Positions 1 through 45,462 of a stretch of 45,462 nucleotides of DNA are shown piece after piece (within the stretch, counting starts at the first letter, position 1; every line of letters begins with the position of its first letter). The position numbers and the translations under genes are program-made. Source of the stretch: an uncultured Ruminococcus sp. (GTDB taxonomy: Bacteria; Bacillota; Clostridia; Oscillospirales; Acutalibacteraceae); the NCBI GenBank assembly GCA_902793125.1, contig CADBCC010000021.1:1-45462 (forward strand). The letters are read 5' to 3'. A model generated the notes under the pieces. The model saw only the letters and a program-made list of their open reading frames with translations, did no database searches and had not been told where the DNA came from.

Positions 1-933
1 AAACAGAGTAATCCTGTTTTTAAAGCGCAATTATGGAATAGTTCAACAAACACAACGGTTGAAATGCATAAGCGTACTGATGATACATGGGGCATTAATG
101 TACCGTCAGGAAACTGGACTAATGTTCAGTTTATGCGTGTTGATCCAAGCAATAGTAATAATGTTTGGAACAGAACTGCTGATTTAGAGTATAAAAACGG
201 TCAGGTATTCTCCATATCCAGCGGACAATGGGATAACGCGACAGGTACATGGGATCCGTGGCAGAAATCAGAATGGCCCGGCGAAACTCTAACAAGACTT
301 CAAGATACAAACGGCGCGAATGTTTCATACACATGGAATGGCAATACAGCCCAAGTATGGAAAACGGAATCCGCAAGAGTATTTAACAGCGTTATATTTA
401 ACAATGGCTACAGCGGTTCTGTTGGTACAAACCAGACAGGTAACCTCAATCTGTTCCCAGGATGTTTCTATCAGGTTGACGGCGATAAATGGTACGGAAG
501 CCTTTCCGATACATCTCGTTCAGACGCGGACGTAGGTGTTGACGCTGGCGGCGACAGCGGCTCAGGTTCAAGCGGCTCGGGCGGCGGAACTATCAGCGGT
601 TATACTGTCGACAGCGGATTTACCGTTCAGCTTAACAATGATACATATACTGTTTATACGAACTCCGCAGAAGACACATTTAAGGTTCGCTTATCGCTTA
701 ATTCCGGTGATAACTGGACTACATTCCAAAAGAGCTCACTCAACTACGGCTTAAGCGCTTCAGGACAGTATTATGCCGTACCTAGAGACAGCGGATTAAA
801 TATTTATCTTACAAAAGGAGTAAGTAATAATATTTCATTGCGGGCTTCTTCCGCGGGCAATTATATTGTAACGTTTACTTATGATAACGGTAATCGAAAT
901 ACGATAAAAATAGACAGCGCGATTAAAGAATAA
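1..933 (+). CDS. Carbohydrate-binding-like surface protein, C-terminal part
   Basis: The reading frame is open from the first base, so the start lies outside the window and the visible part (about 310 residues) is the C-terminus. The first half is rich in Trp, Asn and Tyr. It contains a WPG motif followed by an IFNNG segment, a NQTGNL segment and later a DKWYGSL segment, in the order typical of starch-binding modules of the CBM25/26 type. A Gly/Ser linker near window position 540-590 is followed by a beta-rich C-terminal domain of about 110 residues that I do not recognise. There is no sortase motif or dockerin. Only 27 bases separate it from the TasA-like gene and SipW-type peptidase downstream, which suggests one operon and possibly a shared export route. 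The polysaccharide target is inferred; family assignment by eye is moderate. Confidence 0.75.
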   Translation, partial: KQSNPVFKAQLWNSSTNTTVEMHKRTDDTWGINVPSGNWTNVQFMRVDPSNSNNVWNRTADLEYKNGQVFSISSGQWDNATGTWDPWQKSEWPGETLTRLQDTNGANVSYTWNGNTAQVWKTESARVFNSVIFNNGYSGSVGTNQTGNLNLFPGCFYQVDGDKWYGSLSDTSRSDADVGVDAGGDSGSGSSGSGGGTISGYTVDSGFTVQLNNDTYTVYTNSAEDTFKVRLSLNSGDNWTTFQKSSLNYGLSASGQYYAVPRDSGLNIYLTKGVSNNISLRASSAGNYIVTFTYDNGNRNTIKIDSAIKE

Positions 934-960
934 ATATATTTAGGTAAAGGTGGTGATACC

Positions 961-2244
961 ATGGGAACAACTAAAAAATTAGTGGTGCTTTGTTTAGTAC
1001 TGTTGATGGGAATAGCTGCAATTATGCCGTCCACGTTCTCGTGGTACGACCATAACGGAAGCTTTACAGGTGTTCGCATGAGTTACGAGAGGGAAGACCT
1101 CCCTGTATCCGCGGGCACGATCTCTACTTCAACAAGAAAGTATTATATGGAGAACGAGAAGAAACCGAACGGAAGCGTTAACGCTGTTTATTATGATATT
1201 AAAGGTAATAAAGAGTATAACGGCGGCGCAATCTCAGGCACCCAGACAGTTGCGGCTAACACCTCCCAGTATTATGGTACAACAATCACAAATACAGCGA
1301 ATTCTCCCGCGTACGTAAACCTGTATCTCCAAAGTTTTAAGAATAATAATAATTTCTTCGTCGGCACTATGGAGCCGAGTTTAAGAGATAAGGGCGTATC
1401 ATCTTCGGTACATCTTAAGAACAAAAACTCTATCCGTGTATATTTCCAGTTTGGTAATGCTAATGACTGGAACGCAAACGGCGCTAAGAAATATGTTGTT
1501 TGTACAAATAAATCAGGAAATACAACAGTTACCCAGATTACTAATCATATAACACAAGGCGCGGCGAACTCTTCACTTCTGGCAAGACAGACTGAAATTC
1601 TCGGAAGTAATATCACAAATACATATTACGTTGACCTTGCTGACGATACTACTTCTTTCTACTTCGCTACAGACGCTAACAAGGGCGGTCTTAATACATC
1701 TACAGGCGCAACCGCGCTGAACTGGTACCGCACAAATACAATAACCAACGTTCAGTCCGAACGAGGATATTGGCTGACAGGTAAAGCGGATGATACTTCT
1801 TTCTGCGCGGCTTATGAATCTTTTGATGTTCCGGGCGGAATCAGCGTTATGAAGTATTTTGACACGGCTGAAATAAATCAGGGACAAAAAGCGTTCGTAT
1901 CTTTGACAAAAGGAATCCACTATACAGGTTCAACTATTTCCTATTCAGGTTCAGGCGGACTGACTGTAAATGCCGGTTCAGGTATGATAACTCGTACGGG
2001 CACAGGCTCAGGAAGTGTAACAACTACAATCACCGGTTCTCTCGGCGATACAAAAACGGTCTCGACGACCGTTACTACACCAGGGGCTGTAGCGGCGATG
2101 CCTCTTGCTATGAATATCAAAGTTCCCGCGGCTAAAACCGAGGACGGAGTTACAACTAACGGCGAAGCACATGTTGTATGGTATATTCGTAACGAAAGCG
2201 CGAGCACAGCCTGTACATTCAGCAGTATTTACTACACTAAGTAA
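961..2244 (+). CDS. TasA/camelysin-like secreted protein, probable SipW substrate
   Basis: This 427-residue protein starts with a short basic stretch and a hydrophobic segment ending in STFSWYDH. That resembles the aromatic-rich cleavage region of TasA/CalY-type proteins processed by SipW rather than a usual AXA site. Residues of about 100-125 read TITNTANSPAYVNLYL, which recalls the 'NTGS...YV' strand of the TasA family. The rest is beta-rich, Asn/Thr/Ser-rich and has few cysteines. A Gly/Ser/Thr-rich patch lies around residues 330-370, and an extended VVWYIRN segment is near the C-terminus. The start is supported by a GGTGGTGA Shine-Dalgarno-like sequence. The next gene, 2 bases downstream, is the SipW-type peptidase, the classic partner of such substrates. 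A role as matrix fibre or surface coat subunit is inference. It is longer than TasA (about 260 residues). Confidence 0.6.
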   Translation: MGTTKKLVVLCLVLLMGIAAIMPSTFSWYDHNGSFTGVRMSYEREDLPVSAGTISTSTRKYYMENEKKPNGSVNAVYYDIKGNKEYNGGAISGTQTVAANTSQYYGTTITNTANSPAYVNLYLQSFKNNNNFFVGTMEPSLRDKGVSSSVHLKNKNSIRVYFQFGNANDWNANGAKKYVVCTNKSGNTTVTQITNHITQGAANSSLLARQTEILGSNITNTYYVDLADDTTSFYFATDANKGGLNTSTGATALNWYRTNTITNVQSERGYWLTGKADDTSFCAAYESFDVPGGISVMKYFDTAEINQGQKAFVSLTKGIHYTGSTISYSGSGGLTVNAGSGMITRTGTGSGSVTTTITGSLGDTKTVSTTVTTPGAVAAMPLAMNIKVPAAKTEDGVTTNGEAHVVWYIRNESASTACTFSSIYYTK

Positions 2245-2246
2245 GT

Positions 2247-2939
2247 ATGAGTGAAAAGAAAGTTAAAGAGGAAAAGAAGCCGAGCAAATGGCTTCAAACA
2301 TATAAGGTAATTCGTAATACAGTTTTAGGGCTGGTAATCGCGGTTCTTGCCGTATTTATAGTATTGGTTATGATTACGCGAATTTCGGGCGGCACTCCCT
2401 CTGTTTTCGGTTATTCGATGTTCCGCGTAAGCTCGGGAAGTATGAAACCCGCGCTCGAGGTCGGCGACGTAATTATTACGAAAGAATTTGACCCGATGAC
2501 TGTGAAAAAAGGGGATATAGTTACTTATAAAAGCGAGTCAGGCCCAATGGCAGGCAGGATGGTAACCCACCGCGTTATACGGGGACCTTATAAAAATAAA
2601 GGAAAGTTTTACGTAATTACAAAGGGTGACTCCAATGTTTCCGAGGATGATCCCATAAGAGTTGACCAGGTTGAGTCAAAATATCTTTTTAAAATTTCAA
2701 TACTGACGTTTATATATAATATTTTCGTAACGCCCGCGGGATTGCTTATTGTAATCGGACTGGTTATTTTCGCTTTCTTTAACGAGATTGTTATCTTCTT
2801 TAAAGCGATAACGGGAATCGGTTACGAGGATGAATCCGAGGAAAGCGTAGAAGATATTATCGAACGTTACCAAAAAGAAAATCAAAAACTCCAGAAATCC
2901 GAGGATAGCCCGGATGATGAATCAAAACCCGGAGGATAA
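2247..2939 (+). CDS. sipW: SipW-type (ER-type) signal peptidase I
   Basis: This 230-residue membrane peptidase has a transmembrane segment at about residues 24-48, a catalytic domain, and a second transmembrane segment at about 155-180. The catalytic serine lies in SSGSMKPAL. The general base is the histidine of VTHRVI, in place of the lysine of ordinary bacterial signal peptidases. An acidic residue follows in ITKGDSNVSEDDP. These are the marks of the archaeal/endoplasmic reticulum type typified by Bacillus SipW. The C-terminal tail is acidic and cytosolic-like. It sits 2 bases after the TasA-like gene and 2 bases before a lipoprotein gene, so co-expression with its substrates is very likely. 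The family call is firm; the identity of its substrates is inferred from position and from the signal-peptide style of the upstream gene. Confidence 0.88.
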   Translation: MSEKKVKEEKKPSKWLQTYKVIRNTVLGLVIAVLAVFIVLVMITRISGGTPSVFGYSMFRVSSGSMKPALEVGDVIITKEFDPMTVKKGDIVTYKSESGPMAGRMVTHRVIRGPYKNKGKFYVITKGDSNVSEDDPIRVDQVESKYLFKISILTFIYNIFVTPAGLLIVIGLVIFAFFNEIVIFFKAITGIGYEDESEESVEDIIERYQKENQKLQKSEDSPDDESKPGG

Positions 2940-2941
2940 AA

Positions 2942-3334
2942 ATGAAAAAAGCGGTTGTTTTAGCGGTTGCCGTTTTGATGTGCGTTTGCTTTATGTTCAG
3001 CGGATGCGCGGGAAATTACGACAAATCGCCTGACCAATATAAAAATGTTCGTTGGATTACTCCCGATTACAGTTTCAGCATCTACACAAACAACGACTGT
3101 AAGGGCATCTATAAATTCAACAACAAAAAATATAACATCAAGGCAAAGTTCGTTTCGAGCGCCGTTTATATTTACGACACCGATAACAAAAACGCCGAGC
3201 TTTTTAACGCCGACTGGATGTATCAGGACGGGCAGCTCCATATCTATGGAATCAACTTCAACACAAAGAAGTATAAGGAGTTTAAAACCAACTACGCAGA
3301 GTTTGTAGATCTGCAAAAAGAAAAAGTAAAATAA
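2942..3334 (+). CDS. Small lipoprotein of unknown function
   Basis: The 130-residue product has a lipoprotein signal peptide with a lipobox (FSGC) that would place the lipidated cysteine at residue 22. The mature part of about 108 residues is rich in Lys, Asn and Tyr and looks beta-stranded, with alternating hydrophobic and polar residues and no further cysteines. I recognise no catalytic motif. It follows the signal peptidase by 2 bases and ends the operon, which is closed by hairpins. It may be an accessory or anchoring factor for the matrix proteins exported by the neighbouring peptidase; this is inference from position only. Confidence 0.75.
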   Translation: MKKAVVLAVAVLMCVCFMFSGCAGNYDKSPDQYKNVRWITPDYSFSIYTNNDCKGIYKFNNKKYNIKAKFVSSAVYIYDTDNKNAELFNADWMYQDGQLHIYGINFNTKKYKEFKTNYAEFVDLQKEKVK

Positions 3335-3340
3335 AAAAAT

Positions 3341-3364
3341 AACCGCTTGCTTTTGCAGGCGGTT
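3341..3364 (+). terminator. Hairpin after the SipW operon
   Basis: A 10-bp stem (AACCGCTTGC pairing with GCAGGCGGTT, one G-T wobble) closes a TTTT loop 6 bases after the lipoprotein stop codon. The following T-run is weak, so termination may be partial. Confidence 0.65.
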
Positions 3365-3470
3365 TACTATTAGAAATTTATAAAGCTTATAATTTGCTTT
3401 TCCCTGTGTGATGTCGGGAGCAAAGGTTCAATTGTAAATAATTACTAAAACTAAATTTTTAAAACTGTTA

Positions 3471-3494
3471 AAACGTCCGAAAGGGCGTTTTTTT
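3471..3494 (+). terminator. Rho-independent terminator with GAAA tetraloop
   Basis: AAACGTCC and GGGCGTTT form an 8-bp stem with one wobble pair around a GAAA tetraloop, followed by an unbroken T-run. This is a stronger terminator than the hairpin just before it, and it isolates the SipW operon from the giant surface-protein gene. Confidence 0.8.
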
Positions 3495-3530
3495 ATTGTG
3501 AGATGTAGCAAAAATTGAGGGGTAAAATTA

Positions 3531-3560
3531 TGCAACATTACGAAAATCGAAAATGTTGCA
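3531..3560. repeat. Perfect 9-bp inverted repeat upstream of a promoter
   Basis: TGCAACATT and its exact reverse complement AATGTTGCA are separated by 12 bases, which themselves contain a CGA/TCG pair. The repeat ends 19 bases before the -35 box of the next promoter. Without a T-run on the plus strand it looks more like a protein-binding site than a terminator. The regulator is unknown. Confidence 0.5.
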
Positions 3561-3579
3561 CAAAATGAAAAATAAATTA

Positions 3580-3608
3580 TTGTTACCTTGATTTTTTTGT
3601 GCTAAAAT
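3580..3608 (+). promoter_or_regulatory. Promoter of the giant surface-protein gene
   Basis: TTGTTA (-35) and TAAAAT (-10) are 17 bases apart. A start near 3615 would give a leader of about 180 bases before the ATG. Confidence 0.6.
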
Positions 3609-3624
3609 TATTGTATATAACTAT

Positions 3625-3763
3625 GGGTATTTGCGCCCTTTTTAGCCGTGGTCAGACGGTTAGCATATACCCGAAACTCCGGAAATTGAAGATTGCTCGG
3701 AAAGAAAGGTCAGAGTTCTTTCTGTGTTGAAGTTATTTCGTGATTTTCAATTTTCAATCTTCA
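3625..3763 (+). promoter_or_regulatory. Structured 5' leader of unknown class
   Basis: GGGTAT (3625-3630) can pair with ATACCC (3667-3672), enclosing a second stem in which CCGT (3646-3649) pairs with ACGG (3656-3659), extended by neighbouring bases. Further on, TGAAGATTG (3687-3695) pairs perfectly with CAATCTTCA (3755-3763), enclosing an AGAAAG/CTTTCT stem. The leader is followed by a CGGAGG Shine-Dalgarno sequence. I could not match it to the riboswitch classes I know; it may be an mRNA-stabilising or regulatory fold. Confidence 0.4.
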
Positions 3764-3794
3764 TTTTTCATTTTATATATCGGAGGTAAATTTT

Positions 3795-6700
3795 ATGAAA
3801 ACAAAATTAAGAAGATTTTCCAAGCGATCATTATCTATGGTATTAGCCTTAATTATGATGATTTCAGTATTAGGGATAGGTTCGCTTATTACTGCATTTG
3901 CGGATACTGACGTAACTTTTTATATTTACCCATCAGATTTATGGAGCGATTATGCAAGCTACACTATCAAAGCTAATGCTAATATTGGCGATAATAATAC
4001 TTGGAGAACTTATAATTTTACCGATACCGGAAAAACAATTAATGGAAAGGCTGTTTATCAGGTAACTATTAGTGTAAAGTATGGCGGTGTAGATGCGCTT
4101 CAGATTCAAAAATATCAGGGAAGCACTTGGAAAGCCCAAAAGGTACCGTATTCTGCATGGACTACCAGCAGTACTTTCAGCGGTAAGATTTATAACGGTT
4201 CTACCTGGGTTACGCGTCCTTCGTATGATGCTGACCAATTTGTTGTTTCGGGTGAGATAGCATCTAATGGTTGGGATAATACAACTGATGTGATGACCCT
4301 TAGCAGCAGTACATATACAAAAACTTACTCAAGTAAAGCTGCCGGTAATTATACTTTCGCTGTTGTTAAGAAGGGCGATTGGAATACTTCGTATCGTTGG
4401 GCTGCAAAGGGAACGCTTACAGACAACGGCTGCGGAAGCTGGGCAGACGCAAATGATGGTGACCATAATATTAAGCTTACACTTACACAAGCCGCGGATG
4501 TTGAAATTACGCTTAATTCATCGAAAAAAGTCGATGTAAAATTAACACCTTTAAATCACAACGTAACTCGTACGGCTCCGTCAAACGGTACACTTTATGT
4601 TAGTACAAGTTCAACTGTCGGAACAGGTACAACCGCAACAGTTGCGGAAGGCGCTACATATTATATTAAAGCTACTCCGAGTCCAGGTTACAAGCTTACT
4701 GCTCTTACGGTAACTCCGTCAGGCGGAAGCGCCGTCAGTGTTATAGGCAGTAACTCGGGTGCTACATCTGCTGTTACAGTCAGCAGAGTTATGGGTTCAG
4801 CGGATGAAAATGTAGCCGCAACCTTCGCAAAACAAACATACACCGTATCATATAAAAAAGGCTCATATGGTTCGGGAACAGAAACGACCGATACAAAGAC
4901 CTACGGAACAGCTCTTACTCTTAAGGGCGCTATATTTACACGTACAGGTTACACCCAGACAGGATGGAACACGAACTCTTCGGGCTCAGGCGGAACGCAC
5001 TATGATTTAAGCGGCTCATATACAAACAACTCGGCTGTTACGCTTTATCCTGAGTGGACAGCGAACACATATACAATTACATATAAAGACCAGGGAGGTA
5101 CCGCTTTCTCAGGTACGCACGCTTCGGGAGCTCCTACATCCCATACTTACGGAACGGCTACAACTCTTAAAACCGCGTCCAAAGACGGTTATACCTTCGG
5201 CGGTTGGTATACAACTTCCGCTTGCACAGGTTCAGCCGTAACATCTCTCGGCGCTACAGCGTATACAGCAAATATTACACTATACGCGAAATGGACAATA
5301 AAAACCTATACAATTACCTATAACAAGGGTGCTAACGGTACAGGTACAATTGCTTCGGGTACAAAAACTCACGGAGTTGACTTCACGCTTTCGAGCTCTA
5401 CATTTACCCGTGCTGACTATACCCAGACAGGTTGGTCAACAACCGACGGCGGAGCTAAGGCTTACGAGCTCGGCGGAACATATACCGCGAACTCAAATAT
5501 TACACTCTATCCGTTCTGGACGCTTTCGGCTTCTCCGCAGTTAGCTTCTATTTCCAACGTAACGGGAAAGACGGTTAACGATACTTCGTTCAACGCAACC
5601 ACAACAATAAACAATTCCCAGTACGCGTCAGGCACATTGACCGTAACGGCTTCCTCTAACTCGACAAGTATAATTACAGTTGGAACCGTAAATAAATCAG
5701 GCAACAACGTTACAATCCCGCTCACCGTAAAAGGTCCCGGAACAGCGACAATTACCGTAACGCTCAAAGACGGCAGTACTACGGTAGATACAAAAATATT
5801 TACGGTTACCGTAGACGCGCCGACGTTTACCATAACTGCTGATCCTGTTTATGCTTCTACAAAGGATAGATCTCTTACAGTTACCAAATCTCCAACTCCA
5901 AGTTCAACAACATGGGCTTCGAATAATACAAGCTATGTTACAGTTAACTCAAGCGGACAGGTAACAGCGGCAGCGGTACCTACATCTGACCAAACGGCTA
6001 CAATAACAGCAACCGCTACTTACGCCTGCGGTTATTCAAAGAGTTTTACAGGTACGGTAACGCTTAAAGCTCCTACATTAACAATTTCATCAACTAAAAC
6101 CAGCGGTTATATTAATGATACCGCGACGGCAAGCATAAGCAATTCCGCTAACCCGGCTGTATCTACAAGTACGGTTTCCGCATATAAATGGACTACATCA
6201 GACAGTTCGGTTGTTTCGCTTTCAAGCACGACAGCAGCTTCGCCGACACTTACTTTCTTAAAGAACGGTACAGCTAATATTACACTTGAGGTTACTTATA
6301 AAAACACTTCACTCAAAAAGACAAGTAATTCGGTAACTATTACCGTTAACGCTCCTACAGTTACTATGGCGAATAAAACCGTAGCTAAGGGCGACAGCGT
6401 AACATTTTCCGCGACTACCGCTAATCCTTCATCGGGATTAAATATTTCATATTCGCTTAAATCTGCTGTATCGGGTGTAAGCATTAATTCCTCGACAGGT
6501 GTTGTTAGCGTTACAAGCGGATGCTCCGCATCCTCCGCAACTGTTGTAGCGACCGTTACAAACTCGGCGGGAGCTACCGTAGCGACTAAGGAAGCGACTC
6601 TTACAATCCAGAATCCGACATTAACTATCGCGGATATCGCCAATAACTCTACACAAAACCTCACAGTAGGTACAAATATTACGAATAAGACCGTATCAAA

Positions 6701-9700
6701 TAACTTCTCGGGCTCTTATACCGTAACCAGCTCGAATCCCTCGGTTGCGACAGCTTCCATAACAAGCGGAAAGCTTACCGTTACTTCCGTTGCTAAGGGT
6801 AAAACTACAATTACCGTTACCGCGACTAAGGGTTCAATTACAGCAAGTCGTACATTTACGGTTTTAGTTGCCGCGGCGGCAAGCACAGATCACGTTATTT
6901 ACTTTACTGATAACGTAAACTGGGGAAGCGCGTGCATCCACGCGTGGGGTCCTGACGGAGGCGCCGCTATAGCTAACAGAGCGGCGATGACCAAAATCGG
7001 TACAAACGAACAGAACCAGAGCGTTTACGCTTATAAATTCACAGCATCCGACTGGGCTAATGTTCAGCATATCAGATTTTTACAGAACAGCAACGCTGAA
7101 TGGAATAACGGAACACAGACCTTTACCGATTTTTCATACAGCGGATTCTATAAAAACGGTTCTTATGATATATCCGTTACAATCCCGCAGATCAGCGCGG
7201 ACGATATAGACGACTTACCGATTACTACTTCAACTTCGCTTTACGCTGATGTACTTAACAGCACTACTCCGAGTAAGTTTAAATGGAGTATTGCGGACAC
7301 TTCTATAGCTACAATAGCTAACGCTGATACAGGCGCGACAGCTTCAAACACAGTTACAGGCGTATATCCCGGAACTACAACTGTTACAATTAAAGCGTAC
7401 GCCGCGTTACCTACAGGATGGACTCCTATAACCGATGGTACGGCTGACGCGTTCTTAGCTGATTCTACTACAGCGAGCGTAACAGTTACGGCTACGCCTA
7501 AGACAGTTACATGGGGAACTAAGGTATCGACCGATAATGGTTCATCTTATTCTACTAACTCAAGCGCGGGTTCGGTATCGGTATCTCCGACAATGTCAAA
7601 CGGCGGCAGCGTAGCTCACGGTACAAGTCTTACATTCACCGCGACTACAAACAGCGGCTACAGATTCGCGGGTTGGCAGGTAAACGGTACAAATACGATT
7701 ACCACAACTGCATCAAAAACAATAACAGTCACCGCTAATACTACGGTATACGCGCTGTATTATAAGACATATACTGTAACACTTTCTGTGGGTACAGGCA
7801 TTCAAACAGGAAGTGGTTATAGGAAGTACAAAGTCGGAAGCGGCGGCACTTACGCTAACTACAGCTCAGCGGTTACCGTTAACCAGGGTCAGGAAGTATA
7901 TTTCCAGATAGCGTATAAAAACGGATATGAGTATAATTCCGTTACAAACGCTTCGGTTGTAACGAATTACACCGAGTTTAAGACATCCGCGATAAGCGCG
8001 AATACTACAGTAAGTATTACAGCTAAAAAGATTACTTATAACCTTACAGGTAAAGTAAGCCCGACTGGACACGGAGCTGTTAAATTCTACAGTAATTCGG
8101 GTTGTACTACTCAGATAACCACTGCTCAGTATCAAGATACTATTTACGCTCGTTATGAGCCGTCTGATTCTTATGTGCTTAATAGTTTTACAAAAAACAG
8201 TAACAGCGCAACATTCGGTACACAATCGGGTAATGTAATTCCGATAACTATGGGTTATATGAATCTTACAGTAACCGCGAATGTCGTTTTGGAACATACC
8301 GTAACCTATTATGTAGATATGCACAGCGATTCTGTCGTAGAGAGTATCGGACTGTACAGAAACGGCGGACTAACCGAAGTTCTGCAATATAATGATAACG
8401 GTACTTTAACCAATTGTATAAAGTCCGCGACTCAGCAGGGAACGAGCACGGTTTACGCAGCTGATATAAGAACTCCGCTTACAGTTTCAGGTTCGGGATT
8501 TGAGTCGATTTACGTAAAAGTCACCTACAGAATGGCGGGAGCAAGCTCCAGCGATTATAAGATTGTTACACTTAACTCGTCAAGCCTTACAACAATAAAT
8601 ACCAACACGGAAAAATCAGTCTGGATGGAGGCTGTTTCAGATTCACCGCAGGATTTAAGTATAGTTTACTCAACTAACTCAACTCCTACTGTTGCAAGCG
8701 GTTATCAGAGAATCTATCTTAAAAAACCCTATAGCTGGCAGACTACAACCGAAGGCCAGAAATGGACTAATATAGGCGTTTACTACTGGGGCGATAACCC
8801 GACAGATATCGGTTGGACTAACAGTATAAAGATGAAGTATCTCGGTTATGATACTTCCGATTCAACGGGATACCATTATTACTACGCCGATATTCCTACA
8901 ACAATTCACGATACGAGTGATGATCAAGATTACGCGGTTAAGAATATTATCTTCCAGGGTTGGGGAAGCAACGAATCGATTAGCCAAAACAGCCATGTTG
9001 TTGCCCAGACCGAAAACGTAATGAACTTTAGTAAGAACTACTATACACTCAATAATACCAATAACGTAATTACGGCTGTTCCGGAAGAATCCAACGCATT
9101 GATTCCAGGTTATACAAGATACGCAAGCTCCGTAACAGCTCAAGTGGGCGAAACCCAGACTATAAATATTAAACCGACAACTTCGAATAACGTAACGTTC
9201 TCTTCTAACGGTCCAACTATAGCCTCGGTTGACTCTTCAGGAAATATTACACCTCACTCGAAGGGTGTTGCTACGATTACAATAACGGTTTACGGTACAG
9301 TAGGAAATCTTGTCAAGAACCATGAACAGACGGATACAGATTATAGAAAATATTACGTAAATATTTATGTAAAAGACCCGTCCGTAACGAGTGGAGTCAG
9401 CCTTATGTCGCTCGCGACAAGAACATCTACAATTACAATTCCGCAGGTAAGCTCAACTCAGCCCGGTTACTTCGACAGCGCTCCGAGCGTTACGGTAACA
9501 GGTACTCCGAGTGCTCCGACAGCGGGATATCCAAACTCCGCTATAGTTTCGCCTTCGGACAACGCGGTAACAGGACCCGGAATATCGGGTACGAAATATA
9601 AGACCTATACCGTTAAATACGCCGCGCCGAGTACCTTTAGCGGGTATACAGGTATTACGGTAACAGCTGCCGAGATTGTTTCGAAATCAATTCATTATAA

Positions 9701-11369
9701 CGACGCGGCTCGTTACGGATATGACCACTGGGAGAAAGGCGGAACTACACAGTCATACACTGTTACAAAATCGGTAACAGACGGTGTGGAAAGGGCCGTA
9801 ACAAAGAATATTGTCCTGGACGGAAGCACATTCTCCGAGATATTTGTCTCTTATTCATATGTTGACGTTACTTTCAACTACGATTACTACGAGTACGAAA
9901 CCGAAAGAACTGTTCAAAAGAAAGACGCGGAGGGTAATCCGATTCCGATACTTGATGGTTTAGGAAATCCCACAGGTCAGTACGAAACCGAACAGAAGAA
10001 CTTCTACTACTATGATCCCGAGTGGGTTGGTAATGAAACTCGTACAAACGTGGCGTTTGACGCTTCGAAGCATAAGCTAAGAAATTATACTGTACAAGAC
10101 TTCGAAGTAAGATTGCAAAACGGTCAGAATTCGAGCAGTGTAAATGCGGCAAATATTTTTGATGACGCTTTAGAAGCCTTGAATATGCCTGAGAATAACT
10201 ACTATGAATATACAATCGACGCTTCTACAATCAAAAATGTAACAACAAACGGAACCTATAAAGCTACCGTTAAGGTTGAGATGACTCACAGCCCGAAGAA
10301 ATATAAAGTATACCGTAACGGAACTGCACAAACGAACTCAAATGACGGCAGTCCAAACAGAACTACAAAGAATTTCTATTATCAAGAGTACGCAAACCTC
10401 ACTAACGGCACAAGCCTTAACTGGATTCTTACCGATGACGAAGGAAACTATACAGGACCGACTATGTATACAGGTACAGCATATAAGTTCAGAGTAACAG
10501 GCGATACATACCTGAAAACTACACCGGGCAGTATATCCGACAGCGAGTTTAACCGCTCAAGAGTAGCGCTCGCTAAACAGGATGTTAACTACGAAGCAAA
10601 GAGCTCGACCGACAACACAATTGTCGAGAAGCTGACCAACAACTTCTATATCGCAGACTTCTTTGATCCTAATAAGGTTCTTGACCCCGATAGCGGTGCG
10701 ACTGAAGCAGATCAAATTCCCGAGGATGATGTTAAGTTCGTAGGCGGCGGTGTGGTTTATTACCAGGTTAAGGATGGCGCCCAGGTCGACGGCAACGGAA
10801 ATCCCATACCCGGTACACCTGCTCAGAAACCTGTCGACGGCGGATATGTAGACGCGGGTACAGGCTTAGCCGACGAGGACGCTGTAAAAGATTTTATCCA
10901 GGAAAAGATTGAAGCGGGACTTAATAACAGTACTATAGTTCCGAATGATATCGAGGGCGATGATGACCGTATGGCTATCGTTTACGGGTATGAGCTAAAG
11001 GCTCAAAAGGATAATGATTCCGGACTTTATTACAGATACCTGCCCTACGAAACTTACAAACGTATAAACGGCGCCCTTGAAACTCAGACAGTTGACGGTG
11101 TAACTTCGTATACATTCAATACCGATAAGCAGTCGAACGCCTACCGCTACTCGAACGCGCTTAAGGCTTACCAGTACATCTACGCAAGCAAGCAGGAAAA
11201 CAAACTTACCAACGAAGGAAAGGATATGCGTCTCTACGCGTATTATATCTACTCCTACACCGAGTATGATAAGGATACAGGAGTACCTTACACAACTTAT
11301 AAAGTTGTTCTTTCCGATAAGCCTGCTAACGCTACAACATATTTCCAGAATAGCAATAACAACAGCTGA
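3795..11369 (+). CDS. Giant mosaic surface protein with InlB-type and Big repeats
   Basis: The 2524-residue product has a Sec signal peptide ending near ITAFAD. At about residues 145-250 lies a module like the X25 domain of pullulanases (QFVVSGE start). Three InlB/Listeria-Bacteroides-type repeats follow at about 348-580, with GYT.TGW and LYP.W signatures. A run of Big-2/Ig-like domains occupies about 580-1025, with S-N-P-S-V-A and K-G-K-T-T-I-T-V patterns. Aromatic-rich carbohydrate-binding-like modules sit near 1032-1125 and 1637-1755, a further divergent InlB-type repeat near 1230-1320, and another Big-like domain near 1777-1836. The last 650 residues are Tyr-rich and unrecognised. No sortase motif, S-layer homology domain or dockerin is seen, so the attachment mode is unclear. 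A CGGAGG ribosome site supports the start. Likely roles are adhesion or polysaccharide binding at the cell surface; this is inference from domain types. Confidence 0.85.
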   Translation: MKTKLRRFSKRSLSMVLALIMMISVLGIGSLITAFADTDVTFYIYPSDLWSDYASYTIKANANIGDNNTWRTYNFTDTGKTINGKAVYQVTISVKYGGVDALQIQKYQGSTWKAQKVPYSAWTTSSTFSGKIYNGSTWVTRPSYDADQFVVSGEIASNGWDNTTDVMTLSSSTYTKTYSSKAAGNYTFAVVKKGDWNTSYRWAAKGTLTDNGCGSWADANDGDHNIKLTLTQAADVEITLNSSKKVDVKLTPLNHNVTRTAPSNGTLYVSTSSTVGTGTTATVAEGATYYIKATPSPGYKLTALTVTPSGGSAVSVIGSNSGATSAVTVSRVMGSADENVAATFAKQTYTVSYKKGSYGSGTETTDTKTYGTALTLKGAIFTRTGYTQTGWNTNSSGSGGTHYDLSGSYTNNSAVTLYPEWTANTYTITYKDQGGTAFSGTHASGAPTSHTYGTATTLKTASKDGYTFGGWYTTSACTGSAVTSLGATAYTANITLYAKWTIKTYTITYNKGANGTGTIASGTKTHGVDFTLSSSTFTRADYTQTGWSTTDGGAKAYELGGTYTANSNITLYPFWTLSASPQLASISNVTGKTVNDTSFNATTTINNSQYASGTLTVTASSNSTSIITVGTVNKSGNNVTIPLTVKGPGTATITVTLKDGSTTVDTKIFTVTVDAPTFTITADPVYASTKDRSLTVTKSPTPSSTTWASNNTSYVTVNSSGQVTAAAVPTSDQTATITATATYACGYSKSFTGTVTLKAPTLTISSTKTSGYINDTATASISNSANPAVSTSTVSAYKWTTSDSSVVSLSSTTAASPTLTFLKNGTANITLEVTYKNTSLKKTSNSVTITVNAPTVTMANKTVAKGDSVTFSATTANPSSGLNISYSLKSAVSGVSINSSTGVVSVTSGCSASSATVVATVTNSAGATVATKEATLTIQNPTLTIADIANNSTQNLTVGTNITNKTVSNNFSGSYTVTSSNPSVATASITSGKLTVTSVAKGKTTITVTATKGSITASRTFTVLVAAAASTDHVIYFTDNVNWGSACIHAWGPDGGAAIANRAAMTKIGTNEQNQSVYAYKFTASDWANVQHIRFLQNSNAEWNNGTQTFTDFSYSGFYKNGSYDISVTIPQISADDIDDLPITTSTSLYADVLNSTTPSKFKWSIADTSIATIANADTGATASNTVTGVYPGTTTVTIKAYAALPTGWTPITDGTADAFLADSTTASVTVTATPKTVTWGTKVSTDNGSSYSTNSSAGSVSVSPTMSNGGSVAHGTSLTFTATTNSGYRFAGWQVNGTNTITTTASKTITVTANTTVYALYYKTYTVTLSVGTGIQTGSGYRKYKVGSGGTYANYSSAVTVNQGQEVYFQIAYKNGYEYNSVTNASVVTNYTEFKTSAISANTTVSITAKKITYNLTGKVSPTGHGAVKFYSNSGCTTQITTAQYQDTIYARYEPSDSYVLNSFTKNSNSATFGTQSGNVIPITMGYMNLTVTANVVLEHTVTYYVDMHSDSVVESIGLYRNGGLTEVLQYNDNGTLTNCIKSATQQGTSTVYAADIRTPLTVSGSGFESIYVKVTYRMAGASSSDYKIVTLNSSSLTTINTNTEKSVWMEAVSDSPQDLSIVYSTNSTPTVASGYQRIYLKKPYSWQTTTEGQKWTNIGVYYWGDNPTDIGWTNSIKMKYLGYDTSDSTGYHYYYADIPTTIHDTSDDQDYAVKNIIFQGWGSNESISQNSHVVAQTENVMNFSKNYYTLNNTNNVITAVPEESNALIPGYTRYASSVTAQVGETQTINIKPTTSNNVTFSSNGPTIASVDSSGNITPHSKGVATITITVYGTVGNLVKNHEQTDTDYRKYYVNIYVKDPSVTSGVSLMSLATRTSTITIPQVSSTQPGYFDSAPSVTVTGTPSAPTAGYPNSAIVSPSDNAVTGPGISGTKYKTYTVKYAAPSTFSGYTGITVTAAEIVSKSIHYNDAARYGYDHWEKGGTTQSYTVTKSVTDGVERAVTKNIVLDGSTFSEIFVSYSYVDVTFNYDYYEYETERTVQKKDAEGNPIPILDGLGNPTGQYETEQKNFYYYDPEWVGNETRTNVAFDASKHKLRNYTVQDFEVRLQNGQNSSSVNAANIFDDALEALNMPENNYYEYTIDASTIKNVTTNGTYKATVKVEMTHSPKKYKVYRNGTAQTNSNDGSPNRTTKNFYYQEYANLTNGTSLNWILTDDEGNYTGPTMYTGTAYKFRVTGDTYLKTTPGSISDSEFNRSRVALAKQDVNYEAKSSTDNTIVEKLTNNFYIADFFDPNKVLDPDSGATEADQIPEDDVKFVGGGVVYYQVKDGAQVDGNGNPIPGTPAQKPVDGGYVDAGTGLADEDAVKDFIQEKIEAGLNNSTIVPNDIEGDDDRMAIVYGYELKAQKDNDSGLYYRYLPYETYKRINGALETQTVDGVTSYTFNTDKQSNAYRYSNALKAYQYIYASKQENKLTNEGKDMRLYAYYIYSYTEYDKDTGVPYTTYKVVLSDKPANATTYFQNSNNNS

Positions 11370-11390
11370 TTGAAATATTGACAATTACAA

Positions 11391-11415
11391 AACGCCGGCT
11401 CATTGAGCCGGCGTT
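11391..11415. terminator. Bidirectional terminator between convergent genes
   Basis: AACGCCGGCT and AGCCGGCGTT form a perfect 10-bp GC-rich stem around CATTG. It lies between the ends of the giant plus-strand gene and the minus-strand arginine operon and can serve both. Confidence 0.8.
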
Positions 11416-11437
11416 AACTTTATAAACTATAAAATTT

Positions 11438-12631
11438 TTACTTAAGCTTTTCTTCCCATTCTTTTTCTCTGAATCCCGTAAGAACAGTATCGTCTTTAAC
11501 TACGAGCGGGCGTTTAACCAACATTCCGTCAGTGGAAAGAAGCCTGAGCTGTTCTTCTTCGCTCATATCGGGGAGCTTGTCTTTTAAGTTCATATCACGA
11601 TAAATCATACCGCTGGTGTTGAAAAACTTTTTAAGCGGAAGCTCACTCTTTTCGTACCAGTTTTTTAATTCGTCATAGCTTGGATTTTCAAGCTTAATAT
11701 CACGCTCGGTGTACTCGATGTTGTTTTCATCGAGCCATTTTTTTGCCTTTTTACAGGTTGAGCATTTGGGGTAACATATATCATCAAAGATTTCGTCGGC
11801 GTGAGATTCGAAAACATCGGCGGTTATCTCTTCGCCTCTATGAGCGGGCAGGCAGTGAAGTACCATACATTTATCATTTGTAACTGCCATAAGCTCGGCG
11901 TTAACCTGATAGCCCTCGAAAGCTTTTTCGCGGATTTTCTTTTCTTCTTCCTGCCCCATTGAAGCCCAGACGTCGGTGTAGACAACATCGGCGTTTTTAG
12001 CGGCGTCGGCGGGCTTGCGGCAGAGCTCGAATTTATCGCCGAATTTCTCGGCAAATTCTAAAATATGCTGCGGCGGATCGTAACCCTCGGGGCACGCTAC
12101 GGAAATACTCATTCCTGTCCTTAAAGCGCCGACAATAAGCGAGTTCATCATATTGTTTCCGTCACCGATAAAGCACATTTTTAAGCCCTCTAACTTCCCC
12201 TTGTGTTCACGGATTGTCATTAAATCAGCAAGCACTTGGCAGGGGTGGCAGTAATCGGTAAGTCCGTTAATTATCGGAATTGAGCCGTATTCGGCGAGCG
12301 CTTCAACCTCGCTCTGCTCAAAAGTACGAATCATAATTCCGTCGATAAAGCGTGAAAGTACGCGCGCGGTATCCTCTACAGGCTCGCCGCGGCCGATTTG
12401 TAAATCGTTTGAGGAAAGGAAAAGCGGATAACCGCCAAGCTGAGTCATACCGACTTCGAACGATACTCTTGTACGGGTTGAGCTTTTTTCGAAAATCATT
12501 CCGAGAGTTTTTCCCTTTAAGTGTTTGTGCTCAATACCGTGTTTCTGTTCGTATTTAAGCTGGTCGGCTAAATTTAAAGCTTTTATAATTTCTTCGCTTG
12601 ACCAATCTTCAAGTTTAAGTAAATGTTTCAT
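11438..12631 (-). CDS. argF: Ornithine carbamoyltransferase fused to an ArsC/Spx-type domain
   Basis: Residues 1 to about 283 are an ornithine carbamoyltransferase, which joins carbamoyl phosphate to ornithine to give citrulline. The carbamoyl phosphate site SSTRTR, the HPCQ motif, the ornithine-binding SMG motif and HCLPAHR are all present. At residue 284 the expected C-terminal helix (usually an EAENR-type segment) is replaced by about 113 residues of an ArsC/Spx/YffB-like thioredoxin fold. This starts ICYPKCSTCKKAKKWL and contains the CSTC redox motif and a late LVKRPLVV segment typical of that family. The reading frame is continuous across the junction (about 11778-11785). A strong AGGAGG site precedes the start, and the ATG overlaps the argD stop by one base. 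The fusion could be real or could result from a small deletion joining two adjacent genes. Whether the transferase trimer still forms without its last helix is uncertain. Confidence 0.9.
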   Translation of the reverse strand: MKHLLKLEDWSSEEIIKALNLADQLKYEQKHGIEHKHLKGKTLGMIFEKSSTRTRVSFEVGMTQLGGYPLFLSSNDLQIGRGEPVEDTARVLSRFIDGIMIRTFEQSEVEALAEYGSIPIINGLTDYCHPCQVLADLMTIREHKGKLEGLKMCFIGDGNNMMNSLIVGALRTGMSISVACPEGYDPPQHILEFAEKFGDKFELCRKPADAAKNADVVYTDVWASMGQEEEKKIREKAFEGYQVNAELMAVTNDKCMVLHCLPAHRGEEITADVFESHADEIFDDICYPKCSTCKKAKKWLDENNIEYTERDIKLENPSYDELKNWYEKSELPLKKFFNTSGMIYRDMNLKDKLPDMSEEEQLRLLSTDGMLVKRPLVVKDDTVLTGFREKEWEEKLK

Positions 12632-13800
12632 TATTTATCCTCCTGTATTGTAGTGTTAAGTATTTTAACCGCCTCGTCAATTTCCGTATAACTTATATTA
12701 AGCGGCGGCAACATTCTGAGTAAATTTTTCGCTGTGATAATAAGCAGTCCATTCTCAACGCATTTAGTTGAGATATCTTTCGCGTTGTCTTTTTCGAGCT
12801 CAATTCCTATCATAAGTCCGAGCCCTCTTACGGATTTAATTCCGTCAATTTCGAGGAGCTTTTCTTTTAGATATTCACCTTTTTTATTAACTTCCGAAAG
12901 AAATTCCTCGTCCGAAATCTTTTCGATAACGTAATTTGCGCCTGCGCATACAGCGGGATTCGCCGCGAAGGTTGAGCCGTGGGTTGAGGGCTGCATAACG
13001 TCTTTAAGTTTATCTGAGCAGATACAAAGTCCTATCGGAAGTCCTCCGCCGAGACCTTTCGCGCAGGTAACTAAGTCGGGAGTGATTTCGAAGTTTTCGT
13101 AGCAGAATAGCTTGCCCGTTCTGCCGATACCTGTCTGAACTTCGTCAGTAATAAGGATAATATCTTTTTCATCGCAAAGTGCTCTGATATCTTTTACGAA
13201 GTTTTTGTCGAGAATATTAACTCCGCCCTCGCCCTGTACACATTCAATTAAAACCGCGCAGGTTTTGTCGGAAACCAGACTTTTCACGCTTTCGATATTC
13301 GGTTCAGCGTATTTAAAACCTTCGGTAAATGGGAAGAAGTAGTTGTGGAAATTATCCTGGCCTGTAGCCGAAAGAGTAGTTACCGTTCTGCCGTGGAAAG
13401 AATCTTTAAGCGAAATAATTTCGTTCCTGCCTTTTCCGTATTTATCGAAGCTGTATTTCCTTGCGATTTTAATTGCGCATTCGTTGGCTTCGGCTCCGCT
13501 GTTAGAAAAACAAACCTTACTTAGCCCTGTAAGATTACAGAGTTTTTCGGCTAATTCGGAAGCCTGAGCGCAGTAAAAATAATTGCTCATATGCTGAATG
13601 GTATTGAGCTGGGAACTTACTGCGTTTACCCAGCCGTCCTCGCAGTATCCGAGCGAGTTTACTCCGATTCCCGAACTTACGTCAAGATATTTTTTACCGT
13701 CTTCATCGTAAGCGGTACAGCCTTTTCCGCTTTTTAAAGCGACGTTGTACCGACCGTAGGTATTCATAATATATTTTTTATCGAGTTCTTTTGTGTTCAT
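12631..13800 (-). CDS. argD: Acetylornithine aminotransferase
   Basis: This 389-residue PLP enzyme of class III converts N-acetylglutamate semialdehyde and glutamate to N-acetylornithine and 2-oxoglutarate. The PLP lysine lies in TCAKGLGGGLPIG, the cofactor-binding ITDEVQTGIGRTG segment is intact, and the SNSGAEANE motif near residue 100 is typical of the family. I chose the ATG of MNTKELDKKY rather than an in-frame GTG seven codons upstream. A GGTAAGG site stands at proper distance before the ATG, while nothing suitable precedes the GTG. Its stop overlaps the argF start by one base, so the two are translationally coupled. An 80-base gap containing an inverted repeat separates it from the upstream GNAT gene. 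Confidence 0.95.
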   Translation of the reverse strand: MNTKELDKKYIMNTYGRYNVALKSGKGCTAYDEDGKKYLDVSSGIGVNSLGYCEDGWVNAVSSQLNTIQHMSNYFYCAQASELAEKLCNLTGLSKVCFSNSGAEANECAIKIARKYSFDKYGKGRNEIISLKDSFHGRTVTTLSATGQDNFHNYFFPFTEGFKYAEPNIESVKSLVSDKTCAVLIECVQGEGGVNILDKNFVKDIRALCDEKDIILITDEVQTGIGRTGKLFCYENFEITPDLVTCAKGLGGGLPIGLCICSDKLKDVMQPSTHGSTFAANPAVCAGANYVIEKISDEEFLSEVNKKGEYLKEKLLEIDGIKSVRGLGLMIGIELEKDNAKDISTKCVENGLLIITAKNLLRMLPPLNISYTEIDEAVKILNTTIQEDK

Positions 13801-13815
13801 AATGATAGCCTTACC

Positions 13816-13862
13816 GCCCACAAATAGATTTTATTAAAGTTCCATACGACCTTATCGTGGGC
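13816..13862 (-). promoter_or_regulatory. Inverted repeat in the argD leader
   Basis: GCCCAC (13816-13821) and GTGGGC (13857-13862) are exact complements about 35 bases apart, in the only sizeable gap at the 3' end of the arginine operon. In the mRNA, the downstream arm lies just before the GGTAAGG ribosome site of argD, so the stem could influence its translation or stabilise the message. The functional reading is speculative. Confidence 0.3.
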
Positions 13863-13880
13863 TTATAAGGTGTAGAATTA

Positions 13881-14300
13881 TTATTTATTTTCTTGCTTAG
13901 AGAATACAAATAAATCTCCGCGTTTTTTAAAACCGAGACTACTCCAGAATTCCTGTCCCGTAAAATTATCCTGATAACAGAAAATGTGAGTTTTATCTAT
14001 TCCGTCCCGGGAAATTTGCTTAATAGCTTCGGTGGCTAAAGCGTTGCCTATGTGTTTTCTTCGGAACTCGGGAAGCACCGCCATATGGTGAATGAACCCG
14101 CGCCTGCCGTCGTGACCTGCTAAAACAGTTCCGATAATTCTGCCGTCTTTTACGGCAACCTGGCTCATCCCTGGATTTCTCTTAAGATAACGCTCAATAT
14201 TTTCCTTTGAATCCGCGTCGCTTAACGCGCGTTTCGAGGTTATCTGCCACATTGAAAAAATCTCGGCGTAATCTTCCTTTTTCATCGAACGAATTTCCAT
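13881..14300 (-). CDS. GNAT family N-acetyltransferase
   Basis: The 139-residue protein has a single GNAT fold. The acetyl-CoA loop is visible as RRKHIGNAL after the MAVLPEF strand, and the C-terminal FWSSLGFKKRG segment is the usual GNAT ending. An AAAGGA site stands 7 bases before the ATG, and the gene begins 10 bases after the argB stop, so it belongs to the arginine operon. Its place among arg genes raises the possibility of N-acetylglutamate synthase activity, as with short ArgA-like GNATs, but the sequence gives no specific substrate signature. ArgJ in the same operon can already supply N-acetylglutamate by recycling, so this enzyme may prime the cycle or act on something else. Confidence 0.85.
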   Translation of the reverse strand: MEIRSMKKEDYAEIFSMWQITSKRALSDADSKENIERYLKRNPGMSQVAVKDGRIIGTVLAGHDGRRGFIHHMAVLPEFRRKHIGNALATEAIKQISRDGIDKTHIFCYQDNFTGQEFWSSLGFKKRGDLFVFSKQENK

Positions 14301-14310
14301 ATGCTGTCCT

Positions 14311-15162
14311 TTAATAAATCATTGTTCCGATACCCTCGTCCGAGAACAGCTCAAGAAGTATCGAGTGTTTGAGCCTTCCGTCGAGGATATGCGCCCTGCC
14401 GACTCCGCTTCTTACGGCTTCCACGCAGCAGTCAATTTTAGGAATCATTCCTCCCGAAATAATACCTTCCTTTTTAAGAGAGGGAACTTCGCTTGCGTTA
14501 ACAACGGAAATCAGAGTGCTGTCGTCGTTTATATCGCGTAAAAGTCCTCTTATATCGGTCATAAGTATAAGCTTTTTCGCACCGAGCTTCGCGGCGATTC
14601 TTGCTGCGGCGAGATCAGCGTTAATATTATATACCTCGCCGTTGTATCCGCCCGCGATTGTAGATATAACGGGGATGTATCCGTTTTTCATCGAGTCCAT
14701 TATTATCATAGGATTAACCCTGTCGATTTCACCGACAAATCCTAAATCTTCGGCGGTAGATAATTTTTTAGCCATAAGCATTTTTCCGTCAAGTCCGCAA
14801 AGACCGATAGCGCGGCCGCCGCTTGTTGAAAGATGCTGAACGAGGCTTTTATTTACTTTACCCGCTAAAACCTGCTGGACTATATCTATAGTTTCTTTAT
14901 CAGTAACGCGAAGTCCGTTTTTAAACTCGCTTTTCTTTCCTGTTTTATCGAGCATATAGCTGATTTCGGGACCACCCCCGTGAACCAAAACAACATTAAC
15001 GCCTACAAGCTGCATAAGAACGATATCGCTCATAACCGCTTCTTTAAGTTCTTCGCTTTTCATAGCGTTTCCGCCGTATTTTACTACGATAGTCTGACCT
15101 GCCCATTTTTGAATATATGGCATAGCCTGTATAAGGACTTCCGCTCTCTTATTATTATCCAT
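14311..15162 (-). CDS. argB: Acetylglutamate kinase
   Basis: The 283-residue enzyme phosphorylates N-acetylglutamate with ATP, the second step of arginine synthesis and usually the point of feedback control. The amino acid kinase motifs VVKYGGNAM near the N-terminus, VLVHGGGPEI and a late SGGMIPKI segment are all present, and the length matches the family. An N-terminal helix before the kinase core (AEVLIQAMPYIQKWAG) is like that of arginine-sensitive hexameric forms, so inhibition by arginine is plausible. It follows argJ after a 135-base gap that holds no gene, and its ribosome site is weak (an AAAGA next to the ATG). Confidence 0.95.
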   Translation of the reverse strand: MDNNKRAEVLIQAMPYIQKWAGQTIVVKYGGNAMKSEELKEAVMSDIVLMQLVGVNVVLVHGGGPEISYMLDKTGKKSEFKNGLRVTDKETIDIVQQVLAGKVNKSLVQHLSTSGGRAIGLCGLDGKMLMAKKLSTAEDLGFVGEIDRVNPMIIMDSMKNGYIPVISTIAGGYNGEVYNINADLAAARIAAKLGAKKLILMTDIRGLLRDINDDSTLISVVNASEVPSLKKEGIISGGMIPKIDCCVEAVRSGVGRAHILDGRLKHSILLELFSDEGIGTMIY

Positions 15163-15297
15163 TCTTTAATTGTCCGCGTCTGTTTATATAAGCGTAAGGC
15201 GTGGACGTTCCTTTCTAAAATATGAAATCCCTTGTTCGTTCGAAGTTTTGTTGATTTTCGGATAGGGATATATTAATCGTAAATAATGAAAACTTAA

Positions 15298-16518
15298 CTA
15301 CGTTCTGTAGTCTCCGTTTATTTTAACATAATCATATGTTAAATCGCAACCGTAAGCTTCGGCTTTTTCCTTTCCGTCGTCCAAAGTTACGAGTATTGTT
15401 ATCTCGTCCTCGAGCAAAATTTCCTTTGCCTTTTCTTCGCTGAAAGGTATACCCGCGCCGTTTTCGCAAACGTCAATTGTGCCTTTGGCGGATTTAAAGC
15501 TAACGCCGACTTTTTTTACGTCAACATCCGCTCCGCTGTAGCCTATAGCGCAAAGTACCCGTCCCCAGTTAGCGTCCGCTCCGAACATCGCGGCTTTTAA
15601 AAGGCTGGAACATATTATTCCTTTGCTGACTTTAATCGCGTCCTGTTTTGTTTTCGCTCCGACTACCGAGCAAATCAAAAGCTTGCTCGCACCCTCGCCG
15701 TCTTTAGCTAATTTTTTGGCGAGAGATTTTAATAATTCGGTTAAGCTTGCGACAAAGATTTTATAATCTTCGTTTTTTTCGGTGATTTCAGCGTTGCCCG
15801 CTTTTCCCGAAGCCATGATAGCAAGCGTATCATTTGTGGATGTATCGCCGTCAACGCTGACCATATTATAACTGTCTTCAACCGCTTCTTTTAAAGCGCA
15901 GCTGAGCATTTCGCTTGAGATTGCGGCGTCGGTTGTAACGAAAGAAAGCATAGTTCCCATATTGATATGAATCATTCCGCTTCCTTTTGCTATTCCGCCG
16001 ATTTTAACTTCCTTACCGCTTAGAGCTATAGTCATTGCCGTTTCCTTTTTTACGGTATCGGTAGTCATAATAGCCTCGGCGGCGTTGGTACCGCCTTCTT
16101 TTGAAAGAGTACCTTTCATTTTTTCGGCGCCTTTTATTATAGGTTCAATAGGTAGGATTTCGCCGATTACTCCTGTCGAAGCAACTATAACGTCATCCTC
16201 GTTTACACCTAAAACATCGGAAGCGATTTTGCACATTTTTTCGGCTTTTTCGATTCCGTCGGCGTTGCAAGTATTCGCGTTTCCGGAATTAACAATCACA
16301 GCCTGAGCCTTACCGTTTTTAAGGTGTTCTTTTGTAACGGTAATTGTATCGGACTTTACAAGATTCTTTGTAAAAACCGCAGCGGCATTGCAGAGTGTAT
16401 CGCAGTAAATAAGCGCTAAATCTCTTTTGGTTTTGTTATTTGGTTTTACGCCCGCGCAGATTCCCTGAGCGGTAAAACCCTGCGGAGCCGTTACTCCGCC
16501 GTCAATAAATTTATACAT
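15298..16518 (-). CDS. argJ: Bifunctional ornithine acetyltransferase / N-acetylglutamate synthase
   Basis: The 406-residue ArgJ moves the acetyl group from N-acetylornithine to glutamate and, in bifunctional forms, can also use acetyl-CoA. The precursor is normally self-cleaved before a threonine to give two subunits. The site is visible at about residue 190 as NMGTMLSF, preceded by KGSGMIH. The residue before the nucleophilic threonine is glycine rather than the more usual alanine. The DTSTNDT motif of the second half is also present. An AAGAGGAA site stands before the ATG, 9 bases after the argC stop. With ArgJ present the pathway is of the cyclic type, which explains the lack of argE. Confidence 0.95.
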   Translation of the reverse strand: MYKFIDGGVTAPQGFTAQGICAGVKPNNKTKRDLALIYCDTLCNAAAVFTKNLVKSDTITVTKEHLKNGKAQAVIVNSGNANTCNADGIEKAEKMCKIASDVLGVNEDDVIVASTGVIGEILPIEPIIKGAEKMKGTLSKEGGTNAAEAIMTTDTVKKETAMTIALSGKEVKIGGIAKGSGMIHINMGTMLSFVTTDAAISSEMLSCALKEAVEDSYNMVSVDGDTSTNDTLAIMASGKAGNAEITEKNEDYKIFVASLTELLKSLAKKLAKDGEGASKLLICSVVGAKTKQDAIKVSKGIICSSLLKAAMFGADANWGRVLCAIGYSGADVDVKKVGVSFKSAKGTIDVCENGAGIPFSEEKAKEILLEDEITILVTLDDGKEKAEAYGCDLTYDYVKINGDYRT

Positions 16519-16527
16519 ATATTCCTC

Positions 16528-17562
16528 TTAAAAAGCAGGCGGAACAATATTTAAGCCTGTTTTTTCGTCTAAATTAAAAATGATATTCATATTCTGTACA
16601 GCCTGGCCTGCCGCGCCTTTTACCATATTGTCAATAGCGGAGCAGGCGATAAGCTTACCTGCTCTCTTGTCAAAATGCAGGCTGATGTCGCAGAAATTGG
16701 AATACTTGATGTTGTGGATATCAGCGCACATTCCGTCGGGCAGAAGTCTTACAAAATATTCATCCTTATAAAAATCCTCGTAAGCTTTTCGGATTTCGTC
16801 GAAACTTACACCCTCTTTTATATCGGCGTAACAAGTCGCCAATATTCCGCGGTTAACGGGCAGAAGATGGGGAACGAAAGTTAAAATAACTTTTTCGCCC
16901 GAAAGCTTTGAAAGAGTCTGTTCGATTTCGGGAGTGTGACGGTGAGAAGCAACCTTGTACGCGTGGAAGCCCTCGTTGAGTTCGGGGAAGTGATTACTCT
17001 GGTTCGGCTTTCTTCCGGCGCCTGTAACTCCGCTCGCACAGTTGCAGATTATCCCTTTAAGCTCAACAAGCCCGTTTTTAACAGCGGGGGCAAGAGCCAA
17101 CGGCGAGCAGGTGGTGTAACAGCCCGGATTAGCTATAATGCTTTTGCCTTTTATCTCATCTCTGAAAAACTCGGGAAGTCCGTAAACCGCTTCCTCGTGC
17201 AGAGTTTTGTCCAGGAATTCTCCGCCGTACCATTCCTTATACTCATTCTCGCTTTCAAGTCTGAAATCGGCTCCGAGGTCAATGAATTTTACGTTTTTAT
17301 TTTTACATTCCGCGGCAAGTTCCTGGCTGAGCCCGTGGGGGAGAGCCGCGAAAACAATATCGCTTTTATTCACAACATCTTCAGCTGTTTCACAAACCAA
17401 ATCATTTAAGTATATAAAACTCGGATATACATCGGAAAGTTTTTTGCCTTCGAAACTTACCGAGCTTACGGCGCTGATTTCCGTCTCGGGATGTGCGGTA
17501 ATAAGACGTACGAGTTCAACTCCCGCGTAGCCGGTAGCTCCAACAATTCCTGCTTTTATCAT
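16528..17562 (-). CDS. argC: N-acetyl-gamma-glutamyl-phosphate reductase
   Basis: This 344-residue NADPH-dependent enzyme reduces N-acetylglutamyl phosphate to the semialdehyde. The nucleotide-binding GATGYAGVELVRL motif is at the N-terminus and the catalytic cysteine is in NPGCYTTC. I prefer the ATG of MIKAGIVGATGYAG. An upstream in-frame ATG four codons earlier would overlap the argH stop and leaves no space for its ribosome site, whereas an AAGGA inside the end of argH lies about 11 bases before the chosen ATG. The gene sits between argH and argJ, close enough for translational coupling. Confidence 0.94.
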   Translation of the reverse strand: MIKAGIVGATGYAGVELVRLITAHPETEISAVSSVSFEGKKLSDVYPSFIYLNDLVCETAEDVVNKSDIVFAALPHGLSQELAAECKNKNVKFIDLGADFRLESENEYKEWYGGEFLDKTLHEEAVYGLPEFFRDEIKGKSIIANPGCYTTCSPLALAPAVKNGLVELKGIICNCASGVTGAGRKPNQSNHFPELNEGFHAYKVASHRHTPEIEQTLSKLSGEKVILTFVPHLLPVNRGILATCYADIKEGVSFDEIRKAYEDFYKDEYFVRLLPDGMCADIHNIKYSNFCDISLHFDKRAGKLIACSAIDNMVKGAAGQAVQNMNIIFNLDEKTGLNIVPPAF

Positions 17563-17566
17563 AACT

Positions 17567-18946
17567 TTATTCATCCTTATTTATTAATTCTTTTACTCTT
17601 TCAGCCTGGGTTTTTACGTTTTCGGGAGCGGGACCGCCGAACGCGGTGCGCTGACTTACGCAGTACTCAAGAGAAATAGCGTTGTATAAATCTTCGTTAA
17701 ATACATCGCAGACCTTTTTGTATTCCTCCATCGGAAGGTTTTCCAAATCCGTGCCGAGTTCAATACAGCGGGCTACAAGCTCGCCCGTAGCTTTGTAAGC
17801 GTCTCTGAAAGGAACGCCGTTTTTGGTAAGCCAATCGGCAACATCGGTTGCGTTTATGAATCCGCCCGCGGCGGCTTTTCTCATATTTTCGGGAATAACA
17901 CGCATTGTATCAAGCATGGGGTTAAACGCGGTTAAGCACATTTTCACGGTATCGACCGCGTCAAAAATCGCTTCCTTATCTTCCTGCATATCTTTGTTGT
18001 AGGCGAGAGCGATTCCCTTCATAACGGTTAAAAGCGTCATAGTGTCGCCGAAAACACGTCCGCTTTTACCGCGGACAAGCTCTGCGATATCGGGGTTCTT
18101 TTTCTGCGGCATAATGGACGAGCCTGTTGAAAAAGCGTCGTCAAGCTCGATGAATTTAAATTCCCAGCTGCACCACATTATGATTTCTTCCGAAAAACGG
18201 CTTAAATGAACCATAATAATCGAAAGCGCCGAAGCGAACTCAATACAGTAGTCGCGGTCGGAAACGCCGTCTAAAGAGTTGTTCGTAATATCGTCAAATT
18301 TTAAAAGCTCTTTTGTTATATTTCTGTCGATAGGATATGTAGTTCCCGCAAGCGCGCAGGAGCCTAAAGGCATAACATTCATACGCTTATAGCAGTCGTC
18401 GAGTCTGCTGATGTCGCGCAGAATCATTTCCGCGTACGCTAAAAGATGATGTCCGAAAGTAATTGGCTGCGCTCTTTGAAGATGAGTGTAACCCGGCATA
18501 ACAGCGTCGCTGTATTTCTCCGCTTTTTCTGCAATTATTCCAACAAGCTCCTCAAGCTGAGCCTTAATATTTTTAAGCTCTTTTCTTAGGTAAAGCTTGT
18601 TGTCTAAAGCGACCTGATCGTTACGGCTTCTTGAGGTGTGCAGACGTTTTCCGTCGTCGCCGATTCTTTTTGTGAGCTCGCCTTCTACAAAGGTGTGTAT
18701 GTCCTCGGCTTCCATATCGATTTTTAATCTGCCGTTTTCAATATCGTTAAGAATTGATTTAAGCCCTTCGATAATATGCGCGGACTGTTCTTCGGTAATA
18801 ATATTGCATTTTCCGAGCATAGTCGCGTGAGCGATACTGCCCTCAATATCTTCTTTATACATACGACTGTCGAACGGAATCGAGCTGTTGAAATCGTTAG
18901 TGGTTTTTGATAATTCCTTTTTAAATCGACCTTTCCATAGCTGCAT
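17567..18946 (-). CDS. argH: Argininosuccinate lyase
   Basis: The 459-residue enzyme splits argininosuccinate into arginine and fumarate, the last step of the pathway. Family motifs are the HTSRSRNDQ segment, the GYTHLQRAQP segment with the catalytic histidine, and the GSSIMPQKKNPD signature. I chose the ATG of MQLWKGRF because AGGAG lies 8 bases before it. A GTG three codons upstream overlaps that same site and is unlikely. A 68-base gap without a clear terminator separates it from argG, so the two are probably on one transcript. Confidence 0.96.
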   Translation of the reverse strand: MQLWKGRFKKELSKTTNDFNSSIPFDSRMYKEDIEGSIAHATMLGKCNIITEEQSAHIIEGLKSILNDIENGRLKIDMEAEDIHTFVEGELTKRIGDDGKRLHTSRSRNDQVALDNKLYLRKELKNIKAQLEELVGIIAEKAEKYSDAVMPGYTHLQRAQPITFGHHLLAYAEMILRDISRLDDCYKRMNVMPLGSCALAGTTYPIDRNITKELLKFDDITNNSLDGVSDRDYCIEFASALSIIMVHLSRFSEEIIMWCSWEFKFIELDDAFSTGSSIMPQKKNPDIAELVRGKSGRVFGDTMTLLTVMKGIALAYNKDMQEDKEAIFDAVDTVKMCLTAFNPMLDTMRVIPENMRKAAAGGFINATDVADWLTKNGVPFRDAYKATGELVARCIELGTDLENLPMEEYKKVCDVFNEDLYNAISLEYCVSQRTAFGGPAPENVKTQAERVKELINKDE

Positions 18947-19023
18947 ATTTTTCACTCCTGTTATCCTTATAAAAGCACTTAATGGGACAGAGTTGCCCCT
19001 GCCCCGATTAGCTTGAATTTAAA

Positions 19024-20247
19024 TTATTTTATAAGACCTTTTTTAGCCCTTACCTTAATCGGAAGTCCGAACAGGTTGATGAATCCAGCGGAATCGTTCT
19101 GGTCGTAAACTTCGTCTTCGTCGAATGTCGCGATTTCTTCATCGTAAAGTGAATAAGGACTTGTCACACCCGCGTCGATGATATTTCCCTTATAAAGCTT
19201 TAACTTTACGTCGCCTGTTACAAACTGCTGAGTGCTGTCAACAAAAGCGGAAAGCGCTTCTCTTAAAGGTGTATACCATTTTCCGTCGTATACGAGTTCA
19301 GCGAATTTAATAGCTAAAACTGATTTGTAGTGCTGAGTGTCTTTATCGAGACAAATTTCTTCCAATTTGTTGTGAGCGGTGAAAAGAATTGTACCGCCGG
19401 GAGTTTCGTAAACACCCCTTGCTTTCATACCAACGAGACGGTTCTCTACGATGTCCGTGATACCGATACCGTTTCTTCCTCCGATTTCGTTAAGCTTTTC
19501 AACAATAGCAACCGCGTCCATTTCTTCGCCGTTGATGCTTTTAGCTTCACCCTTCTCGAAGTGGATTGTAAGGTACTCGGGTTTATCGGGCGCCTGAATC
19601 GGGGATACGCCCATCTCAAGGAATCCTTCCTTTTCGTACATTGGCTCGTTAGCGGGATCCTCAAGGTCAAGTCCCTCGTGGCTTAAATGCCAGAGGTTTT
19701 TATCTTTTGAGTAATTTGTTTCTCTGTTTATTTTAAGAGGGATTTTCTTTTCCTCGGCATACGCGATTTCTTCCTCGCGGCTCTTGAATTCCCATGTTCT
19801 CCAAGGAGCGATGATTGTCATATCCGGAGCGTAAGCCTTAATAGCGAGCTCAAAACGAACCTGGTCGTTACCTTTACCTGTACAGCCGTGGCAAATTGCG
19901 TCGGCGCCTTCCTTTTTAGCGATTTCAACTAATCTTTTGGCAATAATCGGACGGGCGAATGAGGTTCCGAGTAAGTATTTACCCTCGTAAACCGCGCCTG
20001 CTTTAATTGTGGGATATACATATTCTTCCACAAATTCTTTATTAAGGTCCTCGATGTAGAGCTTTGACGCGCCTGTGGCAATCGCCTTTTCCTCTAAGCC
20101 TTCCAACTCGTCAGCCTGACCGACATTACCGGAAACAGCGATTACCTCGCAGTTGTCGTAATTGTCTTTTAACCAGGGAATAATTATCGATGTGTCGAGT
20201 CCGCCCGAATAAGCTAAAACAACTTTTTTAATCTTTTTATCTGCCAT
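19024..20247 (-). CDS. argG: Argininosuccinate synthase
   Basis: The 407-residue enzyme joins citrulline and aspartate with ATP. The ATP pyrophosphatase loop AYSGGLDTS is near the N-terminus, and the family segments [15 protein letters not shown] and APWRTW are intact. A GGAGG site stands before the ATG. As the first gene after the promoter and ARG-box-like site, it opens the operon that runs through argH, argC, argJ, argB, the GNAT gene, argD and argF. Together these carry glutamate to arginine; carbamoyl phosphate synthase genes are not in the window. Confidence 0.97.
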
Positions 20248-20287
20248 GATTTTGCCTCCAAAAATAGAACTTTATGTTACTCTTAAC

Positions 20288-20315
20288 ATTATACTCACAA
20301 TATACAAAAAATCAA
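20288..20315 (-). promoter_or_regulatory. Promoter of the arginine operon
   Basis: On the minus strand TTGATT (-35) and TATAAT (-10) are 16 bases apart. The start point would lie about 35-40 bases before the argG ATG. Confidence 0.7.
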
Positions 20316-20322
20316 GCCTTTT

Positions 20323-20336
20323 TGTATAAATATTCA
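20323..20336. promoter_or_regulatory. ARG-box-like operator
   Basis: TGTATAAATATTCA matches 13 of 14 positions of the ArgR/AhrC core pattern TGAATWWWWATTCA. It ends 7 bases upstream of the -35 box of the argG promoter. Control of the operon by arginine through an ArgR-type repressor encoded elsewhere is likely but inferred. Confidence 0.55.
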
Positions 20337-20500
20337 AAATTTATGAAAATTATATAAAATATGAATTAATTAGCTTAAAAATCAGCTATTTATTGATAAA
20401 AATACCAAAATAATAATCGGAGCAATTAATTTTTACCGTGATTTCACTTTACCGTAATATACATTTTTAATGAATATTATGAATAAATATACAAAGGATG

Positions 20501-20529
20501 TTGAATGTTATTCTTTTATATGGTACAAT
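20501..20529 (+). promoter_or_regulatory. Promoter of the flavin reductase-like gene
   Basis: TTGAAT and TACAAT are separated by 17 bases, with the start point expected near 20536. Confidence 0.65.
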
Positions 20530-20590
20530 AGGGACATAAATCTCAGGTTATAATCATAGTAATGTATTAATATTGAAAGGATTTTGTAGT

Positions 20591-21097
20591 ATGTCAGCTT
20601 TTAAAGAGATAAGTCCAAGTGAAATTAAAAACAATCCGTTTGATTTAATAGGAAAAGACTGGGCTTTAGTTACCGCGAAAAATGAAAACAGTTGCAACAC
20701 TATGACCGCTTCCTGGGGAGGCGTAGGAATTATGTGGAATAGGCCGGTAGCGTTTACTTTTATTCGTCCCCAGCGTTTCACTTTCGGTCTTATTGAGAAC
20801 GAAGAATACTTTACGCTGAGTTTTTACGGCGAAGAATACAGAAAGGCCCTTAACTTCTGCGGCACAAAAAGCGGACGTGATTTTGATAAAGCGAAAGAAT
20901 GCGGTTTTACTCCTGTTTATGATGAAAAGGCGCCGTATTTTGCCGAAGCTGAATTAGTGCTTGTGTGCAAAAAGCTTTACGCTCAGGATTTAAACGAGGA
21001 AAGCGCTGTTGAAAAGGATATTGTGCTTCCTAATTATAACGGTGACGATTACCACAGAATGTATATAAGTGAAATTGTAAAGGTGTTAAAAAAATAA
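20591..21097 (+). CDS. Flavin reductase-like domain protein
   Basis: This 168-residue protein has the flavin reductase-like (FMN-binding split barrel) pattern. The signs are an N-terminal WALVTAKNENSCNTMTASWGG stretch, the VAFTFIRPQRFT segment and EEYFTLSFYGEEYRKALNFCGTKSGRD, where such proteins bind FMN. It may act as an NAD(P)H:flavin oxidoreductase or a flavin-containing redox protein; the substrate is unknown. The ATG used here has an AAAGG site 10 bases upstream; an earlier in-frame TTG lacks one. The next gene starts immediately after its stop, so the two are co-transcribed. Confidence 0.85.
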   Translation: MSAFKEISPSEIKNNPFDLIGKDWALVTAKNENSCNTMTASWGGVGIMWNRPVAFTFIRPQRFTFGLIENEEYFTLSFYGEEYRKALNFCGTKSGRDFDKAKECGFTPVYDEKAPYFAEAELVLVCKKLYAQDLNEESAVEKDIVLPNYNGDDYHRMYISEIVKVLKK

Positions 21098-22258
21098 ATG
21101 CAGTTAAAAAGAATGTTAGCCGTTTTATTATCGTTAACAGTTTTTATATCTGTTGCGGCAGGCTGTAAAAAGTCAAACGGCGGAGAATTAAAAATTGATT
21201 CCGTTAGAGTCAGCGACGCCGACTTATCCGAAATCGAAATAAAAGTAAACGAGACTTTAAAGGAAAGCGAGTTTTGCGGAAGCGCCGCGATAACCTTAAA
21301 TGAACAGGAGATTTATAAAAATTCCTTTGGTTACGCCGATCCCGTAAAAAAGAAAAAGTTAAAGAATGATACACACTACAGTATAGGCGGGCTCGCGAAA
21401 AATATCACGGGCGCAGCGGTTTTGATGCTTGAAAAAAGAGGAAAGCTTCAACTCGACGATACGCTGGATAAGTTTTTCGCCGTAAATGGGAAAAGTTATC
21501 TTACCGATATAACTGTAGAGCAGCTATTAGAGGGAAGTGTAAGCTTCGGCTCTTATCAGAACGAGATTTACGGAAACAGCAAAGAATATAGAAAATACAA
21601 AGTATTATTCGAGTCAAAAAATCCCGATAAACACTCCGATAAAATCAGAAAAATGGTTTTGGAACATATCCTTGAACACGGCTCAGATGATAAAAAGGGA
21701 AGGACAAACTCGAACTACTATCTGCTCGGAGAAATAGTCGCAAGAGCGTCGGGGACAAGCTATAAAGATTTTGTACAAAAAAATATCTTTGATAAATTAG
21801 GTATGAAGAATTCCGGCTTCGTTTCAACTAAATGCCGTTTTGCCGGTTATGATATGAACAACAAAGTCTGGAAAAGATTTATTGAGTATTCGAGTATTCT
21901 GAATTTCGGTTTTACGTATTCCTTTAACGGATTATATTCCTGCGCTGATGATCTTTCCGTATTTTATATGGCGATTGTAAACGGCACTCTCGACGATATT
22001 GATTATATAAAGAAGATAAAATTTGCGTCTTCAAACAACTACTGCGGATTTGAGAGAGACGGTAATAATATTACCGCGTCGGGAAAATTGTTAGCCCATT
22101 GCTCATATGTACATATTAATATGGAAACTAACGAAGCGGTTGAGTTATTGTCTAACCGTGTCGGAAAGAAAGACATCAGTAATACTGGTGATGAATTATA
22201 TACAATAATAAGTTCAAAGATAAACGGAATTATTATCAGAAGCATTAAAAAGAGTTGA
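21098..22258 (+). CDS. Lipoprotein of the class C beta-lactamase fold, catalytic serine missing
   Basis: The 386-residue protein has a lipoprotein signal with a VAAGC lipobox (cysteine 23). Its fold is that of serine hydrolases of the class C beta-lactamase/penicillin-binding group, seen in GKLQLDDTLDKFF, in LLGEIVARASGTSYKDFVQ and in FDKLGMKNSGF. In active relatives the SxxK motif reads like IGSxxK. Here, at about residues 95-99, it is IGGLAK, with glycine for serine and lysine kept. The YSN motif is replaced by NSN at about residue 203. Both changes argue for a non-catalytic protein that might bind peptidoglycan or another ligand. It starts right after the flavin reductase-like stop codon. 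The promoter of the next gene overlaps its own stop. Confidence 0.85.
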   Translation: MQLKRMLAVLLSLTVFISVAAGCKKSNGGELKIDSVRVSDADLSEIEIKVNETLKESEFCGSAAITLNEQEIYKNSFGYADPVKKKKLKNDTHYSIGGLAKNITGAAVLMLEKRGKLQLDDTLDKFFAVNGKSYLTDITVEQLLEGSVSFGSYQNEIYGNSKEYRKYKVLFESKNPDKHSDKIRKMVLEHILEHGSDDKKGRTNSNYYLLGEIVARASGTSYKDFVQKNIFDKLGMKNSGFVSTKCRFAGYDMNNKVWKRFIEYSSILNFGFTYSFNGLYSCADDLSVFYMAIVNGTLDDIDYIKKIKFASSNNYCGFERDGNNITASGKLLAHCSYVHINMETNEAVELLSNRVGKKDISNTGDELYTIISSKINGIIIRSIKKS

Positions 22259-22283
22259 CCTTTTGTGCAACTTGTGGTAAAAT
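22255..22283 (+). promoter_or_regulatory. Promoter of the membrane pyrophosphatase gene
   Basis: TTGACC and TAAAAT are 17 bases apart, with a TGG extension before the -10 box. The -35 box overlaps the stop codon of the preceding gene. Confidence 0.72.
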
Positions 22284-22339
22284 ATTAGTTAATCTATTAT
22301 CAAATAGTTAAAATTGCTAATGGAAACGGAAGTGTTAAT

Positions 22340-24415
22340 ATGAAAGATATTTCATTATTTATTCCCATTGCCGCGGGAGTAATTGCGCTTTGCTTTGCGT
22401 TTTATTTTGCGTTCTTTATCCGTAAACAGGACGCGGGTACAGAACGAATGAAGAAAATTTCTTCGGCTATTACCAAAGGAGCGAGAGCTTTCCTTTTTGC
22501 CGAATATAAAATTCTCGTTGTTTTTGCGGCATTGCTTTTTGTCGTAATTGGTTTTGTTATAGACTGGGCAACAGCGGGATGCTTTATTCTCGGAGCTCTG
22601 TTCTCAACTCTTGCGGGTTATTTCGGAATGACAGTTGCCACAATGGCGAATGTCCGTACAGCCAACGCGGCGAGAGAAAAGGGTATGAATAAAGCGCTTA
22701 AAGTCGCTTTCCGAGGCGGAGCGGTTATGGGACTTTCCGTAGTAGGTTTAGGCGTTGTAGGACTCGGCGTTGTTTTTGTTATTCTTAACAATGTATTTAA
22801 TCTTGTCAATGACAGCGAAATGCTCCGCGTATTTACCGGTTTCAGTCTGGGCGCTTCCTCAATCGCTCTTTTCGCGAGAGTCGGCGGAGGTATTTATACA
22901 AAAGCCGCAGACGTAGGCGCTGACCTTGTCGGTAAGGTTGAAGCGGGTATCCCCGAAGACGATCCCCGCAACCCCGCAACAATCGCCGATAACGTAGGCG
23001 ATAACGTAGGCGACGTTGCAGGAATGGGAGCCGACCTTTTTGAAAGTTATGTAGGTTCTATAGTTTCCGCGATAACTTTAGCGTTTGCGGCGTTCAAAGG
23101 CAAGCCTGACCTTGTCATGATTGCAGCGCTGTTCCCGCTTTTGCTTTGCACAATAGGTATTTTGGGTTCGGTGATTTCCGTATTCTTTGTACGCGGAAAA
23201 GAAAATTCAGACCCACAGAAAGCGCTAAATATCGGCGAGTATTTAGCTACCGCGCTTGTAATTATAGGCGGCGCGCTTCTTAGCTGGTATTTGTTTAAGA
23301 GTATGAATCCGTTCTGGTGTGTACTTGCGGGACTCATTGTAGGAACAGCAATCGGTAAACTTACCGAAATGTATACTTCCGAGCGTTTCCGTTCCGTAAA
23401 AAGCATATCGGAAAGTTCAAAGACAGGTTCGGCTACAAATATTATTACAGGTCTCGGCGTGGGTATGAAATCCACAGCTATTCCGATAATATTTATTGTA
23501 ATCGGAATTTTGGTTTCTTATTACGTAATGTATATCCCGGATAAAAGCGCGACTGCCGGACTTTACGGAATCGCGTTAGCGGCTGTGGGTATGCTTTCGA
23601 CCACAGGTATGACAATCGCGGTTGACGCGTACGGCCCGATTGCGGATAACGCGGGCGGAATTGCCGAGATGAGCGAACTCGACCCCGGCGTACGCGAGAT
23701 TACCGATAAGCTTGACAGCGTAGGTAATACAACAGCAGCTATCGGAAAAGGTTTCGCTATCGGTTCGGCGGCGCTTACAGCGCTTGCTCTGTTCGCTTCA
23801 TTTGCGGATTCGGTCGGAATCGCCGACGGCGGTATGTCGATTTTAAACCCGAAAGTTGTAGTAGGTCTGTTTATCGGCGGAATGCTTCCGTTCCTTTTCT
23901 CGGCATTTACAATGGACAGCGTAGGACGCGCGGCTAATAAAATGATAGCCGAAGTTCGCCGCCAGTTTAAGGAACATCCGGGAATCTTAAAGGGTGAGGA
24001 AGATCCCGATTATTCAAAATGTGTATCTATTTCCACAAACGCAGCTCTAAAAGAAATGGTACTGCCCGGCGTTATGGCGGTGCTTGCTCCGATCGTTGTA
24101 GGATTCCTGCTCGGTGTTGAGGCTCTCGGCGGACTTTTAGCTGGCTCGCTTATTACCGGCGTAATGCTCGCCATCTTTATGGCGAACAGCGGAGGCGCGT
24201 GGGATAACGCGAAGAAATACATAGAAACAACCGAGCACGGAAAAGGCTCCAACGCCCATAAGGCGGCTGTAGTCGGTGATACCGTAGGCGATCCGTTTAA
24301 GGATACTTCGGGACCGTCAATCAACATTCTTATTAAACTTATGACAATTGTTTCCCTCGTATTTGCCGTAGCGTTTATACAAATTAACGGCGGTCACGGA
24401 ATTTTGAGTTTATAA
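22340..24415 (+). CDS. hppA: Membrane-bound ion-pumping pyrophosphatase
   Basis: The 691-residue protein has about 16 hydrophobic segments and couples pyrophosphate hydrolysis to Na+ and/or H+ export. The substrate site appears as [11 protein letters not shown], the acidic [19 protein letters not shown] segment (from about residue 212) and, near the C-terminus, [19 protein letters not shown]. The segment [11 protein letters not shown] at about residue 460 has alanine where K+-independent enzymes have lysine, so this is expected to be the K+-stimulated subtype, which includes the Na+ pumps. The pumped ion cannot be settled by eye. It has its own promoter and a strong terminator and stands as a single-gene unit. 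It would recover energy from pyrophosphate released by biosynthesis. Confidence 0.95.
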
Positions 24416-24434
24416 TAATTATATTTATATAGTA

Positions 24435-24460
24435 AACAGGCTCTCAACCGAGAGCCTGTT
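24435..24460. terminator. Bidirectional terminator, hppA/trxB
   Basis: AACAGGCTCTC and GAGAGCCTGTT form a perfect 11-bp stem around an AACC loop between convergent genes. Confidence 0.85.
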
Positions 24461-24496
24461 ATTCATTATATTAATAAAATAATTATGAATTGCGCG

Positions 24497-25390
24497 TTAT
24501 AGATTAAATAAATATTCTTCAACGCTGTGAACCGCGTTCGCGCCGTCGGAAACCGCTGTGCTGATTTGGCGCAGACGTTTTGTGCGTATGTCGCCCGCAG
24601 CGAAAATTCCCGCAGCGGAAGTTATTCCGCTTTCATCGGCTTTTATAAAACCGTTTTCCATTTCGGTAGTTTTATCTAAAAGCTTTGAGTTCGGATCAAG
24701 TCCTACAGCGATGAAAACGCCGTCGGTTTCGAGCTCTTTACCGCTTTTGAGTTTAAGTTTTTCAACTTTATTATTACCGATAATTTCGTCAACTTCATCT
24801 TTTAAAACAAGTTCGATTTTATCGTTTGCTCTTACTTTATCCTGAAGGTATTTCGCGCCGCGGAATTCATCGCGGCGGTGAATAAGATAAACTTTTGAGC
24901 AAATATTAGCGAGATACAGGGTATCCTCGAGCGCGACATCGCCGCCGCCGACAACCGCGGTAATTTTATCTCTGAAAAAATTTCCGTCGCAGGTTGCGCA
25001 GTAGCTTACTCCGCGTCCCGCGAAATCAGCCTCACCCTTAACGCCTAACTTTTTCGGGTTGGCGCCTGTCGCGAAAATTATGGTCTTTGTTTCATATTCG
25101 CCGTTTTTACATTTAACCGAGTAACCGCCGTCGATTTTTTCGATAGCGGTTATTTCGTCGTTAATAAACTGAGCGCCTTTATTTTCGGCGTGTTTACGGA
25201 AAGTCTGACCGAGTGTAAAACCGTCAATTTCTTCAAACCCGAGATAGTTGTTAATCTCGTAAGTGTTAAGCATCTGCCCGCCCGACATCGGAAATTTTTC
25301 TATAACCGAAAAGTTAAGCATAGCGTTTGAGGCGTAAACCGCCGCCGAAAGTCCCGCGGGGCCGCTTCCCGCAATAATCAAGTCTTTCAT
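24497..25390 (-). CDS. trxB: Thioredoxin reductase
   Basis: The 297-residue flavoprotein passes electrons from NAD(P)H through FAD to thioredoxin. The FAD-binding GSGPAGLSAAVYA is at the N-terminus, the redox pair is CATC, and the second nucleotide-binding motif is VGGGDVALE followed by HRRDEFRG, whose arginines fit NADPH use. The C-terminal AAGDIRTKRLRQ segment is also typical. Its ATG overlaps the trxA stop by one base, so the two partner proteins are made together. Confidence 0.95.
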   Translation of the reverse strand: MKDLIIAGSGPAGLSAAVYASNAMLNFSVIEKFPMSGGQMLNTYEINNYLGFEEIDGFTLGQTFRKHAENKGAQFINDEITAIEKIDGGYSVKCKNGEYETKTIIFATGANPKKLGVKGEADFAGRGVSYCATCDGNFFRDKITAVVGGGDVALEDTLYLANICSKVYLIHRRDEFRGAKYLQDKVRANDKIELVLKDEVDEIIGNNKVEKLKLKSGKELETDGVFIAVGLDPNSKLLDKTTEMENGFIKADESGITSAAGIFAAGDIRTKRLRQISTAVSDGANAVHSVEEYLFNL

Positions 25391-25704
25391 TATAGTGCCT
25401 TTTCAACAAGAGTTTTTATATCTGCTTCGGAAATAACTCCTACGCTTTGGTCGAAAATCTCGCCGTTTTTAAACACAATCAAGGTCGGTATGCTCATAAT
25501 ACCGAACTCTCTCGCGAGCTCAGGCTCTTCGTCAACATTAACCTTATAGAACTCGGCTTCGCTTACCTGTTCGCTCACGCTGTCAACAGCGGGGGAGAGC
25601 ATTCTGCACGGACCACACCAGGAGGCCCAGAAATCCACCAACACGGGTTTATTTGAGTTTATAACTTTTTCCTGAAATTCATTTGTTTTAATATCTTTTA
25701 CCAT
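25390..25704 (-). CDS. trxA: Thioredoxin
   Basis: The 104-residue protein has the active site WASWCGPCRM and the cis-proline region SIPTLIVF, with the family's normal length. It reduces protein disulfides and is re-reduced by the reductase encoded just downstream. An AAAGGGA site lies about 9 bases before the ATG. A near-consensus promoter upstream suggests strong expression. Confidence 0.97.
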   Translation of the reverse strand: MVKDIKTNEFQEKVINSNKPVLVDFWASWCGPCRMLSPAVDSVSEQVSEAEFYKVNVDEEPELAREFGIMSIPTLIVFKNGEIFDQSVGVISEADIKTLVEKAL

Positions 25705-25770
25705 ATTTAACGTCCCTTTCTAAAATAAATAGTTTAAAATTAAATTGCATACAATCTAATTTCTGTTTTT

Positions 25771-25798
25771 ATTATAACATATTATTTCCCTTTGTCAA
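25771..25798 (-). promoter_or_regulatory. Promoter of trxA-trxB
   Basis: On the minus strand TTGACA and TATAAT are 16 bases apart, with a TGT extension before the -10 box. This is close to the sigma-A ideal. Confidence 0.8.
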
Positions 25799-25840
25799 GA
25801 CTTTTATTATATAATTTTTAAATATATTTAAAAAATAAAA

Positions 25841-25873
25841 ACCTGTATAATCGTTAGTTGCGATTATACAGGT
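25841..25873 (-). terminator. Terminator of the lactate dehydrogenase gene
   Basis: ACCTGTATAATCG and CGATTATACAGGT form a perfect 13-bp stem with a 7-base loop. On the minus strand it is followed by a T-rich run, 13 bases after the stop codon. Confidence 0.85.
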
Positions 25874-25886
25874 ATCTTATAAAAAG

Positions 25887-26831
25887 TTAAAACTCTAATT
25901 CGTTAAATGTTTTGTCGAGCAGTTCACAGGATTCGCTGAGTTTTTTCATTTCGCGTATATCGAGTGAAAGGTCAATCTGTCTCGTAGCGCCGTTCTTATT
26001 TATAATGCACGGATTGCCGACATAAACCTTACAGGGAATAAGTTTTCCGTAGGTGTTTTCTATTCTCGCGCTTACGGTAAGGATTGAGTTTTCATCCTGC
26101 AGGATTGCGCGGACAACCCTGCAAATCGCTATGCCGATTCCGTAGTAAGTAGCGCCTTTTGCCTCGATGATTTCGTACGCCGCGTGGCGAACGCTTTCCT
26201 CGATTTTTACGAGGTCGTCCATACTGTATTTTTCGTTGTCCATAAGCTCGTCCAAAACGGGCTTGGTTCCGAGCGTTAACTGCGACCAGGGCACAAACTC
26301 GCTGTCGCCGTGTTCGCCGATAACATATCCGTGAATATTTCTTGGGTCAATATTAAAATACTCGCCGACAAGGTATCGAAGTCTTGCTGAGTCAAGCGTA
26401 GTACCTGTGCCGATAACCTTGTTATTAGGAAAGCCTGAGAGCTTTCTCGTGACTCTTGTCATAATATCAACGGGATTTGTGGCGACAAGAAATATTCCGT
26501 CAAAACCGCTTTCGACAATCGGGTTAACTATCGTCTTAAACACTTCGAGGTTTTTCTGTAAAAGCTGAAGACGGGTTTCGCCCGGTTTCTGACCGACGCC
26601 CGCGCTTATTACGACTATGTCGGCGTTTTTACAGTCGGAGTAAGTTCCGGCGTAAATACGCATACTCGTTTTGGAGAAGGCGAGTCCGTGGTTTAAATCC
26701 TGAGCTTCTCCTTTAGCTCTTTTTTCGTTTATATCGCATAATACCAATTCGTCGCAAAGGTTTTGATTCAAAGCCGCGTACGCGAAACTCATGCCAACCA
26801 TTCCCGTGCCGACCAATACTATTTTTTTCAC
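25887..26831 (-). CDS. ldh: L-lactate dehydrogenase
   Basis: The 314-residue enzyme reduces pyruvate to L-lactate with NADH. The NAD-binding GTGMVGMSFAY motif, the mobile loop GQKPGETRLQLLQKN (glutamine at the substrate-selecting position favours lactate over malate dehydrogenase), NPVD, and the catalytic histidine in IGEHGDSEF are all visible. I placed the start at a GTG because GGAGGT lies 7 bases before it. The ATG five codons upstream overlaps that same ribosome site and cannot use it. It is a single-gene unit, with its own terminator and a fair promoter, and probably regenerates NAD+ during fermentation. Confidence 0.94.
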   Translation of the reverse strand: MKKIVLVGTGMVGMSFAYAALNQNLCDELVLCDINEKRAKGEAQDLNHGLAFSKTSMRIYAGTYSDCKNADIVVISAGVGQKPGETRLQLLQKNLEVFKTIVNPIVESGFDGIFLVATNPVDIMTRVTRKLSGFPNNKVIGTGTTLDSARLRYLVGEYFNIDPRNIHGYVIGEHGDSEFVPWSQLTLGTKPVLDELMDNEKYSMDDLVKIEESVRHAAYEIIEAKGATYYGIGIAICRVVRAILQDENSILTVSARIENTYGKLIPCKVYVGNPCIINKNGATRQIDLSLDIREMKKLSESCELLDKTFNELEF

Positions 26832-26861
26832 AAGCGTTACCTCCATTATTATTATGTACTA

Positions 26862-26890
26862 AGATTAACATAATTTAGGTGAAATGTAAA
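26862..26890 (-). promoter_or_regulatory. Possible promoter of ldh
   Basis: On the minus strand TTTACA and TAATCT are 17 bases apart, with a TGT extension before the -10 box. It is weaker than the other promoters here. Confidence 0.45.
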
Positions 26891-26945
26891 TAAAAATATC
26901 CTGAATATACATATTTTATTTTCCAATTTTTTTATTTGCAATTCC

Positions 26946-26974
26946 TTGAAAAAAACTTGCAAATATGATAGAAT
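26946..26974 (+). promoter_or_regulatory. Promoter of the NuoE/NuoF-type operon
   Basis: TTGAAA and TAGAAT are 17 bases apart, with a TGA extension before the -10 box. The ATG lies about 60 bases downstream, after a GGGGG ribosome site. Confidence 0.68.
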
Positions 26975-27036
26975 GGTACAGTACATATTGCGCTTTGGCA
27001 TATAAAGCGCTGAATAATTTATATGGGGGTTAGTAA

Positions 27037-27516
27037 ATGGCTAATAAAACAGTTGATTTGTCTTTGCTTGACGGCGTGCTGAATGAATACGCTCAGGTTA
27101 AAGGCAGCCTCATCACCATTTTACAGAACACACAGGATATTTACGGATATCTTCCCAAAGAAGCGATTGAGCTTATCTCCGAAAAAACGGGTATCGCGAC
27201 ATCCGAGATTATGGGCGTCGGCACTTTCTATACCCAGTTCAGATTTGAGCCTGTGGGAAAATATCTGATTATGCTTTGCCAGGGTACCGCCTGCCACGTT
27301 AACTCATCCGAGCTGATTTTACAGACAATTAAAGACGAGCTCGGAATTGACGACGGACAGACCACCGAGGACGGACTTTTCTCGCTTAAATGCGTAGCGT
27401 GTCTCGGATGCTGTTCGCTCTCTCCCGTTATGATGATTAACGAGGACACTTACGGCAGCCTTACTCCTGATAAGACTAAGAAAATTCTTAAAGATTTAAG
27501 GGAGGCTTCAAAGTGA
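27037..27516 (+). CDS. NuoE-like [2Fe-2S] subunit (StnA-like)
   Basis: The 159-residue protein belongs to the 24-kDa NuoE/HydC group. The thioredoxin-like part has four cysteines for one [2Fe-2S] cluster: one in CQGTACHV, counted as two cysteines, and two in VACLGCCSLSP. It would pass electrons between the flavoprotein subunit encoded next and the rest of the complex. Its stop overlaps the next start by four bases (GTGA), a sign of tight coupling. Relatives occur in complex I, bifurcating [FeFe] hydrogenases, NAD-dependent formate dehydrogenases and Stn-type transhydrogenases. The third gene of the operon favours the last. Confidence 0.92.
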   Translation: MANKTVDLSLLDGVLNEYAQVKGSLITILQNTQDIYGYLPKEAIELISEKTGIATSEIMGVGTFYTQFRFEPVGKYLIMLCQGTACHVNSSELILQTIKDELGIDDGQTTEDGLFSLKCVACLGCCSLSPVMMINEDTYGSLTPDKTKKILKDLREASK

Positions 27517-29258
27517 GAATAGTTATCGGTCAGGGTTCCTGCGGTATTGCCGCGGGCGCTGAAAAAGTCAGAAAAGCCCTTCTTAATACAAACTTAAAGA
27601 ACGCCGAAATATCAATAACCGGATGTATCGGTATGTGTTATCTTGAGCCTATCGTAGATATTTATGATGAAAACAATAAACTTACAAGGCTCGTAAGAGT
27701 AAGCGAAAACGACGCTGAAGCTATCGCGTCTTATGTTGAAAGCGGAGATGAAAAGCTCGTTGAAAAGCTTATTGTTTCCGATGAAGACAGCGAGTTCCTC
27801 TCCAAACAAACCCGTATTGCTCTGAGAAACTGCGGTGTAATTAATCCCGAGAAGATCGACGAGTATGTAAACGCCGGCGGTTATGAAGCGCTGAAAAAAT
27901 CACTTTGCGATATGACTCCCGAGGACGTTATCGAAGTAATTAAAACTTCCGGACTTGCGGGTCGCGGCGGAGCGGGATTCCCGACATGGTTTAAATGGAA
28001 CGCCGCTCGAAGCAGCGAGGGCGATGAAAAATATCTTATCTGTAACGCTGACGAGGGCGACCCCGGAGCGTTTATGGACAGAGCGGTTATCGAGTCCGAT
28101 CCGCATAATCTAATCGAGGGCATGTTAATCGGCGCATACGCAATCGGCGCAAAACACGCTGTTGTATATGTCCGCGCGGAGTATCCTCTTGCTATTAAGC
28201 GTCTTAAAAACGCTATTAAACAGGCTACGGAAAAAGGAATTATCGGCGAGAATATTTTCGGCAGCGGATTCTCCTGTGACTTTACTATTAAAGCAGGCGC
28301 AGGCGCGTTCGTATGCGGCGAGGAGACCGCGCTTATCGAAAGCCTTGAAGGCCACCGCGGAATGCCGAGATTAAAGCCTCCTTTCCCGGCGCAGTCGGGA
28401 TTCTGGAGAAAGCCGTCTAATATCAACAACGTTGAAACTTTCGCTAATGTAAGCTGGATTATCCAAAACGGCGGCGAGGCGTTCGCGGCTATGGGAACCG
28501 AAGGCTCCAAGGGTACTAAGGTATTCGCCGTAACAGGTAAGGTTAAGCGTTCGGGACTTGTTGAGATTCCTATGGGTAAAACCTTAAAGGATGTAATTTT
28601 CGGCATCGGCGGCGGAATGAAAACCGATAAGCCCTTTAAAGCTGTCCAGATGGGCGGACCTTCGGGCGGATGTATTCCCGCTGATTTAATTGATACGGTT
28701 ATCGATTATAAAGCCCTCGGCGCTACAGGCGCGATTATGGGCTCGGGCGGTATGGTTGTTATGGACGAAAGCACCTGTATGGTAGGAATGGCTAAGTTCT
28801 TCCTCGATTTTACCGCGAAAGAAAGCTGCGGAAAATGTATCCATTGCAGAATCGGTACAAAGCGTATGCTCGAAATGCTCGACCGTATTACAAAAGGCGA
28901 GGGCAAAGAGGGAGATATCGAGCTGCTTGAGGAACTTTGTTACTCAATTAAAGACGGCGCTCTCTGCGGCCTTGGACAGACAGCTCCAAACCCGGTACTT
29001 ACAACAATCAAGTACTTCCGTAATGAATACGAAGCCCATATAAAGGATAAGAAATGTCCGGCGGGCGAGTGCAGCGACCTTATTGAATATAAGATTATCG
29101 CTGATAAATGTAAAGGATGTACGCTCTGCGCAAGAAACTGTCCCGTTAACGCTATCACAGGTACTGTTAAGAATCCGCATGTTATCAATACAGAGAAATG
29201 TATTAAGTGCGGTAAATGTTATACAAGCTGTAAATTCGGCGCTATAGTTAAGGAATAA
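27513..29258 (+). CDS. NuoF-like FMN/Fe-S flavoprotein with C-terminal ferredoxin domain (StnB-like)
   Basis: The 581-residue subunit starts with a thioredoxin-like [2Fe-2S] domain (cysteines in QGSCGI and TGCIGMC). It continues with the NuoF core: GRGGAGFPTWFKW at about residue 149 for FMN, and NADEGDPGAFMDRA for NAD(H). The [4Fe-4S] motif CGKCIHC follows at about 437, and two ferredoxin motifs (CKGCTLCARNCP and CIKCGKCYTSCK) form the C-terminus. This layout matches HydB/StnB, the flavin site of electron bifurcation. The start is GTG, with GGGAGG 8 bases upstream. It lies between the NuoE-like and GltD-like fusion genes in one operon. Confidence 0.93.
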   Translation: MRIVIGQGSCGIAAGAEKVRKALLNTNLKNAEISITGCIGMCYLEPIVDIYDENNKLTRLVRVSENDAEAIASYVESGDEKLVEKLIVSDEDSEFLSKQTRIALRNCGVINPEKIDEYVNAGGYEALKKSLCDMTPEDVIEVIKTSGLAGRGGAGFPTWFKWNAARSSEGDEKYLICNADEGDPGAFMDRAVIESDPHNLIEGMLIGAYAIGAKHAVVYVRAEYPLAIKRLKNAIKQATEKGIIGENIFGSGFSCDFTIKAGAGAFVCGEETALIESLEGHRGMPRLKPPFPAQSGFWRKPSNINNVETFANVSWIIQNGGEAFAAMGTEGSKGTKVFAVTGKVKRSGLVEIPMGKTLKDVIFGIGGGMKTDKPFKAVQMGGPSGGCIPADLIDTVIDYKALGATGAIMGSGGMVVMDESTCMVGMAKFFLDFTAKESCGKCIHCRIGTKRMLEMLDRITKGEGKEGDIELLEELCYSIKDGALCGLGQTAPNPVLTTIKYFRNEYEAHIKDKKCPAGECSDLIEYKIIADKCKGCTLCARNCPVNAITGTVKNPHVINTEKCIKCGKCYTSCKFGAIVKE

Positions 29259-29270
29259 GGAGGGGTACGA

Positions 29271-31469
29271 ATGATTAATTTAACAATAAACGGAAAAGCT
29301 GTTCAAGCCCCTGAAGGTTCCACAATCTTAGAGGCGGCACGTTCGGCGGGAATATATATCCCCACACTTTGCTACGATGAGGCTGTGGAAGTTTACGGCG
29401 CCTGCGGACTTTGCGTTGTTGAGGCTGAGGGTATTCCCAAACTTCTGCGCTCCTGCTCGGCAAAAGTAAGCGAGGGTATGGTAGTTAATACCGAAAGCGA
29501 AAGAGTTGTTCAGTCAAGAAAAGTCGCTATGGAGCTTCTTATGTCAGCTCACGACGGCGACTGCGTAGCTCCCTGCCAGCTCAACTGTCCCGCAAGAACC
29601 GACTGTCAGGGCTATGTCGGCTTAATTGCCAACGGCGAGTACGACGCCGCGTTAAAACTTATTAAGAATAAAATCGCGCTTCCCGCTTCGATCGGACGAG
29701 TTTGTCCGCATCCCTGCGAGAAAGCCTGCCGCAGAAAGAATGTTGAGGAACCGATTAATATAGCTCAGCTTAAAGCTTTCGCGGCTGATATGGATTTAAA
29801 ATCCGACAGTTATATCCCCGAGGTTAAACCTTCTACTGGTAAGAAAATCGCCGTAATCGGCGGCGGCCCCGCGGGACTCACAGCGGCTTATTATCTTACA
29901 ATAATGGGCCACAGCGTAACTGTTTACGATATGATGGATAAAATGGGCGGTATGCTCCGCTACGGTATTCCTCAGTACAGACTTCCCAAAGAAGTTTTGG
30001 ATAAGGAAATCGCCATCATCGAAAAGACAGGCGTTAAGTTCATTAACAACGTAAAATTAGGCGTTGACTTTACAATTAAATCTCTTAAAGAGGAAAACGA
30101 CGCGGTTATCGTTGCGGTAGGCGCGTGGAAGTCCAGCTCAATGCGTACCGAGGGCGAAGACCTCGAGGGCGTATACGGCGGTATCGATTTCCTCAGAGGT
30201 GTTATTAAAGGCAACGCTCCCGAAATCGGCGAGAAAGTCGCAATCTGCGGCGGCGGCAACACAGCTATGGACGCCTGCCGTACAGCGGTAAGACTCGGCG
30301 CTAAAGAAGTTTACGTAGTATACAGAAGAACAAGAAACGAAATGCCTGCCGACAAGCTTGAGATTGATGAAGCCGAGGAAGAGGGCGTAATCTATAAGTT
30401 CCTTACAAACCCGCTTTCGTTTAACGGCGAAAACGGTAAGGTTAAATCCGTGACTCTCCAGATTATGGAGCTCGGCGAGCCTGACGCTTCCGGAAGACGC
30501 AGACCTGTTCCCGTTGAGGGCAAGACCGAGGAAATCGACGTTGACAGCGTAATTTTAGCTATCGGCCAGAAACTTGTTACCGACGACGTACAGGAGCTTG
30601 AGCTCAACGAAAGAGGCAATATATCTGCCGACAGCGACTTCTTTACAACAAACATTGACGGTGTATTCGCAATCGGCGACGCTACAAACCGCGGAGCTTC
30701 AATCGCGATTGAGGCTATCGGTGAGGCCGACCGCTGTGCTAAAGCGGTTGACGCTTACTTAAACGGCGAAAAGTTAGATACAAGAGTTCCTTATATCAGC
30801 AAGCGCGATGAGAGCACAATCGACTACTCCGACCGCGAAAAGCAGAGCAGACTCACTCCGAAAGTTCTTCCCGCCGATGTTCGAAACAAGAACTTCGACG
30901 AAGTAAGCTTAGGCTTTACCGAGGAAGAGGCTCAGAAAGAAGCGAGCCGCTGTCTTGAATGCGGATGCCGCGAGTATTATAAATGTAAACTTCTTAATGT
31001 CGCTCAGAGATATGATATTAACCCCGAGCGTTTTAAAGGCGAAATGCCTCAGAAATATACCCACGACGAAAACGCGTTCATCGAGAGAAATACATCGAAA
31101 TGTATTCTCTGCGGACTTTGCGTACGTTCCTGCCGCGAGGTTATGAACCTTTCCTCAATCGGACTTATGGGACGCGGATTTAAGACTGACGTCAGTCCCG
31201 CGTTCTCGCTTCCGCTTGATCAGACTAACTGTAATAACTGCGGACTTTGCGTACAGCTTTGTCCCACAGGTTCGCTCACAGAGAAGTTTAACCTTAAAAA
31301 GCAGGTTCCGCTCGACGAGAATTATACCGAAGAGTTTGTTGAAATCGACGGCAAAAAATCGAGCGTTCTTGTATCGCGCTATAACGGAAAGATTCTCAGA
31401 GTTATCCCGAATGACGAAATCTCCCGCAACAGCGGACTTACAAGAGAAGAGCTTCAGGCTAAATTATAA
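29271..31469 (+). CDS. NuoG-N/GltD-like NADP(H) oxidoreductase with ferredoxin domains (StnC-like)
   Basis: The 732-residue protein begins with a plant-type [2Fe-2S] domain (cysteines at CYDE, CGLC and RSC, about residues 34-63). Next comes a GltD/NfnB-like part. This has its cysteine-rich linker (CQLNCPARTDC and CPHPCEKACRR), an FAD site at GGGPAGLTAAYYL near residue 198, and an NADP(H) site at GGGNTAMDACRTA with the VVYRR segment near 325-352. The C-terminus carries ferredoxin motifs (CILCGLCVRSC and CNNCGLCVQLCP). No H-cluster motifs are seen, so it is not the catalytic subunit of an [FeFe] hydrogenase. With the two genes before it, this matches the Sporomusa-type Nfn transhydrogenase StnABC, which links NADH, ferredoxin and NADPH. 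A glutamate synthase small subunit is less likely, as no large subunit is nearby. Confidence 0.88.
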   Translation: MINLTINGKAVQAPEGSTILEAARSAGIYIPTLCYDEAVEVYGACGLCVVEAEGIPKLLRSCSAKVSEGMVVNTESERVVQSRKVAMELLMSAHDGDCVAPCQLNCPARTDCQGYVGLIANGEYDAALKLIKNKIALPASIGRVCPHPCEKACRRKNVEEPINIAQLKAFAADMDLKSDSYIPEVKPSTGKKIAVIGGGPAGLTAAYYLTIMGHSVTVYDMMDKMGGMLRYGIPQYRLPKEVLDKEIAIIEKTGVKFINNVKLGVDFTIKSLKEENDAVIVAVGAWKSSSMRTEGEDLEGVYGGIDFLRGVIKGNAPEIGEKVAICGGGNTAMDACRTAVRLGAKEVYVVYRRTRNEMPADKLEIDEAEEEGVIYKFLTNPLSFNGENGKVKSVTLQIMELGEPDASGRRRPVPVEGKTEEIDVDSVILAIGQKLVTDDVQELELNERGNISADSDFFTTNIDGVFAIGDATNRGASIAIEAIGEADRCAKAVDAYLNGEKLDTRVPYISKRDESTIDYSDREKQSRLTPKVLPADVRNKNFDEVSLGFTEEEAQKEASRCLECGCREYYKCKLLNVAQRYDINPERFKGEMPQKYTHDENAFIERNTSKCILCGLCVRSCREVMNLSSIGLMGRGFKTDVSPAFSLPLDQTNCNNCGLCVQLCPTGSLTEKFNLKKQVPLDENYTEEFVEIDGKKSSVLVSRYNGKILRVIPNDEISRNSGLTREELQAKL

Positions 31470-31488
31470 TATTTTATAAGCTTTACTA

Positions 31489-31520
31489 AGCGCGGCACAG
31501 ATTTCTGTGCCGCGCTTTTT
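31489..31520 (+). terminator. Terminator of the transhydrogenase operon
   Basis: AGCGCGGCACAG and CTGTGCCGCGCT form a perfect 12-bp stem around ATTT, followed by a T-run. Confidence 0.9.
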
Positions 31521-31601
31521 CGTTGGAGGTAATTTGGTATTATTTCAGATTTGATGTGAGGGTTTGTCCCTACACTCTTATAATATGGCATTTACAAAAT
31601 T

Positions 31602-31630
31602 TTGTTCATAAAATTGTGCATATATACTAT
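31602..31630 (+). promoter_or_regulatory. Promoter of the lipoprotein/dockerin/PqqD operon
   Basis: TTGTTC and TACTAT are 17 bases apart. The start point would lie near 31637, some 40 bases before the first ATG of the operon. Confidence 0.55.
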
Positions 31631-31674
31631 TGATTTTTAGCGAAATTTATAGTATTATCAAAATGGTGATTTAT

Positions 31675-32169
31675 ATGAATATTAAAAAGAAACTTTATGT
31701 TGCCGGAGTCAGCGCCTTAATTGCAGTTTTTATGGCGTCCTGCTCCTGCGCTTCAGGCGGAAATACCGCCTCAAAAACTAACGAAACCTCAGGCGCGGCT
31801 GAGACAACGGCTTCCGCGGCGGCGGAGAATGAAAACAAGTCCGAAAGCGCTGCGGCTTCCAAAAGCGCGGATTCCGCGTCTAAAAACGAAAAAGCAAGCA
31901 ACGGAAGTTCTGCTTCTTCGTCTAAATCGGACGGGTCCGAAAATACAAAAAAGAACTCAAAAAAGAGTTCTTCAGCTTCTAAGGATTCAAAGTCCGGCTC
32001 AAGCTCTTCCAAGAGCTCAAAATCAAGCAAGTCGTCCAAGAGTTCCAAGAGCTCCAAATCAAGTAAATCGTCCAAGAGTTCAAAAAGCTCAACAAGCTCT
32101 GACAAAACTATCGGGGATGATGACGGTGAAGGAAAGGATAACGTGGAGGTAGATTTTAATGATCTTTAA
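31675..32169 (+). CDS. Ser/Lys-rich low-complexity lipoprotein
   Basis: The 164-residue product has a lipoprotein signal ending MASC (cysteine 23). The rest is almost wholly low-complexity: Ala/Ser/Glu/Thr-rich first, then a run of SSK triplets at about residues 105-150, and a short acidic tail ending EVDFNDL. Such a basic, flexible stalk could cross the cell wall or bind its teichoic acids or DNA; this is inference. I chose the ATG of MNIKKKLYVAG, which has a GGTGAT site 7 bases upstream and a proper signal peptide. An upstream ATG lies too close to the promoter. Its last 11 bases overlap the start of the dockerin gene, which has its own GGAGGT site inside this reading frame. Confidence 0.75.
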   Translation: MNIKKKLYVAGVSALIAVFMASCSCASGGNTASKTNETSGAAETTASAAAENENKSESAAASKSADSASKNEKASNGSSASSSKSDGSENTKKNSKKSSSASKDSKSGSSSSKSSKSSKSSKSSKSSKSSKSSKSSKSSTSSDKTIGDDDGEGKDNVEVDFNDL

Positions 32170-32668
32170 TAAAAAAGTAAAATCTGTATTAATAGGAATA
32201 GCCGCATCGGCGCTCGTGTTTACGGCGTCTGTTTCGGCAATGGCTGCTAACGAAACCGGAGTAACTATCGGCGATGTTAACGGCGACAATTTCGTTAATA
32301 TAAAAGACGTAACATTAATCCAGAAGGTAATTGCAAAATTAGTTGATGAACCCGAACATTTCCTTTTAACAGCTGATGTAAACTGCGATAATACAGTTAA
32401 TATCAAAGACGCGACAATAATCCAGAAATATATCGCTAAGATTTATAAGGAATTACCCGTTACTAATGAACCCGAAACAGAGGCGACTACCGCTTCTGAG
32501 ACGATAACAACCGATCCCCAGGGTGAAACAACGGTAACAGAGCCGCAGACAACCGCAACCGCCCCCCAGGGTGAAACAACGGTAACTGAACCGCAGACAA
32601 CTGCAACAGAGCCTCCTGCTACACAGCCTACCGATGACGGCTGGGATCCGCGTATCATTCAGCCATGA
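32159..32668 (+). CDS. Small secreted dockerin protein
   Basis: The 169-residue protein has a Sec signal peptide ending AMAA, followed at once by a type I dockerin at about residues 36-96. The two calcium-binding repeats are clear (GDVNGDNFVNIKDVTLIQ and ADVNCDNTVNIKDATIIQ). A Thr/Glu/Pro/Gln linker with two near-identical segments follows, then a distinct C-terminal tail, DDGWDPRIIQP. It has no catalytic or binding module, which is odd, since dockerins normally attach such modules to a cohesin. It overlaps the lipoprotein gene upstream, and its stop shares ATGA with the HPr-kinase-like gene. The set of PqqD-like, kinase-like and peptidase genes after it raises the idea that the tail is processed or modified; that is speculation. 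Confidence 0.9.
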   Translation: MIFNKKVKSVLIGIAASALVFTASVSAMAANETGVTIGDVNGDNFVNIKDVTLIQKVIAKLVDEPEHFLLTADVNCDNTVNIKDATIIQKYIAKIYKELPVTNEPETEATTASETITTDPQGETTVTEPQTTATAPQGETTVTEPQTTATEPPATQPTDDGWDPRIIQP

Positions 32669-33375
32669 TTTTCAGGTATAAAATAGCTGAAATTGTTTTT
32701 GAGGCTGATATAAGATACCGCTTTACTTATAATGTTATGAAAGATTACCTCGTAGACGACGAGCCTGCGAGGTTCTCCATTGTTATAAGCGATGAAGATA
32801 TAGAAAAAGAAAAAAATCTTTCGCCTTACGACCTTAATGACGCGAGCTATGAAAGCACTGCGGTTTACAGAAAGTTTATCTACGAGGTTATGGATAAGTA
32901 CGACGCGTTTTTCTTCCATTGTTCTTCTATCGCGGTGGATAATAAGGCGATTATGTTTACCGCTAAAAGCGGAACAGGAAAAAGTACTCATCGTAATTTA
33001 TGGTTGAAAAATTTCGCGGATAAAGTTACGGTAATTAATGACGATAAGCCGATTATAAGAAAAATCGACGGCGTGTTTTATGTTTTCGGTACACCGTGGC
33101 AGGGCAAAGAAAATTTCGGAGCGAATATTAAAGTTCCCGCCAAAGCGCTGTGCTTTCTTTCAAGAAGCGAAAAAAACAGTATCGGTCCGATAAAAACAAG
33201 CGATGTTGTCGCTAAAGCGCTTAACCAGACTGTCCGCCCTAAAGATCCCCGGCTTATGATAAAGCTCCTCGATTTACTCGACGGTTTTATAAGCCAGGTC
33301 GATTGTTATGATTTAAGGGTAAATATGGACGACGAAGCGGCGATTATAGCCTATAATGAAATTGTAAAGGATTGA
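32665..33375 (+). CDS. HPr kinase-like P-loop protein
   Basis: The 236-residue protein has the HprK/PEP-carboxykinase-like fold, with the nucleotide loop AKSGTGKSTH at about residues 100-109 and the INDDKPIIR segment that follows in such proteins. It lacks the N-terminal DRTGG-type domain of true HPr kinases and the usual HPr context. Relatives of this short type sit beside PqqD-like proteins, and one group phosphorylates lasso peptide precursors (as in the paeninodin cluster). Here it is followed by PqqD-like and peptidase genes, but no lasso cyclase or radical SAM enzyme is in the window. It has no clear ribosome site and overlaps the dockerin stop by four bases (ATGA), so its translation should depend on the dockerin gene. 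The substrate is unknown. Confidence 0.82.
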   Translation: MIFRYKIAEIVFEADIRYRFTYNVMKDYLVDDEPARFSIVISDEDIEKEKNLSPYDLNDASYESTAVYRKFIYEVMDKYDAFFFHCSSIAVDNKAIMFTAKSGTGKSTHRNLWLKNFADKVTVINDDKPIIRKIDGVFYVFGTPWQGKENFGANIKVPAKALCFLSRSEKNSIGPIKTSDVVAKALNQTVRPKDPRLMIKLLDLLDGFISQVDCYDLRVNMDDEAAIIAYNEIVKD

Positions 33376-33379
33376 GTTT

Positions 33380-33646
33380 ATGAAGATTAAAGACGGATTC
33401 CTGCTGAGACAGTTCGGCGAAGGGTCGATTGTTGTAGCGGTGGGAGAAGGCTCGGAAAATTTTAATAAACTTATTACACTTAATTCTGTAGGAGCTTTTA
33501 TTTTTAAAAAACTCGGCAATGATATTACACGCGAAGAACTTATTAAAAGTGTAATTGACCGCTATGATATTGATAAAGAAACTGCCGAACGCGATACGGA
33601 TGCTTTTATCGGAAAGTTAAAGGAAGCGGGACTTTTAGATGCCTGA
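33380..33646 (+). CDS. PqqD-like (RRE-type) small protein
   Basis: The 88-residue protein fits the PqqD family: an N-terminal beta-rich part ending in LITLNSVGAFIFKKL, then a helix pair with DRYDIDKETAERDTDAFIGKLKEAGLL. The LN.VG..I...L pattern is characteristic. Family members act as peptide-recognition elements that bring a precursor's leader to a modifying enzyme. An AAAGGA site overlaps the end of the kinase-like gene, and its stop overlaps the next start by eight bases. No precursor is proven here. Confidence 0.85.
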   Translation: MKIKDGFLLRQFGEGSIVVAVGEGSENFNKLITLNSVGAFIFKKLGNDITREELIKSVIDRYDIDKETAERDTDAFIGKLKEAGLLDA

Positions 33647-34097
33647 AAAAATAGAAGATGTAATTCAAAAAAGGGGTTTTGTAGTTACTCCTACCAAAGG
33701 CACGAGTATGTATCCGCTTATAAAATCAAATTGCGATAACGTATGCATAGCGAGAGCGGATAATATTTCCGTTTACGATGTAGCGCTTTACAAACGAAAA
33801 AACGGCGATTATGTGCTTCACCGAATTTTGGGAAAGAACGATAACGGATATATTCTCTGCGGAGATAATCAATGGGTTTTGGAGTATAATGTTACCGATG
33901 ATATGATTCTCGGTAAATTGGACGCGTGGTACGTAGGCGAGAAAGAATACACCGTGCGTGATAAACATTATAAAAGATACGTAAAATTATGGTGCAAATC
34001 TCTTAAACTGAGAAGAGTTATGCTTTTTATTCTTTCCCTTAAATGGAGAACAAAAAGCTTGTGTTACAAAGTATATAAGAAGGTATTTCGAAAATAA
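33639..34097 (+). CDS. S24/S26-like peptidase, Ser/His type
   Basis: The 152-residue protein has the signal-peptidase core: the serine in KGTSMYPLI at about residues 20-28, a histidine in YVLHRILG at about 58-65, and CGDNQ further on. As in SipW-type enzymes, His stands where ordinary signal peptidases have Lys. There is no N-terminal membrane anchor. A weakly hydrophobic, very basic segment near the C-terminus (RRVMLFILSLKW) may touch the membrane. It overlaps the PqqD-like gene and its stop overlaps the next start by one base. It is a candidate for cutting a peptide or protein precursor encoded in the same operon. Confidence 0.8.
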   Translation: MPEKIEDVIQKRGFVVTPTKGTSMYPLIKSNCDNVCIARADNISVYDVALYKRKNGDYVLHRILGKNDNGYILCGDNQWVLEYNVTDDMILGKLDAWYVGEKEYTVRDKHYKRYVKLWCKSLKLRRVMLFILSLKWRTKSLCYKVYKKVFRK

Positions 34098-34954
34098 TGG
34101 AAAATGTTATTTCGGTAAAAAATATGCGCGAGAGCGACGCTTTTACGATTAATACGTCCGTAAGCGGTAAAGAGCTTATGCAGAGAGCCGCGCGCGGAGT
34201 GTATGAAAGCGTAAAATGGAACGGCAGTATCGCAATTTTCTGCGGCAGCGGAAACAACGGAGGCGACGGCTACGCCTTAGCCGAGATACTTTTTGACAAC
34301 GGCTTTAGCCCCGTTATTCTTCGGCTGAGCGAAAAGTTCTCCGAGGACGGCGCGTATTATTACAACAGGTGCAAAAATAAGGGAATAAACGAGCTTTTTT
34401 GCGATGAGTTTACCGATCTGAGTTCCTATGATATAATTGTTGACTGTATTTTGGGAACAGGTTTCTCGGGTGAATTGAGAGAAGATATTATAAACCTTAT
34501 TGAAAATATAAACCGCGCTTCGGCGCACAAAGTCAGCGTAGATATAAACAGCGGGCTTTCGGGCGCAAACGGAACGGCACATCCTACGGCAGTAAAATCC
34601 GACCTTACCGTTTCAATCGGTTACTTTAAAACTGGTATGTTTTTAAACGACGCAAATACATATATAGGCTCGATTAAAAATGTTGATATAGGAATAAAGC
34701 TTTTAAAAAAGCAGTATTATCTTATTACGAAAGATGAGCTCGGCCCGTTTACAGGATATTCAAGCGTTGTGCTTTCGGCTGAAAAATTTGCGTTGGAATA
34801 CGCGACTGACGAAGCTGAGTTTAAAAGAAATCCGCTTAAAGTTATCTCGAAGGAATCCTGCGACAGCAAGAAAATTTTTGTAGTGGATTATAACGGAAGC
34901 AAACTGATAATTGACCAGACTTACGTTTATTTTCAGTCAGATAAAGTAATTTAA
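34097..34954 (+). CDS. nnrE: NAD(P)H-hydrate epimerase-like protein (YjeF N-terminal domain)
   Basis: The first 210 residues or so fit the NAD(P)H-hydrate epimerase, which interconverts the two epimers of damaged, hydrated NAD(P)H for repair. The GSGNNGGDGYALAE motif and the LGTGFSGELRE segment are present, as is the aspartate in VDINSGL. The dehydratase domain that is often fused (NnrD) is absent. About 70 residues of unrecognised sequence follow instead. Its start overlaps the peptidase stop by one base, so it is part of the same transcript. The link to the peptide-processing-like genes is unclear; it may simply be a passenger. Confidence 0.85.
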   Translation: MENVISVKNMRESDAFTINTSVSGKELMQRAARGVYESVKWNGSIAIFCGSGNNGGDGYALAEILFDNGFSPVILRLSEKFSEDGAYYYNRCKNKGINELFCDEFTDLSSYDIIVDCILGTGFSGELREDIINLIENINRASAHKVSVDINSGLSGANGTAHPTAVKSDLTVSIGYFKTGMFLNDANTYIGSIKNVDIGIKLLKKQYYLITKDELGPFTGYSSVVLSAEKFALEYATDEAEFKRNPLKVISKESCDSKKIFVVDYNGSKLIIDQTYVYFQSDKVI

Positions 34955-34967
34955 AGGAGTAAGAAGA

Positions 34968-35780
34968 ATGAGTAAAAACGAAAAACCTATCACAAATCCC
35001 GATCTTTTGGAAGCTATTGAGGATATGCAGGAGGATAATAATCCCGATACAGTTAATCATATGATTGACTGCGTTATGAAGGCGCAGTTTATTTCACCGG
35101 GTATGGTTTCAAAACCGCAGAATGTTGCTAAAACAGATGAAAACGGAAGTACCGTTATGCAGCAGGAAACCCAGGTTCAGTTCCAGCTTATCGAAAATCA
35201 GAACAAAGAAAAATTCTTTCCCGCGTTTACCGACCAGGAAGAAAAGAAGAAGTGGAAATTATCCGAAGGCAAGCACGACGTAATTATGACTTTCGACGGT
35301 TTTGCTCAGGTTTTAGCTGAAAAGGACTGCAACGTAAAGGGATTTGTAATTAATCCTTTCGGAAAAAGCGTAGCTTTCCCGAAACAGATGGTAATGTCCC
35401 TTAAACAGCAGAAAGAAGAACGTGAAAAGAATTCGGGACTCAGGAAGCAGTCACTTTCTCCCGACGATAACGTTCAGCTCGGCGATCCCGATCCCGATAA
35501 ATATCCTATTGATATGATGGCGTCTATCATAAACTTCCTCCAGGAAAGAAACGACGTTGAAAAGGCTTACTTAAAAATGTTTAAGCGTGAAAACGATGAA
35601 AAGCCCAGCTATCTTGTTATAGTGGATTTCGAGGGAGAAGAGATGGAAGAAATTTTTAAAGGAATTTCATTAAGCGCTTCACCTCACCTTAACGGATATG
35701 AGCTTTCGATGATGCCTTATTCGGTTCCTTTCGCTAAGCAGGCGGTTGAAGGTGTAGATCCTTTCTTTACTGCTGAATAA
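34968..35780 (+). CDS. SseB-like protein
   Basis: The 270-residue soluble protein has the two parts of the SseB family. The N-terminal domain contains FFPAFTDQEEKKKW and FAQVLAEKDCNVKGFVINPFG, and a C-terminal SseB domain follows with EKAYLKMFKRENDEKPSYLVIVDFEGE. SseB was named for enhanced serine sensitivity in Escherichia coli; its exact action is unknown. An AAAGGAG site precedes the ATG. The gene lies 13 bases after the epimerase gene and ends at a strong terminator, so it closes the operon. Confidence 0.83.
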   Translation: MSKNEKPITNPDLLEAIEDMQEDNNPDTVNHMIDCVMKAQFISPGMVSKPQNVAKTDENGSTVMQQETQVQFQLIENQNKEKFFPAFTDQEEKKKWKLSEGKHDVIMTFDGFAQVLAEKDCNVKGFVINPFGKSVAFPKQMVMSLKQQKEEREKNSGLRKQSLSPDDNVQLGDPDPDKYPIDMMASIINFLQERNDVEKAYLKMFKRENDEKPSYLVIVDFEGEEMEEIFKGISLSASPHLNGYELSMMPYSVPFAKQAVEGVDPFFTAE

Positions 35781-35793
35781 AATTAAAAGAACT

Positions 35794-35822
35794 ACCGGCT
35801 CTAAACTTCGTTTTGAGCCGGT
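35794..35822 (+). terminator. Terminator after the SseB-like gene
   Basis: ACCGGCTC and GAGCCGGT pair, and the stem continues with AAAC/GTTT after one mismatch, around TTC. A short T-run follows. Confidence 0.85.
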
Positions 35823-35843
35823 TTATTTAAGTAAGAGATAAAT

Positions 35844-36770
35844 ATGATTAACAATTTGCTGAAAAATAAATACTTCGCTTATTTCGGCGCGCTTATATGC
35901 GTCGCGTTTTGGGGAACGGCTTTTCCGCTTATTAAATTAGGATACGCAAAGTTGAATATCGCTCCCGCGGATATAGCCTCAAAACTGCTTTTTGCGGGGG
36001 AAAGGTTCGCTTTAGCGGGAATAATTGTTTTTGTATTCGGACTTTTTTATTACAGGAAACCCGTTCTGCCGAGAAAAAAAGATCTTGCGCCTGTGTTTTT
36101 GCTTGGTGTTGTACAAACATTTCTGCAATACCTTTTTGCGTATGTCGGAGTCGGTTTTACAACCGCCGCTAACACATCGGTTATAACGGGAACTGTTTCG
36201 ATAATATCGGTTTTACTGGCGGCGATTTTCTTTAAAAATGATAAACTCGGCGTGCTGAAAATTATCGGTTGTCTGCTCGGGCTGTTTGGAATAGCCTGTG
36301 TTAATTTAGCAGATTTATCTTTAAATTCGCTTACGTTTATCGGAGATAGTATTGTTTTGCTTTCGGCTTTTTCGGGAGCGTTCGGAAACATAATTACAAA
36401 AAAGATTTCCCGCGATAAAAATCCGACGGCAGTAACCGCTTTTCAACTGTTTTTCGGCGGAGTATTACTAATTGTATCCGGACTTGTTTTCGGCGGACAA
36501 ACACATTTCAGTAACATAAGTTCCGTTGTTATACTTTTGTGGTTGTCGATAGTTTCGTCCGTAAGTTTTCTCCTCTGGACCGCGCTTTTAAAATATCATC
36601 CCGTAAGCAGGATTTCAATTTTCACTATGTTGGTGCCTGTTTTCGGAACGGTCTGGTGTTTTATTCTGCTCGGCGAAAATGTTTTCAGAATCGAAAATCT
36701 TATCTCGCTCTTATTAATTGTTGCGGGAATTGTTTTGGTAAATATAAAGGTAAGTAAAAATGAAAATTAA
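35844..36770 (+). CDS. EamA/DMT-family transporter
   Basis: The 308-residue membrane protein has ten hydrophobic segments in two similar halves, the pattern of the drug/metabolite transporter superfamily. Typical features are FWGTAFPLIKLGY in the first helix, the GFTTAANTSVITGTVSI segment, and a second-half FTMLVPVFGTVWCFILLGE near the end. The exported substrate cannot be told. Its ribosome site is weak (AAGAGAT). Its last 11 bases overlap the relic start of the following HAD gene. Confidence 0.92.
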   Translation: MINNLLKNKYFAYFGALICVAFWGTAFPLIKLGYAKLNIAPADIASKLLFAGERFALAGIIVFVFGLFYYRKPVLPRKKDLAPVFLLGVVQTFLQYLFAYVGVGFTTAANTSVITGTVSIISVLLAAIFFKNDKLGVLKIIGCLLGLFGIACVNLADLSLNSLTFIGDSIVLLSAFSGAFGNIITKKISRDKNPTAVTAFQLFFGGVLLIVSGLVFGGQTHFSNISSVVILLWLSIVSSVSFLLWTALLKYHPVSRISIFTMLVPVFGTVWCFILLGENVFRIENLISLLLIVAGIVLVNIKVSKNEN

Positions 36771-37355
36771 CGCGATTGGAGCGAAGCGGGTAAAGCCTGC
36801 GGGTATCCTTTTGAGAAAAAACACGCGCTCGCGATTCGCAGTATGGCTCGTCCGTACGCTATAGAAAAACTGAAAGGTTTTTTCGGCGAAGATTTTGATT
36901 ACGATCTGGTTCGCAATAAACGTATTGAACTAATGGAAAAGTATGTGGACGAGTACGGTCTTGAAAAAAAGCCGTATTCGGATTATACTTTAAAGTATCT
37001 GAAAGATAACGGCTATAAAGTCGCGCTCGCTACCGCTACTCAGACTGATAAAGCCAAAAAATATCTTAAGCGTGCGGGGCTTCTTGATTATTTCGACGAG
37101 ATTGTTTCCGCGCATATGGTAAAACACGGTAAACCCGCGCCCGATATTTACGAGTTCGCCGCTGAAAAATTAGGGTTTAATCCCGAAAACTGTATGGCGG
37201 TTGAAGATAGTCCGAACGGAGCGCAGTCCGCAATTTCGGCGGGATGTGTTACGGTAATCGTTCCTGATATGGATGAGCCCGAGGGAGATGTACTTAATAA
37301 AGTTTATAAGGTTATAGATAATCTAAGTGAAATTGAATATTTATTGAGAGAATAA
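36760..37355 (+). pseudogene. HAD-family phosphatase with deleted catalytic motif I
   Basis: From about 36771 the reading frame encodes the cap and C-terminal core of a beta-phosphoglucomutase-like HAD hydrolase. The N-terminal cap piece starts DWSEAGKACGYPFEKK, motif II lies in ALATAT, the conserved lysine in HGKPAPDIY, and motif III in VEDSPNGAQSA. The expected first strand with the nucleophile (DxDGT/V) is absent, and the stop of the EamA gene lies just upstream in this frame. A plausible original start, ATGAAAATTAACGCGATT with an AAAGG site, lies at 36760 but in another frame, ending after 34 codons. This fits an internal deletion of some 70-100 bases with frameshift. An ATG at 36843 could still give a 170-residue fragment, but it could not be an active phosphatase. 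Confidence 0.75.
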
Positions 37356-37368
37356 TTGGAGAGAGAAT

Positions 37369-38793
37369 ATGATACAAGTAATTTCAAACGCTCTGAGCGC
37401 AGCTGATGAGTTTATATGGGGCTGGTTTATGATAGTCCTGCTTTTGGGAACCCATATTTTTATGACAATACGTACCCGTTTTATCCAGCGAAAAACATTT
37501 AAGGCTATAAAGCTGTCCGTTACCAAGGAGCCCGAGTCCGAGGGGGATATAAGTCCGTTTCAGTCGCTCGCGACAGCGCTTGCGTCCACGATCGGTACGG
37601 GAAATATTATAGGCGTCGGTACAGCTATCGCGCTTGGTGGCCCCGGGGCGGTGTTCTGGTGCTGGCTTACGGGCGTTTTCGGAATCTCGACAAAATACGC
37701 GGAATCGCTTCTTGCCGTAAAATACCGGGTGCGTACAAAAGACGGCCGTATGCTCGGAGGAGCTATGTATGTGCTTGAGCGCGGACTGAAGATGAAATGG
37801 CTTGGTGTTTTATTTGCTCTGTTTACGGTTTTTGCGTCGTTCGGAATCGGCTCGGGAGTTCAGGTTAACGCGATTTCGAGTATTATGAACAGCGCGTTTA
37901 ACGGTTCGGGAAGTTTAACAGTAGAACTTTTCGGAAGAAATATTTCCGTTGTTTCTATAACAGTCGGTGTTTTGGTTTCGCTTGTTACCGCCGTCGTTAT
38001 TTTCGGCGGAATCAAGGCTATCTCAAAAGTTTGTGAATTTCTCGTTCCCGCAATGGCTGCTATGTATATAATCGGATGTTTGACAATTCTTGTTATGAAC
38101 GCAGCATACCTCGGCGACGCGGTTGTATTAATTTTAAGATCTGCTTTTTCCGCAACTGCCGCCGCGGGAGGATTTGTCGGTTCTACGATAATGATAGCCG
38201 CCCGTTACGGAATAGCGCGGGGACTGTTCTCGAACGAATCGGGTATGGGCTCGGCGCCAATCGTTGCTTCAGCCGCGCAAACCCGCAATTCCGTACGCCA
38301 GGCTATGATTTCGTCGACAGGAACATTTTGGGATACGGTTGTAGTATGTCTTATGACAGGTCTTGTGCTTGTAAGCTCTACAATAAAAAATCCGTCTCTG
38401 TTCATCGGAACGGACGGAGATAAAATGACCTTTACGGCGTTTCAGCAGATACCGTACATAGGAACTCCGATACTTATAATAGGAATAGTAGCTTTCGCGT
38501 ATTCGACGGTTTTAGGCTGGTCGTACTACGGTGAGAGATGTGTCGAGTATCTTTTCGGAGTTAAAGGAATGGTGCCTTATAAAATTGTGTTTATTCTTGT
38601 GCTGTTCATCGCTCCTTTAATTTCGCTCGATATGGTATGGACATTATCCGATATTTTTAACGCGCTTATGGCGATACCGAACCTTATCGCGGTGATATTG
38701 CTTTCGGGAGTTGTTGTAAAAGAAACGAAATACTATCTCTACGGAAACAGGCTTGATGAATATGATCAGTCGAAAAATCCTATTGCAAAATAA
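37369..38793 (+). CDS. alsT: Sodium:alanine/glycine symporter (AGCS family)
   Basis: The 474-residue membrane protein has about 10-11 transmembrane segments and takes up alanine or glycine with Na+. Family marks are the STIGTGNIIGVGTAIALGGPGAVFW stretch (visible from about residue 73) and, later, RGLFSNESGMGSAPI. The start has a GGAGAG site. It lies 13 bases after the HAD relic and is closed by a strong hairpin. Na+ coupling fits well with the pyrophosphatase in the window if that enzyme pumps Na+. Confidence 0.95.
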   Translation: MIQVISNALSAADEFIWGWFMIVLLLGTHIFMTIRTRFIQRKTFKAIKLSVTKEPESEGDISPFQSLATALASTIGTGNIIGVGTAIALGGPGAVFWCWLTGVFGISTKYAESLLAVKYRVRTKDGRMLGGAMYVLERGLKMKWLGVLFALFTVFASFGIGSGVQVNAISSIMNSAFNGSGSLTVELFGRNISVVSITVGVLVSLVTAVVIFGGIKAISKVCEFLVPAMAAMYIIGCLTILVMNAAYLGDAVVLILRSAFSATAAAGGFVGSTIMIAARYGIARGLFSNESGMGSAPIVASAAQTRNSVRQAMISSTGTFWDTVVVCLMTGLVLVSSTIKNPSLFIGTDGDKMTFTAFQQIPYIGTPILIIGIVAFAYSTVLGWSYYGERCVEYLFGVKGMVPYKIVFILVLFIAPLISLDMVWTLSDIFNALMAIPNLIAVILLSGVVVKETKYYLYGNRLDEYDQSKNPIAK

Positions 38794-38797
38794 AAAT

Positions 38798-38830
38798 ACA
38801 GCTCAAAACTCTTTTCGGGTTTTGAGCTGT
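38798..38830. terminator. Bidirectional terminator, alsT/NUDIX
   Basis: ACAGCTCAAAAC and GTTTTGAGCTGT form a perfect 12-bp stem around a 9-base loop, followed by T-runs, between convergent genes. Confidence 0.85.
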
Positions 38831-38833
38831 TTT

Positions 38834-39526
38834 CTAATTTTTGTTAATTTTTATTGCGGTTTCCGCCTTGCTGATTATTCTAAGGTCGTTATCATAAGAA
38901 CAGAGTTTTTTTGCCTGCTGCAAGTCCACCCAAATATATTCCGCGATTTCTTCTTCCTGGATTTTTACGTTATCGGTAAACGCCTGGGCTAAAAAGAATA
39001 CAACGTGTTTTCGGATTTTTCCAAAAGGACAGTAGTCGCTGATTTCCCGGAAGCCTTCTTTTATTTCAACGTCAAGAGAAGTTTCTTCTTTAATCTCGCG
39101 TATTGCGGTTTGCTCTTCGGTTTCGCCGACTTCAATATGACCTTTCGGGAAACTCCAGTATCTGCCGTTGTTGTTTTTAACGAGAAGAATACGGGTGTTC
39201 GATTTTCCGTTATAAAAGACAACGGCTCCGCAGGACTTTTCGTAAAGACATTTCAGAGAAGTTAACGTAGCGTTTTTTAAGTAGGAAAACTCCGTTCTTA
39301 TATCGGGCTCGTAATAAGTTTCGTTTTCGGAAGCTACGATTAACCGCTGGTCATCTTCTCCGAAAGTCGCGAGCGCGATAACTATACCCTTGAAATATTC
39401 GTTAATCGGACGTTCGGAAAGGATATATGCTTTTTTCTGAGTGCTGTTTTCGGAGTTGACATAACCCGAATAGAGGTTTTTGCCGAGTTTTCCGAAAACA
39501 TTTACGCCGACTTTTTCAGCTAACAT
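38834..39526 (-). CDS. NUDIX hydrolase with an inorganic-pyrophosphatase-like N-terminal domain
   Basis: The C-terminal 130 residues are a NUDIX hydrolase of the diadenosine-tetraphosphatase-like kind, with the box GHIEVGETEEQTAIREIKEE at about residues 134-153. The first 90 residues (NLYSGYV..., AYILSERPINEYFKGIVIA, LIVASENETYYEPDI) resemble the small pyrophosphatase-like proteins of Clostridia, in which AYILGVDEP and FTGKVIAI-type segments occur. They lack the full acidic metal site of soluble pyrophosphatases. So this may be a nucleotide-hydrolysing enzyme with a binding domain in front. An AGGAGG site precedes the ATG. The substrate is not predictable. Confidence 0.83.
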   Translation of the reverse strand: MLAEKVGVNVFGKLGKNLYSGYVNSENSTQKKAYILSERPINEYFKGIVIALATFGEDDQRLIVASENETYYEPDIRTEFSYLKNATLTSLKCLYEKSCGAVVFYNGKSNTRILLVKNNNGRYWSFPKGHIEVGETEEQTAIREIKEETSLDVEIKEGFREISDYCPFGKIRKHVVFFLAQAFTDNVKIQEEEIAEYIWVDLQQAKKLCSYDNDLRIISKAETAIKINKN

Positions 39527-39544
39527 ATCCTTTCCTCCTTTTTA

Positions 39545-39634
39545 TGTGATAGGAAACTTTGATTTTTTGACAAAATTTCCAATTGTTGGTGACGCTTGAA
39601 AAAATAGAAAAATACATCTATACTTTCTATCACA
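39545..39634. repeat. Inverted repeat flanking a promoter
   Basis: TGTGATAG (39545-39552) and CTATCACA (39627-39634) are exact complements; the match extends to GAAA/TTTC with one base gap. The second arm covers the expected start point of the plus-strand promoter and the first lies just before the NUDIX ribosome site. It may be a looped operator pair; the regulator is unknown. Confidence 0.4.
39596..39624 (+). promoter_or_regulatory. Orphan plus-strand promoter
   Basis: TTGAAA and TATACT are 17 bases apart. It lies between two minus-strand genes and has no plus-strand gene after it, only two GC-rich hairpins. Confidence 0.55.
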
Positions 39635-39730
39635 AAAATAATTTGTATTGCCTGCTCAGTTGCGCCCTTGCGCGCGCACGAGCAATAGCTAATCGAAAGG
39701 CGGACGCGCTGATCGCGCGCGCTTTCTTAA
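39631..39730 (+). ncRNA. Candidate structured small RNA
   Basis: In an otherwise AT-rich neighbourhood, two GC-rich hairpins follow an orphan promoter. The first (39648-39685) pairs TTGC, GCTC and TGCGC with GCGCA, GAGC and AA. The second (39695-39726) pairs GAAAG, CG and GCGC with GCGC, CG and CTTTC. A weak T-rich stretch follows. I recognise no known RNA family. On the other strand the second hairpin could help end the DHHW-like gene, so a pure terminator role is the alternative. Confidence 0.4.
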
Positions 39731-39731
39731 T

Positions 39732-40961
39732 TTATTTTATACCTGTAATTTTCTTTAAATAATCTAAATGATCAGAATCCGCCGAGCTGAGCGTATCGTT
39801 TATGAAAAGAACATTTCTTATATCATTCTCAGCGCACAGATTTTTAAGATTGCCTTCGTAAAGAGAGTAATTTATCGAGTAAACTTCTTCGTAATTGTTT
39901 GTGAAATAAGGTACAATTGAATTACCCGAGCTGTTGTGAATTATTGCGATTTTGCCGTCCGCTCTGTCGCTTTCGCTCTTTATAACTTCGAGCGGTTTTT
40001 TACCGTAAAGGAAAACATTGTAAGCTTCGGCTCCGCTTTCGGCTTCTTTGTTGTAACAGCTGTCTACCGTATCTGTAGAATCATCCTCATATGTAATTGT
40101 ATTATCCATTTTGTACGAGAAGTCCCAGTAGCTAACGGTGTCTACGTTTAATTCGCTGTTTGTAAAGTTGTTGTAAGAACCGTAGAAATTCTTTATAGTT
40201 GATTCTTTACACTCGCTTAGCTGAATCGGCTTTTTACCCATAACCTCGGTAAAGGATTTGTATACGTAATATCCGCCGAGCGCTGTCGGGCTTTTATCCG
40301 AGTCAAAATATATATAGTCGTTGCAATGCTCCGAAAGCAGGTTGTATGAGTTTATATACTTAACTTTCTTGCTGTAGTTTTTGTAAACTTCTTTAATATA
40401 GTCTGCCTGAGATTTTGTGGTAATTCCGCCGTCGGTATTTTTATACTTGTTCGGAAGTCCCATTTCGATGTGAGTCGGAACAATCGTCGAGTAAACGTTG
40501 ACGCCTAATCCCAGTTTATCTTTAACCCGGTTAATAAACTTCGCGTAAGTTTTCGCGTCGGATTTGCTTCCCTTAAAAGCTTCGAAAGCCTTTGAATTCC
40601 AGATGTAGTATTCGTTATCGAAAGTTCCCTCGCTGTTTGAGTCGTCTTTAATCTCGGGCTCTTTAAATGTAATATTGTCCGCCTTAGGCTTTTCAACGGG
40701 TTTTGTTGCCTTTGCTTTTGTCGAAGCGCCTACGGTCGCGGTGTCTATTGTCAGCTCTGTTTTTGTTGAACCGGTGCAGATACAACCGATTACCGAGGAT
40801 ATAAGTGTTACAATCAGCGCGAAAATTATAAGCCCTACCACTATGATTATCGCTCTGTTTCTGGATCTTTTGCTTACATGTATCTTGCTTCTGCTGTAAT
40901 TACTGCGCCTGTAATTACTTCGTCCGTACTCATTGTAATTACGTCTGTTATTATATGCCAT
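39732..40961 (-). CDS. DHHW-family-like membrane-anchored protein, catalytic motif degenerate
   Basis: The 409-residue protein has a basic, Asn/Arg/Tyr-rich cytosolic start (about 37 residues) and one membrane segment at about 38-60. A Thr/Lys/Pro linker leads to an extracellular SGNH-like domain of the DHHW group, whose members resemble alginate O-acetylation proteins. In relatives the motif reads TDHHWT..GAYYAY. Here, at about residues 216-232, it is SDKSPTALGGYYVY, so the catalytic histidine pair is gone. The other active segment, usually DSFGN, is NSSGNSIVPYF at about 341-351, with the serine possibly kept. It is therefore probably a binding or structural relative. An AGGAGG site precedes the ATG. 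Confidence 0.75.
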   Translation of the reverse strand: MAYNNRRNYNEYGRSNYRRSNYSRSKIHVSKRSRNRAIIIVVGLIIFALIVTLISSVIGCICTGSTKTELTIDTATVGASTKAKATKPVEKPKADNITFKEPEIKDDSNSEGTFDNEYYIWNSKAFEAFKGSKSDAKTYAKFINRVKDKLGLGVNVYSTIVPTHIEMGLPNKYKNTDGGITTKSQADYIKEVYKNYSKKVKYINSYNLLSEHCNDYIYFDSDKSPTALGGYYVYKSFTEVMGKKPIQLSECKESTIKNFYGSYNNFTNSELNVDTVSYWDFSYKMDNTITYEDDSTDTVDSCYNKEAESGAEAYNVFLYGKKPLEVIKSESDRADGKIAIIHNSSGNSIVPYFTNNYEEVYSINYSLYEGNLKNLCAENDIRNVLFINDTLSSADSDHLDYLKKITGIK

Positions 40962-41021
40962 AACTGCCTCCTGATATTGCGATATAATATTTTATACCGC
41001 GAGAAGTTACATATATACTAC

Positions 41022-41050
41022 ATTATACACTAAAAACTGATTTTTTACAA
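41022..41050 (-). promoter_or_regulatory. Promoter of the DHHW-like gene
   Basis: On the minus strand TTGTAA and TATAAT are 17 bases apart, with a GTG before the -10 box. Confidence 0.62.
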
Positions 41051-41104
41051 TGTTTTTTTAATCTTTTTTCCTATTTTTTTAAGTATATTAAGTTTAGTCT
41101 ACAC

Positions 41105-41133
41105 TTGCAACAGTTGTAAATTTGTGTTAAAAT
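41105..41133 (+). promoter_or_regulatory. Promoter of the aminotransferase-trpS unit
   Basis: TTGCAA and TAAAAT are 17 bases apart. The expected start point near 41140 excludes an ATG at 41124 as the gene start and favours the ATG at 41175. Confidence 0.68.
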
Positions 41134-41174
41134 TATTCAATATGAATAATATCCTGCTGAAAAGAGGAACAGAT

Positions 41175-42362
41175 ATGGAATATAAATTTTCCGACAGAAC
41201 AAATAATTTAAAACCAAGCGCCATAAGAGAGATTTTTAAATATGCCGCCGATCCCACGGTAGTATCTCTTTCCGCGGGCAATCCGTCGCCCGACGCTTTT
41301 CCAGTAAAAGAGTTAGAGGAGATTTCGGCTGAGCTGTTTAAGAAAAATCCTATCGGGCTTTTGCAGTACAGCGTTACCGAGGGCTATCCGCCGCTTCGGG
41401 AATATATGAAAAAATATATGGCTGAAAAATATAATACAGGCTCGGATGACGACGATATTATAATTACAACTGGCGCCCAGCAGATTATGGATTTTTCCAC
41501 AAAAGCGCTTGTTAATGAAAATGATGTTATTATTACCGAAGCGCCGAGTTTTATCGGTTCTTTAAATTCATTCAGAGCTTACAACGCAAAGCTTGCGGGA
41601 GTTCCCGTTGAGAGCGACGGTATGAATACAGACCTCCTTGAAAAAGCGCTTCAGGAAAACGAAAACGTCAGGTTTATCTATACAATCCCGAATTTCCAGA
41701 ATCCGTCGGGCGTTACAATGAGTTTGGAAAAACGTAAAAAGCTTTATGAATTAGCGTGTAAATACAACGTTCTTGTGCTTGAGGACAACCCCTACGGCGA
41801 CCTGAGATATCAGGGTGAGTTTATACCCTCGATAAAATCTATGGATACCGAAGGCAGAGTTATTTACGCGGGAAGCTTTAGCAAGGTTATTTCTCCCGGA
41901 ATGCGCGTAGCGTACGTAATCGCGCCTAAGCCGATTATTCAGAAACTTACCGTATGCAAGCAGGGAAGCGATGTTCATACAAATATCTGGTCACAGATGA
42001 TGTGCTATGAATTTCTTACAAAGTATGATTTTGAAGCTCATCTTGAGAAGCTTAGAACTATTTATCGTAAAAAAGCGAAGTTTGCAATGGACTTGCTTGA
42101 TAAATACTGCGCTCCGGAAATCACCTACGATAAAATCGACGGAGGTCTTTTTATTTGGTGCAAACTTCCCGAAGGCACAGATATGCTCGGTTTTGTAAAA
42201 CAGGCAATCGAGCGCAAAGTTTGCGTTGTTCCCGGAAACGCGTTCCTTACGGATGAAAATGAAACCTCCGACGGTTTCAGAATAAACTTCTCAACTCCGA
42301 CCGACGAGCAGCTTGAAAAGGGAATTAAAGCGCTCGGAAAATTAATAAAAGAAATTGTCTGA
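41175..42362 (+). CDS. PLP-dependent aminotransferase, class I/II
   Basis: The 395-residue protein is a fold-type I aminotransferase like the 2-aminoadipate/aromatic group (LysN or MocR-catalytic-like). It shows SLSAGNPSPDAFP near the N-terminus, the GAQQIMDFSTKAL segment, NPSGVTMS, the aspartate in VLEDNPYGDLRY and the PLP lysine in AGSFSKVISPGMRVAY. The start chosen has a GAGGAAC site 7 bases upstream and lies after the promoter. Earlier ATGs lie on or next to the start of transcription. The amino acid substrate cannot be told. It probably shares a transcript with trpS, 13 bases downstream. Confidence 0.9.
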   Translation: MEYKFSDRTNNLKPSAIREIFKYAADPTVVSLSAGNPSPDAFPVKELEEISAELFKKNPIGLLQYSVTEGYPPLREYMKKYMAEKYNTGSDDDDIIITTGAQQIMDFSTKALVNENDVIITEAPSFIGSLNSFRAYNAKLAGVPVESDGMNTDLLEKALQENENVRFIYTIPNFQNPSGVTMSLEKRKKLYELACKYNVLVLEDNPYGDLRYQGEFIPSIKSMDTEGRVIYAGSFSKVISPGMRVAYVIAPKPIIQKLTVCKQGSDVHTNIWSQMMCYEFLTKYDFEAHLEKLRTIYRKKAKFAMDLLDKYCAPEITYDKIDGGLFIWCKLPEGTDMLGFVKQAIERKVCVVPGNAFLTDENETSDGFRINFSTPTDEQLEKGIKALGKLIKEIV

Positions 42363-42375
42363 TGAGGTGTATATA

Positions 42376-43371
42376 ATGGAAACAGAAAAGAAAAAAGTCG
42401 CGCTGAGTTTAATTCAGCCCAGCGGAACAATAACTCTCGGAAACTATTTAGGAGCTATAAGAAACTGGGTAAAAATGCAGGACGAGTTCAATTGTATTTA
42501 TGCGCTCGCGGATTTGCACACAATTACCGTGCGTCAGGAACCGCCGAAAATGCGGAAAAATATTATTGACGCTTACGCCTCGATTTTAGCCTGCGGTATA
42601 GATGTGGAAAAAACTCTGTTTTTTATCCAGAGCCACGTTCATACCCACGCCGAAATGGCATGGATTTTAAATTGCTATACACAGTTCGGAGAGCTTTCGA
42701 GAATGACGCAGTTTAAGGACAAAAGCGCTAAGCACGCCGATAATATTAATGCGGGACTGTTTACTTATCCGTCTTTGATGGCGGCTGACATCCTGCTTTA
42801 CCAGGCGGATTATGTTCCCGTAGGCGCCGACCAGATGCAGCACCTTGAACTCACAAGAGATATCGCAAACCGTTTTAACGGACTTTACCCCAATGTTTTT
42901 AAAGTGCCCGAGGCTTATATCCCCAAGACCGGCGCGAGAGTAATGAGCCTGCAGGATCCTGCTAAAAAGATGAGTAAATCCGATGAAAACGTTAACGGAT
43001 GCGTACATCTTCTTGATCCTCCCGAGGTGATAATGAAAAAGTTCAAGCGCGCTATAACCGACAGCGAGGCTTGCGTTCGCTACGGCGAGGGAAAAGACGG
43101 AATAAACAACCTTATGGACATTTACGGTGCTGTAACAGGACTTACACACGAACAGATTGAACACGATTTCGGCGGAAAAGGCTACGGCGATTTTAAGTTT
43201 GCGGTAGGCGAAGCGGTGGTTGAAACACTCAGACCTGTAAGAGCTGAGTATGAAAAACTGATTGCCGATAAAGCATATTTGGAAAGCTGCTACAAGAAGG
43301 CGGATGAAATAGCTCTGAAAATCTCGAGCCGTACCTTGGCGAAAGCTAAGAAAAAGATAGGATTTATCTAA
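42376..43371 (+). CDS. trpS: Tryptophanyl-tRNA synthetase
   Basis: The 331-residue class I enzyme charges tRNA-Trp. The ATP-binding HIGH-type motif appears as LIQPSGTITLGNYLGA near the N-terminus (this variant is usual in bacterial TrpRS), and KKMSKSDEN is the KMSKS loop at about residues 197-205. The GADQMQHLELTRDIA segment that binds the adenylate is intact. The chosen ATG has a GAGGTG site upstream. An earlier ATG overlaps the end of the aminotransferase gene. No T-box leader is visible in front of it. Confidence 0.97.
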   Translation: METEKKKVALSLIQPSGTITLGNYLGAIRNWVKMQDEFNCIYALADLHTITVRQEPPKMRKNIIDAYASILACGIDVEKTLFFIQSHVHTHAEMAWILNCYTQFGELSRMTQFKDKSAKHADNINAGLFTYPSLMAADILLYQADYVPVGADQMQHLELTRDIANRFNGLYPNVFKVPEAYIPKTGARVMSLQDPAKKMSKSDENVNGCVHLLDPPEVIMKKFKRAITDSEACVRYGEGKDGINNLMDIYGAVTGLTHEQIEHDFGGKGYGDFKFAVGEAVVETLRPVRAEYEKLIADKAYLESCYKKADEIALKISSRTLAKAKKKIGFI

Positions 43372-43392
43372 AATGTGAATAAGATTTAATAT

Positions 43393-43420
43393 CGCGGTTT
43401 GGAAAAATATCCAAACCGCG
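43393..43420 (+). terminator. Hairpin after trpS
   Basis: CGCGGTTTGG and CCAAACCGCG form a perfect 10-bp stem around an 8-base AT loop. The T-run after it is short, so termination may be moderate. Confidence 0.7.
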
Positions 43421-43473
43421 TCATTTGTTATTATAGACAAAAAGGCACACCAAAATTTATGCACAATTCACAA

Positions 43474-43502
43474 TTGATTTTGTTACAAATTAGTTATAAA
43501 AT
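43474..43502 (+). promoter_or_regulatory. Promoter of the cohesin-like/CBM protein gene
   Basis: TTGATT and TAAAAT are 17 bases apart. The ATG lies about 55 bases after the expected start point and follows an AAGGAGAG site. Confidence 0.65.
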
Positions 43503-43564
43503 AGTAAGTGAATTATAATATTTATTATTATAACGGATATTATTTGCAAAGGAGAGAAAAGAAA

Positions 43565-45462
43565 ATGCAAATGTTAAAAAAATCTGCTGCTATAGTTCTT
43601 TCAATACTTATGGTATTGTCTATGATTATGGTAGCTGCAGGAACATCGGCTTTTGCGGCAGATAGTTATACTATCACAGCTAAAAGCGCACAAGGTGTGT
43701 TCAGCAATCTTTCCAAGTCTTATAAGGCGGGGGACGAGTTTGAACTGAAAGTTTACCTTACAGCAGACGATTATGTTTTAAACGGAAATTTAAAAATCGG
43801 TTTTAACAGCAGCGCTTTGTTTGTTAAAGAAGCTACAATCGGCGGACTTTTAAATTCTGCCGCTCCCGTTATCGCAGGTGCCGATGACGCGGAATATCAG
43901 GAGGCAAACAATTGTGTAGCTTGTACTTTTACCGGTACTAACGGCGCTAATTTCCAGACAGAAAGTGTTTTAGTTACGGCTAAATTCCAGGTTAAGAGTG
44001 CTATTTCAGGGAATCAGGATATCACCTTCGACGTTAAAACTCTTACGGGTATAGTTAATCCCAGTAAACCCACAACATTGTACAACTATATCAAAACCGG
44101 TGCAGTTGTTGAAGCTAACAAGAATAAGTTTTCTGTAAGAGCTGAGTTAACAGACGCTCAGGGCGGACAGCCTCAGACTGAAACTCCCACGAACGCTCCC
44201 ACAGCTGCTCCCACGGATGCTCCCACAGATGCTCCCACGGACGCTCCTGTTCCCAATGAATACACGACTAAGTTCACAAACAACCAGGGATGGACAGACG
44301 TATATCTCTACGCTTGGAACGGCGCGGGCGGAAAGAATGCTGAATGGCCCGGAGTAAAGCTCACAGATAAGGGCGTTAACGGTTACGGCGAAGAACAGTA
44401 TACCGCTACATTCTCATCTGAATATGATAATATTATCTTTAATAACGGCGGATCAGAACAGACTGTTGATATCGCTTACGATCCCACAGTAACAGGATAT
44501 TATCCCATAGAAAAAACTAACAATAAATGGGAAGTAGGCACATGGACTGATGAGCCCGAAACAGAACCTCCCACAGAAGAACCCACAGAAGAACCCACAG
44601 AAGAGGCTACAGAAGAACCCACAGAAGCTCCTACAGAAGCTCCTACAGATGAGCCCACAGAACCTCAGACAGATGCTCCCACCGACGAACCTACAGAGCC
44701 TCAGACAGGCGAAGTTACAGAGCCCCAGACAGGCGAAGTTACAGAGCCCCAGACAGGCGAAGTTACAGAGCCTCAGACAGGCGAAGTTACAGAGCCCCAG
44801 ACAGGCGAAGTTACACAGCCCCAGACAGGCGAAGTTACACAGCCCCAGACAGGTGAAGCTACACAGTCTCAGACAGGTGAAGCTACACAGTCTCAGACAG
44901 AAGCTTTCGAAACTTACTACACATTCCTCTATCTGCCTTCAGCAGAACAGGAAGCAGCAGGCTATACATATAAGCTTAACTTCAACGATCCCGAAGGATA
45001 CAACCCCGAGAACTGGCATCAGTATACATTTACTCAGGATCCTCGTACAATGGATGGCGTTCATCTTTACAGCGTAGAAATTCCTAAGGATTTTGACAAT
45101 GTAACCACTTTACAGTATCAGGTTTACGACGGTGATACATGGGTAACTCAGAATGAGTTCTCCAACGTTAAATTGAGCGATTACAGTAATAACATCATTA
45201 AGGCTGACGGAACAGTTGGACCTGAGATCAAGCCTACAGAAGAGCAGACAGACGCTCCCACAGAAGAAGTTACAGGTGCTCCTACTACAGAGGAAGAAAC
45301 AAACGAACCCACAGTAGAACCCACAGCAGAGCCTACAGTAGAGCCTACAGTAGAGCCCACAGTAGCGCCCACAGACGCTCCTACAGTTGCTCCTACATCA
45401 GCTCCCGCGACAAAGGCTACACAGCCTTCTACAATCGCTCCCGGAAAGGTTGACTTCAGCAA
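43565..45462 (+). CDS. Cohesin-like/CBM26-like surface protein, N-terminal part
   Basis: The frame runs off the window after about 632 residues. After a signal peptide ending SAFAAD comes a cohesin-like Ig domain at about residues 35-190 (FELKVYLTADDYVLNGNLKIGFNS, VLVTAKFQVKS). A Pro/Thr/Ala linker follows, then a starch-binding-type module of the CBM26 kind at about 237-325. It begins TTKFTNNQGWTDVYLYAW and has the WPG, IIFNNG and EQTVDI marks. Next is a long Thr/Glu/Pro linker with tandem repeats, and a second beta-rich module at about 455-545 (ETYYTFLYLPS, NWHQYTF). The visible end is again a Thr/Pro linker. The layout recalls starch-adherence proteins and scaffoldins of Ruminococcus bromii. 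Whether the Ig domain truly binds dockerins, such as the one encoded at 32159, is unproven. Confidence 0.85.
   Translation, partial: MQMLKKSAAIVLSILMVLSMIMVAAGTSAFAADSYTITAKSAQGVFSNLSKSYKAGDEFELKVYLTADDYVLNGNLKIGFNSSALFVKEATIGGLLNSAAPVIAGADDAEYQEANNCVACTFTGTNGANFQTESVLVTAKFQVKSAISGNQDITFDVKTLTGIVNPSKPTTLYNYIKTGAVVEANKNKFSVRAELTDAQGGQPQTETPTNAPTAAPTDAPTDAPTDAPVPNEYTTKFTNNQGWTDVYLYAWNGAGGKNAEWPGVKLTDKGVNGYGEEQYTATFSSEYDNIIFNNGGSEQTVDIAYDPTVTGYYPIEKTNNKWEVGTWTDEPETEPPTEEPTEEPTEEATEEPTEAPTEAPTDEPTEPQTDAPTDEPTEPQTGEVTEPQTGEVTEPQTGEVTEPQTGEVTEPQTGEVTQPQTGEVTQPQTGEATQSQTGEATQSQTEAFETYYTFLYLPSAEQEAAGYTYKLNFNDPEGYNPENWHQYTFTQDPRTMDGVHLYSVEIPKDFDNVTTLQYQVYDGDTWVTQNEFSNVKLSDYSNNIIKADGTVGPEIKPTEEQTDAPTEEVTGAPTTEEETNEPTVEPTAEPTVEPTVEPTVAPTDAPTVAPTSAPATKATQPSTIAPGKVDFS
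44693..44900 (+). repeat. 24-base tandem repeat encoding a GEVTEPQT linker
   Basis: Eight full copies and one partial copy of a 24-base unit (starting ACAGAGCCYCAGACAGGCGA) run head to tail inside the coding frame. Copies diverge gradually: the last ones change GAG to CAC-type codons, GTT to GCT, and CCC to TCT. This gives an eight-residue linker repeat. Copy number probably varies between strains by slippage. Confidence 0.9.

What the first reader, a model, noticed from the sequence alone, without database searches (positions are those of the whole stretch)
31675..34097. Coupled operon of a stalk lipoprotein, dockerin, HprK-like kinase, PqqD-like protein and Ser/His peptidase
Five genes are joined by overlaps or gaps of four bases or fewer (GGAGGT inside the previous gene, ATGA, 4-base gap, 8-base overlap). 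This implies one stoichiometric system. PqqD-like, HprK-like and signal-peptidase-like proteins together suggest recognition, phosphorylation and cleavage of a peptide or protein. No radical SAM enzyme, lasso cyclase or transporter is present. Coupling to a module-free dockerin protein and a wall-spanning lipoprotein suggests a surface-display or modification pathway that I cannot match to a described system.
Basis: partly seen in the sequence, partly recalled or inferred. Interest (0 to 1): 0.72.

Follow-up and report, generated by a model that had tools for sequence, protein, structure and literature searches.

The report
Shared maturation hub for scattered peptides
A rumen-type gut bacterium carries a kinase, a peptide-binding protein and a peptide-cutting enzyme in one operon that most likely matures a dozen small peptides encoded elsewhere in its genome, many of them right behind large secreted proteins, and the operon also makes two surface proteins with conserved tails of unknown role.

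Summary
The operon is real: lipoprotein, dockerin, HprK-like kinase, PqqD-like protein and S26 peptidase at 31675-34097. The triad matches the LppK/LppB/LppS machinery of linear polyphosphorylated peptides (LPP; PMC13381572), so it is not an undescribed kind. New is the layout. Beside the triad in 24 syntenic loci I found no credible precursor; the precursors look scattered. The own genome has 13 profile hits to YxxP-leader peptides, and 7 of 10 examined lie just behind a large protein. In 150 family genomes leader hits occur in 28, all with PqqD and kinase, and in 0 of 78 without PqqD. Of 14 clade genomes searched, 11 with the operon's PqqD have 4-13 leaders, three that lost it have 0-2 (two independent losses). 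The same losses removed the dockerin gene but kept the kinase. Both surface proteins end in conserved tails; some tails recur as peptide cores (clear in 3 of 14 relatives; lipoprotein tails p 3e-5, overstated by kinship; dockerin tail p 0.59 overall, one suggestive own-genome case). Best reading: a trans-acting LPP-type hub, a new variant. That it also modifies the surface proteins' tails is possible, not shown. No chemistry was tested.

The parts
31675..32169 (+). lipoprotein: lipobox signal peptide, Ser/Lys-rich stalk, conserved C-terminal tail
   Evidence: sequence; tail expression found in 20 of 24 distinct clade loci (21 with duplicate L133); L039 and L042 have the protein with a variant tail, seen by eye; the contigs of L050 and L051 start too near to tell
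32134..32166 (+). lipoprotein tail KDNVEVDFNDL
   Evidence: DNA pattern for DNVE[VIM]DF occurs once in the own genome
32159..32668 (+). secreted dockerin protein: signal peptide, dockerin, Thr/Pro linker, conserved tail
   Evidence: Pfam Dockerin_1 7e-12; of 18 clade members scanned 15 match a dockerin, 2 Big_2
32630..32665 (+). dockerin-protein tail TDDGWDPRIIQP
   Evidence: an ORF with a tail [WY].{2,4}[IVL].{1,2}P abuts the kinase in 20 of 20 distinct clade loci with PqqD and in 0 of 4 without; these positions are part of the search expression, the Gly before them (18 of 20) is not
32665..33375 (+). HprK-like kinase (LppK-like); Walker A at 32962-32988
   Evidence: pLDDT 95.7; HprK/P best, E 1.2e-5, TM-scores 0.37/0.50
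33380..33646 (+). PqqD-like RiPP recognition element (LppB-like)
   Evidence: PF05402 6.7e-16; profile matches TbiB1 5v1u 1.9e-12, TfuB1 6jx3 3.4e-8, 9x8z 3.7e-8, 9x90 5e-7
33639..34097 (+). SipW/Sec11-type S26 peptidase (LppS-like), Ser23 (33705-33707), His61 (33819-33821), Asp76 (33864-33866)
   Evidence: these residues invariant in 46 sequences; model pLDDT 92.1; Foldseek top hits 7p2q (signal peptidase complex) and 4n31 (SipA), none under E 0.001
34097..34954 (+). NAD(P)H-hydrate epimerase, overlaps S26 by one base; conserved neighbour, housekeeping, probably not part of the system
   Evidence: TIGR00197 1.2e-39; synteny

Best explanation
The operon is a trans-acting maturation hub for a scattered family of LPP-type peptides. 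Inferred working: the PqqD-like RRE binds the YxxP leader of about a dozen precursors encoded elsewhere; the HprK-like kinase phosphorylates the Ser that follows the [DE]-x-[LIVT] step (DVLxxS), the counterpart of Ser3 of LppA; the S26 peptidase cuts the leader just before it; an ABC exporter, perhaps the one beside the second PqqD/S26 pair on contig C35, sends the peptide out to act with the large protein encoded just ahead of it. The lipoprotein and dockerin proteins are surface carriers or partners whose tails in part resemble peptide cores. Shown by computation: operon, folds, conserved catalytic residues, scattered leader peptides, genome-level co-occurrence, co-loss. Inferred: binding, phosphorylation, cut site, export, role of the tails.
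For: Triad identity. Scattered precursors: pattern 14 hits against 1 in the reversed control, ten of them read as leader peptides; 13 profile hits at E<=1e-4 in the own genome. Co-occurrence in 150 family genomes: leaders in 28, PqqD in 72, kinase in 72, both in 71; 28 of 28 leader genomes have both, Fisher p 4e-11 against PqqD; leaving out seven genomes known to have given rows to the leader profile, 21 of 65 against 0 of 78, p 8e-9. Clade: 11 genomes with the operon PqqD have 4-13 leaders at E<1e-3, three without have 2, 0, 0 (my count from the table; exact p 0.0027); the operon-type S26 is missing from the same three; two losses. Conserved Ser in 75 of 77 peptides. 28 of 36 distinct peptides have an ORF of 200 aa or more ending within 400 nt upstream, control 8 of 26.
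Against: Two losses are two events, so the clade test is small, and genomes are not independent in any of these tests. The leader profile favours its own conserved Ser, so 75 of 77 is inflated; ten of its 24 rows are from the own genome, so 13 is inflated too. A second PqqD/S26 pair exists in the own genome and could serve some precursors. No exporter or NTP transferase in the operon. The leaders lack most of the published LPP consensus (HQ, FET). 44 of 72 PqqD genomes show no leader at E<=1e-4, so either many are missed or those systems use other substrates. One losing genome (G477) keeps two leaders. Nothing was tested at the bench.
Confidence: 0.65

Rival explanations
1. The triad acts on the two operon proteins: the tails of the dockerin protein and lipoprotein are leaderless substrates, modified in the cytoplasm before Sec export, so that modified tails are shown on the cell surface.
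For: Dockerin-protein gene, PqqD and S26 lost together, twice, while the kinase stays, with the lipoprotein where it can be seen. Tail kept while the body changes from dockerin to Big_2. Same core motif on a YxxP leader peptide and an exported protein of one locus: L062 MPENMT.IS, L066 QDDN.V.DPF, L170 DNDIADPWG; 3 of 14 loci, permutation p 0.0034. L152: two adjacent exported proteins share an 18-residue tail. Lipoprotein tails against leader cores of the same genome: combined p 2.6e-5 over 13 genomes, led by G477. An own-genome leader peptide (C13:11151) ends TDPDGYKENMFQP, like the window tail TDDGWDPRIIQP.
Against: 11 of 14 loci show no shared core. The combined lipoprotein p treats related tails as independent; 9 of its 13 single p values are above 0.1. 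Dockerin tail against leader cores: combined p 0.59 over 11 genomes, own genome alone p 0.065. The dockerin tail has no invariant Ser or Thr position. The last codon of the tail overlaps the kinase start codon in all but one of the 20 loci, which constrains the final Pro codon.
Confidence: 0.22
2. The scattered YxxP peptides belong to the second PqqD/S26/ABC cluster (contig C35); the window triad has another, unknown substrate.
For: The second pair has an ABC-exporter-like gene behind it by eye, and in the losing genomes G479 and G484 a weak leader hit (E 0.019 and 0.0025) lies about 2.3 and 1.1 kb ahead of it.
Against: The three genomes with only the second pair have 0-2 leaders; G474 and G478, where only the operon PqqD was found, have 4 each. 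The own genome has one kinase match at E<=0.01, the window's.
Confidence: 0.1
3. The kinase is a metabolic HPr kinase/phosphorylase and the neighbours are incidental.
For: Fold resemblance to HprK/P.
Against: Of 73 genomes with either protein, 71 have both kinase and PqqD; the kinase has no Pfam match; its best sequence models are SynChlorMet ScmC and HprK-related kinase B.
Confidence: 0.03

Closest known systems
Linear polyphosphorylated peptides (LPP; lppAKBSDN of Paenibacillus alginolyticus; PMC13381572, abstract and sections 6, 7, 9, 11, 12 read)
   Same: HprK-like kinase, discrete PqqD-like RRE and SipW-like Ser/His/Asp peptidase in one operon; precursors with a YxxP leader and a Ser a few residues after the presumed cut; no macrolactam cyclase beside them
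   Different: Precursors are not in the operon but scattered, many behind large proteins; leader lacks HQ and FET; no exporter or NTP transferase in the operon; two surface proteins with conserved tails instead. The paper's main text holds no 'lipoprotein', 'signal peptide', 'secreted', 'S-layer' or 'Clostridia'
Paeninodin-like phosphorylated lasso peptides (recalled, and as described in PMC13381572)
   Same: HprK-like kinase and PqqD-like RRE with an aromatic-xxP leader
   Different: No cyclase or transglutaminase-type B2 peptidase among the eight window proteins scanned; leaders are YxxP, not WxxP
Prochlorosins (PMC10783134, passages seen)
   Same: One enzyme serves many precursors that can be scattered over the genome
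   Different: Lanthipeptides made by ProcM-type enzymes; unrelated enzymes and chemistry
SynChlorMet and HPr-rel-A cassettes (NCBIfam models; what the cassettes are is recalled)
   Same: HprK-related kinase beside a PqqD-family protein
   Different: All scores far below the curated cut-offs

Membership tests
LPP | HprK-like kinase | tested here: met
LPP | discrete PqqD-like RRE | tested here: met
LPP | SipW-like peptidase with Ser/His/Asp | tested here: met
LPP | precursor with YxxP leader in the same cluster | tested here: not met
   loose motif matched in 3 of 24 clade loci, all three rejected by eye, up to 4.5 kb each side where contigs allow; strict form in 0 clade loci and 18 others; leader peptides found elsewhere in the genome
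LPP | full leader consensus YxxPxVLxHQxIxFETxxS | tested here: not met
   by eye only YxxP, a hydrophobic pattern and the late Ser are shared
LPP | MsbA-like exporter and NTP transferase in the cluster | tested here: not met
   absent from the window operon; NTP transferase near the triad in 3 of 19 clade triads; ABC-like gene beside the second pair
LPP | RRE falls in the LPP clade of the RRE tree | not tested
   reference RRE sequences not at hand
LPP | phosphorylation of the core Ser | not testable with these tools
   needs mass spectrometry
Paeninodin-like lasso peptide | macrolactam cyclase and B2 peptidase beside the kinase and RRE | tested here: not met
   neither among the eight window proteins scanned; not searched genome-wide
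Cellulosome | dockerin with possible cohesin partners in the genome | tested here: met
   dockerin; six cohesin matches, five over the cut-off, three of them in one 1656-aa frame; that they pair was not tested

The most novel reading that the evidence does not exclude
RiPP-type machinery that, besides small leader peptides, modifies the C-terminal tails of Sec-exported, surface-anchored proteins (lipoprotein, dockerin, SLH-like), so that phosphorylated peptide cores are displayed on the cell surface or on the cohesin scaffold.
Probability: 0.24. Interest if true: 0.82.

Novelty: new variant of a known kind. Interest (0 to 1): 0.64.

Why it matters
LPPs were described in 2026 from Bacilli with unknown role. 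A version in rumen-type Oscillospirales in which one hub appears to serve many scattered peptides, many of them encoded behind large secreted proteins, gives a clue to function (surface or adhesion, not only warfare), a set of 4 to 13 candidate substrates in each of the 11 clade genomes with the operon PqqD and a clear genetic test. If the shared tails are substrates too, it would extend leader-guided modification to displayed surface proteins.

Tried and rejected
Local precursor beside the window triad: none credible (no leader hit on the window contig). Radical SAM or lasso cyclase: none among the ten neighbour proteins of relatives scanned nor the eight window proteins. Dockerin tail as a general match to leader cores: not supported. 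Core sharing as a general rule: only 3 of 14 loci. PDB sequence searches with single proteins gave nothing, the kinase profile gave nothing. Pfam and NCBIfam know none of five leader peptides. Tail conservation as a mere coupling artefact: rejected for the G, W/Y and I positions, which use different codons; the last Pro codon overlaps the kinase start in all but one locus and says little. Duplicates: L133 is the same contig as L048 and was dropped and in counts called distinct; the counts still include it.
Full report
The operon. A sixth gene, an NAD(P)H-hydrate epimerase, starts on the last base of S26; it and SseB lie downstream in 23 of 24 clade loci and look like housekeeping genes.

What the proteins are. 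The dockerin (7e-12) and PqqD-like protein (6.7e-16) are clear. The S26-like protein matches the archaeal-type signal peptidase model below its cut-off (9.6e-6); Ser23, His61 and Asp76 are invariant in 46 relatives, the same kinds of residue as S29, H68 and D93, which PMC13381572 shows to be catalytic in LppS. The kinase is weak by sequence and has no Pfam match, but a confident model (pLDDT 95.7) finds HprK/P first and then PEP carboxykinases (TM-scores are modest). The PqqD profile matches the lasso RREs TbiB1 and TfuB1 and two recent PqqD-family entries, 9x8z and 9x90; I suspect that these are LppB and PbaB1 but did not check.

The known system. Popov et al. 2026 (PMC13381572; abstract and sections 6, 7, 9, 11, 12 read, other passages by search) describe LPPs: precursor with YxxP leader, kinase LppK adding phosphates to core Ser3, RRE LppB, SipW-like leader peptidase LppS, exporter LppD, NTP transferase LppN. 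The window has K, B and S but no A, D or N. Of 131 related loci outside the clade, 76 have the triad, 33 of these with an ABC exporter and 12 with the NTP transferase (families named by Pfam), and 18 loci have YxxP leader peptides of a strict form upstream.

Where the precursors are. Around the 24 clade loci a loose leader motif matched in 3, and I rejected all three by eye; the strict form gave none. Several of these loci are cut by contig ends. In the own genome a DNA pattern for MK..YxxPE gave 14 hits against 1 in the reversed control; ten were read as leader peptides, and a profile of 24 leaders (A4; ten rows are from the own genome) finds 13 at E<=1e-4, none on the window contig. Of the ten, seven lie 60 nt or less behind a large protein (477 to over 2000 aa); five of these seven show a signal-peptide-like N-terminus by eye, the other two N-termini were not fetched. 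Over the own genome and fetched relatives, 28 of 36 distinct peptides have an ORF of at least 200 aa ending within 400 nt upstream, against 8 of 26 control ORFs (the script counted 30 of 38, two of which were fragments of listed peptides; a few of the upstream ORFs are plainly not secreted, for example those of L210 and L237). Many of the upstream proteins end in a similar stretch (ARFYV..YYA.Y).

Co-occurrence. In the same 150 family genomes the kinase is found in 72 (E<=1e-5), PqqD in 72 (E<=1e-8), both in 71, and leaders in 28 (E<=1e-4), all 28 with both. Against PqqD the Fisher p is 4e-11; without the seven genomes known to have given rows to the leader profile it is 8e-9. 44 PqqD genomes show no leader at this cut-off.

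Natural deletions. In four clade loci (L038, L039, L042, L051) PqqD, S26 and the dockerin-protein gene are missing, while the kinase stays; the lipoprotein is seen in L038, L039 and L042, and the contig of L051 starts too near to tell. All 20 other distinct clade loci have PqqD and a tail-bearing gene abutting the kinase; L033 lacks S26 only. The kinase tree needs two changes. Of the clade, 14 genomes were searched, that of L038 not among them. The three that lost the operon PqqD have 2, 0 and 0 leaders at E<1e-3, the other eleven 4 to 13 (counts made by hand from the table; exact p 0.0027). All three keep a second, more distant PqqD/S26 pair, which in the own genome sits on contig C35 with an ABC-exporter-like gene. 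So the scattered peptides follow the window-type pair rather than the second pair.

The conserved Ser. In 75 of 77 peptides a Ser stands three residues after the [DE]-x-hydrophobic step. The profile favours this Ser, so the figure is biased upward. In LppA the residues around the cut are FET|AQS and Ser3 is phosphorylated; by analogy the cut here would be DVL|xxS. This is inference.

The tails. The dockerin protein of the clade keeps a C-terminal tail [DE]G[WY]...I.[QRK]P in most members while its body changes: 15 of 18 members scanned match a dockerin, two Big_2. I found the tails with an expression that fixes the aromatic, the aliphatic and the last Pro, so their constancy at those places is by construction; what is not is that no PqqD-bearing clade locus lacks such a gene, and that G (18 of 20) stands before the aromatic. 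G, W/Y and I use different codons, so selection is on the protein; the last Pro codon overlaps the kinase start in all but one locus and says less. An expression for such tails is enriched upstream of the kinase: 11 of 151 ORFs against 0 of 1268 in the clade, 6 of 852 against 2 of 6670 outside it (the expression was written after seeing tails, the clade loci are related and one is a duplicate, so the p values are only a guide). The lipoprotein keeps a tail like KDNVEVDFxDL (20 of 24 distinct loci by expression).

Are tails peptide cores? For: L062, L066 and L170 have a leader peptide and an exported protein with the same core motif (3 of 14 loci; p 0.0034; the core of L066 matches L170 as well as its own locus); L152 has two adjacent exported proteins, one with S-layer-homology-like repeats by eye, ending in the same 18 residues; lipoprotein tails resemble leader cores of their own genomes (combined p 2.6e-5, 13 genomes treated as independent, four single p values below 0.03); one own-genome leader peptide ends TDPDGYKENMFQP. 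Against: 11 of 14 loci show nothing, 9 of 13 lipoprotein tests are above 0.1, and the dockerin tail does not match leader cores in general (combined p 0.59, 11 genomes). Not every leader of each genome was read (81 peptides). I therefore keep this as the bold reading, not the main one.

Literature. Searches for dockerin + PqqD (0 papers); four of PqqD, S-layer homology, lipoprotein, kinase, RiPP (1 paper, on graspetides, listing only); four of HPr kinase, PqqD, precursor peptide, phosphorylat, Oscillospir (3 papers); three of Ruminococcus, RRE, precursor peptides, dockerin (4 papers); and LPP names (74 papers, 20 listed, only PMC13381572 to the point). From titles, abstracts and the passages seen, none describes scattered LPP-type precursors or such tails; the library holds open-licence papers only. 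PMC7533575 (passages seen) reports HPr kinase and PqqD with lasso clusters in rumen bacteria. The scattered-precursor layout itself is known from prochlorosins (PMC10783134, passages seen).

Verdict. A trans-acting LPP-type hub with scattered precursors, a new variant of a kind described in 2026; the tail-modification idea is open and testable.

Noticed in passing
G000 contig C35:1-3207 (L132, L258): Second PqqD + S26 pair with an ABC-exporter-like gene behind it and a BspA-type LRR secreted protein ahead; relatives have dockerin-like proteins ahead of it.
   Followed up: partly
G000 contigs C1, C2, C3, C4, C10, C13, C17, C34, C37, C39 (L202-L210, L301-L304): Own-genome leader peptides; several share cores (for example ..F[TS]VEDIL on C17 and C37, near-identical peptides on C4 and C34).
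   Followed up: partly
L202-L241, C-termini of the proteins ahead of leader peptides: Recurring C-terminal stretch with ARFYV..YYA.Y in large proteins; of seven own-genome proteins scanned by Pfam three had no match and none was named for this stretch.
   Followed up: no
L152 and L170, upstream of the kinase: Pairs of exported proteins with different bodies and nearly the same tail, with internal DN..DPWG motifs that recur as the core of a leader peptide in L170.
   Followed up: partly
L081, L101, L102 and L093, L096, L097: HprK-like genes without PqqD beside other recurrent gene sets (964-1165-aa and 381-408-aa genes; a 414-420-aa gene): possibly other uses of this kinase family.
   Followed up: no
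L055, L062, L064, L065, L088: LytR-CpsA-Psr-like genes (sequence cluster c21; Pfam checked in L055 only) near the kinase, in line with the polysaccharide-locus link reported for LPP.
   Followed up: no
window 27037-31469: Three genes ahead of the operon; the third (29271-31469) is glutamate-synthase-small-subunit-like with ferredoxin domains, the first two look NuoE- and NuoF-like by eye; in L039 and L042 the gene ahead is a shorter relative (473 and 462 aa).
   Followed up: no
window 2247-2939: A weak hit of the S26 profile (2400-2687) in a 230-aa ORF far from the operon.
   Followed up: no
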